IMG/VR virus record: IMGVR_UViG_3300022200_000101
Location: 1-43,402 of that record
DNA from: a virus
Direction: 5' to 3' (one strand)
DNA: 43,402 nucleotides
Shown here: positions 1 to 43,402 of the stretch, in pieces
Position numbering within the stretch: the first letter of the stretch is position 1
Layout of the letters: the number at the start of each line of letters is the position of its first letter
The notes under the pieces: generated by a model
Told to the model about the DNA's origin: nothing
Seen by the model: only the letters and a program-made list of their open reading frames with translations
Database searches by the model: none
Position numbers and translations under genes: made by a program

Positions 1-143
1 AAATAAATGTCAGTCTCTAGCCCACCAAAGTCGCGGGTGAAGTTAGCTGCTAAAAACTCGCCAAAGTTGTCGCCAGTATTTGGATAGTAAACTTCTTTAT
101 CAGTAAGATTTGACGGATCTTTAAATCTAACGATGATCGGCAT
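1..143 (-). CDS. Tail tip / central tail protein, N-terminal fragment
   Basis: The reading frame opens at 143 with MPIIVRFKDPSN and stays open for 47 codons to the window edge, so only the amino end is present. It overlaps the end of the NlpC/P60 gene by 17 bases, the usual translational coupling in this operon. In long-tailed phages the gene after the NlpC/P60 tail protein usually encodes the tail-tip or host-specificity protein (lambda J-like or an equivalent). That assignment rests on position only; 47 residues show no recognisable domain. It could instead be a small assembly protein. Confidence 0.5.
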   Translation of the reverse strand, partial: MPIIVRFKDPSNLTDKEVYYPNTGDNFGEFLAANFTRDFGGLETDIY

Positions 144-546
144 AGCGTCTAAACTCCACTTTGTTTTTATATAATCGTTTAAGTAAGCTTATTCTATCAA
201 ATTTTACTTGCCCTGTACCGTTACCGTCTTGCCCCCAAGCGTGAAGGACTGATCCATGCAAAACCCTACCAACATGCTGAAAGTTTCCATCAGCATCAAA
301 CATTAGCATTATGTCACCATGATCGCCTTTTGATACCTCAGTGTTATAGCTTTTAATTCCCTCGCTTCCAGCCTCCGACGTTCCTGCTAATTCATCATCG
401 TAAAGGTTAATCGTTGGCAAGGTAATGCCGTCAATTTCTTTGAATGATGCAATGACCAAGCCCCAGCAATCATATGATTCAGGGCCGCAAGCACGATTAA
501 CCCATGGCTTACCAATAGTCTTGTTGATAAAGTCTTTAGCCATCAT
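127..546 (-). CDS. NlpC/P60-family tail tip peptidase
   Basis: This 139-residue protein has the NlpC/P60 signature: an Asp-Cys-Trp-Gly-Leu block with the candidate catalytic Cys at residue 27, and a Gly-Asp then Gln-His-Val-Gly block with the candidate His at 91. Related proteins (lambda K C-terminal domain and stand-alone versions) sit at the tail tip and are thought to cleave peptidoglycan peptides during DNA entry. Two adjacent ATGs (546, 543) are possible starts; the first overlaps the stop of the upstream DUF1833 gene. The position between DUF1833 and the presumed tail-tip gene fits the family's usual order. Confidence 0.85.
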   Translation of the reverse strand: MMAKDFINKTIGKPWVNRACGPESYDCWGLVIASFKEIDGITLPTINLYDDELAGTSEAGSEGIKSYNTEVSKGDHGDIMLMFDADGNFQHVGRVLHGSVLHAWGQDGNGTGQVKFDRISLLKRLYKNKVEFRRYADHR

Positions 547-1040
547 ATAATCACCCGTAAGCCTGGGAAGTTTTGCGACAAGTAACGAGTTGCCACGCTA
601 ATAGATGCTGGATTGTCATCACTTGCAGTAATAGCAACCGAATCTCCCTCGATTGTTATAGCGCCGATCCATGAGTTGAATATGCTTGGCACGTTATCAA
701 CATATTCACGGTAAACAAATTCAGCAGGCGTTGTGTTAGGGTTTAGTATTGAGTAATCGCGGATTGATTTTAATTCCTGTTTTATCAATGTTCCAATACG
801 CCCTAGTTGAACCGTCATTGATGCAACACCATCCTCACTAACACTTGGAGGCTGAACTGTAAAATTACCAGCAGTAAATGTTACAGTTAGCCCTGCGTCA
901 CGGCTTGCAGCAGCTTCAATAGTAAACTGCTTATCAATAAATTGTTTATTGACGTAGCGGATAGTGCCTATAGCGGGATGATATATTTCGATTGTTTCAT
1001 AGCGAATTTTACGCTCACGAGTTTCAAAAAATTGATTCAT
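543..1040 (-). CDS. DUF1833-like minor tail protein
   Basis: A 165-residue, beta-rich protein resembling the DUF1833 family of phage minor tail proteins that precede NlpC/P60 genes. The start at 1040 (MNQFF) is preferred because its ATG shares bases with the upstream stop (TAATG). An in-frame ATG at 1052 would add four residues, lie inside the upstream gene and lack a good ribosome site. The role is probably in the tail tip or baseplate; no catalytic motif is visible. Confidence 0.7.
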   Translation of the reverse strand: MNQFFETRERKIRYETIEIYHPAIGTIRYVNKQFIDKQFTIEAAASRDAGLTVTFTAGNFTVQPPSVSEDGVASMTVQLGRIGTLIKQELKSIRDYSILNPNTTPAEFVYREYVDNVPSIFNSWIGAITIEGDSVAITASDDNPASISVATRYLSQNFPGLRVII

Positions 1041-1936
1041 TATGACGGCCATCCAATATTTAACGCATCATCAAAGCATTGAGATGCTTTATCAAATGTC
1101 GTATTACAGTTTTTATTCATGATGATATAAATAGTCCCTTCTGGGCATTCTTTATCCTTGCTTACTATATCACGAGACATAATTTTAGCTGAATAACTGA
1201 ATGCGTCGCCATCATGCCCTGTTGCTTGCGGGTAATCTAAAAATCTAACTTCCTGAGTCGTTAACCCTTCCTCAAGTTGTATCGGGAATTTAAACCACTT
1301 TGATTGCTCACGCAGTCCATTTTCAGACAGCCAAAATGTAAACAGTCGTGCATTTTCGCGGGTGAACTTAAAAGTAATATCCCAAACAGTTGGCAAGTCA
1401 GCGGAGAAAAATTCTTGCTTTATTGCAGATTGCGTAACGTCATTTAATTTAAACCCTTCTGGTTGATCACGTGATTTTGTTTGTGTCTCGCAAGATGGCA
1501 AAACACTAGGCCAATCAGCATCGATCGTCACACCAACAATAGGGCTAACCGTATCTGTGCCAACCAATACTTTTGCAAGCATCTTTGCGCTATAAGTAAA
1601 AACGCCACCATCTTGGCTAGTATTTTGTGGATATTCAACAAACTTAACACTTTGTGTTGTTAGCCCAGATTCAATCTGAATAGGAAAATCAAACCAATCA
1701 GGATTTGTCCTAACATTATTTTGCTCTAGCCAAATACTAAATATACGGGCGTGATCACGCCTAAACTTAAACGTGACATCCCATACCGTAGGCATATCAG
1801 TAGTAACCATTTGCAAGAATGGAGTGCCAGAGTTTAATTCGTTAAATCTAAAACCTCCCTGCTGCTGGCGGGACTTAGTGGCTGTCTCACAGCTTGGTAA
1901 TATTTCAGGCCAATTAACGCCGATATCGCAAGCCAT
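1040..1936 (-). CDS. Minor tail protein with tandemly duplicated domain
   Basis: This 298-residue protein has two consecutive copies of one domain, about residues 4-125 and 137-258, followed by a cysteine-containing tail. The copies share WP-x-LPSCET-x-TKSR, PTVWD-TFKF, WF-FPIQ-E-GLTTQ and a YSAK block, so the duplication is clear by eye. It lies between the tape measure and DUF1833 genes, where distal-tail or tip-collar proteins are found in phages of this build. I do not recognise a named family. A tail-tip ring component is an inference from position. It starts one base after the tape-measure stop is passed, with no gap. Confidence 0.7.
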   Translation of the reverse strand: MACDIGVNWPEILPSCETATKSRQQQGGFRFNELNSGTPFLQMVTTDMPTVWDVTFKFRRDHARIFSIWLEQNNVRTNPDWFDFPIQIESGLTTQSVKFVEYPQNTSQDGGVFTYSAKMLAKVLVGTDTVSPIVGVTIDADWPSVLPSCETQTKSRDQPEGFKLNDVTQSAIKQEFFSADLPTVWDITFKFTRENARLFTFWLSENGLREQSKWFKFPIQLEEGLTTQEVRFLDYPQATGHDGDAFSYSAKIMSRDIVSKDKECPEGTIYIIMNKNCNTTFDKASQCFDDALNIGWPS

Positions 1937-4126
1937 TTAAACCACCTTATTTTTAGCTGATGTTGATCGCGTTATTGCCGTTCGCACCTTCCCGCCTGAC
2001 GCGATATTTCCTGCAACTGTGTCAATAATGAACTTAATGTCTGTTTGGCCGTTAGACGTTGATTGCTGTACTTGCACATCGGTTCCTGATGCGTTGTTGA
2101 CTGTTGTGATGTTTATCACTGGCTGACTACTACCTAGATCACTTGCGCTCGTCACCTTGCCGCCACTTCCGCCAGTCATTAAGAAATCATTTTTCCCATC
2201 GCTGAACATTTCCGCCTTGCCGTTTTCGTTGACCTTATACATGCTATTTGGTGCAGTGTAGCCGCCGTATAATCTAGCACCAGAAAGCGCTACACCTTCA
2301 GCTATACCAGCAACTGAAGCAATACCAACACCAGCAGGCACAGAGTTACCACCAGCAGTTGCCAGCGATGTAAGAGCAGCGGCAGGGGCCATTGCAGTTG
2401 CTATAACTCCAGCAGATGCCACAGCTCCAGCAGTTGCTGTTGATTGACCAATCAATGCGCTAATTCCCATCTGGATTAGAGCGCCAATCATCTGAGTTAG
2501 TATTGATTGGGCTAAACTTCTAACCGCTTCTTGACCAGATTGAGCCCCAGTTGCCACGCTAGCAAACGCACCAATTGCAGATGCTTGGAATGATGCCATA
2601 GAAGCACCATTGGCGGCCATAGCATCGGCAAATGACGTGCTTTGGTCTGCATTAAGTTGCTTGACCTTTTCTAGGTATAAGGTATCCGCAGCCGCACGAG
2701 CATCAACAGCCAGTTGATGATTAGATGTTTCTAATAGCTCATACTCAGCAATTAGATCATACTTTGCCTGTAATTCTGTTTGTAGTTTATCAAGTGGGCT
2801 AGCCGCTAAACTAGTTACTCCAGCAGTAACTGTTTCGCCTCTAGCTTTTTTCCTATCTCTTTCAGCTTGAGCTTGTTTTTCTTCAGCAATAAATTGGTCA
2901 AACATTTGTTTATTATAGGCGTCAGCATTGCGCTTTCTTTGATCGGCAAGAGTTTGTTCTTCTGATGCAAGACGCTTAACTGATGCTTCATTTTTATCAT
3001 GAGCCTCAATAGCATCATAAGCAGCATTGATTTCATCAAATTGAGCTTGTGTAGCGCCCCTAAGTGAAGCCATATGCAATGCAATAGCCCTGTCTGACGC
3101 GCCAAGTGTTTGAACTTGCATCTGTAAAGAGCTAACAAGTTCATTAGCTGATGTTTGAACAGTCCCAAGCCCTTTTGCTAACTTTTGACTTAGGTCTTCA
3201 CCCTTAAAAAATGCAGTTGTTAGCTTGAATACTTCACTGGCCAAGTCGCGAGCTTCATCAGTAGCAAACTTACCATTAACTTTTATTCCATCAAGCGCAT
3301 GTAAAAGATTTTTTGCTGTTGCTTCATTTTGAGTTTTCTTGAAATCCTCTACAGCAGTTTGCAGATATAAAACACTTTTACCAGCATCACGATAAGCATT
3401 TGATAAAGGATCAAGCTTTACCCCTGTCAGTTTGTTTGTGGTTCCTGCAAGGGCAACTATTTGACCATCAGATAATTCAGCAGCCTTGCCAATATCTCTA
3501 AGCTCTTGAGCCTGTCTAGTATAACCACCTAATGAGCTGACATTTTTCAATGACTCATAAAGCGCTTCACCAGCTTTTATTTTTGATATTTCATTTTGCT
3601 CAATAGCTAGTTTTATTAGTTGATTTGATGCTTCTTCTGAATACCTAGAAAGCTCTAAAACTGCATCACCAAATGTAACAACGCCATCAACACTTAATGT
3701 TGCAATAGCACTAACTCGCTCAATTGATTTCTCTAATTTATCAGCAGCATCATTGGCTTTGAATAATGCAGGCAATAATATACCAGCTAGTGACGCTGCA
3801 ATACCTGCAATAGCACCCGCCAAAGGAAAACCAAGCACAAAACCTAAATCGGTTGATTGCTGTGAAAATGCAAGAATGGCACTCTGTCCACCCTGAACCT
3901 GACCAATAAATTGTTGAATCTGAATGCCAGCTTGACCAGCTCCACGACTAACGCCATTCATCCCAGACTTTACTGATGACGACATTTTTGTAACTTGTGT
4001 GTCAACGCCCTTAAAGTTATTAACCATCGACTTCGTAGACGCTGCAACCTGAGTTTTGGCATCAGAAACAGTCCCAACATTAGCATCAACAGTGTAATAA
4101 ACACTGCCCAAATTCTCACCAGCCAT
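1937..4126 (-). CDS. Tail tape measure protein
   Basis: At 729 residues this is the longest gene here. It has the typical tape-measure composition: long Ala/Gln/Lys-rich helical and coiled-coil stretches, a hydrophobic segment near residues 95-125 and another Ala/Gly-rich one around 560-640. The N-terminal QxQQFIGQVQGG stretch resembles lambda H-type tape measures. The protein sets tail length, occupies the tail lumen and usually helps DNA cross the inner membrane. The ATG overlaps the stop of the upstream chaperone gene (TAATG). If the general rule of about 1.5 angstroms per residue holds, the tail would be roughly 100-110 nm. Confidence 0.93.
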   Translation of the reverse strand: MAGENLGSVYYTVDANVGTVSDAKTQVAASTKSMVNNFKGVDTQVTKMSSSVKSGMNGVSRGAGQAGIQIQQFIGQVQGGQSAILAFSQQSTDLGFVLGFPLAGAIAGIAASLAGILLPALFKANDAADKLEKSIERVSAIATLSVDGVVTFGDAVLELSRYSEEASNQLIKLAIEQNEISKIKAGEALYESLKNVSSLGGYTRQAQELRDIGKAAELSDGQIVALAGTTNKLTGVKLDPLSNAYRDAGKSVLYLQTAVEDFKKTQNEATAKNLLHALDGIKVNGKFATDEARDLASEVFKLTTAFFKGEDLSQKLAKGLGTVQTSANELVSSLQMQVQTLGASDRAIALHMASLRGATQAQFDEINAAYDAIEAHDKNEASVKRLASEEQTLADQRKRNADAYNKQMFDQFIAEEKQAQAERDRKKARGETVTAGVTSLAASPLDKLQTELQAKYDLIAEYELLETSNHQLAVDARAAADTLYLEKVKQLNADQSTSFADAMAANGASMASFQASAIGAFASVATGAQSGQEAVRSLAQSILTQMIGALIQMGISALIGQSTATAGAVASAGVIATAMAPAAALTSLATAGGNSVPAGVGIASVAGIAEGVALSGARLYGGYTAPNSMYKVNENGKAEMFSDGKNDFLMTGGSGGKVTSASDLGSSQPVINITTVNNASGTDVQVQQSTSNGQTDIKFIIDTVAGNIASGGKVRTAITRSTSAKNKVV

Positions 4127-4797
4127 TATTTAGCCCCTTTTGCTGCTTCTCGTCTTGCGTTAATTTCTTTCAGCACTTGAATGTTGTGTTTGTGATCTTC
4201 AAGTGTCGGCATGGTTTTTTGTTTCTTAGCGTCTGGATATTTCTTATCAAGCAGCCTGTCATATTCTGTCTTGGTCAGCATTTCTGCGCGTTCATATGAT
4301 ACGTCTAAATGAGTGATCGCATTCTCAACATAATCGTAAACGTCTATAGTATCAGTGGGCTTGCCTTTACTTTGTCGTTCGCCTTTCTTTGGCTGGCCAA
4401 CAACGCCATGCGTGATCAGCGCTCTAGCAATGTTCAACACGTTGTCTATATGCATAACTCCAGAACGCCAGGCTTTACGCCCCTTATCATATGAAGCAAA
4501 GCCAGTTAACTTGCTAACATCATCATCACAACAGCACTGTAGCACGAATGCAGCATCTTCATAAATTCGGTTAATGCTTTTGTATATCAACTTTTTTCCG
4601 ATCTCTTTCGCGTAAACATTGATGCCAACGCTATCAACAAGATCGGCAGTAGACTGAGTTTCGCGACCAAATAATCCGCTAAAAAAATCAGGCATCTGTT
4701 TTGGATCGCAAAGTTTACGCATGTTTTTAAACGTTGGGTAAAACTCGTATGTGTGCGAATTGTATTCAATAGAAAAGTGTCCAATCTCGGTGCGCAT
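4126..4797 (-). CDS. DUF6246-like tail assembly chaperone
   Basis: A 223-residue protein lying exactly between the tail tube and tape-measure genes, the place of the tail assembly chaperone (lambda G/GT position). The sequence resembles the DUF6246 family of phage proteins. The ATG at 4797 (MRTEIGHF) is chosen over an in-frame TTG at 4821 because an AAGAA-type site precedes the ATG. No slippery sequence and second frame like lambda G-GT is evident downstream, since the tape measure begins at the stop. The charged, Lys-rich C-terminus would fit a chaperone that binds the tape measure. Confidence 0.65.
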   Translation of the reverse strand: MRTEIGHFSIEYNSHTYEFYPTFKNMRKLCDPKQMPDFFSGLFGRETQSTADLVDSVGINVYAKEIGKKLIYKSINRIYEDAAFVLQCCCDDDVSKLTGFASYDKGRKAWRSGVMHIDNVLNIARALITHGVVGQPKKGERQSKGKPTDTIDVYDYVENAITHLDVSYERAEMLTKTEYDRLLDKKYPDAKKQKTMPTLEDHKHNIQVLKEINARREAAKGAK

Positions 4798-4841
4798 GAT
4801 TTTATTCTTAGTTATTTGCAATGTTTTATAATATCACGGAT

Positions 4842-4866
4842 ACAAAAAAGCCCCAATAAAGGGGCT
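4842..4866 (-). terminator. Rho-independent terminator after tail tube gene
   Basis: On the minus strand a 6-bp stem (AGCCCC / GGGGCT) with a six-base loop is followed by six T residues. It sits 23 bases after the tail tube stop. It probably ends much of the transcription there, giving more tail tube mRNA than chaperone and tape-measure mRNA. Confidence 0.85.
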
Positions 4867-4888
4867 AGTATTTGAGGCTTTTAGATTA

Positions 4889-5377
4889 CTAAGCGGTGAT
4901 CACAGCAGTGTTAAATGTGCTGTTTTGCTTAGTAAAGCTCATGCTATGAGTCGACTCGCTTTCTGTGTCATAGTTAACATCGAAAGAGTTCATCATTGTA
5001 AAAGTGGTTTTAGTTAAGCCTCCAGTTGGCTCAGTAACGCGAACATAGCCATAAAGACCAGCATTAGCTTCTTTGTTCACTTCAAACTGTAAGCGTAAGT
5101 TGATAATGTCAGTATCGGTAACATCAACTAGACCGTCAAACTGGAATGTACCTTCTGCTCCAGTCATGAATGTTGGAGTATACGCGCCTGAATCGCTGTC
5201 TGTACGTGTGCCAGTGGTTTGCACTGAGTCACTATCAGACTTTGATGTTAACGACATTACAGGGAAAAACGTTAGTGTTGCTGGATCTACCTCTGCGCAA
5301 CCATAAGCGTATTCGACCATTGCTTTCGCGCCGACAAAACGACCCGCAACAACGCAGACTTTTGGGGTTAGTGCCAT
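4889..5377 (-). CDS. Major tail tube protein
   Basis: A 162-residue beta-rich protein with many Thr/Ser and Asp residues and a central FMTGAEGTFQFDGLVDVTD stretch, as in siphovirus tail tube subunits. It follows the tail terminator gene and precedes a strong terminator and the chaperone gene, the expected place for a highly expressed tube subunit. It is likely to polymerise into stacked hexamers around the tape measure. No extra C-terminal Ig-like domain is present, given the short length. Confidence 0.85.
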   Translation of the reverse strand: MALTPKVCVVAGRFVGAKAMVEYAYGCAEVDPATLTFFPVMSLTSKSDSDSVQTTGTRTDSDSGAYTPTFMTGAEGTFQFDGLVDVTDTDIINLRLQFEVNKEANAGLYGYVRVTEPTGGLTKTTFTMMNSFDVNYDTESESTHSMSFTKQNSTFNTAVITA

Positions 5378-5378
5378 T

Positions 5379-5804
5379 TTATTTTATTCCTCTATCAATT
5401 TTTAATATGCATTGTATTTCGACAACAGGACGACCCAAGTCTGTATACATCACGGGGGACGCGCCAGTTAGCGGATCAATACCTATAATACCGCATTTCT
5501 CTCTTGTTTCCAAAAGATACGTAAATATGCGATCCGCAAAGTCTTTAACTATTGCTCTATCACCTTTGTCTTGCAGTCCAGCAAAAACAATAGAAACACC
5601 TGAGTTTTGAACGTATCGACTACCACCACCGCCGCCACCTTCGCGAATGAATAAGATACGCTTACCTTGAGCGTAATCCGCATCTTCATCAAATGTGATT
5701 AATTGCAATGCTGGAGCTGGTTGTGCGTTGCCTTTAAAATCAGTGAACGCTGATAAAAACCCGCCGTCGGTTAATATCAGTTCAACATCTTCTTCAATTA
5801 TCAT
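5379..5804 (-). CDS. Tail terminator protein
   Basis: A 141-residue protein immediately upstream of the tail tube gene, at the position and length of siphovirus tail terminators (lambda U-like), which cap the tube and join it to the head. It contains an uninterrupted run of six Gly followed by Ser-Arg near residue 55-62, most likely a flexible loop. It overlaps the end of the preceding neck-protein gene by four bases (ATGA). Confidence 0.7.
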   Translation of the reverse strand: MIIEEDVELILTDGGFLSAFTDFKGNAQPAPALQLITFDEDADYAQGKRILFIREGGGGGGSRYVQNSGVSIVFAGLQDKGDRAIVKDFADRIFTYLLETREKCGIIGIDPLTGASPVMYTDLGRPVVEIQCILKIDRGIK

Positions 5805-6277
5805 AGTTTGTATCCGTTTACGATCGTTTTTAAGTGGTCGGCTTTATTTTCTGGCGAATCAAATGCGTCAGACAAAAAGTGATCTTTAGCGTCCTTTTTC
5901 TTAACACCATTCCACCCAACCTTCTCATGCAAATATAATGCGTAATTAAAGTTTCCACCACTAGCTTTTGGGTGAGCTATCATTTTAGGTGCAGGGCTTG
6001 TTGCCATTGAAAATTTAGCACTACCAAGCCAGTTTGCTGTTTTTGCATTTGCTGTACTTGAGAATCCAGAAGTATAGCCAACCACGCCTCGATGACCAAC
6101 AACATTGTAATACTGGCTATTAATCAATGCCGCCGTATCTACAGGTGTTTCTAGCTTTGCAAGTCCCGCAGCAGTCATGACAATTGTCATTAAAACTTTT
6201 TCTGTTTGTGGGCCATCTATGTCAGCAATCCATTTCCCGACATTTTTATTGATTTCGCTAACACCCTTAACTGGCAT
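5801..6277 (-). CDS. Tail completion / neck protein (HK97 gp10-like)
   Basis: A 158-residue protein with the Thr-Pro-Val-Asp-Thr block of HK97 gp10-type neck proteins near residue 43-48, followed by Gly-Tyr-Thr-Ser and a Tyr-Leu-His-Glu block. The position between the head-closure and tail terminator genes fits. It probably helps join the completed head to the tail. Placement in the family is by these short motifs and gene order. Confidence 0.65.
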   Translation of the reverse strand: MPVKGVSEINKNVGKWIADIDGPQTEKVLMTIVMTAAGLAKLETPVDTAALINSQYYNVVGHRGVVGYTSGFSSTANAKTANWLGSAKFSMATSPAPKMIAHPKASGGNFNYALYLHEKVGWNGVKKKDAKDHFLSDAFDSPENKADHLKTIVNGYKL

Positions 6278-6278
6278 A

Positions 6279-6638
6279 CTAAACCCCTAGCACATAATCA
6301 GGCGCGTCTGAGAATGACAGTGCATCATCAATGGTTATCGACTTAATATCTGCGGCATCAGGCCGCATTGATAGATGCTTTCCTAATAAAACCTTATCTC
6401 CAAAATTTGGCGATGAAAAAAACACAGTGCCATTTTCATCTAATAATTCTGTCCAATAAAGTGACTTAGGGATAAACTCGACACCCATTTTATCCGTATA
6501 TGAATTAGATCCTCCAACCCTGTAAGTGCATAGTACATGTTCTGGCTCGCTGTACGTAAAAGCTCCGTATTTGTCAGGCTTTCCAGCTCTCCATATTGTC
6601 ATTATCTTGTCGTTTTTCCATCTACTTTCAGAACTCAT
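6279..6638 (-). CDS. Head-closure (stopper) protein
   Basis: A 119-residue protein, rich in aromatic residues and beta-strand pattern, lying between the adaptor-like gene and the neck protein. Siphovirus stopper proteins (SPP1 gp16 / HK97 gp7 type) have this size and place, and seal the portal channel after packaging. The call rests on gene order and size; I see no diagnostic motif. Confidence 0.5.
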   Translation of the reverse strand: MSSESRWKNDKIMTIWRAGKPDKYGAFTYSEPEHVLCTYRVGGSNSYTDKMGVEFIPKSLYWTELLDENGTVFFSSPNFGDKVLLGKHLSMRPDAADIKSITIDDALSFSDAPDYVLGV

Positions 6639-7036
6639 TAGTAATCCTTACACTTACGACCTAAACCAACGACCCCAAATGAGCCTCTATGGAATAAACT
6701 ATTAAAGCATCCAGCACTATCAACCATTTCAAGTATTCGACCTTGAGCTGTCATTTTAAGCCCTTCTAGCTTATTCATATATTCAAATGAGCGACTTGCA
6801 CCAGACGGGGCACGTTGTGATTTAATAACTCGACCAGAACCAAGCGCGGTAAAGTGACCGATTGCATTTAATTTGATTGCTGTTTGTGTGCAGGTATCAT
6901 CAAGATAGTTTGCATCCAAACAAGTATCCATTTTATTAACTAGGCAAATGTAAGTCTCGATTGTTGATGTGGGTACGTCTGCATAATCAGCACCCATAAA
7001 CTCACGCACTTGCTCGACTGTAATTGTAATTGCCAT
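6638..7036 (-). CDS. Head-tail adaptor protein
   Basis: A 132-residue, mostly helical protein beginning MAITITVEQVREFMG and containing four cysteines in addition to those at its C-terminus. Its start overlaps the previous stop (TAATG), and its end shares one base with the stopper gene. Adaptors (HK97 gp6 / SPP1 gp15 type) bind under the portal and are short helical proteins encoded first in the connector block, which matches. Assignment is from order, size and helical character. Confidence 0.55.
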   Translation of the reverse strand: MAITITVEQVREFMGADYADVPTSTIETYICLVNKMDTCLDANYLDDTCTQTAIKLNAIGHFTALGSGRVIKSQRAPSGASRSFEYMNKLEGLKMTAQGRILEMVDSAGCFNSLFHRGSFGVVGLGRKCKDY

Positions 7037-7398
7037 TAATGTAACCCTTTAGTAAGTACGTAACCAGCACCAGCAACAGCAATTGATGACGTAATCATCA
7101 CACCAATAATCATCATAATAACCTTGTTATACATTGATCGCATCAGGTCAATTAGTGGCTGGTTTCTATCGTTGCTTTGGTTGATAGATTTTAACTCAAC
7201 ATCATGCCTGTCTAGTCTATCATGAACACGCGCAATAGCTTCTCTTGAATGTCGCTGCTCAATAGTATTCTCTAGCAAAGCCGTAGTAGACTCTGACATC
7301 CGATTACCAACCTCCCTTAGCGAGAGTACAACATCAGATATCATTCTTTCCTGTGCGGCTTGCTTGGCTTCTATTTGGGCAATCTTCTCGGCAGTCAT
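7036..7398 (-). CDS. Coiled-coil protein with C-terminal membrane segment
   Basis: A 120-residue protein. Residues 1-85 are charged and heptad-like (coiled coil). About 92-114 is one hydrophobic membrane helix (VIMMIIGVMITSSIAVAGAG). A good ribosome site (AAAGGTG, seven-base gap) precedes the ATG. This plan occurs in haemolysin XhlA-like holin accessories and in some inner-membrane spanins, but the spanin pair of this phage lies elsewhere (20.2-20.7 kb). It may be a second lysis or DNA-entry protein; the function is unknown. Confidence 0.6.
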   Translation of the reverse strand: MTAEKIAQIEAKQAAQERMISDVVLSLREVGNRMSESTTALLENTIEQRHSREAIARVHDRLDRHDVELKSINQSNDRNQPLIDLMRSMYNKVIMMIIGVMITSSIAVAGAGYVLTKGLH

Positions 7399-7418
7399 TA
7401 CGAAACACCTTTGTTAAT

Positions 7419-7919
7419 TTAATCAGGGTTATTGCGATTATCAGCATCGTTACCATCACAGCTATTATTAAGAGTGATATAAAATTTTCGACTGACAAAA
7501 TTATCACTCCCTAGAATCGCAAATATTATATCTAATGGTATCGCAATTTGCTGTCTAATTGTATAAAAATTAACAAACCAGTTTGATTCTATCGACATAC
7601 TAACGGCTTGAGTTGCGTTAAATATCATTGATGTAAGCACAAAGACTGCATAGATAATGCCGACTTTCTTATGCTTATTGGTGTTGATGCATAGCGCGAT
7701 GATGATTAGAAGTTCAATGGCCGCAAATGATATGTAGTAAATGGTTGCCAAGTTAAAGCTGGTTTCTGACACAATTCCAGTATCATCTATCCAGCCAAAT
7801 AAGCTAACCTCTAAGCAAAAGTAAGCGCAATAATACGCTATGATTATTGCTGGTATGAATATATTTTTAGATAATAAAATGGCCGCGATAACAGCGACCA
7901 TTGCAATGATGTTTAACAT
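7419..7919 (-). CDS. Multi-spanning membrane protein
   Basis: A 166-residue hydrophobic protein with four or five likely membrane helices (about 2-17, 19-42, 60-82, 88-110 and 128-142) and an Asn/Asp-rich hydrophilic tail. An in-frame GTG at 7925, directly after the preceding stop, would add two residues; the ATG at 7919 is preferred. I recognise no family. Its neighbour with one membrane helix suggests the two work together, for instance as a holin/antiholin pair or in superinfection exclusion. This is inference only. Confidence 0.6.
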   Translation of the reverse strand: MLNIIAMVAVIAAILLSKNIFIPAIIIAYYCAYFCLEVSLFGWIDDTGIVSETSFNLATIYYISFAAIELLIIIALCINTNKHKKVGIIYAVFVLTSMIFNATQAVSMSIESNWFVNFYTIRQQIAIPLDIIFAILGSDNFVSRKFYITLNNSCDGNDADNRNNPD

Positions 7920-7925
7920 AAACAC

Positions 7926-7997
7926 CTACTTAGTTTTTTTTGGATCGCCTGACTTGTTGCGATTTTCTCTGCCCTTAACGGGCTTACCAGATGGCAT
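7926..7997 (-). CDS. Very small basic protein, 23 residues
   Basis: MPSGKPVKGRENRNKSGDPK then KTK, preceded by a strong AAGAGGA ribosome site five to six bases from the ATG. Nine of 23 residues are Lys or Arg and there is no hydrophobic stretch. The stop lies directly before the membrane-protein start, so it sits within the same operon. The strong site and tight packing argue it is translated; the function is unknown. Its high charge would suit nucleic-acid or protein binding. Confidence 0.55.
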   Translation of the reverse strand: MPSGKPVKGRENRNKSGDPKKTK

Positions 7998-8035
7998 AAT
8001 AAATCCTCTTATGAGTGAGTGCTTATTATAGCACT

Positions 8036-8278
8036 TTAGTCTTTAATAAACTCAATAGCTCGCTCAACTCGTGCTTTAAACGAATAAACACTGTTACGGT
8101 TAATGTCATCGGTCGCACCAGCACAACCAGCACCAGACCCCTTAACGCAATCAACAACAGGCACGCCATAAACCATGTGTAACTTGGTTGAGTGGATTAC
8201 GCTACCTTTAACTTTACTTCCGCCAGCAACTAGCACTTTAACTGCTGACTCGAAATCCTTTAATTCTACATTGCTCAT
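8036..8278 (-). CDS. Hypothetical protein, 80 residues
   Basis: First minus-strand gene of the unit that starts at the divergent region 8279-8365. It is a soluble protein with two Cys close together (Val-Val-Asp-Cys and Gly-Cys-Ala) flanking a Gly-rich turn, and a helical charged C-terminus. No family is recognised. It would be transcribed from the minus-direction half of the element at 8305-8345, separately from the structural genes downstream. Confidence 0.6.
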   Translation of the reverse strand: MSNVELKDFESAVKVLVAGGSKVKGSVIHSTKLHMVYGVPVVDCVKGSGAGCAGATDDINRNSVYSFKARVERAIEFIKD

Positions 8279-8304
8279 TTTCTAAACCTTTTTTGTAATT
8301 GATG

Positions 8305-8345
8305 TTGACAAGATATCTAATAACAATTACATTGTCAATCGTCAA
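8305..8345. promoter_or_regulatory. Recurring TTGAC-N31-GTCAA element (copy 1), divergent promoter
   Basis: TTGACA at 8305-8310 has a TACATT -10 candidate 17 bases on (8328-8333) for the plus gene at 8366. Mirror GTCAA boxes lie at 8334-8338 and 8341-8345. The inner one is a minus-strand TTGACA with TATCTT 17 bases on, for the gene at 8278. The element is 41 bases end to end, the same as four of the five other copies. Confidence 0.7.
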
Positions 8346-8365
8346 CTAACTAAACGGAACAAATA

Positions 8366-8662
8366 ATGAAAACACTATTACTAGCACCAGCACTATTACT
8401 ATCAACAAATTTATCAGCAGCAACCTACGAGCAATGCAAAGGTGTTACATCAGTTGCAGATTCAGTTATGACAGCCAGACAAGCTGGCATTTCACTAGAT
8501 CAAGTTATGGATGTTGTGATTGCACAAGATATGGAAAGCGATGTAACGCCAATTGTTATGCTTGCTTATGATGTTCCTCGCTATAGCACTGAGTCATACC
8601 AAACAGGCGCAATTAATGATTTTAAAAGTAAGATTCTGAAAGTTTGCATGGAGATTAAATAA
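8366..8662 (+). CDS. Secreted or periplasmic small protein
   Basis: A 98-residue protein beginning with a clear Sec signal peptide (MKTLLLAPALLLSTNLSA, likely cleaved before Ala-Thr-Tyr). The mature part, about 80 residues, has two Cys (24 and 93) that could form a disulphide, as expected for a periplasmic protein. It is the first gene of the plus-strand accessory unit that also holds the A1-like gene, so it is probably made early. Phage-encoded periplasmic proteins often block superinfection or inhibit host envelope enzymes; no specific function can be read here. Confidence 0.7.
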   Translation: MKTLLLAPALLLSTNLSAATYEQCKGVTSVADSVMTARQAGISLDQVMDVVIAQDMESDVTPIVMLAYDVPRYSTESYQTGAINDFKSKILKVCMEIK

Positions 8663-9253
8663 ATGAAAACTATTATGGATGCGGTGAATGAATTGAAAGG
8701 TGATTTAAATAATGTTAGTAACAATATTGTTGGTCATAAATATATTTATATAGAAAAATCAACAGCTGACTACATAGTGCTCCATTGTGCAGACAGTGGA
8801 GATGATGAGTTTTCGCTAGTATGTAGCATAAAAAGCTTCAATAACCTAGTAAGAAAGCTTTCAGACTGGCAGCCAACATTGCCAAAAGCTGAAACTGTTG
8901 AGGTTGATGGCATGGTTTATGAGATTGGTAAGTTGTACCTTACTGGTGGAGGCACAATAGCTAAGCTTACTGGCCTTATAAATGGCAGGCTTAGGGTGAT
9001 GACTATGGACGGAGAGTGTGATGTATACAATGAAAACAAGCTTTACAAAGTATACGAATCCATTGGCACGATCACACCAGCACCAACAAAATTGATTGAT
9101 GGTGATGTTTATCATTTTGAATTAAATTGTGATTTATGGGTTGGATTTTATCGACAATCAAGAGGATCATTTTTTACTCAACTTGCTGGTGGTAACAAAA
9201 TATGCTCTTCAAAAGAAGCCAGCCAAATTACACCATTAACAGCATCAAAATAA
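8663..9253 (+). CDS. Hypothetical protein, 196 residues
   Basis: Starts immediately after the stop of the secreted-protein gene (TAAATG). The N-terminus (MKTIMDAVNELKGDLNN) is helical. The rest is predicted beta-rich with Tyr, Gly and Asp, and appears to contain two similar Val-Asp-Gly-Met/Val-Tyr and Asp-Gly-Asp-Val-Tyr-His units, possibly small beta domains. N-termini of this type recur in phage hypothetical proteins, but the function is not known to me. Confidence 0.65.
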   Translation: MKTIMDAVNELKGDLNNVSNNIVGHKYIYIEKSTADYIVLHCADSGDDEFSLVCSIKSFNNLVRKLSDWQPTLPKAETVEVDGMVYEIGKLYLTGGGTIAKLTGLINGRLRVMTMDGECDVYNENKLYKVYESIGTITPAPTKLIDGDVYHFELNCDLWVGFYRQSRGSFFTQLAGGNKICSSKEASQITPLTASK

Positions 9254-9263
9254 GGATATACCA

Positions 9264-10994
9264 ATGTCACATTATGATGAGTTTCAACCATACGATAAGC
9301 CATCAATTGATAGCAGGAAAAATGAATCAGTACAAATCAATGCTTCACAATTAGATTTTAATGATGATAATTATTTACAGTTTTGTACTAGCAAACAGAA
9401 GGAGGCATTCTTAGCTTGCCGTAACAGTGCTACTATAACATCTGCGGCTAAGAGCCTTGGAGCAACCAGATCTGGAGTTAGAAGCCATTTAAGGCATATT
9501 AAAGCCAAAGCAATTAGCGGAGGGTATATAAAATCTACCTCAAGTATTTACTTGGCTCCAAAAGCAGAAATAAAACCATGTGATGATTTTAATATTAATG
9601 CAAAGCTTGATTCTTTGGCTGGAGATTATCATGATTATGTTAAGCAAAAACGTTTCAACATGATAGTTACATCTGCTCAAAATAGCACACCAGTTCACAT
9701 TAATTTTTTAGCAAACCTTAAAAAGCTATCTAGCAAGATCAAAGCTAAAATATTAGTTATCCCGTTTAGATATAAAAACCCAACATCTGTATTTGTTAAT
9801 GACTCCAAAGATTATTGGGATGAGTCATTAACGCCTTATCTATGCGAGGATGATTTTGAGTTGTGTGGAAATTTATCTGTACTTGGACAGCTAAAATCTC
9901 AACCAACAGCAGTACGCCCACTGTCAGGTCTTGAGCAAGTTACTGGTGATAAGTCTGCAATTATTGGGCATACCAAACTTGAACTAAAGTCTGTTGCTAC
10001 TCCATCGAATAAAATGGCTAAGCTGCTAATATCAACAGGTTGCTGCACTGTTGCTAATTATACTGATAGTAAAGCTGGATATAAAGGAGGTAAGCGTCAT
10101 TCGCTGTCTGCGATCATAGTTGAGGTTGATGGAGATATGTTTTTCCAGCGTCAAGTTGTTGCAGATGAAAATGGCAATTTTATTGATATGCTAACCGAGT
10201 ATAAAGACGGTAAAACATCGCCAGCACAACAAGCACAAGTATTATCAACTGGAGACTTGCACGCCGTAAACGCTGATGAGCAAGCAATATCTGCAACTTT
10301 CTTTGCTGATGATTCAATGCTTAAATACTTTAGGCCTGAATGGATGACAGTAGATGATTCGTTAGACTTTCAATCAGGTAGCCACCACTCACGCAACGAT
10401 CCAATAATTCAATACCACCTAATGAAAAGCGGATTAAATAGTGTTGAAAATGAATTAAAGATCACGTTTAAAATGCTTGATGATATGGCTAGCGACCATA
10501 CAAAAATAGTTATCAAGCGGTCCAACCATGATGAGCATTTTGAAAAGTGGGTAAAGGAAACAGATCCAAGACGAGACTCGCTAAACTGTCGCGCTTGGTG
10601 CGAGGCCTTCACCGCAATGCTTGATGGACATGACCCGTATGAATACTTTGCTAAAAACATGATGCAGACGTTTGATGACGTCAGATTTCTAAGTCGTGAT
10701 GAAGTGTTTGTTGTTGGCGGTGTATCTCATGATGGGCATGGAGATAAAGGAGCTAACGGCTCAAGAGGTGGATTGCAATCATTTATTAAGCTTGGCTGTC
10801 CAGCTCAATGGGGGCATTCTCATACGGCTGGAATAATGGATGATCAATTTCAGAATGGAACAAACTCAAAGATCCGCATGGGATATAATGTTGGACCGTC
10901 TAGCTGGATGCATTGTAATACCATTCAATATGCGAACGGTAAAAGGTCGCTACTATTTATCATTAATGGAAAATGGAGATTTGATACGCTATAA
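9264..10994 (+). CDS. T5 A1-like metallophosphoesterase with N-terminal HTH
   Basis: A 576-residue protein. Residues about 44-82 look like a sigma-region-4 type helix-turn-helix (ITSAAKSLGATRSGVRSHLR). The C-terminal half carries calcineurin-like phosphoesterase metal motifs in order: Gly-Asp-Leu-His at 330-333, Asn-His-Asp-Glu-His at 421-425, His-Gly-Asp at 492-494, and Gly-His-Ser-His-Thr at 517-521. Layout and length resemble phage T5 A1 (about 556 residues), a pre-early protein required for second-step DNA transfer and host DNA degradation. A nuclease role early in infection is inferred. It ends before a bidirectional terminator. Confidence 0.75.
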   Translation: MSHYDEFQPYDKPSIDSRKNESVQINASQLDFNDDNYLQFCTSKQKEAFLACRNSATITSAAKSLGATRSGVRSHLRHIKAKAISGGYIKSTSSIYLAPKAEIKPCDDFNINAKLDSLAGDYHDYVKQKRFNMIVTSAQNSTPVHINFLANLKKLSSKIKAKILVIPFRYKNPTSVFVNDSKDYWDESLTPYLCEDDFELCGNLSVLGQLKSQPTAVRPLSGLEQVTGDKSAIIGHTKLELKSVATPSNKMAKLLISTGCCTVANYTDSKAGYKGGKRHSLSAIIVEVDGDMFFQRQVVADENGNFIDMLTEYKDGKTSPAQQAQVLSTGDLHAVNADEQAISATFFADDSMLKYFRPEWMTVDDSLDFQSGSHHSRNDPIIQYHLMKSGLNSVENELKITFKMLDDMASDHTKIVIKRSNHDEHFEKWVKETDPRRDSLNCRAWCEAFTAMLDGHDPYEYFAKNMMQTFDDVRFLSRDEVFVVGGVSHDGHGDKGANGSRGGLQSFIKLGCPAQWGHSHTAGIMDDQFQNGTNSKIRMGYNVGPSSWMHCNTIQYANGKRSLLFIINGKWRFDTL

Positions 10995-11027
10995 CCGTTA
11001 AACATAAACATACACGCTATAACCAAT

Positions 11028-11056
11028 AAAGCCCATAATCTCTATGGGCTTTTTAT
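11028..11056. terminator. Bidirectional terminator between convergent genes
   Basis: A perfect 10-bp stem (AAAGCCCATA / TATGGGCTTT) with a five-base loop, flanked by T residues on the plus side and A-rich sequence on the other. It separates the plus-strand A1-like gene from the minus-strand virion gene ending at 11056 and probably ends both transcripts. Confidence 0.85.
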
Positions 11057-11913
11057 TATGGTCTTTCTTCGAATATCAATCTGTAACTATAATTTGCGCC
11101 AGTAAAAACCAAGTAGTAAGTATCAGCAGGCAATCCACGCTCTTTAATAGAGTTGCCGCCAACAGTTGATTGCTGCGCTGTAGCAGTAGCAGTTACAACC
11201 TTAATATATTCCCTTGGCACTTGCGGACCGTTTAGTGTTATTGATCCGCCACCCGTTATTAATGTTTGCCTTGTATAAAGTGGCGTTGTAGACATTCCAT
11301 TGTTTGGCAATACGAGTATTGGATCATTAAATGGTGTCGCTTCTGCACTAATCTGCTCTGAATTATAAGCATTAAATGTAGCAGTACCATCATGGCTAAA
11401 TAAAGTTTGCAACTCTAAAATAAAATCAATTGGAGCAACAACTTTTAATGTGTATGCTGTTGTTTTATCTATTCCAGTTCTGAATTCTCGACCATCCCAA
11501 AATCCAGTTTGACCAACGTCAACTTTTAATCTTTCATTACCATTTACTGAGCTAGTAACTGGTAATGATTGATTAACATTGCCTCGCCAAATAATAGCAG
11601 CAAAGTTATCTGCACCAACTATTCCATCAAGAACAATCTTACATCTAATAGCTAATCCTGCAAAAGCAGGAGCTTGTCGGCTATCAAAGTATGACTCGTT
11701 TGCATTAAACGACCCATTTCTTATGCTAATAAAATTAATATCATCTGCAGAAACTAATACGGTTACAGTTCCACTTGTCGGAGTAACTTGAATTCCTGTC
11801 GCATCATAAAAAATAATAGATGACAGCAGCAAGTCTGGATGGTCAGCACTCATTATTTTAGTGCTGTATTCTCCATCTGCTGCGCTATCATTTATAAATA
11901 TTCTTTCTGCCAT
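11056..11913 (-). CDS. Accessory virion protein, two or more beta domains
   Basis: A 285-residue beta-rich protein. Residues about 12-55 match the start of the protein at 13490-13849: both have a Ser-Ala-Asp block, then Phe-Tyr-Asp-Ala and Val-Thr-Pro-Thr-x-Gly-Thr. So they share an N-terminal module, perhaps a virion-docking domain. The remainder has no recognised fold. It is the last gene of the accessory virion unit downstream of the capsid genes, so a head decoration or fibre component is likely. Confidence 0.6.
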   Translation of the reverse strand: MAERIFINDSAADGEYSTKIMSADHPDLLLSSIIFYDATGIQVTPTSGTVTVLVSADDINFISIRNGSFNANESYFDSRQAPAFAGLAIRCKIVLDGIVGADNFAAIIWRGNVNQSLPVTSSVNGNERLKVDVGQTGFWDGREFRTGIDKTTAYTLKVVAPIDFILELQTLFSHDGTATFNAYNSEQISAEATPFNDPILVLPNNGMSTTPLYTRQTLITGGGSITLNGPQVPREYIKVVTATATAQQSTVGGNSIKERGLPADTYYLVFTGANYSYRLIFEERP

Positions 11914-11927
11914 TTAATATCCTTTAC

Positions 11928-11950
11928 AGCCGCTGGTTAGGCGGCTTTTA
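11928..11950. terminator. Intercistronic hairpin, GC-rich
   Basis: A 6-bp stem (AGCCGC / GCGGCT, loop of seven) lies between the SGNH stop and the next minus gene. The T run (TTTT) follows on the plus strand, so as an intrinsic terminator it would act on plus-strand RNA. For the minus mRNA it may serve as a processing or stabilising hairpin. Its role is uncertain. Confidence 0.4.
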
Positions 11951-11951
11951 G

Positions 11952-13370
11952 TTATTCAGTTAATTTGGATTTAAGCTCATCAGCCATAAGTCTAATTAGT
12001 GCTGTTGATGGGTGAATGCCATCAGGCCTTGCTAGTCCCGGTTTAAATCTCATCGGGTTAGCACCGTCGCTGGCTATCGCATTAAAATCTATTAACCCAA
12101 ATCCATCAGATTCCGCCTTAGCAGTGGCCCAGTTATTACTATATGCAATCCATTGTGTATCACCATAGCCGTCAATCGGTAGACCAGTCCATAACCAAAC
12201 TTTAGCACCAATTTCAGCACATTTATCAAAAAGTGGTTGATACAGTGCAAATCTAGCGTCGCAATTGGCTTGCGATGCATTACCGTCATTTGGTGTGAAT
12301 GCTGGAACTAATACATCGGTTGGTCTTGCGCCAGATGCGACAATTTTTAAGAATTGATTAACATAAGCTATCGAGTTTTTACCGCTCATCCCTCCATTTA
12401 CGACTGTAATTGGAATGCCGCTTTTTGAAAGCTCAAAAACAGCAATGTTAGACCAGTTATCATAACCGTAAACATTACCGCCGCCGCCTGAAGTTATGGA
12501 ATCACCCACAGCATACACGTAACGTACTTTTCTTTTTGGCTTGTACTCAATGCCAAACCAATGTGACCAACCATTATTGTATACTACAGATGGCTGAGAT
12601 GATGCTGGTGATGAAACTGTGTCTGATGCTTCACTATGGCTACTAAGTTGTTTATAAAATGTTTCTGATGCAGCAGTAGCCCATACCGAGTTCACATTGA
12701 CTTTTTGATATGACCCTGAAGTAGTTCCGAAAATTCTTACCAGTAGTGCTGGCTTACTTCCTGAATCAGACCTTGGAATGCTATCAACATCCATCCACTC
12801 GCTGTATGTTACGGCTGGAGCAGCGTCACTTCCAGATGTTATTGCTGGCATCAGTGCTGTTCTCCATAACCCAGAGTCAACAACTCCTCCGCTTATTGGC
12901 TTATACCTATTATCGTTTGTTGAGTTATCCATTGTTTCAGTTGGAGCAATAGCACATTTCCAGCCATCACAAGCTTGTCTCGCAAAAGTAAATACTCTTA
13001 CTGATTCATATTCTTCTTCAAGCTCAAGCTTAAATAGTGATGATTGAGCAGTTGTGGAACCGTTATTTACGTAACTATCAGATGCAGCCATATACATAAG
13101 TGAAATAGGAAATAATTCTTCCACTACCCCATACCCAGAAAATGATTTAAATGTTGCTTCATTGCCTATTAAGTAATTATCACCATAAACTATAACACCT
13201 TGCCCATTGGTGCCTGAGCTACCTATGTTTAATTCAACATTTCCTGCCGCGTCACTAACAAGCGTTTCACCTTCGAATAATTCAACTCGTGACAAGTCCG
13301 TTACTCGAGTGTAAGCATTACTTAGCGCGCTCGATAATCCATTTATTTTAAATTTAACTATATTACTCAT
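11952..13370 (-). CDS. SGNH/GDSL-type hydrolase on the virion
   Basis: A 472-residue protein with a beta-rich N-terminal region (about 1-280) and a C-terminal SGNH hydrolase domain. Visible blocks are Gly-Asp-Ser-Ile-Thr at 289-293 (catalytic Ser 291), Asn-Gly-Gly-Met-Ser-Gly at 325-330, Pro-Asn-Asp near 361, and Asp-Gly-Ile-His at 450-453 (catalytic Asp and His). SGNH domains on phage particles usually remove O-acetyl or other ester groups from surface polysaccharides. The location among head decoration-type genes rather than at the tail tip is unusual. Esterase activity and surface exposure are inferred from the domain. Confidence 0.8.
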   Translation of the reverse strand: MSNIVKFKINGLSSALSNAYTRVTDLSRVELFEGETLVSDAAGNVELNIGSSGTNGQGVIVYGDNYLIGNEATFKSFSGYGVVEELFPISLMYMAASDSYVNNGSTTAQSSLFKLELEEEYESVRVFTFARQACDGWKCAIAPTETMDNSTNDNRYKPISGGVVDSGLWRTALMPAITSGSDAAPAVTYSEWMDVDSIPRSDSGSKPALLVRIFGTTSGSYQKVNVNSVWATAASETFYKQLSSHSEASDTVSSPASSQPSVVYNNGWSHWFGIEYKPKRKVRYVYAVGDSITSGGGGNVYGYDNWSNIAVFELSKSGIPITVVNGGMSGKNSIAYVNQFLKIVASGARPTDVLVPAFTPNDGNASQANCDARFALYQPLFDKCAEIGAKVWLWTGLPIDGYGDTQWIAYSNNWATAKAESDGFGLIDFNAIASDGANPMRFKPGLARPDGIHPSTALIRLMADELKSKLTE

Positions 13371-13373
13371 AAG

Positions 13374-13490
13374 TTAACTCCATACAAACTGTGATTTCCA
13401 TACAAAATCATAATCAACAATAATATAATTAGGCCAACCATTAGCAATACTTAAATTAATGCCAATAAATAATCGCTTAGGATATGCCAT
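13374..13490 (-). CDS. Small protein, 38 residues, between virion genes
   Basis: MAYPKRLFIGINLSIANGWP and on to a Trp-Lys-Ser-Gln-Phe-Val-Trp-Ser end. The ATG overlaps the stop of the preceding virion gene (TAATG), and the stop is four bases from the SGNH start, so it is tightly packed in the operon. Rich in aromatic and branched residues, with no clear membrane helix. Translation is supported by coupling; the function is unknown. Confidence 0.55.
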   Translation of the reverse strand: MAYPKRLFIGINLSIANGWPNYIIVDYDFVWKSQFVWS

Positions 13491-13849
13491 TAACCAACTC
13501 TCCAAAAATGTGCCTCAAATGTTGTTACTGTGCCAGTTATGCCTGCCAAAGTTAATTTACCCTGAATAGCCTCTGCAACAAAAACAGGCATATTGTAAGT
13601 AGCAACGCCATCGCTTTCTTTTTTACACTTCACCGCATCGATAACAGCGTCGCCCGATGAAGGTGCGTGCCATTGACCTTTAATCGGGGACATTGCAGGC
13701 GTAATTGTGCCAGCAGTAGGGGTTACCGCATTTCCGCCTGCATCATAAAATGCAATGACAAAAACGCCAGATTGAAAATCTGCTGAAAGTGTTTCAGTGT
13801 AATGTGTGCCGTCAGCAACTGAACCGACTATTTTATAACGTTGTGCCAT
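13490..13849 (-). CDS. Small accessory virion protein
   Basis: A 119-residue beta-rich protein. Its first half is similar to the N-terminus of the protein at 11056-11913 (Ser-Ala-Asp, Phe-Tyr-Asp-Ala, Val-Thr-Pro-Thr-Ala-Gly-Thr). Together with the next gene upstream it forms a block of small beta proteins after the major capsid gene. Head decoration protein or fibre base is the best guess from position and composition. The name of the family is unknown to me. Confidence 0.55.
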   Translation of the reverse strand: MAQRYKIVGSVADGTHYTETLSADFQSGVFVIAFYDAGGNAVTPTAGTITPAMSPIKGQWHAPSSGDAVIDAVKCKKESDGVATYNMPVFVAEAIQGKLTLAGITGTVTTFEAHFWRVG

Positions 13850-13861
13850 TGTGTTTATTCC

Positions 13862-14212
13862 TTAGCTTAAATTAATCAATGCAGCATCAATACCAACGCC
13901 GCCAGTAATAGTTGTTACACCTGACAATACATTGGCAGCAGCATTGACATATTGTGTCACAGTAGCATTTGCTGGCACCGTAACTGATAATGCTGTTACC
14001 GTTTCAGATGGATAGCCAAGAGCCTTGTACGTCGCTGGTGCAGCATCACCAATCATTGATAATACAATTGGTGATGCAGTTGTATTAACTAGTAAAAGTG
14101 ATTGCAGTATTGCACTGTTGGCTTCAAACGTATCCGTCGTACCATTAAGCGTAGTTAATGATAAAGTTGCAGCTGCATCATTGCGAATTTTTTGAGCTGT
14201 TATTGCTGGCAT
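13862..14212 (-). CDS. Putative head decoration protein
   Basis: A 116-residue protein, very rich in Ala, Thr, Val and Asn with alternating hydrophobic residues typical of beta-sandwich decoration or Ig-like virion proteins. It is the first gene of its transcription unit: a terminator for the capsid unit (14274-14301) and an extended -10 promoter (14245-14250) lie just upstream. The independent promoter would allow high copy number. Structural role inferred. Confidence 0.55.
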   Translation of the reverse strand: MPAITAQKIRNDAAATLSLTTLNGTTDTFEANSAILQSLLLVNTTASPIVLSMIGDAAPATYKALGYPSETVTALSVTVPANATVTQYVNAAANVLSGVTTITGGVGIDAALINLS

Positions 14213-14244
14213 TTTATTCCCCTATATTTAACAATTCTTGGATC

Positions 14245-14253
14245 ATTATACCA
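14245..14253 (-). promoter_or_regulatory. Extended -10 promoter for accessory virion unit
   Basis: On the minus strand a perfect TATAAT (14245-14250) is preceded by TGG, giving the extended -10 form. The -35 region is weak. It lies between the capsid-unit terminator and the gene starting at 14212, so it probably restarts transcription there. Confidence 0.55.
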
Positions 14254-14273
14254 CTACACTAATAAATTGCAGG

Positions 14274-14301
14274 CAATAAAAAGCCCTGCTAGTGCAGGGC
14301 T
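14274..14301 (-). terminator. Terminator of capsid unit
   Basis: A perfect 8-bp stem (AGCCCTGC / GCAGGGCT) with loop ACTA on the minus strand, followed by TTTTTATT. It ends the protease-decoration-capsid transcript just after the 54-residue gene. Confidence 0.9.
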
Positions 14302-14306
14302 ATTAT

Positions 14307-14471
14307 TTACTTAGACTTCTTTGGTTTTTCCTCTACCACTTCGGCCTGCTTAGGCTCTACCCATTCAGCATCAAATAACAATGCTGTAGGTAATTTACCT
14401 TGCTTGTGCTTTAGCTCATCACCAACACTCAACTTAAGCGATGGAACTGCTCGCGTGATAATGTAAGGCAT
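14307..14471 (-). CDS. Small protein after major capsid gene, 54 residues
   Basis: MPYIITRAVPSLKLSVGDEL begins the protein and it ends in a Lys/Glu-rich tail (VEEKPKKSK). The ATG overlaps the major capsid stop (TAATG), so translation is coupled. The predicted basic/acidic tail is probably disordered. In phages of this build, a short protein directly after the capsid gene can be a decoration or head-completion factor. The function is not recognised. Confidence 0.65.
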   Translation of the reverse strand: MPYIITRAVPSLKLSVGDELKHKQGKLPTALLFDAEWVEPKQAEVVEEKPKKSK

Positions 14472-15553
14472 TAGGTAATGTTGCTCGCATAGAACACGCC
14501 GTACTTGTCGTTCATCGTTTTCTTGATCTCAATACCTTGAGCAGTAACGATGCGAGTAGCATAACCTTCAACAGGAGTTTGGCGAGGCATTAAGAATGAG
14601 CCTGTCGCCATTGCAACGATTGGGCGGATAATGCTTGAATCTTTGCGGTATGCATAAAACTCGTTACCAACTAACGCAAAGTCTTTTAAGAAGTTGCGAA
14701 CGTTAGATACGCGCTTGATATAATCCATCAACGGCTCGCCTTCAACACCACCTTTAAATTCGGTAGTCTTAGAAATTGGAGCCATTAAGCGGCGATATAC
14801 TGTTGGAGATAAGCCCATAGTATCAACGAAACCTAACGATTGGTCGTCCAGCTCTTTAGCAAACCCTTGGTTGAAGAACGTAACCAATTCATCATTCGTA
14901 GCAGTTGCTAGGTTGATGTTATAGCCACTTGCACCCAAGTCGATTTTTTTAGTGTTGCGGTGATTTTTGATACCTTCACCAGCCTGACCATCGGCTTTGA
15001 TAGTGATATCGCCATTAAGCATGTATGAGCCAACTTTTTCAGTCAACTTGCGAGTTTTTAGCGTAACTGAATCACCGTATAAATCGATGCTTTCAGAGTC
15101 TAAACCTGCTCGATGACGGTAGCCCATAGTAACGCCAGCCATGAAAGCTGGAATTGGGTTACGGTCAGAATCAGCACTAATATGATCGTGCTTTATTTGC
15201 GCGTTGAAATCCATAGACACTGAAACGTCATCGCTAATGTCGCTAGACTTTAACGAAACAGCAGACAACTTACCAACGCTAACCGTTTTAGCTAAACCTG
15301 ACAGGTCATCCATGAATAAGAATTTTTCATCTAAACGCACACCTTCAACAGCGCGGTCAGTTTCACGGAAGAAATCAAGAATTGGAATGCCAGCGTTAAC
15401 ATGCACTGCTGCATCGCGTGGCAAGTCTAATAAATGACGTTCATGGCGAGCGGCATAACGGCGAGCGTTACCAATAAAATCAATATGAGATTGTTTACGC
15501 GCATCAGTTTTGGCTAGTTCGCGGAACTCATTGTTAATTACAATAGTCTTCAT
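14471..15553 (-). CDS. Major capsid protein (DUF6260-like, HK97 fold expected)
   Basis: A 360-residue protein in the capsid position, after the decoration-like protein and protease. It resembles the DUF6260/encapsulin-type family of major capsid proteins, with the long N-terminal helix region, a central Asp/Gly-rich part (GSYMLNGDITIKADGQ) and a C-terminal domain ending in KYGVFYASNIT. HK97-fold subunits of this size form icosahedral heads. Whether the N-terminal arm (about residues 1-45) is cleaved by the upstream protease cannot be told. Confidence 0.85.
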   Translation of the reverse strand: MKTIVINNEFRELAKTDARKQSHIDFIGNARRYAARHERHLLDLPRDAAVHVNAGIPILDFFRETDRAVEGVRLDEKFLFMDDLSGLAKTVSVGKLSAVSLKSSDISDDVSVSMDFNAQIKHDHISADSDRNPIPAFMAGVTMGYRHRAGLDSESIDLYGDSVTLKTRKLTEKVGSYMLNGDITIKADGQAGEGIKNHRNTKKIDLGASGYNINLATATNDELVTFFNQGFAKELDDQSLGFVDTMGLSPTVYRRLMAPISKTTEFKGGVEGEPLMDYIKRVSNVRNFLKDFALVGNEFYAYRKDSSIIRPIVAMATGSFLMPRQTPVEGYATRIVTAQGIEIKKTMNDKYGVFYASNIT

Positions 15554-15565
15554 TTTCTATAGCTC

Positions 15566-15973
15566 CTAAGCCATTGTTACAGCGATTTGAGCAGTAACGC
15601 CCGCGCCAGTTGTTACACTTTCAGATGCATAACCAACCAAACCACCAGTTACTGTTTTGGTTACTTGACCAAGCGCACCAATGTAAAGCTTGTCATTTTT
15701 AAGCACTGTTTGTGATGCGGCAAGAATTAACGTGCGTAAATCGCCATCATTAACTTGATAAGCGTTACCACCAGCGGCGGCAGCAACTAATTCGCAACCA
15801 TTGGTTGAGTATTGATTATCACCAAATACGAACAAACGAAGTGTGTTATCTGCTGCGGCAGCGAATGCGCCAGCGGATGTAACGTTACCTAAAGTACCGG
15901 GTGTAACTGCTGCTGCATTAGTCACGACCTGAGATACCGCGCGGCCATCTAATAAAACTGTCTTATAAGCCAT
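15566..15973 (-). CDS. Head decoration / capsid stabilising protein
   Basis: A 135-residue protein with an Ala/Gly/Thr-rich beta-type sequence. It lies between the capsid protease and the major capsid gene, the classical place of decoration or cement proteins (lambda D-like position). The motif LLDGRAVSQ near the start recurs in phage head proteins of this context, from memory. A trimeric cement role is inferred. Confidence 0.65.
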   Translation of the reverse strand: MAYKTVLLDGRAVSQVVTNAAAVTPGTLGNVTSAGAFAAAADNTLRLFVFGDNQYSTNGCELVAAAAGGNAYQVNDGDLRTLILAASQTVLKNDKLYIGALGQVTKTVTGGLVGYASESVTTGAGVTAQIAVTMA

Positions 15974-15975
15974 GA

Positions 15976-16389
15976 TTAAAATACCTCATCTTCGGTTTTT
16001 GATTCGCCAGCACCAGCAAATGCGTTACCAGTAATCGTGCCAACGTTTTTGGCGTAAAGATTGTCTAACGTTGCGCTATTCATTGCGAGCAATGACGCTT
16101 CGTCAAAACCTAATGCGGCAATTTTAGAGTTACCAGCAAGGGCTTTGGCTTTTTTGGCCTTGGCTTCTTCTTCTGCGGTCATTTCTTTTTTCTTCATGTC
16201 CGACATTTCTTTTTTCATGTCAGCCATGTTAGCGGCTAAGTCTTTAGCCCATGCAGGAACTTCATCGCCTTTATTGGCTGAATTAGTATCCAGTGCTTTT
16301 TCTAGTTCAGCCGTTAACTGGTCAACAGTCATATCTGCGTTAGCAGTAAAACCCTTGGCAGCTAACAAAGCAATAAGTTTCTGGTGCAT
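15976..16389 (-). CDS. Nested scaffold protein from internal start
   Basis: Inside the protease gene an ATG at 16389 (MHQKLIALLAAKGF) is preceded by GAGGA at a good distance of seven bases. Starting there gives a 137-residue scaffold-only product sharing the protease C-terminus. The same arrangement is known for lambda C and Nu3. Region 16390-16450 codes for a Glu/Asn/Asp/Thr-rich linker, which fits a domain boundary. Confidence 0.6.
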   Translation of the reverse strand: MHQKLIALLAAKGFTANADMTVDQLTAELEKALDTNSANKGDEVPAWAKDLAANMADMKKEMSDMKKKEMTAEEEAKAKKAKALAGNSKIAALGFDEASLLAMNSATLDNLYAKNVGTITGNAFAGAGESKTEDEVF

Positions 16390-17124
16390 TGAGTTATCCT
16401 CGTTAGTGTTTAATTCTTCTGTGACATTTACGTCATCAGTATGATTGTATCGCGTTTCTTCGGAGTGTGCAAAATTTAACGTTTGCATGAACTGCTTAAA
16501 CTTATCAAACAATCCTTGTTCCTCGTTAGCTTCGATAAACGCATCCAAGTTTACAATGATTTCGGTTGCATCAGCATTGAAGTTGATGAACGTGTCTTTA
16601 CCACCTGCAGGCGCTTCTGATTCGTGCAATAGGGCGAGGTGATCATATTTTTGATTGGTAGCAATAGCAAAATATTTCGCACCAGAGTTATTAACACCCT
16701 CGGTCATTTCACGGCCACTGAATAATCCAGTAGATACGCCAATAGGCTTTTTGCTCGCCAACTGGTTGTAATACCACTCACCGTTATTCTGCGCCTTCAG
16801 AACTGACTTCTTAATTTTTGCATCGACATAGTGAACGCCATTAACATGGTAATTCTTTTCAACACTGCCACCAGAGAAATGATTAACCAGTGCTTCACCT
16901 TCTGACGCGCTAATAAACTCACCTGCATCGTTCTTAGGATGACCTAAAGTCATAACACGACCGTTGATACTAGGCATACCCTTCGCGTTGTCCTCGGCTC
17001 GATACAGTAAGCCGTTCATGACAGCACCGTCCACAGTCACAGGAATTTTCTTCAAGTGGAAGAACTCCTTTGATTCTGAGATCTGGCTCTTGCCAACATT
17101 TGTGATCAATCTAATTTTTTGCAT
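15976..17124 (-). CDS. Capsid maturation protease fused to scaffold (DUF2213)
   Basis: A 382-residue protein. Residues about 20-185 match DUF2213 capsid proteases: the Met-Asn-Gly-Leu-Leu-Tyr-Arg start, Thr-Leu-Gly-His-Pro block (candidate His), Gly-Val-Ser-Thr-Gly block (candidate Ser) and Asp-His-Leu-Ala-Leu-Leu block. Residues about 245-382 form a helical, charged, Lys/Glu-rich scaffold-like region. In this fold the protease processes the scaffold and itself inside the procapsid. The start has a strong site (GGAGG, six-base gap) and a TATAAT -10 upstream. A second in-frame start at 16389 could make the scaffold alone. Confidence 0.8.
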   Translation of the reverse strand: MQKIRLITNVGKSQISESKEFFHLKKIPVTVDGAVMNGLLYRAEDNAKGMPSINGRVMTLGHPKNDAGEFISASEGEALVNHFSGGSVEKNYHVNGVHYVDAKIKKSVLKAQNNGEWYYNQLASKKPIGVSTGLFSGREMTEGVNNSGAKYFAIATNQKYDHLALLHESEAPAGGKDTFINFNADATEIIVNLDAFIEANEEQGLFDKFKQFMQTLNFAHSEETRYNHTDDVNVTEELNTNEDNSMHQKLIALLAAKGFTANADMTVDQLTAELEKALDTNSANKGDEVPAWAKDLAANMADMKKEMSDMKKKEMTAEEEAKAKKAKALAGNSKIAALGFDEASLLAMNSATLDNLYAKNVGTITGNAFAGAGESKTEDEVF

Positions 17125-17149
17125 TGCGCCCTCCAGAGTTAATAATCTG

Positions 17150-17155
17150 ATTATA
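17150..17155 (-). promoter_or_regulatory. Promoter -10 for capsid unit
   Basis: A perfect TATAAT lies on the minus strand 26 bases before the protease start. The -35 candidate (TTGTAC, 18-base spacer) matches only in the first three positions. It is the likely late promoter of the protease, decoration and capsid genes. Confidence 0.5.
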
Positions 17156-17710
17156 CCGCCAAACGCTGATTTAGTACAAAATTTAGTTCAGGGGTGAAAC
17201 TGGATTCAATTGGGAAAAAGTTGCCCTAAGCTCAAAGCTAGTGGTGGCAAGGGTTTCAGGCGATTTGCTAAATGTTGTGGATTCTCGCAGGGAATGTTAA
17301 TTTTCTGGTAACTTATTATAAGTAATAAAGAATTTAGTATATATATGTATTAATGGGGTAATTATTACTAATTCTTTATATTTATTAATTCTACTAAATT
17401 ATTTTGTAGTTAGATTTTTATCTTTGGATAGGTATTTAGTCTACTAGACCGTATTTTTGCCCTAAACAGAGATTGAAACGCATTAAAACATCATTCAATC
17501 AATAACTTGCAAGCCTTTTGGTTTTCCTTAAATTTTCCCTGTAAAATCCAGTTTTCCATAAATACTCGTAAGTACATGTTTATTAACCGGAATAGCCAAG
17601 GCATTTAAAATCCAGTGATTTTTACGCCTGTTTGAATTTGCCATAATTTAATGTTTATTTTGTTTGAATTGTCGCTAATTACAGCAGATTGATAATAATT
17701 GCGGAAGTTG
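17156..17710. other. Non-coding AT-rich gap
   Basis: No credible gene on either strand. It holds an imperfect 14-bp inverted repeat at 17325-17379 and an 11-base direct repeat (TAAAATCCAGT) at 17542-17552 and 17606-17616. It also has scattered TTTTCCCT/GGGAAA words like those in the other large gap (33.5-34.3 kb). This could be a replication or packaging control region. Nothing else is recognised. Confidence 0.5.
17325..17379. repeat. Inverted repeat in non-coding gap
   Basis: ATAAAGAATT (17325-17334) is the exact reverse complement of 17370-17379. After a one-base bulge, AGTA (17336-17339) pairs with TACT (17366-17369). The loop is AT-rich and contains GGGGTAA. There is no T run, so it is not a standard terminator. 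It could be a protein-binding dyad or origin stem. Confidence 0.6.
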
Positions 17711-17739
17711 TTGCGCTTTGGCTGGTTAGTTAGTATTAT
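17711..17739 (+). promoter_or_regulatory. Promoter for leader RNA and gene at 17877
   Basis: TTGCGC at 17711-17716, a 17-base spacer, and TATTAT at 17734-17739. The predicted start near 17746 lies just upstream of the folded leader at 17757-17843. Confidence 0.45.
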
Positions 17740-17745
17740 TTGTCT

Positions 17746-17876
17746 CGTTCGGATGTGTGGCGCATATGAACAAAGCAAACCTTAAAACGAAAGAATTTGA
17801 CTATGAGCGAAAAGGACAGGAGGAACTTTCACCTCCGCGCCACCCTTAGTAGCTCGCCCAAATTAGGTAAATCACA
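17746..17876 (+). ncRNA. Folded 5' leader RNA with likely pseudoknot
   Basis: A 7-bp stem (GTGGCGC 17757-17763 with GCGCCAC 17837-17843) closes directly onto a 5-bp hairpin (GGAGG 17819-17823 with CCTCC 17832-17836), so the helices can stack coaxially. The 8-base hairpin loop contains CTTTC (17826-17830), complementary to GAAAG at 17789-17793 in the A-rich strand, giving a pseudoknot. The hairpin also masks an AGGAGG word. Position between promoter and the 17877 gene suggests a cis-regulatory RNA or riboswitch-like leader. A 27-codon frame inside (17766-17849) is considered incidental. Confidence 0.6.
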
Positions 17877-18551
17877 ATGCAAGAATTCAAAAAAGAAGAA
17901 CCTCAGTCAACAATAAGCGCTCACGCAATTGCTTTATTGATTGGCAAAAACAATCATCAAGAAATAAATTCTATCGCAACAAGGTTATACTGCGCAGGAA
18001 TAATATCATCAGATCCAAACGCTAAAGAGTTAGGAAGGTGTAACCTAACAAGGGTTGATTCTATCATTCTTGTTGCACAGGCTTTTCCTTCTTCAACAGT
18101 AGTTATTGTTAATTATTGGGATGAAATAAAAGACAGTGTGGAACCGTTAATCTCATACAGAGAGCTTGACCAGCGATTGAGAGCTATTGAACTCAGCAGA
18201 AATATTGACGACCATTTTTCAAACTCTAGATTTAAGGATGAGGCAGATGAAGTTATCGCTTGTCGAGGAAATCGATATGGCTACAGTGGAAATCAACTTC
18301 AAACAACCGAGGCTATACTAGCAAGAAGCCGATATTTTAATGGGCTAAGTCCTGATAATATGGAATCTAAATCAGCCAGTGGAATCAAGGGTATTGCATC
18401 AACAGCCGCTAGTTATTGGCGCGTTGTACTTGCTCCTGATGGGTGGAGTCGTGGAACCGAAAGAATTGACTACGGATATTTTGACACGCTAACAAAGGCC
18501 GTTGATTTTCTGATAGATCAAGAAATTAAACACGGATTACGTACACAATAA
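17877..18551 (+). CDS. Unknown protein, possible DNA-binding regulator
   Basis: A 224-residue protein preceded by a folded leader RNA. Its N-terminal half (ISAHAIALLIGKNNHQEINS) could form a helix-turn-helix-like unit, loosely recalling phage Rha/antirepressor N-termini. The C-terminal half is rich in Arg, Asp and aromatic residues and has a conserved-looking AASYWRVVLAPDGWSRGT stretch. I do not recognise a family with confidence. The elaborate leader suggests its level is controlled. Confidence 0.55.
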   Translation: MQEFKKEEPQSTISAHAIALLIGKNNHQEINSIATRLYCAGIISSDPNAKELGRCNLTRVDSIILVAQAFPSSTVVIVNYWDEIKDSVEPLISYRELDQRLRAIELSRNIDDHFSNSRFKDEADEVIACRGNRYGYSGNQLQTTEAILARSRYFNGLSPDNMESKSASGIKGIASTAASYWRVVLAPDGWSRGTERIDYGYFDTLTKAVDFLIDQEIKHGLRTQ

Positions 18552-18558
18552 CCATTAA

Positions 18559-18582
18559 CGCCAGTTAACGCTGGCGCATTTT
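18559..18582 (+). terminator. Intercistronic hairpin, weak terminator
   Basis: A 6-bp stem (CGCCAG / CTGGCG, loop TTAACG) followed by CATTTT, eight bases after the 17877 gene and just before the ribosome site (AAGGAG) of the next gene. It is probably an attenuator that lowers transcription into 18595. Confidence 0.5.
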
Positions 18583-18594
18583 AAGGAGAAACGC

Positions 18595-19056
18595 ATGAGT
18601 GATATTAATTGGGATGAAGCGCCAGAGTGGGCTAGTTGTGCAGTGAAGCACAAAATAACTGGGATAGTTCAGTTTGCGAATAAAACAAACAACGGATATT
18701 TTAGGGTGGACTCTTATGGTTCCCAGTTTATTATGGGAGATAACGCATGGAGTGTTATTGAAAACAGACCGTTCAATGAGGATGCTGTGCTAACAAGTGT
18801 TAAAGATATTTTTAGATCAATCCAAAACGCCACCAATAACAAATACGAACGAGAATTAACGGATCGATATTCAAATACATGTCACGTTGATGTGTACGAT
18901 GTTTTATTGGCATTTAAAGTAACTTGTCCAGCCATACAGCACGCGATCAAGAAATTACTATGCACTGGTATTCGCGGCCATAAAGATTCGGCACAGGACT
19001 TGTTAGAGGCTAAAGAATCAATCACACGCGCTATCGAATTAGCCACAAAAAGCTAA
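18595..19056 (+). CDS. Phage hypothetical protein with recurring C-terminal module
   Basis: A 153-residue protein. The N-terminus (WDEAPEWASCAVKHKITG) and the C-terminal block (residues about 98-145: HVDVYDVLLAF, CPAIQHAIKKLLCTGIRGHKD, ITRAIEL) resemble modules I know from many phage hypothetical proteins, where the C-terminal helical piece is attached to varied N-termini. No function is established for it to my knowledge. Strong AAGGAG ribosome site. It is followed by a double-hairpin terminator. Confidence 0.65.
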   Translation: MSDINWDEAPEWASCAVKHKITGIVQFANKTNNGYFRVDSYGSQFIMGDNAWSVIENRPFNEDAVLTSVKDIFRSIQNATNNKYERELTDRYSNTCHVDVYDVLLAFKVTCPAIQHAIKKLLCTGIRGHKDSAQDLLEAKESITRAIELATKS

Positions 19057-19060
19057 ATAA

Positions 19061-19116
19061 CCGATATTAGCCGAAATTGGCTAAGGTGTATCGGCTTACA
19101 CTTTAGCCGCATTTTT
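19061..19116 (+). terminator. Terminator with competing antiterminator hairpin
   Basis: Terminator: GGCTAAGGTGTA (19079-19090) pairs with TACACTTTAGCC (19097-19108) in a 12-bp stem with one G-U, followed by GCATTTTT. Competing hairpin: TTAGCC (19067-19072) with GGCTAA (19079-19084), capped outside by CCGATA (19061-19066) with TATCGG (19089-19094). Both use 19079-19094, so only one can form. This is attenuator architecture between 18595-19056 and 19162. Confidence 0.65.
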
Positions 19117-19161
19117 AACGATATAAATTAATAAAGTAACTGATGTTACACTGGGGTAATT

Positions 19162-19422
19162 ATGAATGACAAAATACTTTTCGATATATTCACAAAAAAT
19201 AATGGCGATAAGTTCGCGCTATACAATGAAATAAAGGGTCTAATACAAAGCGAGATAATTAATGCTAGAGGTGTTGAAAATGCAAAGTTTTATGAAACGC
19301 TGATAAGGTTGTCAAATAGCGAAAACAATGCAGGATGGGAGGATCGCCACAGCAATAGAATAAAAATAATAAATGATAACATGTCTGCAATAGCTGATGA
19401 CTACGATAGCTTTCTTCCGTAG
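19162..19422 (+). CDS. Hypothetical protein, 86 residues
   Basis: A small soluble, helical, Asn/Asp-rich acidic protein with a GGGG ribosome site five bases before the ATG. It has its own terminator downstream. It could be read by read-through of the attenuator or from a local promoter. No family recognised. Confidence 0.6.
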   Translation: MNDKILFDIFTKNNGDKFALYNEIKGLIQSEIINARGVENAKFYETLIRLSNSENNAGWEDRHSNRIKIINDNMSAIADDYDSFLP

Positions 19423-19450
19423 CAACCTGTAATCATAACTTACAACTTCA

Positions 19451-19473
19451 AGCCCATTAATTTGGGCTTTTTA
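19451..19473 (+). terminator. Terminator of plus-strand gene at 19162
   Basis: A 6-bp stem (AGCCCA / TGGGCT) with loop TTAATT and TTTTTAA after it on the plus strand, 29 bases past the stop. Confidence 0.85.
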
Positions 19474-19492
19474 ATACCTAAAATTAAGACAA

Positions 19493-19513
19493 TAAAAAAC
19501 CCTCATATGAGGG
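19493..19513 (-). terminator. Terminator of the tRNA/structured RNA transcript
   Basis: On the minus strand the self-complementary CCCTCATATGAGGG is followed by TTTTTTATTG. It faces the terminator at 19451 and ends the minus-strand RNA unit that begins near 20175. Confidence 0.9.
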
Positions 19514-19665
19514 AACTTGTTACCGAATCGACACGATGGCTAATCGTCATGAAGGCCAAATCAATACCTTTGTCTGCAACATTTCGTCAGGGTCTAAGCA
19601 GGAGATTTTTGCTATTATAGATGACCTTTTCGCCTCTGCCCATGTTGCGCGGGGATGGAGTAATT
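19514..19665 (-). ncRNA. Structured RNA, 3' segment after the tRNAs
   Basis: A 150-base stretch between tRNA-Ser and the terminator with no gene. GCAACAT at 19576-19582 pairs with ATGTTGC at 19642-19648. Inside, GCAGGAG (19598-19604) can pair with CTCTGC (19634-19639) with one bulge. GGTC (19591-19594) can pair with GACC (19623-19626), crossing the previous helix as a pseudoknot. The pairing is less extensive than in the 5' segment. It is likely part of one larger RNA that includes the tRNAs. Confidence 0.5.
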
Positions 19666-19752
19666 TGGCGGAAATAATAGGACTCGAACCTATAAGCCGA
19701 TTTCTCGACGACGAGTTAGCAACCCGCTGCAATACCATTATGCGATACTTCC
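19666..19752 (-). tRNA. tRNA-Ser (anticodon GCU)
   Basis: All parts are present: a 7-bp acceptor stem (GGAAGTA / TATTTCC), D-arm (GCA / TGC), anticodon stem with loop TTGCTAA (anticodon GCT), a long variable arm of five pairs with a GAAA tetraloop, a TTCGAGT T-loop with a 5-bp stem, and an encoded CCA end at 19668-19666. The long variable arm confirms a class II (Ser) tRNA. It reads AGC/AGU codons and lies six bases downstream of tRNA-Arg. Confidence 0.96.
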
Positions 19753-19758
19753 TGAATT

Positions 19759-19835
19759 TGGCACTCCACACAGGACTCGAACCTGTAACCTAGGCGGTAG
19801 AAACACCTTGCGCTATCCAATTGCGCCAGTGAAGT
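19759..19835 (-). tRNA. tRNA-Arg (anticodon UCU)
   Basis: A 77-base cloverleaf: acceptor ACTTCAC / GTGGAGT with one G-U, D-stem GCGC / GCGC, anticodon stem AGGTG / CGCCT with loop TTTCTAC (anticodon TCT), a short variable loop, T-stem ACAGG / CCTGT with TTCGAGT loop, and encoded CCA. It reads AGA codons (and AGG by wobble if modified). AT-rich phages often bring tRNAs for AGA. Confidence 0.96.
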
Positions 19836-20175
19836 TAAGTTTGCATCATTCACGCTTAACAACGTTAAATTAGCTTGCTAGTCATAGCCTCGTAGCTGGC
19901 AGATAAATCACCTCCTTAACGGATTAGACTTAATGTGATAGCAGGTTAACACAGCGTTGGATGTAAAAATTGGTTATCACCACCGTCACACTTTTGAATA
20001 ACCTTCCCTGCTATCACATTGTTAAAGTGTCTTCGTCATTCTAGATTGCGTCGCCTAATGTCTGCCTGAATATCCTAGAAAACACTTTAAAAATATCCAC
20101 TCGTAACGTGAGTGAGTCGGTTTTCGTAGTGTTGTCTCACTTTGTGACAGTCGCTTACTTGTTTCAAGTAGCTTA
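19836..20175 (-). ncRNA. Large structured RNA, 5' segment (GOLLD/ROOL-like candidate)
   Basis: About 340 bases with no credible gene and at least six helices. A 14-bp perfect stem joins 20007-20020 with 19932-19945, enclosing GGTTAT/ATAACC (19972-19977 with 19998-20003). A 9-bp stem joins 20082-20090 with 20022-20030, enclosing TTCTAG/CTAGAA (20075-20080 with 20039-20044). Hairpins lie at 20098-20114, 20133-20149 and 20153-20172. It also holds TAAGGAGGTGAT (19907-19918), a perfect complement of the last 12 bases of bacterial 16S rRNA, without a start codon at working distance. It precedes two tRNAs on one probable transcript. Confidence 0.75.
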
Positions 20176-20181
20176 AAACAA

Positions 20182-20210
20182 ACAATATAACAATTACTTT
20201 TTACTGTCAA
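20182..20210 (-). promoter_or_regulatory. Promoter of the structured RNA/tRNA unit
   Basis: On the minus strand, a perfect TTGACA at 20205-20210 overlaps the last codons of Rz1. -10 candidates are TATTGT (17-base spacer, 20182-20187) and TATATT (15-base spacer, 20184-20189). The expected start is near 20175. No GTCAA mirror box is present, unlike the early elements. Confidence 0.6.
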
Positions 20211-20472
20211 CACCAAATGATTTATTAACAGCATCATACCAAAGTAACCAGCTATTCACTGCCTGCTGACACTCAATGTATTGAGTGTGCGATTTAACTA
20301 ATTCAGCTAATACAAGTGACTTGTTAATCTTATCTAGCGGTGTTAATTCACCGCATACATGATTACTTGGCTTTTGCGGTAACTGCCTTTGTGCGTCTAA
20401 CTGATTGATTGTAGATGCGCACCCAGTCGTCATCAATAGCATTGCAATCAGTATCACGGTATTTCGTAACAT
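20194..20472 (-). CDS. Rz1: Rz1-like outer membrane spanin lipoprotein
   Basis: A 92-residue protein beginning MLRNTVILIAMLLMTTGCAS: a lipoprotein signal peptide with the lipobox Met-Thr-Thr-Gly-Cys (lipidated Cys 18). The start at 20472 has a GAGGTG ribosome site. The gene begins inside the Rz gene in another frame and runs past its end, the typical Rz/Rz1 overlap. With Rz it bridges the periplasm and fuses the membranes in the last lysis step of Gram-negative hosts. At 92 residues it is longer than lambda Rz1 (60) and lacks its Pro-rich middle. Confidence 0.8.
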   Translation of the reverse strand: MLRNTVILIAMLLMTTGCASTINQLDAQRQLPQKPSNHVCGELTPLDKINKSLVLAELVKSHTQYIECQQAVNSWLLWYDAVNKSFGVDSKK

Positions 20473-20746
20473 ATTTAAGCACCTCTTTTTCGACCTCAAC
20501 CGTTTGAGTTTTAATCACTTCAACGACTTCGGCCTGTTTATTTTGGTTAGCAATTATGTCAGCTTGCAAGTCTGCATTTTTAACGTTGACTGCGATCAAC
20601 GCCTCACTGGTTGAGGCGTTTAACTTTGCTATTGCATCATTCCATTCAGATTGCACTTTGGTCGAGCCGTAGTCATACGATAGCCAGCCATAAATAACTA
20701 AGCCCGCAATGATGCCGACAACCTTAATCGTTGCTAGGTTTATCAT
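20363..20746 (-). CDS. Rz: Rz-like inner membrane spanin
   Basis: A 127-residue protein with an N-terminal membrane helix (about residues 6-24), then a long charged coiled-coil domain (about 30-95), as in Rz-type spanins. The start at 20746 has a GAGG site six bases upstream and lies inside the end of the holin-like gene. An earlier ATG at 20797 would lie deeper in that gene. It works together with the overlapping Rz1 lipoprotein. Confidence 0.8.
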   Translation of the reverse strand: MINLATIKVVGIIAGLVIYGWLSYDYGSTKVQSEWNDAIAKLNASTSEALIAVNVKNADLQADIIANQNKQAEVVEVIKTQTVEVEKEVLKYVTKYRDTDCNAIDDDWVRIYNQSVRRTKAVTAKAK

Positions 20747-20957
20747 TGTTAGCCTCGTATTTGGATTGCACTGCTTTAGCAAATGCACTTGAGCCAATTA
20801 ATCCAGTTCCAATTGTTATCGCCATTCCAGCATCAGGTAATGACATAAACATAGCAATGCAGCCAGCCAATGAAACAACGGTACCTATAATCATCGACAT
20901 CATGAACCCTAATCGCATCATTGACCGCTTGCCGTTACAGTTATTTAGAAAGCTCAT
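20724..20957 (-). CDS. Holin-like membrane protein
   Basis: A 77-residue protein with two hydrophobic helices (about residues 13-38 and 43-60) separated by a short turn (SLPDAGM) and a charged C-terminal tail. This size and plan fit class II/III holins. The position between endolysin and Rz strengthens the call. The ATG overlaps the stop of the small gene upstream (ATGA). Confidence 0.65.
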   Translation of the reverse strand: MSFLNNCNGKRSMMRLGFMMSMIIGTVVSLAGCIAMFMSLPDAGMAITIGTGLIGSSAFAKAVQSKYEANNDKPSND

Positions 20958-21028
20958 AGCACACGACCCAAGGCGATTAATTGTTGGTAAGCGTCTTTAT
21001 GTGTCAGCATTAATAATTTTAATAGCAT
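20954..21028 (-). CDS. 24-residue protein in lysis cassette
   Basis: MLLKLLMLTHKDAYQQLIAL then GRVL. The ATG has an AAGGAG site five bases away, formed by the end of the endolysin gene, and the stop overlaps the holin-like start. It could be a leader peptide that couples translation from endolysin to holin, or a small amphipathic helix protein in its own right. Confidence 0.5.
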   Translation of the reverse strand: MLLKLLMLTHKDAYQQLIALGRVL

Positions 21029-21029
21029 G

Positions 21030-21473
21030 TTAACTCCTTATTACGTATCGAATATAATCAGCCATGTATGCCGATGGTGACGCCTTGCCAGTTCGGTTCC
21101 AGTATGATTTACAGTAACTGGCCATCGCATCAATACCAGTTGGTAGCGGGTTAACGTCCATTAATAGATAGCACCTGGCGACAAATACCGAGTAATCCTC
21201 GTTAGTTGCTAACTGGCTAACATCGCGTGTAAATCCGCATTTGTTAGCTAACCTAGTGACTGAGTCGCAATTATCCCAGATTGAATCATGGGTATCTGGT
21301 TCAATTTGAAATACGCTCAACGCTGGCCCATTAATCTGTTTACGATATTTACCGCCCATTGACTCATGAGCCGCTATCATTAGCAATACAGTATTAGCCG
21401 CATCAGAATAGCGATTCATTTTAATCAGCGTTCGTTTGATTGCATCGTCAATCACCCGCATATCTTCGGTCAT
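21030..21473 (-). CDS. Endolysin, lysozyme/transglycosylase-like
   Basis: A 147-residue protein with a lysozyme-like arrangement: Ala-Ala-His-Glu-Ser (candidate catalytic Glu 37), then Gly-Pro-Ala-Leu-Ser-Val-Phe-Gln-Ile-Glu-Pro, the Gly-x-x-Gln-type substrate cleft pattern of transglycosylases. A helical C-terminus (YCKSYWNRTG) follows. No signal peptide, so export would depend on a holin, in line with the next gene. It degrades peptidoglycan glycan strands. The exact family is uncertain. Confidence 0.7.
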   Translation of the reverse strand: MTEDMRVIDDAIKRTLIKMNRYSDAANTVLLMIAAHESMGGKYRKQINGPALSVFQIEPDTHDSIWDNCDSVTRLANKCGFTRDVSQLATNEDYSVFVARCYLLMDVNPLPTGIDAMASYCKSYWNRTGKASPSAYMADYIRYVIRS

Positions 21474-21483
21474 ATTTCACCCA

Positions 21484-21507
21484 ATAAAAAGCACCCGTTA
21501 GAGTGCT
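21484..21507 (-). terminator. Terminator after MT-A70 gene
   Basis: Minus-strand stem AGCAC / GTGCT with an eight-base loop and TTTTTATT following, 17 bases after the methyltransferase stop. It separates that gene from the lysis cassette. Confidence 0.75.
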
Positions 21508-21524
21508 AGTTTATCACATGTTGA

Positions 21525-22064
21525 TTAAATCTCTATCGAGTCGGGCGCTTCATTGCCGAATACGTCCCAACCGTAACTTGCTTGGCGGGCGAACATTTCA
21601 AGGCGTGGAACATCGCCCATAAGCTCTATAATTTTATCCCTTGCTATATCAGGCTTTTTTGAATGCTTCATTATTGGTGCATCTATTACACTGTGAACGC
21701 CCATACCCACTCTTTTAGGCTTACCCTTTACACCCAAAAGGCATATTTCAGCATTTGACCTAGTCCATCCACCCATACCCCAAAACCAACTGTCTTTTAT
21801 CTTGTTCTTTTTGACCCATGTAAAGGCATTTGTTTTGTATTCAAAACCCCAAGCATCCATTAATGCTAGAGCTTCTTTTATCTTTGGAAATGTAGCCCAC
21901 ATAAATATTACACAGTTATCATCGCATACCGACTGCACATCGATTAACTCAAGCTCATTATTCGCTGTTGTTTTGTAATGCCTTTCAGCTCCGCCACGAT
22001 TTAAAGATTTGTCATCATATTGCCACGGTGGATCAGCATAGATTACTTGATATTTTTTACTCAT
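21525..22064 (-). CDS. MT-A70 family DNA adenine methyltransferase
   Basis: A 179-residue protein with the catalytic Asp-Pro-Pro-Trp (residues 11-14) in the MT-A70 context (YQVIYADPPWQYDD), a WATFP block and a downstream MKHSKKPD block, as in phage MT-A70 enzymes. These transfer a methyl group from S-adenosylmethionine to adenine N6 in DNA. A lone phage enzyme is likely to protect the genome from restriction. The ribosome site (GGAG) lies in the end of the upstream small gene. Confidence 0.88.
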   Translation of the reverse strand: MSKKYQVIYADPPWQYDDKSLNRGGAERHYKTTANNELELIDVQSVCDDNCVIFMWATFPKIKEALALMDAWGFEYKTNAFTWVKKNKIKDSWFWGMGGWTRSNAEICLLGVKGKPKRVGMGVHSVIDAPIMKHSKKPDIARDKIIELMGDVPRLEMFARQASYGWDVFGNEAPDSIEI

Positions 22065-22133
22065 CTATTTATCTCCAAATATCAAATCAAACTGCTCATC
22101 GAATTTTTGCTGTTGCTCTTGGGTCATGCTCAT
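22065..22133 (-). CDS. 22-residue protein before MT-A70 gene
   Basis: MSMTQEQQQKFDEQFDLIFG then DK, ending directly before the MT-A70 start and carrying that gene's ribosome site. A second ATG (22127) is possible. It is Gln-rich and helical. It may be a coupling leader; the function is unknown. Confidence 0.45.
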   Translation of the reverse strand: MSMTQEQQQKFDEQFDLIFGDK

Positions 22134-22156
22134 CTTAATTTATTTCCTATTTATTG

Positions 22157-22197
22157 TTGACACTGGTAATACTAATAACATATGATTCAGTTGTCAA
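22157..22197. promoter_or_regulatory. Recurring TTGAC-N31-GTCAA element (copy 2), divergent
   Basis: TTGACA at 22157-22162 with TATGAT 18 bases on (22181-22186) for the plus operon. On the minus strand, TTGACA at 22197-22192 with TAGTAT after 17 bases for the MT-A70 unit. Exactly 41 bases end to end. Contains ACTAAT at 15-20, as copies 4 and 5 do. Confidence 0.75.
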
Positions 22198-22214
22198 CAG
22201 GAAAGGAGTTTAAA

Positions 22215-22439
22215 ATGATTAAGAATGTAGAGATTGAAATGTACGGGCATAAGTGGCTTATTGAGATTGATCAATACAGCAACGATGAATTTGATTTTGA
22301 TATTAACAAGACTGTGCTTACATCCAATGGGTATGCGCTTGATATGTCTGATATGTGTGATATGAATCAAGATTTATTTATGCTAACCAATGAAAGAATC
22401 TCAGAAAAACTCAAACAAGAGGCACTAAACAATGTCTAA
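22215..22439 (+). CDS. Hypothetical acidic protein, 74 residues
   Basis: First gene of the plus-strand early unit. The ATG at 22215 is chosen for its AAAGGAG site six bases upstream; an ATG at 22182 lies inside the promoter element and is rejected. The protein is acidic (Asp-rich middle: NDEFDFDIN, DMSDMCDMNQD) with a helical end. No family recognised. Confidence 0.6.
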   Translation: MIKNVEIEMYGHKWLIEIDQYSNDEFDFDINKTVLTSNGYALDMSDMCDMNQDLFMLTNERISEKLKQEALNNV

Positions 22440-22695
22440 ACCAAAAGCAGGCGATACAGTTAGAGTGCAAAAGTCATTCTGGGGAAACGATATTTATATC
22501 GAAACATTTGTACTAGAAGAGTTTAATTTTTGCCTAGGATATTACGAATTGGATGGGCCAAAGTCACCATGCAACTTCACTCCATTATGTAATTTAGTTG
22601 AAAGAGCACCAGATGCGACTGATAAATATTGGTCTAACTATGGGCCATACTATTCAGATTACATAAACACTTTTGAGGTAATTAGCAATGTCTAA
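22432..22695 (+). CDS. Hypothetical protein, 87 residues
   Basis: Overlaps the preceding gene by eight bases. It starts with a beta-type KPKAGDTVRVQKSFWGND stretch like a small SH3/KOW-type barrel and is rich in Tyr and Asn towards its end. The barrel idea is only a pattern impression; function unknown. Confidence 0.6.
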   Translation: MSKPKAGDTVRVQKSFWGNDIYIETFVLEEFNFCLGYYELDGPKSPCNFTPLCNLVERAPDATDKYWSNYGPYYSDYINTFEVISNV

Positions 22696-22867
22696 AACTG
22701 GTTATCACACAGCTGCACTAATCAGCTATCAAGAATTTATTAATCGTGGCCCAAGACGTGCTAAGGCCGTAAGCGAGGAAAGCAAAGAACGCAAAGAGGC
22801 TAGGCGCAAGATTGAAGATATTAAATTAGCTCGTGAATTGGGTATTGAATTGGGGGATCTAACTTAA
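22688..22867 (+). CDS. Small basic protein, 59 residues
   Basis: MSKTGYHTAALISYQEFINR opens the protein. Residues about 20-50 form a highly charged helix (RRAKAV, EESKERKEARRKIED). It overlaps the previous gene by eight bases and ends directly before the next ATG. A GAGG site precedes the start. It may be a nucleic-acid binding or adaptor helix; function unknown. Confidence 0.6.
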   Translation: MSKTGYHTAALISYQEFINRGPRRAKAVSEESKERKEARRKIEDIKLARELGIELGDLT

Positions 22868-23107
22868 ATGAAATCACAATCTGAATTAACAACATTAATG
22901 TTAGCGTGGCAAATTGCGCGTGTAGACGGTTTGAATCAAGCCGCTGCCATTCGTAAGTGCGCAAGACGTTTACGTGACACAACGAAAGATAGCGTGCTTT
23001 ATGAGTTATTTAAAACACTTATTGCAGCACCTGAACACAAGGTTGTTAAGTGTGTATCATCACTTCACGATAAATTAGTTCAAGACGGTTTACTTTATGC
23101 AAAATAA
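22868..23107 (+). CDS. Hypothetical helical protein, 79 residues
   Basis: Begins at the base after the preceding stop (TAAATG). Helical throughout, with an AAAIRKCARRLRDTTKD basic helix. It lies directly upstream of the SSB gene in the early unit, so a DNA-metabolism role is possible. No family recognised. Confidence 0.6.
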   Translation: MKSQSELTTLMLAWQIARVDGLNQAAAIRKCARRLRDTTKDSVLYELFKTLIAAPEHKVVKCVSSLHDKLVQDGLLYAK

Positions 23108-23147
23108 TTGGCACTATGCCACACGATTAATAAAAGGAAGATGAAAA

Positions 23148-23645
23148 ATGTCAGGCTCAATTACAATTAAGTTAAATCAAGATGCATCAGTATTTCAAGC
23201 TGGTGATTCAACAGGGTTTGGTTTGCGCGGCGGTGTTCGCTACTATGACCGCGAAACTGGTCAGAATGAATACACTAACTATGAATGGGTTTTCTTTGCC
23301 AAAGCGCAAGGTCAAATTGATTTCTACAAAAGCGCGTTTGTTAAGGGTTCAATTATTGAAGCGTCTTACCAACAACAGAAGATTAAGACATTCGAAAGCA
23401 ATAATGGCCCAAAGTTAAGCATTGAACTACTTGATGCAAAGCCCGGTTATATAGGCACTGCTGATGCTGGCCAATCTGGTAATGCATCAAATACTACTCA
23501 AAATAGTAGTAATCAGCAGCATAGTGCGCAGAATAATGCGCAACAATCACGACCAGCTCAACGCCCAGCACCACAGCCACAGCAGAATGTGCAAACTGGA
23601 TTACCTGCTGGTGATGATTGGGATGATTCTGGTATCCCTTTTTAG
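23148..23645 (+). CDS. ssb: Single-stranded DNA-binding protein
   Basis: A 165-residue protein. The N-terminal 105 residues are a beta-rich OB-fold-like domain, then a Gln/Asn/Pro-rich linker (about 106-150), and finally the acidic tip Asp-Asp-Trp-Asp-Asp-Ser-Gly-Ile-Pro-Phe. The DDxGIPF end is the hallmark of bacterial and phage SSBs, which recruits replication and repair partners. It coats single-stranded DNA during replication by the phage primase and helicase module. Confidence 0.85.
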   Translation: MSGSITIKLNQDASVFQAGDSTGFGLRGGVRYYDRETGQNEYTNYEWVFFAKAQGQIDFYKSAFVKGSIIEASYQQQKIKTFESNNGPKLSIELLDAKPGYIGTADAGQSGNASNTTQNSSNQQHSAQNNAQQSRPAQRPAPQPQQNVQTGLPAGDDWDDSGIPF

Positions 23646-23689
23646 ACTTAACTAACTAAACGCCTATACGGAGGCAAAAGGAGATTTAA

Positions 23690-23908
23690 ATGGAACATAT
23701 AAGTATTAAGTTTGTTAATAAAGTCGGTGATGAAATCGTCCTTCGAGATGTCACTATCGGGAAGGTGTATGTGGCATCGGTACACTCCAAAGGTAGCATT
23801 GATGCTGGCGGATTGACATGTGTCAACGATACGTTATGTATAGTTGACGATGCTGGAGATAGCGTTTCAATATGGGCTCACGATACGACATTTACCAAGG
23901 AGATTTAA
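23690..23908 (+). CDS. Hypothetical beta-rich protein, 72 residues
   Basis: Begins after an AAGGAG site. A short protein of alternating hydrophobic residues with a GKVYVASVHSKGS stretch and two acidic turns, consistent with a small beta barrel. It ends at the base before the next gene. No family recognised; the position after SSB is early-region filler. Confidence 0.6.
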   Translation: MEHISIKFVNKVGDEIVLRDVTIGKVYVASVHSKGSIDAGGLTCVNDTLCIVDDAGDSVSIWAHDTTFTKEI

Positions 23909-24136
23909 ATGAACCATTCAAGAATTGAAAACTGGAAACGCATTGCCGATAAAAAAGACATCATTATTATCGGTAATGTTTACGGTGATCATCGCTGGCC
24001 TGATGATACGATGATTCGTACAAGCGCATTACTACCAATGAGTATGCAAGTTCATACACCAAAAGAGGGTTATACAATCAACACGCTTAACTCAACTTAC
24101 TTGCTCGGAAAGCCTTTCTTAAATGAGTTAAAATAA
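23909..24136 (+). CDS. Hypothetical protein, 75 residues
   Basis: Its ribosome site (AAGGAG) lies in the end of the gene before. The sequence has an ENWKRIADKKDIIIIGNVYGD opening and a C-terminal LLGKPFLNELK. No motif recognised. It overlaps the next gene by one base (TAATG). Confidence 0.6.
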   Translation: MNHSRIENWKRIADKKDIIIIGNVYGDHRWPDDTMIRTSALLPMSMQVHTPKEGYTINTLNSTYLLGKPFLNELK

Positions 24137-24330
24137 TGGAAACACTATTCACTATTGCAATGATACTTACTGTGTTTGTTGCGTTAACTATGGCTTACGA
24201 TATCTTTATTAATAAATTTAGAAGATTTCCTAGACTTGTTGAAAATATTGCAACTTCATCATTTTTGATGGCCGTCATGCTTTGGATTGTTTATTTACTT
24301 TGCTGGGCGTTTATTGAGATGGGGTTTTAG
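24136..24330 (+). CDS. Small membrane protein, two helices
   Basis: A 64-residue protein with membrane helices at about residues 3-25 and 42-62 and a basic loop (NKFRRFPR) between, so the loop probably faces the cytoplasm. It is part of the early unit and could be involved in superinfection exclusion or host membrane changes. Function unknown. Confidence 0.6.
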   Translation: METLFTIAMILTVFVALTMAYDIFINKFRRFPRLVENIATSSFLMAVMLWIVYLLCWAFIEMGF

Positions 24331-24331
24331 T

Positions 24332-24397
24332 ATGGATGATGATGGTGAACTTATTATTTTTATGGTGATTATACTTAGTTTAATTATTCTTTGGTAG
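24332..24397 (+). CDS. 21-residue membrane peptide
   Basis: MDDDGELIIFMVIILSLIIL then W. An acidic start and a single hydrophobic helix spanning the rest. The ATG lies one base past the preceding stop, so translation is probably coupled. Phage-encoded one-helix peptides are common, but I cannot assign a role. Confidence 0.5.
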   Translation: MDDDGELIIFMVIILSLIILW

Positions 24398-24400
24398 AAT

Positions 24401-24428
24401 AAGCCCTCGCATAGAGGGCTTTATTTTA
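24401..24428. terminator. Bidirectional terminator between early and head genes
   Basis: A perfect 8-bp stem (AAGCCCTC / GAGGGCTT, loop GCATA) followed by TATTTTA on the plus strand. It lies between the convergent plus early unit and the minus head morphogenesis gene. Confidence 0.85.
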
Positions 24429-25433
24429 TGTACCTAATCTCCTTTCCCTTTGCTCAATAGCTTTCTTATGCAATGCCGTCTGCAGCACCTCGCCAGTCTT
24501 TTTATCTCGCAGAATATCAACCACCGAACATTGGCAGTTGATCCTATTGTTGCCAGTATCCCACCAATCCTCTTGCTCCTGCGGCGTAAATATTTGACCG
24601 CTTCGTGACATATGCCACTTTCGCGAGTTTTCAGCTAATGCAGATAGATGCATTACGGCAATTTCAAATGAACCAGCTCCATACACATCACGATTCAAGT
24701 CTTTAGTGTTAGCCATATGCGCATCAGTAGCAGACTTATTTAATTCAGTCCTAACGATACGTAATGCACGCCATCCAGCCATGTCATCAAACGCTTTTGT
24801 CACATCTTTAGCTACTGAGCGATAACCAACGCCTGATGTAATTGCTCGTGACAATATACCTGACACTTGCCTCGCTGATTCATCACTAAATCCGACCATG
24901 CTATTGAACGTGCGGCCATAAACAGCATCTAATCTGCGCTTGTAATATGGTTGCTGCAATATCTGCTCATAGTCAATTGAGCGCACTTCATTCGATATGT
25001 CAGCGCCAACGATTGATGCTGGTGATAAATTCTGCGCGGTCTGCAATGATTCTTTATAGCCAGTCTCAACCGCTTGACGTGAATACGTATTAAACCACCA
25101 CTGAGCTGACCAAAGATTATCTTCAAGTCCTAGCATGTTGCGGTAAATCAGGTTTTTAATAAACCTGTCTACCTCACTCATTCGTTGAGGGCTAATCTCG
25201 TAAACGTACTGCGTCTTATTGACGATATGCGCTAATGGCAATAGCTCGACAACGTTAACCTGCACTTTATCGACTAGCGACTGCTCAAGTATCGTCTTGA
25301 TTAGTGGTTTAACCTGGTCAGCGATTACCTTTACCCGCTTGCGAAATTCACGCAAACACTTACCGCGCAGACTGCCCAAGCCAGTGGGATCGTCTGCGCC
25401 GTGAATGATTGGGCGGCCGATTGCTTTAATCAT
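24426..25433 (-). CDS. Head morphogenesis protein (SPP1 gp7 / Mu F-like)
   Basis: A 335-residue protein with a helical first half and a C-terminal block RIVRTELNKSATDAHM followed by INCQCSVV, as in the phage head morphogenesis family (Phage_Mu_F type). These minor head proteins enter the procapsid with the portal and are often ejected with DNA. Its start overlaps the end of the methyltransferase gene by eight bases. Portal and morphogenesis genes are normally adjacent, so the methyltransferase in between looks like an insertion. Confidence 0.8.
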   Translation of the reverse strand: MIKAIGRPIIHGADDPTGLGSLRGKCLREFRKRVKVIADQVKPLIKTILEQSLVDKVQVNVVELLPLAHIVNKTQYVYEISPQRMSEVDRFIKNLIYRNMLGLEDNLWSAQWWFNTYSRQAVETGYKESLQTAQNLSPASIVGADISNEVRSIDYEQILQQPYYKRRLDAVYGRTFNSMVGFSDESARQVSGILSRAITSGVGYRSVAKDVTKAFDDMAGWRALRIVRTELNKSATDAHMANTKDLNRDVYGAGSFEIAVMHLSALAENSRKWHMSRSGQIFTPQEQEDWWDTGNNRINCQCSVVDILRDKKTGEVLQTALHKKAIEQRERRLGT

Positions 25434-26094
25434 TTAGAATGCGACCTTTTGCAATTTCAAAATATCCATCATCCATTTCAATACCAATGAATTTACGATT
25501 AAGGTTTTTGGCTGCTACTCCTGTTGTTCCGCTACCCATAAATGGATCTAAAATAACCGAAGGGAAGTAGTCTGGCTCAGAAATAAGGTGCTCGAGAATG
25601 TCCGTCGGTTTTTCTGTGGGGTGAACGGCCTTAGTATGGTGAACTTTTTTAAAGTTTATTATTGTTTTAAGGCTGTTTGAGGTTGTTACGAATCGACCTT
25701 TTGTGCAAATTAAAACAAGCTCATGCACTGGTCGCCAATTTCCTCCCATGCCAAAATGACACTTATTCCACACTATTAGGTTTTTGATCTCATAACCAGC
25801 CAGCTTTGCGCTAGTGATAAATTCAGCAACGCAGTGGTGATTACAAAAAAACATTGAAGCGGTGTTTTTGCTTGTAACTCTGAAACACTCATAAAAAAAC
25901 GCGTCAGACCAAGCTAAAGTGTTGTCGTTCTTTATTCTCTCTCCGTGAAACTTTCCGCTTTTCCGTTGTGGCTCCAAATTCATCCCATAAGGCGGATCAG
26001 TTAATATCATATCAACTGACCCTCCTGGTATTTCTTTCATTCTCTCTAAACAGTCGCCTTTCATTAGCCAAATACTTTCATTCTTAAAATCCAT
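25426..26094 (-). CDS. Beta-class DNA N4-cytosine/N6-adenine methyltransferase
   Basis: A 222-residue protein starting at 26094 (MDFKNES), where GAGGGAG gives an ideal ribosome site. Asp-Pro-Pro-Tyr (33-36) comes first and the SAM-binding Asp-Pro-Phe-Met-Gly-Ser-Gly-Thr-Thr (183-191) last; this order defines the beta class. It also has a His-Pro-Thr-Glu-Lys-Pro block. It lies between portal and head morphogenesis genes, one base after the portal stop. It is likely an accessory self-modification gene, with the target unknown. Confidence 0.85.
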   Translation of the reverse strand: MDFKNESIWLMKGDCLERMKEIPGGSVDMILTDPPYGMNLEPQRKSGKFHGERIKNDNTLAWSDAFFYECFRVTSKNTASMFFCNHHCVAEFITSAKLAGYEIKNLIVWNKCHFGMGGNWRPVHELVLICTKGRFVTTSNSLKTIINFKKVHHTKAVHPTEKPTDILEHLISEPDYFPSVILDPFMGSGTTGVAAKNLNRKFIGIEMDDGYFEIAKGRILND

Positions 26095-26095
26095 T

Positions 26096-27508
26096 TTATT
26101 CTCCCTCAACCTTTGGGCCATTATCAACTTCTTTTTTATCACTGACTTCTTCTATGTCATCAATATCAAGCATCTCATGAAAATAGCTGTCAGGGATGAC
26201 TGACTCAGGAGTGCCGCCCGCTCTAAATATATTAAGGCGAATATTTGCAGCTTGCTCACCCATTGCTAATTTATCAGACTGACTAGCTTCACGCGCATCA
26301 GGCCAATCAATAACAACCTCACCATTAGGCATAGGCAAAACACCAATCTCAATAAATCGATTGATGTGCTGCATTAATAAGTGATTGCCGAAACCCTCTC
26401 GACGTTCCATCGTGAAACTATTCCATTGAAGAGTATCTTTATCACTTGCTAGTTTGCCAGTTTGAAAGCCAACTAATACAGTCATTGGGATGCGATAGTT
26501 TGCCGCGATTTCTTTTTCGCATAGTTCAGCGGGTTTAGTTGGATCGCCCATTGATGAGTTAAGTGATGACATTGAGGCGTCACTGATAACTAATGTCGAT
26601 AAATCACCGCGGTCAAACTCGTTAATGTTCTCGTCCATTAGTTCGGCGGTTGCGCCAGTAGGAAGGTTTGAGCCTTCTTTCAATGACAGCACACTACGCT
26701 GGTCGGCGTTCTTCTTTGAGCCCTCAGCCGATGACATGCGGATTTTTTCCCAATCCATTAAGGCATAGAAACAACCCATCATGGCAGGCATTCCGTAAAT
26801 AGTGCCGTCCTCAGCACCTTCTGCAGCCATAATTAAGCGGCTAGGATGGCAATTGAACGATCTATTTTGACCGCGTGATTTTGAACCAGTTGCAAACTCT
26901 GCAACCTGATACATTGTCGGCTCGCCATAGTTAGCCGATGTTAAATCGGTATCCCATTCAGATTCGATTAGTTGCGATTCAAACAGCGGAACAAGTTTAA
27001 CCAAGTTACCTGGGACTAAACTCTCAAGTGGTTCATTCATCTTAGCGCCGTTAGCGTCACGGGCAACAATCAATGAGCCAGCATACTGACCAATACGTTG
27101 TTTGCGGTCTAATGAGCGCACACGGTCTTTAAATGCTAACTTCTGGTCTTTGATTAGTTTGTTTAACTCAATCTCGAACTCTGTTTTAACTTCATCGTTA
27201 TATTCAGGCTCGCCATCAGAATCAAACTCTGTTACATCGCGGATAGTTGGCCAATCTGACCAAACAGAATCAACAGGCATATCACAGCCAGCTTTAGCTA
27301 GTCCGATGCGTCTGTATAGCGAGTAGTAATTGCTGAACGTGGGCGCTTCTGGATAGCCATATTGACAGATTAAGTTGCGAGTTGTTTCTAACTGCTCGCC
27401 AAGAAAACCAGCACGGCCCGCAAATAGATTTTGCAGGTTGCGATTTGATTGAGCTAATGCGTTATTTGTGAGGGCTTTTTTAGCTGCCCGTTGTTTTTTA
27501 GATGACAT
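26096..27508 (-). CDS. Portal protein (DUF1073-like)
   Basis: A 470-residue protein of portal size with a basic N-terminus and DUF1073-type features: ANYGEPTMYQV, NCHPSRLIMAAE, AEGSKKNADQRSVLSLKEGS and the RIPMTVLVGFQTGKLASDKDT block. Twelve subunits form the ring through which DNA is packaged and ejected. A perfect 11-bp inverted repeat overlaps the start codon, suggesting translational control. It is followed by methyltransferase and head morphogenesis genes. Confidence 0.85.
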   Translation of the reverse strand: MSSKKQRAAKKALTNNALAQSNRNLQNLFAGRAGFLGEQLETTRNLICQYGYPEAPTFSNYYSLYRRIGLAKAGCDMPVDSVWSDWPTIRDVTEFDSDGEPEYNDEVKTEFEIELNKLIKDQKLAFKDRVRSLDRKQRIGQYAGSLIVARDANGAKMNEPLESLVPGNLVKLVPLFESQLIESEWDTDLTSANYGEPTMYQVAEFATGSKSRGQNRSFNCHPSRLIMAAEGAEDGTIYGMPAMMGCFYALMDWEKIRMSSAEGSKKNADQRSVLSLKEGSNLPTGATAELMDENINEFDRGDLSTLVISDASMSSLNSSMGDPTKPAELCEKEIAANYRIPMTVLVGFQTGKLASDKDTLQWNSFTMERREGFGNHLLMQHINRFIEIGVLPMPNGEVVIDWPDAREASQSDKLAMGEQAANIRLNIFRAGGTPESVIPDSYFHEMLDIDDIEEVSDKKEVDNGPKVEGE

Positions 27509-27546
27509 GTTAAACCCTCAGTGATATTGATTAGAGTTTAACATGT
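27505..27546 (-). promoter_or_regulatory. Hairpin masking the portal start codon
   Basis: ACATGTTAAAC (27505-27515) is the exact reverse complement of 27536-27546, with 20 bases between. In the minus-strand mRNA the stem includes the portal ATG (27508-27506), while GAG of the ribosome site lies in the loop just before it. Formation would block initiation. There is no T run, so it is not a terminator. Confidence 0.6.
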
Positions 27547-27571
27547 TATAGGGGAAAGGTGAAAGTGTGGG

Positions 27572-27799
27572 TTATTTCCCCATGGTAGATAGTTTTAAAA
27601 TTACCTCATTATTGCTTATTACTTTTGATTCCATATCATCGGGGAACGCCCACTCGCCATCATCTGAAATCATCAAGTATGGGCTAACACCAGTATCTGA
27701 ATTTCTACAAGCTGCCAATCCAAGAGGATGAAGAATCTCCCTATTAATTCTTTCTAGCAGTCCAAGTTGAGCAGCGTCATTCCAATCTATTACTTTCAT
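27572..27799 (-). CDS. Small phage protein of recurring type (75 residues)
   Basis: The start MKVIDWNDAAQLGLLERINREI with LHPLGLAA is a pattern I know from many phage hypothetical proteins (DUF7415-like). A GEWAFPDD block follows. Its function is unknown. It is the last gene of the small-gene unit that begins at 28897. Confidence 0.65.
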   Translation of the reverse strand: MKVIDWNDAAQLGLLERINREILHPLGLAACRNSDTGVSPYLMISDDGEWAFPDDMESKVISNNEVILKLSTMGK

Positions 27800-27829
27800 A
27801 CTCTACCCATTAATCATTTTACTCATGCG

Positions 27830-27943
27830 TTCATAGTTTAAGTATTCGCGCATGTGTTCGGCTTGTTTATCGGTATTGCCTGCGTCAATTGCGTCATTGT
27901 ATCTTTGCAAGCATTCGGCCATTTTTCGTTCGTAGTAGGTCAC
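27830..27943 (-). CDS. Small protein, 37 residues, GTG start
   Basis: Starts with GTG directly after the previous stop (TAAGTG) and reads TYYERKMAECLQRYNDAIDA on to HMREYFKL. Strongly helical. The +1 frame beyond the stop would continue with EYLNYERMSKMING, so a frameshift version of about 46 residues is conceivable. The ribosome site is weak, so confidence is limited. Confidence 0.4.
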
Positions 27944-28288
27944 TTAAAGCTCGCTTGTGTTTAATGTTTCTTTGATTATGCGGCAGTCATCATCGCTAAG
28001 GACTATCATCATATATCCGCCGCCCATAACGCCTTGGTAGGCTGGCATCTTATCAACAACCAGAGATAAAGCCTCTCGCAGCATCTTGTTTTGTTCGGTT
28101 AGTTTGTCGTGTGAGCTTATTGCATGAATGGCTTGATTAATATGGTTTTCACCACTACAACACCAATCGCTATCATCTTCAATAACAAAGAATGATTCAT
28201 TGTGCGACGCGCCACTAAAATCATCAGAATCTATTGCTCTCAACTTTAGCTCACCCGAAAACACATCACTCATCTTGATATCACTCAT
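27944..28288 (-). CDS. Hypothetical protein, 114 residues
   Basis: Start at 28288 (MSDIKMSDV) chosen because GAGGG lies eight bases upstream. A 28303 start would add five residues without a ribosome site. The middle (HDKLTEQNKMLREALSLVVDKM) is a coiled coil of the type common in small phage proteins (Ead/Ea22-like style). Function unknown. It overlaps the end of the preceding gene. Confidence 0.55.
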   Translation of the reverse strand: MSDIKMSDVFSGELKLRAIDSDDFSGASHNESFFVIEDDSDWCCSGENHINQAIHAISSHDKLTEQNKMLREALSLVVDKMPAYQGVMGGGYMMIVLSDDDCRIIKETLNTSEL

Positions 28289-28490
28289 CCACACATCCCT
28301 CATAAATCATTATTGAAAATACACTAACGCTCAATTGCCCATTAACGTAATTTGATAGCGCTAGTCTAAGTATTTTCTTATCTGTATTCGCTGATTTGAT
28401 TTTACTCAAATCGGCGAGGTTAACTGCTGTCATTATCTCAATTGCTGCGGATTGTTTAAGTTCGCAGTGTTTTGGTGGAAGGTCAATCAT
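28281..28490 (-). CDS. Hypothetical protein, 69 residues
   Basis: A small helical protein (LKQSAAIEIMTAVNLADLSKIKSA) with a hydrophobic C-terminal stretch (LSVSVFSIMIYEG) too short and broken for a sure membrane helix. Overlaps both neighbours by eight bases. No family recognised. Confidence 0.55.
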   Translation of the reverse strand: MIDLPPKHCELKQSAAIEIMTAVNLADLSKIKSANTDKKILRLALSNYVNGQLSVSVFSIMIYEGCVDE

Positions 28491-28728
28491 AACTATTGCT
28501 TACATGCTCATTAAATTCATACGGCTTACGTTGTTTATCTGCTATGCACTGCTCGAACTGTTCTCGAGTACATACACGCTGCCATGTTTCGTTTAGTTCG
28601 TCATCACCCCACCATGACCAATGCTCAAACAATCCAATACGCCTAAATACTAGCCAGTTGTGATTGTGTGCTGCAGTAGGCCATTTGATGAAGTGGTTGA
28701 TGGCATCGGTTGTTGTTTTATTTGTCAT
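28483..28728 (-). CDS. Hypothetical Trp-rich protein, 81 residues
   Basis: Contains seven Trp and several His/Asp (NHNWLVFRRIGLFEHWSWWGDD) followed by a helix with CTREQFEQCIADKQ. This layout recurs in small phage proteins that I cannot name. It overlaps the upstream gene by eleven bases and the downstream gene by eight. Confidence 0.55.
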   Translation of the reverse strand: MTNKTTTDAINHFIKWPTAAHNHNWLVFRRIGLFEHWSWWGDDELNETWQRVCTREQFEQCIADKQRKPYEFNEHVSNSYD

Positions 28729-28897
28729 ACTTTTTAACTAACTCGATATAGTCGCTATCATCTAGCCTGTCGAAATCTCCGCACGCGCCAACGCCTAAGA
28801 TTTGGTTGGCTGTGTATTGGATTCTAGCTAGTGATGCGCCATCACGAATGATAGCGGCTAGGTATATCAAATCTGCACGCTTAATTTTCTTGTTCAC
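28718..28897 (-). CDS. Small protein, 59 residues, GTG start
   Basis: GTG at 28897 has an AGGAG site seven bases upstream; the overlapping ATG would stop at once. The protein (VNKKIKRADLIYLAAIIRDG onwards) has a helical body with a C-terminal acidic YIELVKKYDK. It is the first gene of the unit driven by the element at 28915-28955. Function unknown. Confidence 0.6.
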   Translation of the reverse strand: MNKKIKRADLIYLAAIIRDGASLARIQYTANQILGVGACGDFDRLDDSDYIELVKKYDK

Positions 28898-28914
28898 ATT
28901 TAACTCCTAATTAG

Positions 28915-28955
28915 TTGACAACACGAATCGTATTATATACAAATCATGCTGTCAA
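28915..28955. promoter_or_regulatory. Recurring TTGAC-N31-GTCAA element (copy 3)
   Basis: On the minus strand TTGACA (28955-28950) with TACGAT after 17 bases (28932-28927) drives the gene starting at 28897. A mirror TTGACA lies at 28915-28920 on the plus strand. 41 bases end to end. It sits between the terminase stop and the small-gene unit. Confidence 0.7.
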
Positions 28956-28969
28956 CTACTATTTAGTTT

Positions 28970-30628
28970 TTATCGGTTTCTTGAGCGGCGCATTGCTATG
29001 AAGTCGGAAACACCACTTCTAGCAGGTGGGCAGAATGCCATTACAGCAGCATCAAGTAAGTTGGGTGATGGAATGCCTCGCTTCTTAAGCTCCTTTTTGC
29101 CTTCTACCTTATCGCGCCCGTTTTGGTCAGTATCTCGCAGTGGCCTAGAGCATTCGCTGATAAACTCCTCAAGTATTTCAGCGCCGATTGATTCACTGTC
29201 AAAGCTAATCATCTCATCATCGCTAAATGTCTCGCCATGGTTAAGCGCCATATAAGTGTTTTTAACTCTATCAGCAAGCATCCAAGTAACTTGAGCTTTT
29301 AAGTTGCTGAACTTATCAGCGTTGGTTATGCCATCTGAATAATCAGCATTTGGATTAACCAGCTCACGACTACCAGCATTGAAGCCGCTATATTCTATTT
29401 GATATGGGCCGCCTTTTTCACCATTTGAATTGTGAAATTCATCATGCGCAATCTGGTTGTATTCAGCAAAGCTCGATCCAGCATTAGACCCTACACCTAT
29501 GCTATCGTAATTAAGCGAGGCTTTATGCTGTCTAGTGAAGTCATAAACACGCCTATATGATTTGCGGCTTTCATCTTCCTTGTGCTGCCACTTATCAAGC
29601 TTAGTTATTATCGAACCCTCAGCCAAACATGTTGAGTTCCAATCCTTACCTCCATCCATGATATCGAACCCGACTCGCTTACTACCATCGCGACCAAAGC
29701 CAAGCTTTTTGTGAGCATCGATACAGGCACGCGCATAAACAGCAGGGATCAATACGCCGTCAACCGATGCGTCATAGTCAACGTCAATTTCTTGCGCCAC
29801 GGTGATAGAGTCTTGCTCTCTGACCTGTTTATCATACCAAGCTTGATCTTTGCGTGGATCGTCAGTCCAACGCATTGTTAATACTTTTACCTTTCCGCTA
29901 AATCGCTTACGGTAAAATGAATTACCGTTTCCGTTTGGTGTTGATATGTCTACTTGGCAGTTAGTTGTTTGTGATAGTGCAGCGTCTGCAGCCTCTTGAC
30001 GCTCCAAGAATGCAGCTTCATCGACAAAGTATATTGATGCCCTTGCACCACGGCCAATATCATAGCCACCTTCACCAGTTAGTGTCGATCCGTTGTCTGG
30101 ATTGGTTATCTTGAGAAAGTTAGCGTGTTGTTTTTCGCTATATCCAGTTGGAAGAAAATCAGGTGGCAACAAGCGCAAGAATTGACGGCCTTTCTCGAAT
30201 ATGCTTTTAGGATCACCAAGTCGATCAACCAAATCAACCTTTCGCGAACCGTAACCAGCAGTGTAATCATCCCAAAATAGCCACATTGTGCATCCGTAAG
30301 CGATTGATAGCCACGACAAGCCGAAGTCTCGCGTTTTCTCTATCAATGCACGCTCTTGATTGCGCCATCTGTCATGTATCCACTTAAGCGTGTCTATCTG
30401 CTTAGGAAACAAGATAAACGGAACCATTGCAGGTAAATCTTTCTCCAGGTTGCGAGGGTCAAACGTCATACCCCAGTCAGTGATGAAGTCCCAAGGGTTA
30501 TTTTTGTAATGTTTTCTGGCTGCTGCCATTGCGGTGGGATTTGAACGGAGAAATAAAAGCCTTCTTTGCCTTTCTGCTAATACCTCTCCGTAATTTGGAT
30601 TTTTGTAATCAATGTTAATCTTTGCCAT
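28970..30628 (-). CDS. terL: Terminase large subunit
   Basis: A 552-residue protein with the packaging ATPase motifs: a Walker A-like block EKTRDFGLSW (97-106, with Arg/Asp instead of a classical P-loop Gly) and Walker B IYFVDEAAF (199-207, Asp-Glu). Coupling region DISTPNGNGNSFYR (about 227-240). The nuclease domain starts near Phe-Asp-Ile-Met-Asp (321-325) with candidate metal-binding Asp 322. It cuts and pumps DNA into the head. It overlaps the small subunit by 14 bases. Confidence 0.92.
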   Translation of the reverse strand: MAKINIDYKNPNYGEVLAERQRRLLFLRSNPTAMAAARKHYKNNPWDFITDWGMTFDPRNLEKDLPAMVPFILFPKQIDTLKWIHDRWRNQERALIEKTRDFGLSWLSIAYGCTMWLFWDDYTAGYGSRKVDLVDRLGDPKSIFEKGRQFLRLLPPDFLPTGYSEKQHANFLKITNPDNGSTLTGEGGYDIGRGARASIYFVDEAAFLERQEAADAALSQTTNCQVDISTPNGNGNSFYRKRFSGKVKVLTMRWTDDPRKDQAWYDKQVREQDSITVAQEIDVDYDASVDGVLIPAVYARACIDAHKKLGFGRDGSKRVGFDIMDGGKDWNSTCLAEGSIITKLDKWQHKEDESRKSYRRVYDFTRQHKASLNYDSIGVGSNAGSSFAEYNQIAHDEFHNSNGEKGGPYQIEYSGFNAGSRELVNPNADYSDGITNADKFSNLKAQVTWMLADRVKNTYMALNHGETFSDDEMISFDSESIGAEILEEFISECSRPLRDTDQNGRDKVEGKKELKKRGIPSPNLLDAAVMAFCPPARSGVSDFIAMRRSRNR

Positions 30629-31151
30629 TTATCATATCCTGATAAATCCGAGTTGCTTCTTCTGCGCTCATTTCTGCAGATATCAGCTTAATGTTTAATT
30701 CGCTTCCAATCTTACCTGAGTGATTTAAATCTTGCTTATCAGCAAGCCCAAGCTCTCTTGATATTATGTTGGCATTAAGTAGGTCTGCAGCAGCTCCCGA
30801 GAACTTCTGTTCATATATGGTTTGCTTTATGTCTGCTATGACTTTAGAAAAATCTTCTACTTCTTCTTGACTAAAGCTTTTTAATGCTGACTCAAATTGA
30901 TTGAAATACACCGTATTAACACCAAGGAATAAGCATAAGCCACCAATGGTCATCGCACGCATCTTAGGTAATTCCATTGGCACTGGGGCGCCTTGGAATT
31001 GCGCAACTTTATATTCAGTTAGTGGATTATCTTCTACCCACTGAAAGTATTCACAGGCAGCATCCCATAGTTCACTTGCGCTTGAAAAGTTTTTATCTCG
31101 CCCGTGTGAGCTTCTAGCCCTCCAGAACTGATTGCCTTTAGGAGCAGCCAT
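30615..31151 (-). CDS. terS: Terminase small subunit
   Basis: A 178-residue protein with a MAAPKGNQFWRARSSHG start, typical for small terminase subunits of this kind, a helix-turn-helix-like MTIGGLCLFLGVNTVYFNQF (about 70-90) and a C-terminal helical part. The start at 31151 (GAGGAG, eight-base gap) is preferred to 31175. It recognises the packaging site and activates the large subunit. Confidence 0.85.
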   Translation of the reverse strand: MAAPKGNQFWRARSSHGRDKNFSSASELWDAACEYFQWVEDNPLTEYKVAQFQGAPVPMELPKMRAMTIGGLCLFLGVNTVYFNQFESALKSFSQEEVEDFSKVIADIKQTIYEQKFSGAAADLLNANIISRELGLADKQDLNHSGKIGSELNIKLISAEMSAEEATRIYQDMINGKD

Positions 31152-31153
31152 AA

Positions 31154-31402
31154 TCAAATCTCCTCTATCATCCAATAAATACCAACAACATCAATTTTAC
31201 ACCCTTTACCATGCTCTACTATATCATAACCGCGGCGTGGTATGTTGAGTCGGTGAGTAAGTTTAAATTCGTTAGCGAGTGATTCAAACGCCTTCACAGC
31301 ATCAATCGTACTCACTGATGAATAATGCATCTGCCCAAATCCGTAGCGTGGCTGCATCATTCTAGCAGCTAAGCGTGTTATCTTATCGTCCTTATTGCGC
31401 AT
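31154..31402 (-). CDS. Hypothetical protein, 82 residues
   Basis: A basic protein with a MRNKDDKITRLAARMMQPRY start and a central HTH-like helix pair. It lies directly upstream of the small terminase gene and carries its ribosome site in its end, so the two are coupled. Packaging accessory is possible by position. No family recognised. Confidence 0.55.
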   Translation of the reverse strand: MRNKDDKITRLAARMMQPRYGFGQMHYSSVSTIDAVKAFESLANEFKLTHRLNIPRRGYDIVEHGKGCKIDVVGIYWMIEEI

Positions 31403-31482
31403 AGTCTCATTACCTGCTATTGTTTCGTTGAGATTAACCCATTATTAATGATTTGTATAGTTTCCTTGGTTGACACCTTTTA

Positions 31483-31507
31483 GCCCTCGTTTGAGGGCAT
31501 TTTTTTG
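31483..31507 (+). terminator. Plus-oriented terminator within minus gene block
   Basis: A perfect 6-bp stem (GCCCTC / GAGGGC, loop GTTT) followed by ATTTTTTTG on the plus strand. All nearby genes are on the minus strand, and the minus side has no T run. It would stop antisense transcription from the left. Confidence 0.75.
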
Positions 31508-31508
31508 T

Positions 31509-31715
31509 CTATGAAAAAATCTTAGTAAAGGCCCATACTGAAACTAATCCAACAACAAATATTGCTGCCATCACAATTAAAATCAGCCAACCAAGTAAGA
31601 AATCCTCTTTGTATGTTGAAAATCTACCACTAAAACCACTGCCAACCATTGGTATAGCGACAAATGAAACAACAATAAATACCACAATATAAGCAACAAT
31701 AATTTCGTAATCCAT
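31509..31715 (-). CDS. Small membrane protein, two helices
   Basis: A 68-residue protein starting at 31715, where its ATG overlaps the upstream stop (TGATG). Membrane helices at about residues 6-25 and 40-62, with a polar loop between (SGFSGRFSTYKED). The function is unknown; a minor holin or exclusion protein is possible. Confidence 0.6.
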   Translation of the reverse strand: MDYEIIVAYIVVFIVVSFVAIPMVGSGFSGRFSTYKEDFLLGWLILIVMAAIFVVGLVSVWAFTKIFS

Positions 31716-31903
31716 CACACACACCCCGCAATCGCATCAGTAACAATATCAGAACAAGACTCGGCGCGTCGATCGAATCCTGCTACAACATGGACGCTTG
31801 CCTTTGCCTTTGATCTAGAGCATTGGTCGCCATACATAAGTGCAGCAACAACATCAACATCAGGTCGCTTTATATCTTCTCTTGTTAGTTTGTAGATTTC
31901 CAT
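31715..31903 (-). CDS. Hypothetical protein, 62 residues
   Basis: A short protein with three Cys, two in a Cys-Ser-Asp / Gly-Cys-Val end region. It starts three bases after the preceding gene's stop with a GGAGTGG site. No family recognised; it belongs to the chain of small minus-strand genes. Confidence 0.5.
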   Translation of the reverse strand: MEIYKLTREDIKRPDVDVVAALMYGDQCSRSKAKASVHVVAGFDRRAESCSDIVTDAIAGCV

Positions 31904-31906
31904 TTA

Positions 31907-32155
31907 TCACCACTCCTTTATCAAATCTTCAATAACGGATTTCGCTTTAGCTGATGAAAACCCATTAAGCCTAACAAGCTCACCATAACTAAGCTCAAAT
32001 GTAGTCATCTTATCGCCGCAACTTAAGCACTTCTTTCTTCGCCAAACAAGGAAAGATACATCTTTAAGGTTTTCAGGTATTAGTGTTCTACCAGTAGTTT
32101 CAGCGCTTCTGCTGTCAGTGGTTTTTATCTTTCCTCCGCATATTGTGCATGACAT
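31907..32155 (-). CDS. NrdR-like zinc-ribbon protein
   Basis: An 82-residue protein with MSCTICGGKIKTTDSRSAET, an Arg-Arg-Lys-Lys-Cys and then Cys-Leu-Ser-Cys-Gly with MTTFEL. The CxxC-...-T-DSR-...-CxxC-...-TTFE pattern is that of the NrdR zinc ribbon, the repressor of ribonucleotide reductase genes, whose ATP-cone is missing here (NrdR is about 150 residues). An added segment of about 12 residues lies between the Cys pairs. It could bind NrdR boxes to alter nucleotide supply, or be an unrelated DNA-binding use of the fold. Confidence 0.7.
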   Translation of the reverse strand: MSCTICGGKIKTTDSRSAETTGRTLIPENLKDVSFLVWRRKKCLSCGDKMTTFELSYGELVRLNGFSSAKAKSVIEDLIKEW

Positions 32156-32165
32156 ATCAATCTCC

Positions 32166-32435
32166 TCAACTCAAAACGGTATAGGTAAAAATACCTGGTT
32201 CAACTTCATTTATCAAAACAACATTCGGGCGACGGTCTTTTAGCATGTAAGCAAGCGTGGTTCGCGTCATGCCGAGTATTCGTGCTGCCATCGACTGATT
32301 GCCCCTGCAATGTGTTACAACGTCGTCTATGGTCGATACAACGATTGTAGACTCACGCAATCCAGCCAGTTGTGAACGCTCTACGGGTTCTTTGTAGATA
32401 AAACGGTTAAAGCTTCTTAGTCGCGATAGATTCAT
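32166..32435 (-). CDS. NinH-like Fis-type HTH protein
   Basis: An 89-residue protein whose centre (VVTHCRGNQSMAARILGMTRTTLAYMLKDRRP) is a Fis-type helix-turn-helix, in an arrangement like lambda NinH (GNQ-x-x-AR-x-L, then T-x-x-x-x-L). NinH-type proteins are found in the late-early part of lambdoid genomes and are thought to bind DNA. Its ATG overlaps the stop of the upstream gene (ATGA). Confidence 0.7.
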   Translation of the reverse strand: MNLSRLRSFNRFIYKEPVERSQLAGLRESTIVVSTIDDVVTHCRGNQSMAARILGMTRTTLAYMLKDRRPNVVLINEVEPGIFTYTVLS

Positions 32436-32590
32436 GGTTTAATCTCGCAAAATAGGTTTGTGTAAACAATATAATCAATAGGGTAAGTGTTGCTGCAGCT
32501 ATTTGTGCCACTCTTTATCATCGAAGCCATAAAGCTAATTGCAACCCAAGCAAAAATAGCTAAACAAACATTCTCTTTTAAGTTTTTCAT
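32432..32590 (-). CDS. Small membrane protein, 52 residues
   Basis: MKNLKENVCLAIFAWVAISF opens one membrane helix (about residues 7-25). The short outer part has three Cys. A strong GGAGG site lies before the ATG. Overlaps both neighbours by four bases. Function unknown. Confidence 0.6.
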   Translation of the reverse strand: MKNLKENVCLAIFAWVAISFMASMIKSGTNSCSNTYPIDYIVYTNLFCEIKP

Positions 32591-32742
32591 ACTTCCTCCA
32601 GCATTTGTTTAATTGTGGCAAAGTCAGCATTTGAGACCTTGATGAATATGCGCTTACATTTGCGATTAGTGACAAATGATAAGCCTAGCTCATTGATCAG
32701 CTTTCTGGTTTTCTCGTTGTCGTTAAGGCCGCGTCTAATCAT
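32587..32742 (-). CDS. Small basic protein, 51 residues
   Basis: MIRRGLNDNEKTRKLINELG begins the protein, followed by SFVTNRKCKRIFIKVS and an ATIKQMLEEV helix. Basic, with alternating beta/helix pattern, possibly RNA- or DNA-binding. Overlaps both neighbours by four bases (ATGA type), so it is translated as part of a coupled chain. Confidence 0.55.
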   Translation of the reverse strand: MIRRGLNDNEKTRKLINELGLSFVTNRKCKRIFIKVSNADFATIKQMLEEV

Positions 32743-32882
32743 AACGCACCCCCAACAATAGCGCTTATTTGATCCCGCAAGTCTAGGATTTCAAATGCAC
32801 ACATTAGTGATAGTGCGGCGAAAAATATGGTTAGTGATTTAAACACGAGCAAATCGGCTTTAAGTTGTTTTTTAGTTTTCAT
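32739..32882 (-). CDS. Small membrane protein, 47 residues
   Basis: Start at 32882 (MKTKKQLKADLLVFK) lies inside the end of the upstream gene, with GGAG nine bases away. A start at 32945 would be deep in that gene. One membrane helix at about residues 16-33 follows a basic N-terminus, so the C-terminus probably lies outside. Function unknown. Confidence 0.55.
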   Translation of the reverse strand: MKTKKQLKADLLVFKSLTIFFAALSLMCAFEILDLRDQISAIVGGAL

Positions 32883-33156
32883 TGGTTTGATCTCCATTAA
32901 TAAGTTTATACCCAGCGCTAAATTCGTTGCCATTTCCGCCAACAATAGGGTCTATAATTTCATAATTTTCAAGATTTATATCATCGAATCGACAACTAAC
33001 TACATTCTTAACCACCATTACCGACTTTGGGTTGTAAATAACAGGCTTACCATCCAACACACCAAACACGTAGCCATTATCACGCTTCTGTTTGGCTAAC
33101 TGTGGGCTAATGTTATTTTGTCGCGCAAACTCGCTTAGGTTTCGTATTGATTTCAT
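32872..33156 (-). CDS. Hypothetical protein, 94 residues
   Basis: Start at 33156 (MKSIRNLSEFARQNN) has AAGGA six bases upstream. The N-terminal RNLSEFARQNNISPQLAKQKRD could be a DNA-binding helix pair, as in excisionase-like or MerR-like small proteins, followed by a beta part (YVFGVLDGKPVIYN). A regulator is possible. No family named. Confidence 0.55.
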   Translation of the reverse strand: MKSIRNLSEFARQNNISPQLAKQKRDNGYVFGVLDGKPVIYNPKSVMVVKNVVSCRFDDINLENYEIIDPIVGGNGNEFSAGYKLINGDQTNEN

Positions 33157-33169
33157 TTTGTGTCCTTGG

Positions 33170-33463
33170 TTATTTAATATATTTGGACTTAGCCCATTTA
33201 AAAACATTTATTGCTATGGGTTTCTTATATTCTGAATCGGGCTTCCATGAAATGCCGCATTCGCTATCTTCGTCGTATATGGTGTTAACTTCCGCGTCAA
33301 AAATCCCAACCAAGAAAGGCCACGCGTCTTCACTATCCCATTCAGAGTCATAACCGCCACATTCAAAAAACACATAAAATATCCCGTCATCTGAATCGCA
33401 TTTGTTCAGCCCAATGATTAATGCCGATTTTCTGCATAGCTTTTTATACTGCCTAGGCTTCAT
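33170..33463 (-). CDS. Hypothetical protein, 97 residues
   Basis: Start at 33463 (MKPRQYKKLCRKSALII) has GGAG nine bases upstream; ATG at 33532 would add 23 residues without a good site. Acidic middle (ECGGYDSEWDSEDAW) and a C-terminal basic end. The basic N-terminus and WPFLVG block recur in small phage proteins, from memory. Function unknown. Confidence 0.5.
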   Translation of the reverse strand: MKPRQYKKLCRKSALIIGLNKCDSDDGIFYVFFECGGYDSEWDSEDAWPFLVGIFDAEVNTIYDEDSECGISWKPDSEYKKPIAINVFKWAKSKYIK

Positions 33464-33753
33464 TTGGTAAATCTCCGTTTGCTTTCGATGGATTAAGAAT
33501 ACAACACCTAATTTAATAATACAACTATTCATTTTAATTAGTCGTAAAATAATACACTTTAGGGAAAATATATCATACTTTGGATTTTATTTTCCCTAAT
33601 TTAACTACATGATTATTAACAGGAAACAAGGTTATCAGGGAAAGTGAGGGAAAATTAAAAAGTGTTGTTACTTTATATAAATCAATTGTTTACGCTCTAT
33701 AAGGGGTATAATTGGGTTGTTTTCCACTATTATTCATATTTACTTAAAATTTA

Positions 33754-33787
33754 TCAAAAAAAAGAGCCAAGTCCTTAGACCTAGCCC
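33754..33787 (-). terminator. Strong terminator in non-coding gap
   Basis: Minus-strand ten-pair stem with G-U pairs (33778-33787 with 33764-33773), loop TAAG, then eight T residues. The nearest minus gene upstream already has a terminator at 34197-34220, so this one implies an RNA made from the gap itself, such as an origin primer or a small RNA. Confidence 0.8.
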
Positions 33788-34054
33788 TTATTTATAAATA
33801 GTTTTAGCTACCATATAGCTATATATAGTATTAGTAATTGTATATTACTATTTCTACTTAATAAAGATAGGGGTATTTTCTGATTTCATTTTTGGCCAGA
33901 TTTTTATTTAGGTATTAATAGTTACTTTTATTAAAAACCTGTCCAAACGTCCAAAATGTCACTATTCCTTTTTAAAATCATTAACTTAAGTTCGGGAAAA
34001 AGTTTCCCTGAGCCACCCCAATTTCCCTAACTTTCCCCTGATATCCTCTGTTAT

Positions 34055-34076
34055 CGATTAAGAAACCGATTAAGAA
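34055..34076. repeat. Two direct repeats CGATTAAGAA
   Basis: CGATTAAGAA at 34055-34064 and 34067-34076, 12-base period (about one helix turn), followed by a related AGATTATTGAT. The arrangement suits iterons bound by an initiator. Confidence 0.5.
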
Positions 34077-34196
34077 TAGATTATTGATAAAAAAATTAGA
34101 TTAATAACTTTTTAGTATATGAACTGTGATTTTTGTTATATGTATAGATTATTGTGTTTTGTGTGCATGATTTGTTAACGTGTCTATTTGCAGATG

Positions 34197-34220
34197 TAAA
34201 AAATCCAGCGGTTAGGCTGG
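34197..34220 (-). terminator. Terminator of gene at 34260
   Basis: Minus-strand stem CCAGC / GCTGG with a six-base loop and ATTTTTTAC following. Confidence 0.75.
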
Positions 34221-34259
34221 CTTGTTGGATGTACGATTAGGCTTATTTCAAAGCTCATT

Positions 34260-34490
34260 CTATCTAGTAAATCTGTATCCTGAGTGACTCCAGTGTGGCG
34301 CACCTTTCTCTTTAGTTATAAAAGATACTAATTTACCTTCAGAGTTTAAGATTGTGGATGTGCTTCCCTCATGCATATCATCTAAGTAGTCTTTAATTAC
34401 AACGCACTCACAAGATGCTAAGCCTTGGCTTTTTATTGTAAATGGCACGTTTTTATTTAGCGTTACAGTGTAGTCATAAGAGGTATTCAT
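34260..34490 (-). CDS. Hypothetical protein, 76 residues
   Basis: A single-gene unit with terminators on both sides (34593-34620 before, 34197-34220 after). Beta-type sequence (YDYTVTLNKNVPFTIKSQ) with Cys-Glu-Cys and an ending GAPHWSHSGYRFTR. No family recognised. The isolated position suggests a separately regulated gene. Confidence 0.6.
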   Translation of the reverse strand: MNTSYDYTVTLNKNVPFTIKSQGLASCECVVIKDYLDDMHEGSTSTILNSEGKLVSFITKEKGAPHWSHSGYRFTR

Positions 34491-34592
34491 AATATATCCC
34501 GTTTAATGTTTGTTTGTATGTTTCGTTTCGATAAAGGAATATTACAACTATCAGTTTAAATTAACAAGCTTTATTTGTAATTATTTTTTAGG

Positions 34593-34620
34593 CAATAAAA
34601 AGCCAGAACTTAATCTGGCT
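34593..34620 (-). terminator. Terminator of DUF3987 unit
   Basis: Minus-strand 7-bp stem (AGCCAGA / TCTGGCT) with loop TTAAGT and TTTTTATTG following. Confidence 0.9.
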
Positions 34621-34641
34621 TGATGATATTTCATTATAGGC

Positions 34642-36231
34642 TTACTCTCCATCCAAGACATTAGGATTTATCAACCACTCACCACGACACAACATAACAA
34701 CATTAGCATCAACTAACGCTGGTAATATCACTTCACGCAAATAACCAGTTAGTCCACCAGTGGAGGCAAATTCCTTTTTGCTCTTGAGGTTTTGCTGTAA
34801 CTGCTGGACGGTAATCTTTGGTGTTTTGCGATCCTTCACATCCTTCTGGAAGCGATTTTTAAGCTGCTTAATCACAATATTAAGCTTAGGAGTTAAACCT
34901 GCACAACCTGAATCTTCGGCCGCTTTTAAATAGGTTCTGCTTAGCTCATCGAATATTTCAATAGCCCGGCATGTAGTTTTATAGCCAATAACTTTACGAC
35001 GCTTGCCATTTTTAGACCATTCTTGAGCGCCCCACATGATGCTAGCAATTTTCTGAACCTGCTCACCAGCTTTACCCATTGTTCCACGTATCATGGAATC
35101 GTTATACAAACCGTTGTCTGCCATCTTGGATTCTATATGATTACGATAATCATTAATAGCACTATGCGCTTGCTCATTGAATGTAAATGTAACACCTTGG
35201 TCATTAACTAGATTGTTAATTAAATCGATGTAATCGCCCTTTAGCGACTTATCAACTGGAACATATTCGTGATGATTACGCTCACCAAGCATATGTGGCT
35301 CTTTAATTAATAGGAAACGCTCACTAATCCCTCGGCCTTGTTTCCCGGCTTCTAGAATTGCATCCACTGTATCTGGTTGCGCCAATACTGCACATGTGCC
35401 TTTTACATTACCGCGAAAACCGTCACGTCCTGAACGTTGGACAGAAACCCATTCTCCCGCCCACATTGCCAAAAATAAACCGTTGTTGGCTTTCTTGCTG
35501 CTGTCACCGTAAACAGAGCCTAGCATGACGTTAATAGCTTCAGCCTCTGCCGAAATTATATTGCCCCAACCGCCTTGCTTTGAGATCAGCTTTTCTAATC
35601 CTTCAGGGGTTGCATCGTTCACATCTGTTACATAATCAGGTAACGCTTCAACTTTTTGTGCGGCCTTGATTAAATCCCCTTCGATATATTCAGCTTGTGG
35701 CCCAGTAGCGTTTTTTAATTCTTTGCGCAATTCCTGAATTTGACTATCATATTTTTTGCGCTCGGTGGCATTTGATTTATTTATTGACTCGTATGCAATT
35801 CGAATGGGAAGCATAAAAGCATTGTTTACGCCTGATTTTCCTGTTGATGGAGGCTGACCAGATACACAAAATAAGTTTACCGGGCGTTGTTCGTCACTTC
35901 CTTGATATGGAATATAACTAAACTGGCGACTCATAGCAGCAGATAGACAGCCTAACCCATGAAGAAAGCAAGTATTTGGCGGGAACTTTACTGAACGCCT
36001 AACGCTATCAGAATAAAGCTCTAATATGTTCAACTTCCAAGTAACTTGCTTGGGAGTAACAATATCAACATGAAACGCTGATGCAGCTTGGTCGATTATC
36101 TGCGGCCACATGTCAGGATCAATCAGCATACCAATCTGCTGTGGATAATATTCAGCAATCATTTGTGCTGCAGATATTCCGTTAGCTTTATGGTTAGACG
36201 CCCAATCCGTGAGAATTTGATTTTTATCCAT
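34642..36231 (-). CDS. DUF3987-like replication ATPase
   Basis: A 529-residue protein with a Walker A block Gly-Gln-Pro-Pro-Ser-Thr-Gly-Lys-Ser-Gly (125-134) and later blocks typical of DUF3987 proteins: NIISAEAEAINVMLGS, then CAVLAQPDTVDAIL and GRGISERFLL. Such proteins are P-loop ATPases or helicases associated with phage and plasmid primases. ATG at 36231 is preferred to an upstream TTG. The primase with Zn-ribbon and Toprim lies opposite at 36920, so the two probably cooperate in replication start. Confidence 0.75.
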   Translation of the reverse strand: MDKNQILTDWASNHKANGISAAQMIAEYYPQQIGMLIDPDMWPQIIDQAASAFHVDIVTPKQVTWKLNILELYSDSVRRSVKFPPNTCFLHGLGCLSAAMSRQFSYIPYQGSDEQRPVNLFCVSGQPPSTGKSGVNNAFMLPIRIAYESINKSNATERKKYDSQIQELRKELKNATGPQAEYIEGDLIKAAQKVEALPDYVTDVNDATPEGLEKLISKQGGWGNIISAEAEAINVMLGSVYGDSSKKANNGLFLAMWAGEWVSVQRSGRDGFRGNVKGTCAVLAQPDTVDAILEAGKQGRGISERFLLIKEPHMLGERNHHEYVPVDKSLKGDYIDLINNLVNDQGVTFTFNEQAHSAINDYRNHIESKMADNGLYNDSMIRGTMGKAGEQVQKIASIMWGAQEWSKNGKRRKVIGYKTTCRAIEIFDELSRTYLKAAEDSGCAGLTPKLNIVIKQLKNRFQKDVKDRKTPKITVQQLQQNLKSKKEFASTGGLTGYLREVILPALVDANVVMLCRGEWLINPNVLDGE

Positions 36232-36233
36232 GA

Positions 36234-36479
36234 TCAAGCCTTAATTGTTAACGGAAACTCATTAACCCCAATCCGTTTGCATGTTGAGTATAGCGCGTCA
36301 AGTGTTTTGAACTTGCGTACATTGCCACGAGCAGCAATTAATAATTTAGGTGAAATATTTAACGCTGGGCAGCCAATAGATAATGTAATCGAATCATCAT
36401 CTAACAAGTTGGCTGATAGTAATATTGGCAGATTAAACTGCACTAGGTTCTTTACACCAGATTCATCTATTTGGTTCAT
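36234..36479 (-). CDS. Hypothetical protein, 81 residues
   Basis: A small protein between the NinX-like gene and the DUF3987 ATPase gene, overlapping the first by one base. Hydrophobic beta-like core (FNLPILLSANLLDDDSITLSI) and a basic helical end. No family recognised. Confidence 0.55.
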   Translation of the reverse strand: MNQIDESGVKNLVQFNLPILLSANLLDDDSITLSIGCPALNISPKLLIAARGNVRKFKTLDALYSTCKRIGVNEFPLTIKA

Positions 36480-36829
36480 TAGTCTGCATCCTTCATCATT
36501 AAAAATACGATCGCGGCTGCTCGGAGTGGGTTTTCACCTTGCTTAAAATTAATATACCAATCTGTACCATAATGGTTATAAATTGTTACTGTTCCAGTAT
36601 CACAAATACTAGGAATAGGAAGCTCAACTGACATATGATTCTCAACAATAATCGGCCACATATCAGCAGGGTTATTGCAGTAGTCTCGTTCATCTTGAGT
36701 TGACTCTAATCCTTTAAATCCACAATAAACAGATGCTGAATTTCCGCAGTCAATTATTACACTGTAATTTTTAGCAGATGCAACAGCCTTGTTAATCTCA
36801 AAATCACTCATTTCATCATATTTATTCAT
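36479..36829 (-). CDS. NinX / DUF2591-like protein
   Basis: A 116-residue protein with the family signature MSDFEINKAVA, CNNPADMWPIIVENHMSV and, at the end, NPLRAAAIVFLMMKDAD. NinX-like proteins are widespread in phages of gammaproteobacteria; their role is unknown. Start at 36829 is chosen because AAGGAG lies eight to nine bases upstream; an in-frame GTG at 36838 is less likely. First gene of the minus unit on the left of the element at 36862. Confidence 0.85.
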   Translation of the reverse strand: MNKYDEMSDFEINKAVASAKNYSVIIDCGNSASVYCGFKGLESTQDERDYCNNPADMWPIIVENHMSVELPIPSICDTGTVTIYNHYGTDWYINFKQGENPLRAAAIVFLMMKDAD

Positions 36830-36861
36830 CTTTACCACTCCTTACAATTCTATAATTTTGT

Positions 36862-36901
36862 TTGACGAATCGATACTAATGTAATATCGTTACCCCGTCA
36901 A
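36862..36901. promoter_or_regulatory. Recurring TTGAC-N30-GTCAA element (copy 4), divergent
   Basis: TTGACG at 36862-36867 with TATCGT after 17 bases (36885-36890) for the primase. On the minus strand, TTGACG (36901-36896) with TAGTAT after 17 bases for the NinX unit. 40 bases end to end, one shorter than the others, but with the same ACTAAT inside. Confidence 0.7.
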
Positions 36902-36919
36902 CAACAAGCGAGAATTATT

Positions 36920-37975
36920 ATGTACGACATAGAGAAAATCAAATCAATGGCAAGCGGAAGATGGCTAGATATTATCAATGCTTGCGGCATGGATATTCAT
37001 GGACAAGCTAACCGCCATCAGCCGTGCCCGATCTGTAATGACGGTGTAAAAAGATTTCGGTTCGATGATAAGTTTCGAGATGGAAATTGGATTTGTAATC
37101 ATTGCAATTCAGGAGATGGCATCGGCTTAATAGACCTATACCTAGGCGGCTTTAAACCTGCAATTGAATTTGTGGCGGGTTATCTTGATATATCAGAAGA
37201 AACCAACATTGACCAATCAGCTATTGATGCACGTAAAGCTGAAACTGCTGCTAAAAATAAATTACGAGCACAATATGAAGCAGACCAAAAATTAGCAGCA
37301 CAATCAATTGCTGCTAATGGTGCAAAGTTAATTATGCAGCATGCAATCCCACATAGCGGCCACGAGTATCTAGCCAAAAAACAGATTACAGGTAAAACTG
37401 CTTGGTATATGCCTAACAGCTTTATCATTCCAATCAGTGAAGGCCGAACGCTTGATATTATTGGATCACTAATTATACCCGCCATCAATGAGCGTAGAGA
37501 ATTGGTGAACGTTCAGATTATAAAGCCTGATGGATTTAAAATGTTTTTATTGGATGCACAAATTACTGGCGCATTTCATATGATTGGCTCAGTGCGCGCT
37601 GGTGACACGATATTGATTGGTGAGGGCTATGCGACTATGGAAACGATGCGAGCTGCCACATCGACGCCTTGCGTAGTAGGATTTAATTCTAACAACCTGC
37701 ATTCGGTTAGTTTGATTATCGATAATCTTTACCCAGCCAATAAAAAGCTAATCATTGCAGATAACGATTGGCACAACAACGACAAAAAATGCGGTAACGT
37801 TGGTTTGATTAAAGGTATGGTAGCAGCTAAGGCAATCAATAGCGATTTCATATCACCGCCAGCTATCGATGGCATTAGCGACTTCAACGACTATGATGTT
37901 AAATTTGGCCGTGTTGAATTACTTAATTTACTATTTAAACTTAAACTACTTGACAACGTACAAACTAATTATTAA
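36920..37975 (+). CDS. Primase with zinc ribbon and Toprim domain
   Basis: A 351-residue protein. The N-terminal zinc ribbon has Cys 36, Cys 39, Cys 59 and Cys 62 (CPIC ... CNHC), as in P4/T7-type primases. The C-terminal Toprim-like domain has LIGEGYATMET with Glu 235 and IIADND with Asp 281 and Asp 283, the metal-binding residues. It makes RNA primers. No helicase domain is present; the DUF3987 ATPase and the helicase at 38705 may supply this. It begins 18 bases after the divergent element. Confidence 0.85.
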   Translation: MYDIEKIKSMASGRWLDIINACGMDIHGQANRHQPCPICNDGVKRFRFDDKFRDGNWICNHCNSGDGIGLIDLYLGGFKPAIEFVAGYLDISEETNIDQSAIDARKAETAAKNKLRAQYEADQKLAAQSIAANGAKLIMQHAIPHSGHEYLAKKQITGKTAWYMPNSFIIPISEGRTLDIIGSLIIPAINERRELVNVQIIKPDGFKMFLLDAQITGAFHMIGSVRAGDTILIGEGYATMETMRAATSTPCVVGFNSNNLHSVSLIIDNLYPANKKLIIADNDWHNNDKKCGNVGLIKGMVAAKAINSDFISPPAIDGISDFNDYDVKFGRVELLNLLFKLKLLDNVQTNY

Positions 37976-37990
37976 TATTCGTATCGTCAA
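37950..37990. promoter_or_regulatory. Recurring TTGAC-N31-GTCAA element (copy 5)
   Basis: TTGACA at 37950-37955 lies in the last codons of the primase gene, with TAATAT after 17 bases (37973-37978). GTCAA ends at 37990, giving 41 bases. Contains ACTAAT in the same place as copies 2 and 4. It drives the gene at 38010. Confidence 0.75.
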
Positions 37991-38009
37991 TCATAAATAA
38001 GGATTTATC

Positions 38010-38330
38010 ATGAAAACAGCAGCAGAAATACTAGCGTGGTGCGTAGAAAATAATGACAAGAATGATTTTGCAATTATGGCAGACTTTGCTGGTCATGTTG
38101 ATATGCTTAGTATTTACATACATGTTGGCGGTTATAAAAAGTCTAATTCAATAAGATTAGGCCATGCTTTTTCGTATAACCAAGAAAGCCTTGATGCACT
38201 ATTTAACCGCATTGAAACGCTAAAATATTACAATGACCAGTCATCACAATGGGCTAATGAATTAGCAGAAAATAACAAGCAGCGTAAAATTGCAGATCTT
38301 AAATTACAGCTTAGTGAATTGGAGGGTTAG
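38010..38330 (+). CDS. Hypothetical protein, 106 residues
   Basis: First gene after element copy 5, AAGGAT site. A soluble protein with a central beta hairpin (MLSIYIHVGGYKKSNSIRLG) and a C-terminal coiled coil (ELAENNKQRKIADLKLQLSELEG). No family recognised. Being first in the recombination unit suggests early expression. Confidence 0.6.
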   Translation: MKTAAEILAWCVENNDKNDFAIMADFAGHVDMLSIYIHVGGYKKSNSIRLGHAFSYNQESLDALFNRIETLKYYNDQSSQWANELAENNKQRKIADLKLQLSELEG

Positions 38331-38333
38331 ATT

Positions 38334-38705
38334 ATGGCTGATTTAAATTTTGCTATTGAAGCATGTACGCTAATTGAAAGCTTTGCACCAAATAGAGGTT
38401 GCCACGTTGCATTAACTGGTGGCTGCCTATATAAAGGCGGCAATCGTAAAGATATTGATATTCTTTTTTATAGAGTAAGGCAGGTTCCAGAGATTGACTT
38501 AACTGGGTTGTTTCATGATTTAGAGTCAGCAGGATTTAGTAAGCTAGTTGGTTTTGGCTGGCTATATAAATCAGAATATAAAGGCGTTAACTTTGATATG
38601 TTCTTTCCTGAATCGGTTGGTGATGAAGAATATGATCCAACTGTTGATTATAAAGCTGCTGTAAATGCAATTACTATGGCGCACAATGCAAGGATGTCAA
38701 CCTAA
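38334..38705 (+). CDS. Minimal nucleotidyltransferase-like protein
   Basis: A 123-residue protein with a Gly-Gly (29-30) block followed by Lys-Asp-Ile-Asp (39-42) and a third Asp at about 88 (VNFDMFF): the Gly-Gly then Asp-x-Asp then Asp pattern of nucleotidyltransferase-fold proteins. The first Asp is 10 residues after the Gly pair. Substrates of phage members are unknown. Toxin-antitoxin antitoxins (MNT) and nucleotide adders share the pattern. It overlaps the helicase start by one base (TAATG). Confidence 0.65.
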   Translation: MADLNFAIEACTLIESFAPNRGCHVALTGGCLYKGGNRKDIDILFYRVRQVPEIDLTGLFHDLESAGFSKLVGFGWLYKSEYKGVNFDMFFPESVGDEEYDPTVDYKAAVNAITMAHNARMST

Positions 38706-40588
38706 TGGAAATACCAACATACGGGAAAATAACGCCCCACCCATTCCAGTGGGAAATAATACAAAACAAGTTTGCTCACATAAGAAAGCAATTAAATGGT
38801 GAGGTTGAAATTGCTCCAAGTTTTATTCATGCTTACGTATCGGCAGGTAAAACAATTATAGCTGGTGCGCTTGCTCATCACTGCCACAAAACAAAGCATA
38901 AGTTGTTAATACTTGCTAGAACTGGTGAGTTAGTTGATCAAGATGCTGAGGAGGTTTTAAATATGGGATCTCCTTGCTCAATATACTCAGCAAGCTTGGG
39001 TCAAAAGTCCACTTACTACAGCACTGTAGTTGGCTCTGAGGGTACTGTTGCTAATGCGCTAAATAAGGAATTTTCTTCCGATATAGACCCAAAAACAGGA
39101 AAGCCGTTCGGATTTATACCAAGCATTATATTAATTGATGAGTGTCACGAAGTTAGCTGGCAGTCTGTACTTGATGAAACCGAAAACCAATACGCAAAGA
39201 TAATAAACCATTTTAAAGCAGCTAATCAAAAGTTAATAATTATTGGTATGACCGGGTCTCCATATCGTGGCCTAGAATCAATAAAAGGGCCATTCTGGAA
39301 GGAAGAAATTCAGCCAGTTATTGATCGACGCTTTTTAGTTGATAATGAGTATATTGTGCCAACAATATTTGGCTATGGTCATGATAATGTTGGATATGAC
39401 TTATCAGAATTTAATAATATAAACGAAGTAGGCACAAATGACTTTGGCAATGCAGATATGGAAAAAATGCATTCCAAAATGAAGCGTGAAACAACCAAAT
39501 TAATTATGGATGAAGTTCAGGATGTCATGCAGTCTAGGCTATGCGCACTAGTTACGTGTGCAGGATTAAAGCATTGCGAAGAAGCTGCTGCATGTGTTCC
39601 TGATGATGAATGCGCAATCATCACTGAGGCAACAAAAAAAGCTGACCGCCAGCAAATACTAAAAGATGCTAAAAAAGGTTTGCTTAATGACCGTGGAACA
39701 TTTCGTTATAAATATGTGTTTCAAGTTGGATGCCTTACAACTGGAGTAAACGTCCCGTTATGGTGCACTAGTGTGTTGTTGCGTAGAATTGGCAGCCTAA
39801 CACTATTAACTCAATTGCTTGGTCGTGGCATGCGATTATTGAAGGATGAGCATATAGCAGCAGGCTACATGAAAGAGGATCATCTTTGCTTAGACTATTC
39901 TGGAACTATGGACGCGATGCATGAGCTATTTAATGATCCGTTACTTGAGGATGCAACACTAAGCCATTCAAAGCAAGATGGTAGCTTTATAACATGCCCG
40001 ATATGCGATACTCAGAACGGTGTTTATTCGCGCAGATGCATTGGCACTGATATTATAGGAGATCAACCAGATCACCGTTGTGGCCATTGGTGGAAGTTTA
40101 GGCAATGCGAAGATCTACGCCTAAACAATATCTTGATTGAGAAAGGTTGCGGCCATAAAAATGATATTGCAGCTAAAACATGCAGTAATTGTAACAAGTA
40201 TTTGATTGATCCAAATGCAAATTTATCACACAAAGCCTATACAGATGCAGATTGGAAGCCAGTTTTAAAAATGGAGTTGATCATAACTGGTCATGGTAAT
40301 AGTGGGATAAATGTTAAATACTGGTTTGATTCATTTGGATTAGATGGAAAGCAAGAAATAGCCAGCGTTAATTACTGGAATATTAATTCTGGAGGTCGTA
40401 GGATATGGGAGGCTAAATTCATCAACACGCATATTAAGCCAGCATTACGAAAGGAATTTATCAAGCGAACACCACTATCAATAATGGAAATAAAAGAATC
40501 AATACCAACACCAAAAATGGCGACTCACCGCATTAATGCTAAAGGTGAATCGATTGTTAATGTTAGTAATAAGAAGGTAGCCGAATAA
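38705..40588 (+). CDS. Superfamily 2 helicase with C-terminal zinc ribbons
   Basis: A 627-residue protein with motif I (VSAGKT, about 45-50), the Asp-Glu-Cys-His box (145-148), a MTGSP-type motif III block (Met-Thr-Gly-Ser-Pro), and motif VI QLLGRGMR. C-terminal Cys pairs (CPIC...RRC, and CGHKND...CSNC) suggest two zinc-binding knuckles. It resembles UvrB/RecG/RapA-like DEAD/DEAH box helicases used in phage replication or recombination. It directly precedes two nucleases. Confidence 0.85.
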   Translation: MEIPTYGKITPHPFQWEIIQNKFAHIRKQLNGEVEIAPSFIHAYVSAGKTIIAGALAHHCHKTKHKLLILARTGELVDQDAEEVLNMGSPCSIYSASLGQKSTYYSTVVGSEGTVANALNKEFSSDIDPKTGKPFGFIPSIILIDECHEVSWQSVLDETENQYAKIINHFKAANQKLIIIGMTGSPYRGLESIKGPFWKEEIQPVIDRRFLVDNEYIVPTIFGYGHDNVGYDLSEFNNINEVGTNDFGNADMEKMHSKMKRETTKLIMDEVQDVMQSRLCALVTCAGLKHCEEAAACVPDDECAIITEATKKADRQQILKDAKKGLLNDRGTFRYKYVFQVGCLTTGVNVPLWCTSVLLRRIGSLTLLTQLLGRGMRLLKDEHIAAGYMKEDHLCLDYSGTMDAMHELFNDPLLEDATLSHSKQDGSFITCPICDTQNGVYSRRCIGTDIIGDQPDHRCGHWWKFRQCEDLRLNNILIEKGCGHKNDIAAKTCSNCNKYLIDPNANLSHKAYTDADWKPVLKMELIITGHGNSGINVKYWFDSFGLDGKQEIASVNYWNINSGGRRIWEAKFINTHIKPALRKEFIKRTPLSIMEIKESIPTPKMATHRINAKGESIVNVSNKKVAE

Positions 40589-41121
40589 TGAACAGTACAG
40601 AAAAAGAATTAATAACGGCAGTGTTTAAGTTTAAAAAATATCTATGTACTAGCTATGATATTGGCGTGCCAAATTGCTACACAAGTCACGACAATGAAGC
40701 TGACATATTCTTCATAAGAAAAAGCGGCCTATGCGATGAAATTGAAATAAAAGTAAGTCGATCTGACTTGCTTGCTGATAAAAATAAAAGAGTTCATTTT
40801 CGAGAAAGCGAGCCTAGCGAATGGTACTGGAAGAAGGAAGGGTTAAAGTTCGCCCCTTACACAAAGCCAAAGCATGAAGCATTATGCGATGGAGATATGA
40901 TGGCAAATTACTTTTGGTATGCAATAAAAGAAGGTATAGGAGATATTAGTGACATACCAAAATTTGCAGGTTTGATATCTGTTTGTGATAAAGGGTTTAT
41001 AACAATATTAAAAACCCCAGATAAGCTCCACAGAAATAAGCTATCTGATGCCGAAAAATACCAAATAGCTAGAAAGTGTAGTTATAGATTTTGGCGCGCT
41101 GAATATGGAGTGTCGTTTTAA
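40588..41121 (+). CDS. Putative PD-(D/E)XK nuclease
   Basis: A 177-residue protein. Near residues 39-55 Glu-Ala-Asp-Ile then CDEIEIKVS gives an Asp ... Glu-x-Lys active site (Asp 39, Glu 53, Lys 55). Tail of the family resembles MmcB-type DNA repair nucleases. It starts at the base of the helicase stop (TAATG). A joint role in recombination or branch processing is likely from the neighbours. Confidence 0.65.
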   Translation: MNSTEKELITAVFKFKKYLCTSYDIGVPNCYTSHDNEADIFFIRKSGLCDEIEIKVSRSDLLADKNKRVHFRESEPSEWYWKKEGLKFAPYTKPKHEALCDGDMMANYFWYAIKEGIGDISDIPKFAGLISVCDKGFITILKTPDKLHRNKLSDAEKYQIARKCSYRFWRAEYGVSF

Positions 41122-41540
41122 TGAAAGTAATCATCGCAAAAAACCGCGCTGGCATTACTATATATAAGCCAGCGGACAAGCAGGTTAACCGCTTAGAAAA
41201 GTATGAGCAGCAAGATTTAAACTCGCATTGTGCATTACTTTGGCCTGCTGAATATGAGTCGATGTTTCATGTTGTTAACGAAGGTAAAGCAAGCGGAAAT
41301 TATAACTCGATACTAAACCGCCAAGGGCGTAAAAAGGGAGTTTCGGATTGGCATGTTATGATCCCAACAAATGATTATCCTGGCTTATACATCGAGCTTA
41401 AGCGGTGTCATTATGGCTCATTATTAAAGGAGCAAAAAGCTTTCCTACTCCGACAGCAATCACTAGGATATAAATGCGTTGTTGCTCATGGATTTCGTGC
41501 AGCACTTGAAGCGATAAAAGATTACCTTGATAATGCTTGA
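41121..41540 (+). CDS. VRR-NUC domain nuclease
   Basis: A 139-residue protein with the VRR-NUC order: Gly-Val-Ser-Asp (73-76), Tyr-Ile-Glu-Leu-Lys (90-94; Glu 92, Lys 94) and a downstream Gln-x-x-Phe-Leu block. Stand-alone VRR-NUC proteins of phages are taken to resolve branched DNA, as the FAN1 domain does. One base overlap with the upstream nuclease gene. Confidence 0.82.
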   Translation: MKVIIAKNRAGITIYKPADKQVNRLEKYEQQDLNSHCALLWPAEYESMFHVVNEGKASGNYNSILNRQGRKKGVSDWHVMIPTNDYPGLYIELKRCHYGSLLKEQKAFLLRQQSLGYKCVVAHGFRAALEAIKDYLDNA

Positions 41541-41577
41541 CAATCATATCAATATTAATCAATAATACATATGTCAA
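41537..41577. promoter_or_regulatory. Recurring TTGAC-N31-GTCAA element (copy 6)
   Basis: TTGACA at 41537-41542 overlaps the VRR-NUC stop. AATAAT after 18 bases is the -10 candidate. GTCAA ends at 41577: 41 bases. It drives the small gene at 41599 and the RecE-like unit. Confidence 0.7.
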
Positions 41578-41598
41578 CTAAACAGAGGTATTTTTGTT

Positions 41599-41700
41599 AT
41601 GAACACCAATCAATCTAAGCGTAAAGCAGCATTTAAAAAAGCTAAAGTTAATCAGCCAAATTACACCGACAACACTCATTATTTTGGTGAGAATTACTAA
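41599..41700 (+). CDS. 33-residue basic protein
   Basis: MNTNQSKRKAAFKKAKVNQP onwards, ending HYFGENY. First gene after element copy 6, with a GAGG site nine bases before the ATG. Strongly basic N-terminal half and a Tyr-rich end. Function unknown; leader or nucleic-acid-binding peptide are options. Confidence 0.55.
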   Translation: MNTNQSKRKAAFKKAKVNQPNYTDNTHYFGENY

Positions 41701-41710
41701 GGAAACAATC

Positions 41711-42697
41711 ATGATCCAACAAATCAGAAACATTAAAAAATACAATGCCGACGAGCTATCAAACGAGGCTTACCATAGCCACGAATACATTAGCGGTTCA
41801 TCACTAGTCACTATATTTTTCGACTGCTTAGCGGCTTGGAAGTTTGGCGACAAGTCAGAATCTGCAGCGTTACATTTCGGCATTGCGTCACATGCTGCAC
41901 TATTAGAGCCTGAAAAATTCGAGCGTGAATTTCAGTGCGGTATAAATCAGAATGATGTTGAAATAATTACTAGCGATGCCGCGCTAAAGTTTTGGTTTAA
42001 AGTTCGCGGCGTGCCAATTAAATCAACCGCATCATTTTCGGATATGATTTATCAAATGCTGCAAACTGGTGAATATCCAACAGTGTTAAAGCTTGAGTCG
42101 ATGATCCTTGAGTCAGAGTGTAAGTTTGCTGGCAAGACTATTGTTAAATACGATGACTATCAAACAATCATGCAAATGCGTGAAGTGATATTCAATGACC
42201 GCGACTTGCAAGCTGCATTAAAAGATTGTCGCGTTGAAATGTCGATTATCTGTGAAGTGATGATTGATGATATTTGGTATGGCATTAAAATCCGCCCTGA
42301 TATTGTTACTGGTGATCGCGCTGTACCTGATTATAAAACAACGGCAGATATGAACCCTGAAAAGTTCGGCAACACAGCACACCAGAATGGGTATTGGCTT
42401 AAAATGGCATTACAGAAAGACGTGCTAGAAGCCGTATACAAAAAAGAGTTTCGACCAGCTTTGTTAGCGCAAGGTAAATCAAAGCCGTACATTCCGCAGT
42501 GGTATTGGCTTACCAATGAGCAATTAGAAGTTGGCCGCGATCAATATCAATATGCGCTTAGTCAGTATAAAAAAAGCAGTGATGCAAATGTATGGCCTGC
42601 ATATTTCAATGGCTTTGCTGACTTACCAACGCCAGCATATTTAGCAAACCGATATGAGTTCGAAGATAATTCTATGACAATTGTTGAGGAAGAATAA
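41711..42697 (+). CDS. RecE-like exonuclease (PD-(D/E)XK)
   Basis: A 328-residue protein with the N-terminal SNEAYHSHEYISGSSL block of the exodeoxyribonuclease VIII/DUF3799 family and catalytic set Glu 176, Glu 182, Asp 197, Asp 207 and Lys 209 (RPDIVTGDRAVPDYKT). It degrades one strand from double-strand ends for annealing. Start at 41711 has AAGGA seven bases upstream; a GTG at 41684 within the previous gene is rejected. The next gene may be its annealing or binding partner. Confidence 0.83.
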   Translation: MIQQIRNIKKYNADELSNEAYHSHEYISGSSLVTIFFDCLAAWKFGDKSESAALHFGIASHAALLEPEKFEREFQCGINQNDVEIITSDAALKFWFKVRGVPIKSTASFSDMIYQMLQTGEYPTVLKLESMILESECKFAGKTIVKYDDYQTIMQMREVIFNDRDLQAALKDCRVEMSIICEVMIDDIWYGIKIRPDIVTGDRAVPDYKTTADMNPEKFGNTAHQNGYWLKMALQKDVLEAVYKKEFRPALLAQGKSKPYIPQWYWLTNEQLEVGRDQYQYALSQYKKSSDANVWPAYFNGFADLPTPAYLANRYEFEDNSMTIVEEE

Positions 42698-42699
42698 CC

Positions 42700-43359
42700 A
42701 TGAATGACATTACAAACCTAAGCGACACTATTCTAGCCAAATCAGATCGCTTGAATGCAGAAGATTTACTTGGTGGGCCATTAACGATCACCGTGACAAA
42801 CGTCTACCGTAAAAGTGCAGACTCACCAATTGCAATCAATTATAGCGGCGACAATGGACGTCCATTTGAACCATGTAAAACAATGCGTAAATTATTGGTT
42901 GCAATATGGGGTGAAGATGGTAATCAGTGGATTGGCCGCTCAATGACTGTTTACAATGACCCATCGGTAAAGTGGGCTGGTAAGGAGTCTGGCGGCGTTC
43001 GTATTAGCCATTTGTCACACATTCAAAAACGCTGGATTTTATCACTATCAGAAACGCGCGGCAAAAAGAAGCAGCACACGATCAACATTTTGCAGGAAAA
43101 TTATTATCCTGATGAAGTGTTTAATAATAATTTTGAAGCGATGGCGGCTAGTATTGCATCTGGTAAATATACCGTTGCGCAAATTATTACTAAATGCAGT
43201 GCCAAGGGTACGTTAACCGACGGTCAGTTGAATGCGCTTAATTCGTTAGGCGTTAGCAATGAGCAGGTTAAGGGATTTACTCCTGCGGCTGATGTTGCGC
43301 CAATCGAGCAAGCGGCATATCAACCAGTTGACGAGCAATTTGTTGAAGGTAAGTTTTAG
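42700..43359 (+). CDS. Unknown protein paired with RecE-like exonuclease
   Basis: A 219-residue protein with a beta-rich N-terminal domain (about 25-135), a helical linker and a Pro/Ala/Gln C-terminal tail. It follows the exonuclease by two bases. Recombination partners of RecE-type enzymes (RecT/Erf/Redbeta, or ssDNA binding proteins) sit here, but I see none of their motifs. A role in ssDNA binding is possible. Terminator follows directly. Confidence 0.6.
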   Translation: MNDITNLSDTILAKSDRLNAEDLLGGPLTITVTNVYRKSADSPIAINYSGDNGRPFEPCKTMRKLLVAIWGEDGNQWIGRSMTVYNDPSVKWAGKESGGVRISHLSHIQKRWILSLSETRGKKKQHTINILQENYYPDEVFNNNFEAMAASIASGKYTVAQIITKCSAKGTLTDGQLNALNSLGVSNEQVKGFTPAADVAPIEQAAYQPVDEQFVEGKF

Positions 43360-43361
43360 GT

Positions 43362-43392
43362 AAGAAAGCCCTCGAAAGAGGGCTTTCTTTTT
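43362..43392 (+). terminator. Terminator of recombination unit
   Basis: A perfect 12-bp stem (AAGAAAGCCCTC / GAGGGCTTTCTT) with a GAAA tetraloop and TTTA following. Very strong. Confidence 0.92.
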
Positions 43393-43402
43393 AGTTAATA
43401 GG

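Follow-up and report, generated by a model that had tools for sequence, protein, structure and literature searches.

We found that a virus record of 43 kb, IMGVR_UViG_3300022200_000101 (analysed over its full length of 43,402 nucleotides and referred to here as the window), encodes on its minus strand a structured phage RNA whose family is apparently undescribed. The family comprises 42 distinct phage or virus loci, from phages of Shewanella, Salmonella, E. coli, Klebsiella and Edwardsiella and from metagenomic viruses. In the first hairpin of its conserved core (H1) the RNA displays (U)AAGGAGGUGAU(C), which is complementary to the 16S rRNA 3' end (the anti-Shine-Dalgarno sequence). We are close to certain that the core family is a real structured RNA, and we give a probability of roughly 0.5 to the reading that it is a late phage RNA which docks on the 30S subunit by pairing with the anti-Shine-Dalgarno.

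The transcript in the window and its neighbours

An own promoter and a strong terminator had been predicted around about 680 bases with no credible protein, and all three were confirmed on the minus strand. The promoter is of the sigma70 type (TTGACA-17-TATTGT, 20210-20182, 10/12) and overlies the 3' end of an Rz1-like ORF; the intrinsic terminator is CCCTCATATGAGGG-TTTTTT (19513-19494). The only ORFs overlapping the non-coding RNA between them are chance ones of 60 and 74 aa, one of which runs through the tRNA-Ser gene. Promoter-like sites were not in excess across the region (8, versus 7.6 in its shuffles). The layout TTGAC(A/T)-17-TATTGT, or one closely similar with an unchanged 17-nt spacer, lies upstream of the core in 11 of the 14 relatives checked, several of them unrelated phages, including the Salmonella phages 9NA and Sasha and the Klebsiella phage e270.2.

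The expected position after the lysis genes was also found: upstream of the RNA is an Rz-like spanin gene (PHROG 8821, E = 1.8e-12), which is preceded by a lysozyme-like ORF (PHROG 3108, an entry that lists no function). A small lipoprotein-like ORF which overlaps the Rz-like gene (20499-20194) had no PHROG match and is called Rz1-like by position only. The named members of the family lie in late regions: the core follows Rz in Edwardsiella phage GF-2, is flanked by head and neck genes in 9NA, Sasha and Escherichia phage Bas82, and is near the major capsid gene in Shewanella phage 3/49 and in 1.076.O. In phage 9NA the annotated start of gene ST9NA_042 (L105 1645) is inside the core and its frame crosses a terminator; this is likely an over-extended annotation.

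From its 5' end the transcript contains a leader hairpin, H0 (CACUC-ACGUUAC-GAGUG, 20114-20098), for which counterparts were seen by eye in L012 (CACUGC/GCAGUG) and L038 (CACCGC/GCGGUG), followed by two arms with variable interiors. Arm P-A (20090-20022) is closed by pairing of 20090-20078 with 20034-20022, 13 bp including one G-U, and arm P-B (20020-19932) by the 14-bp perfect stem which had been predicted, 20020-20007 with 19945-19932. The conserved core of 80 nt (19918-19839) lies directly upstream of the tRNAs and contains three hairpins: H1 (AGGU-GAUUU-AUCU, 19913-19901), the 5' strand and loop of which are the 16S-complementary sequence; H2 (GCUA/UAGC, 19896-19877); and H3 (19874-19843), an interrupted stem with the cap ACGUU-GUUA-AGCGU, where most members have a GNGA tetraloop.

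The core is followed by the two predicted tRNAs, tRNA-Arg(UCU) at 19835-19759 and tRNA-Ser(GCU) at 19752-19666, both found by ARAGORN and by Rfam (56 and 52 bits respectively). The description of a structured RNA with embedded tRNAs holds in that the promoter-to-terminator RNA contains both of them; it does not hold in that they are not an integral part, an idea we rejected because tRNAs vary in close relatives and are absent in other phages. Nine kinds of tRNA are associated with the family, either downstream, upstream or absent; among relatives of the window the identity changes to Pro in L005, and in L006 and L009 the tRNAs are absent or decayed. Phages 3/49 and 9NA have members with promoter and terminator and no tRNA, and the RNA therefore persists without tRNAs. 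In Bas82, too, no tRNA adjoins the core. The two tRNAs are passengers, gained or lost from member to member.

The 3' segment (19665-19514) was found only in the near relatives L004, L005, L006 and L009, and a BLAST search of it against phages returned nothing. The possible pseudoknot suggested for this segment is not supported, as conservation is limited to near-identical relatives. An AUCUCCU in the segment could form a 7-bp pairing with AGGAGGU in the core; in L006 and L009, where the core motif is altered, this pairing is not maintained, and the complementarity is perhaps a chance one.

The core family and its covariation

Folding energy was unremarkable (z = -0.8 for the whole transcript and -2.1 for the 5' segment) and was rejected as structural evidence because it is too weak; comparison with relatives was therefore needed, and the structure is credible because of covariation and not folding energy. 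Relatives were retrieved using the 147-aa protein encoded at 21473-21030 as a query. Among them the RNA region is a mosaic: near relatives have the leader and 3' segment in common, both upstream arms differ in length and content, and the 80-nt block is retained. BLAST also found this block in Shewanella phage 3/49, where the core ends an RNA of about 200 nt with its own promoter and terminator.

More distant members were gathered with exact and degenerate sequence patterns, and two covariance models were built, R1 from 10 sequences and R2 from 19. Outside its training set R1 identified 8 loci (E = 6e-7 to 2e-4, over 711 kb). R2 identified phage 9NA (E = 1e-6 per genome), Klebsiella phage e270.2 (E = 3e-5) and Edwardsiella phage GF-2 (E = 4e-4), all three likewise outside its training set, as well as Escherichia phage Bas82 (PQ850612, core at 17891-17970), a plasmid copy and further metagenomic virus loci. 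The window, which is in the training set of both models, scores 94 bits with R1 and 89 bits with R2. The strongest new members score 35-60 bits; a few weak matches, L136 and L129 among them (24-27 bits), resemble chance hits, and scores of about 25 bits need to be treated with care. As a control, most pattern-matching sequences inside genes stayed below the model threshold. Pattern matches which were coding DNA or lacked the structure were removed by eye or by R2 (L020, L025, L026, L027, L029, L030, L032 to L037 and many others).

A search of genome contigs for the core gave two chance matches only. In E. coli genomes one prophage-type member had no match, and another had a match which was plasmid-borne. 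An intact-looking copy of the core is present in E. coli plasmid pEC732_IMP14 (L238 4008-4083) and in 17 other plasmid records, where it sits between the mph(A) and mer resistance genes of multi-resistance plasmids; it is probably a phage-derived fragment.

In the 42-sequence alignment, which was fitted to the model and counts related sequences separately, 93.7% of cells pair, compared to 27-43% when partners are slid by 1-3 columns. Changes on both sides were found for 14 of the 19 core pairs across the 42 loci (131 both-side-change cells versus 35 ± 6 in shuffles), and the covariation score was 0.44 versus ≤ 0.08 with slid partners. The outcome was the same when only 10 or 19 sequences were used. 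A lack of covariation among homologues was one of the outcomes which would have refuted the original prediction, and it was not observed. Both-side changes were found in 4/4 pairs of H2, 10/11 pairs of H3 and 0/4 pairs of H1; the H1 stem varies little and its pairing is therefore not proven. It should be noted that the search patterns had fixed letters at some positions of the inner H3 stem and, in part of the set, of the Shine-Dalgarno; they left H2 and the outer H3 pairs mostly unconstrained, and these show strong covariation. The core in the window has the same H1-H2-H3 architecture with covariation.

The upstream arms also pair with different letters: nine P-A arms from eight loci pair at 12-13 of 13 positions, and P-B does so in most loci compared, with the interiors of both arms being of very different lengths between loci. 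Several other arrangements were observed. As seen by eye, P-B encloses a tRNA-like body in L006 and the region 7700-8300 of that locus contains a duplicated P-A and decayed tRNA-like bodies within the arms, as if tRNAs had been inserted into or eroded within the RNA. A tRNA-like piece replaces P-A in L031 (also by eye), and in L049, L059, L070, L083, L085, L098 and L101 the 5' part is of a second type, in which P-A/P-B are replaced by a CCCCGACAAGG-like motif located 20-45 nt 5' of the core. Eight U directly follow H3 in L166 (4323-4397), where H3 itself may be the terminator. Two stretches with no genes, 1.9 kb in Escherichia phage Bp4 (L104 670-2600) and 0.85 kb in Shigella phage DS8 (L108 1040-1890), have no core and contain tRNAs or tRNA-like pieces together with an element, AGUCCAGACGAUAUCUGAGUGAC..., which also occurs in 9NA and in Klebsiella phage e270.2. 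These stretches appear to represent a further class of large phage RNA.

The 16S-complementary motif and its proposed function

The motif in the window, UAAGGAGGUGAU (19918-19907), is perfectly complementary to 12 nt at the 16S rRNA 3' end. Its pairing with GGAUCACCUCCUUA has an energy of -20.8 kcal/mol, and the window thus shares the complementarity seen in the family. Because GGAGGTGAT was part of the pattern which retrieved many of the divergent members, the uniformity of the motif in those members is partly due to ascertainment. We therefore rely on 13 members tested as motif-free finds, although one of these, L069, was first met via a motif-containing search and the strict set is the other 12. 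In all 13 the pairing with GGAUCACCUCCUUA has an energy between -12.4 and -22.9 kcal/mol, which places them among the best 0-0.6% of random 24-mers from their own locus; the weaker 16S match of the 3/49 subgroup (-12.4 kcal/mol) is the weak end of this range. The letters of the motif differ between subgroups (GGAGGUGAU, GGAUGGUGAU, GGGGUGGUCA and GGUAAGGUGA). In a pattern search from which the motif was omitted, all whole-structure matches carried such a sequence, including the new member L115, and chance matches did not.

No AUG, GUG or UUG was found at an initiating distance behind the motif in 26 of the 42 members, the window included, if four GUGs which belong to the motif itself are set aside. 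The remaining 16 have one of these codons 7-10 nt behind it, and some of them could initiate translation. A start codon and frame conserved after the Shine-Dalgarno was not found across the 42 members; one candidate mini-ORF (AUG CCA GCU ACG AGG CUA UGA, in L005 and L022) was discarded since it is not kept in other members. The motif is kept in the motif-free finds while 26/42 members have no start codon, and therefore it is the ribosome-directed sequence that is conserved and not initiation.

Docking on the ribosome is the simplest reading because a structured, full-length Shine-Dalgarno is conserved, usually with no start codon. The core with this sequence is the key feature of the RNA and was absent from the original description. 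We infer that the RNA is transcribed during infection, binds ribosomes and affects translation. An RNA of 200-700 nt would be made from its own promoter, situated among late (lysis or structural) genes, with arms of variable length as its 5' part, the core from H1 to H3 as its 3' part and optional tRNA genes on either side. H1 would present (U)AAGGAGGUGAU(C) to the 16S anti-Shine-Dalgarno, usually with no start codon, and by this pairing the RNA would dock on 30S subunits, with H2 and H3 holding H1 in a shape which allows docking and not normal initiation. Once docked, the RNA might occupy or tether ribosomes late in infection, so that Shine-Dalgarno-led mRNAs would be translated less, or ribosomes and phage tRNAs would be kept together. 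Such a decoy or tether role late in infection is a tentative proposal. We would put forward just as cautiously the broader idea of a widespread class which captures 30S subunits by a start-less Shine-Dalgarno hairpin, acting as a late decoy or tether and bringing phage tRNAs or tRNA-like arms there.

Two other readings, both of which we consider unlikely, would give the RNA a different role. The core could be a translation initiation site, serving a leader peptide or minigene that regulates the RNA or a downstream gene through its translation or through stalling. This would explain the strong Shine-Dalgarno, the AUG of L005 and L022 and the UUG of the 9NA, GF-2 and L060 groups at 7-10 nt, and the 9NA gene annotated as beginning inside the core, but most members have no start codon, frames and stops vary among members, and compensatory changes track the RNA stems and alter codons (ACGUU/AACGU in 9NA versus AUGUU/AACAU in Sasha). 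The RNA could otherwise be a GOLLD/ROOL-like structural RNA which self-assembles into a cage or oligomer via its arms and hairpins, the Shine-Dalgarno-like stretch being merely one contact. It shares the life-style of those RNAs, being phage-encoded and tRNA-associated with a variable 5' and a conserved 3' part (PMC12286853), and abundant phage ncRNAs adjoining lysis genes are known in ICP1 (PMC7567579); against this, neither GOLLD nor ROOL is matched in sequence or structure, and with a core of only 80 nt and whole members of about 200 nt (3/49) the family is far below the size of cage-forming RNAs.

It is somewhat less likely still that the element is a passive part of a phage tRNA operon, a leader or spacer whose folding guides RNase processing. 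Several members do have a tRNA which begins 4-11 nt after the core. However, ARAGORN finds a same-strand tRNA no further than 700 nt away in only 12 of the 44 loci (directly downstream in most of these), it is upstream of the core in three loci (L141, L096 and L109), and several members have a terminator directly after the core and no tRNA. That the RNA has no function, as an arbitrary transcript with chance folding, would agree with the ordinary folding energy of the whole transcript, but is very improbable given the promoter layout shared by 11 of 14 loci, and for the core it is already refuted by the strong covariation across 42 divergent loci.

If ribosome capture by the docked RNA is true, phages would be taking over host translation by means of an RNA. 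GOLLD, ROOL and the ICP1 transcript, as structured phage RNAs of unknown function, are a standing puzzle; the motif of the present family has an obvious molecular partner, the 16S anti-Shine-Dalgarno, which makes its function directly testable, and members are present in accessible phages such as Escherichia phage Bas82. The family RNA may serve phages as a means of gripping host ribosomes.

Comparison with known phage RNAs

The resemblance to GOLLD and ROOL which was originally suggested holds for the general character of the RNA (phage-encoded, tRNA-associated, late-located, with a variable 5' and a conserved 3' domain) and not for covariance-model matches. The Rfam search proposed with it gave nothing but tRNA above the gathering score in Rfam 15, and nothing else at weak thresholds. 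With the curated GOLLD model (416 positions) the window and six other members gave nothing at E up to 10, and the transcript nothing at E up to 5. The curated ROOL model (574 positions) had no match either; it also failed to match in the control genomes, but cmscan with all Rfam models likewise gave nothing for ROOL. We found no description of the family in the open-access literature, with unindexed and subscription literature outside the scope of that search.

GOLLD, the nearest analogue, assembles as a 14-mer cage. It is encoded by phages or prophages, often lies near tRNAs or includes them, and has a variable 5' half and a conserved 3' half; its level is raised during lysis (PMC12286853). 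In work cited there it is reported to bind ribosomes in pull-downs, a point in favour of docking. Our family is like GOLLD (RF02032) in its phage location and tRNA association, both of which apply to the window, and differs in its core, which is defined by an exposed anti-Shine-Dalgarno complement, and in its members often being only 200-400 nt. With ROOL (RF03087), a large phage RNA near tRNA islands, no shared structure was found. The intergenic ncRNA of ICP1 (about 800 nt) is likewise a phage ncRNA next to lysis genes and is the most abundant ICP1 transcript (PMC7567579); its membership is unsupported, the best score of the core model there being 7.3 bits. Like phage tRNA clusters, the transcript has tRNA-Arg and tRNA-Ser genes together, but the conserved element here is not a tRNA and occurs without tRNAs. 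We conclude that this is a new RNA family, and that what is new is the family itself and its Shine-Dalgarno hairpin.
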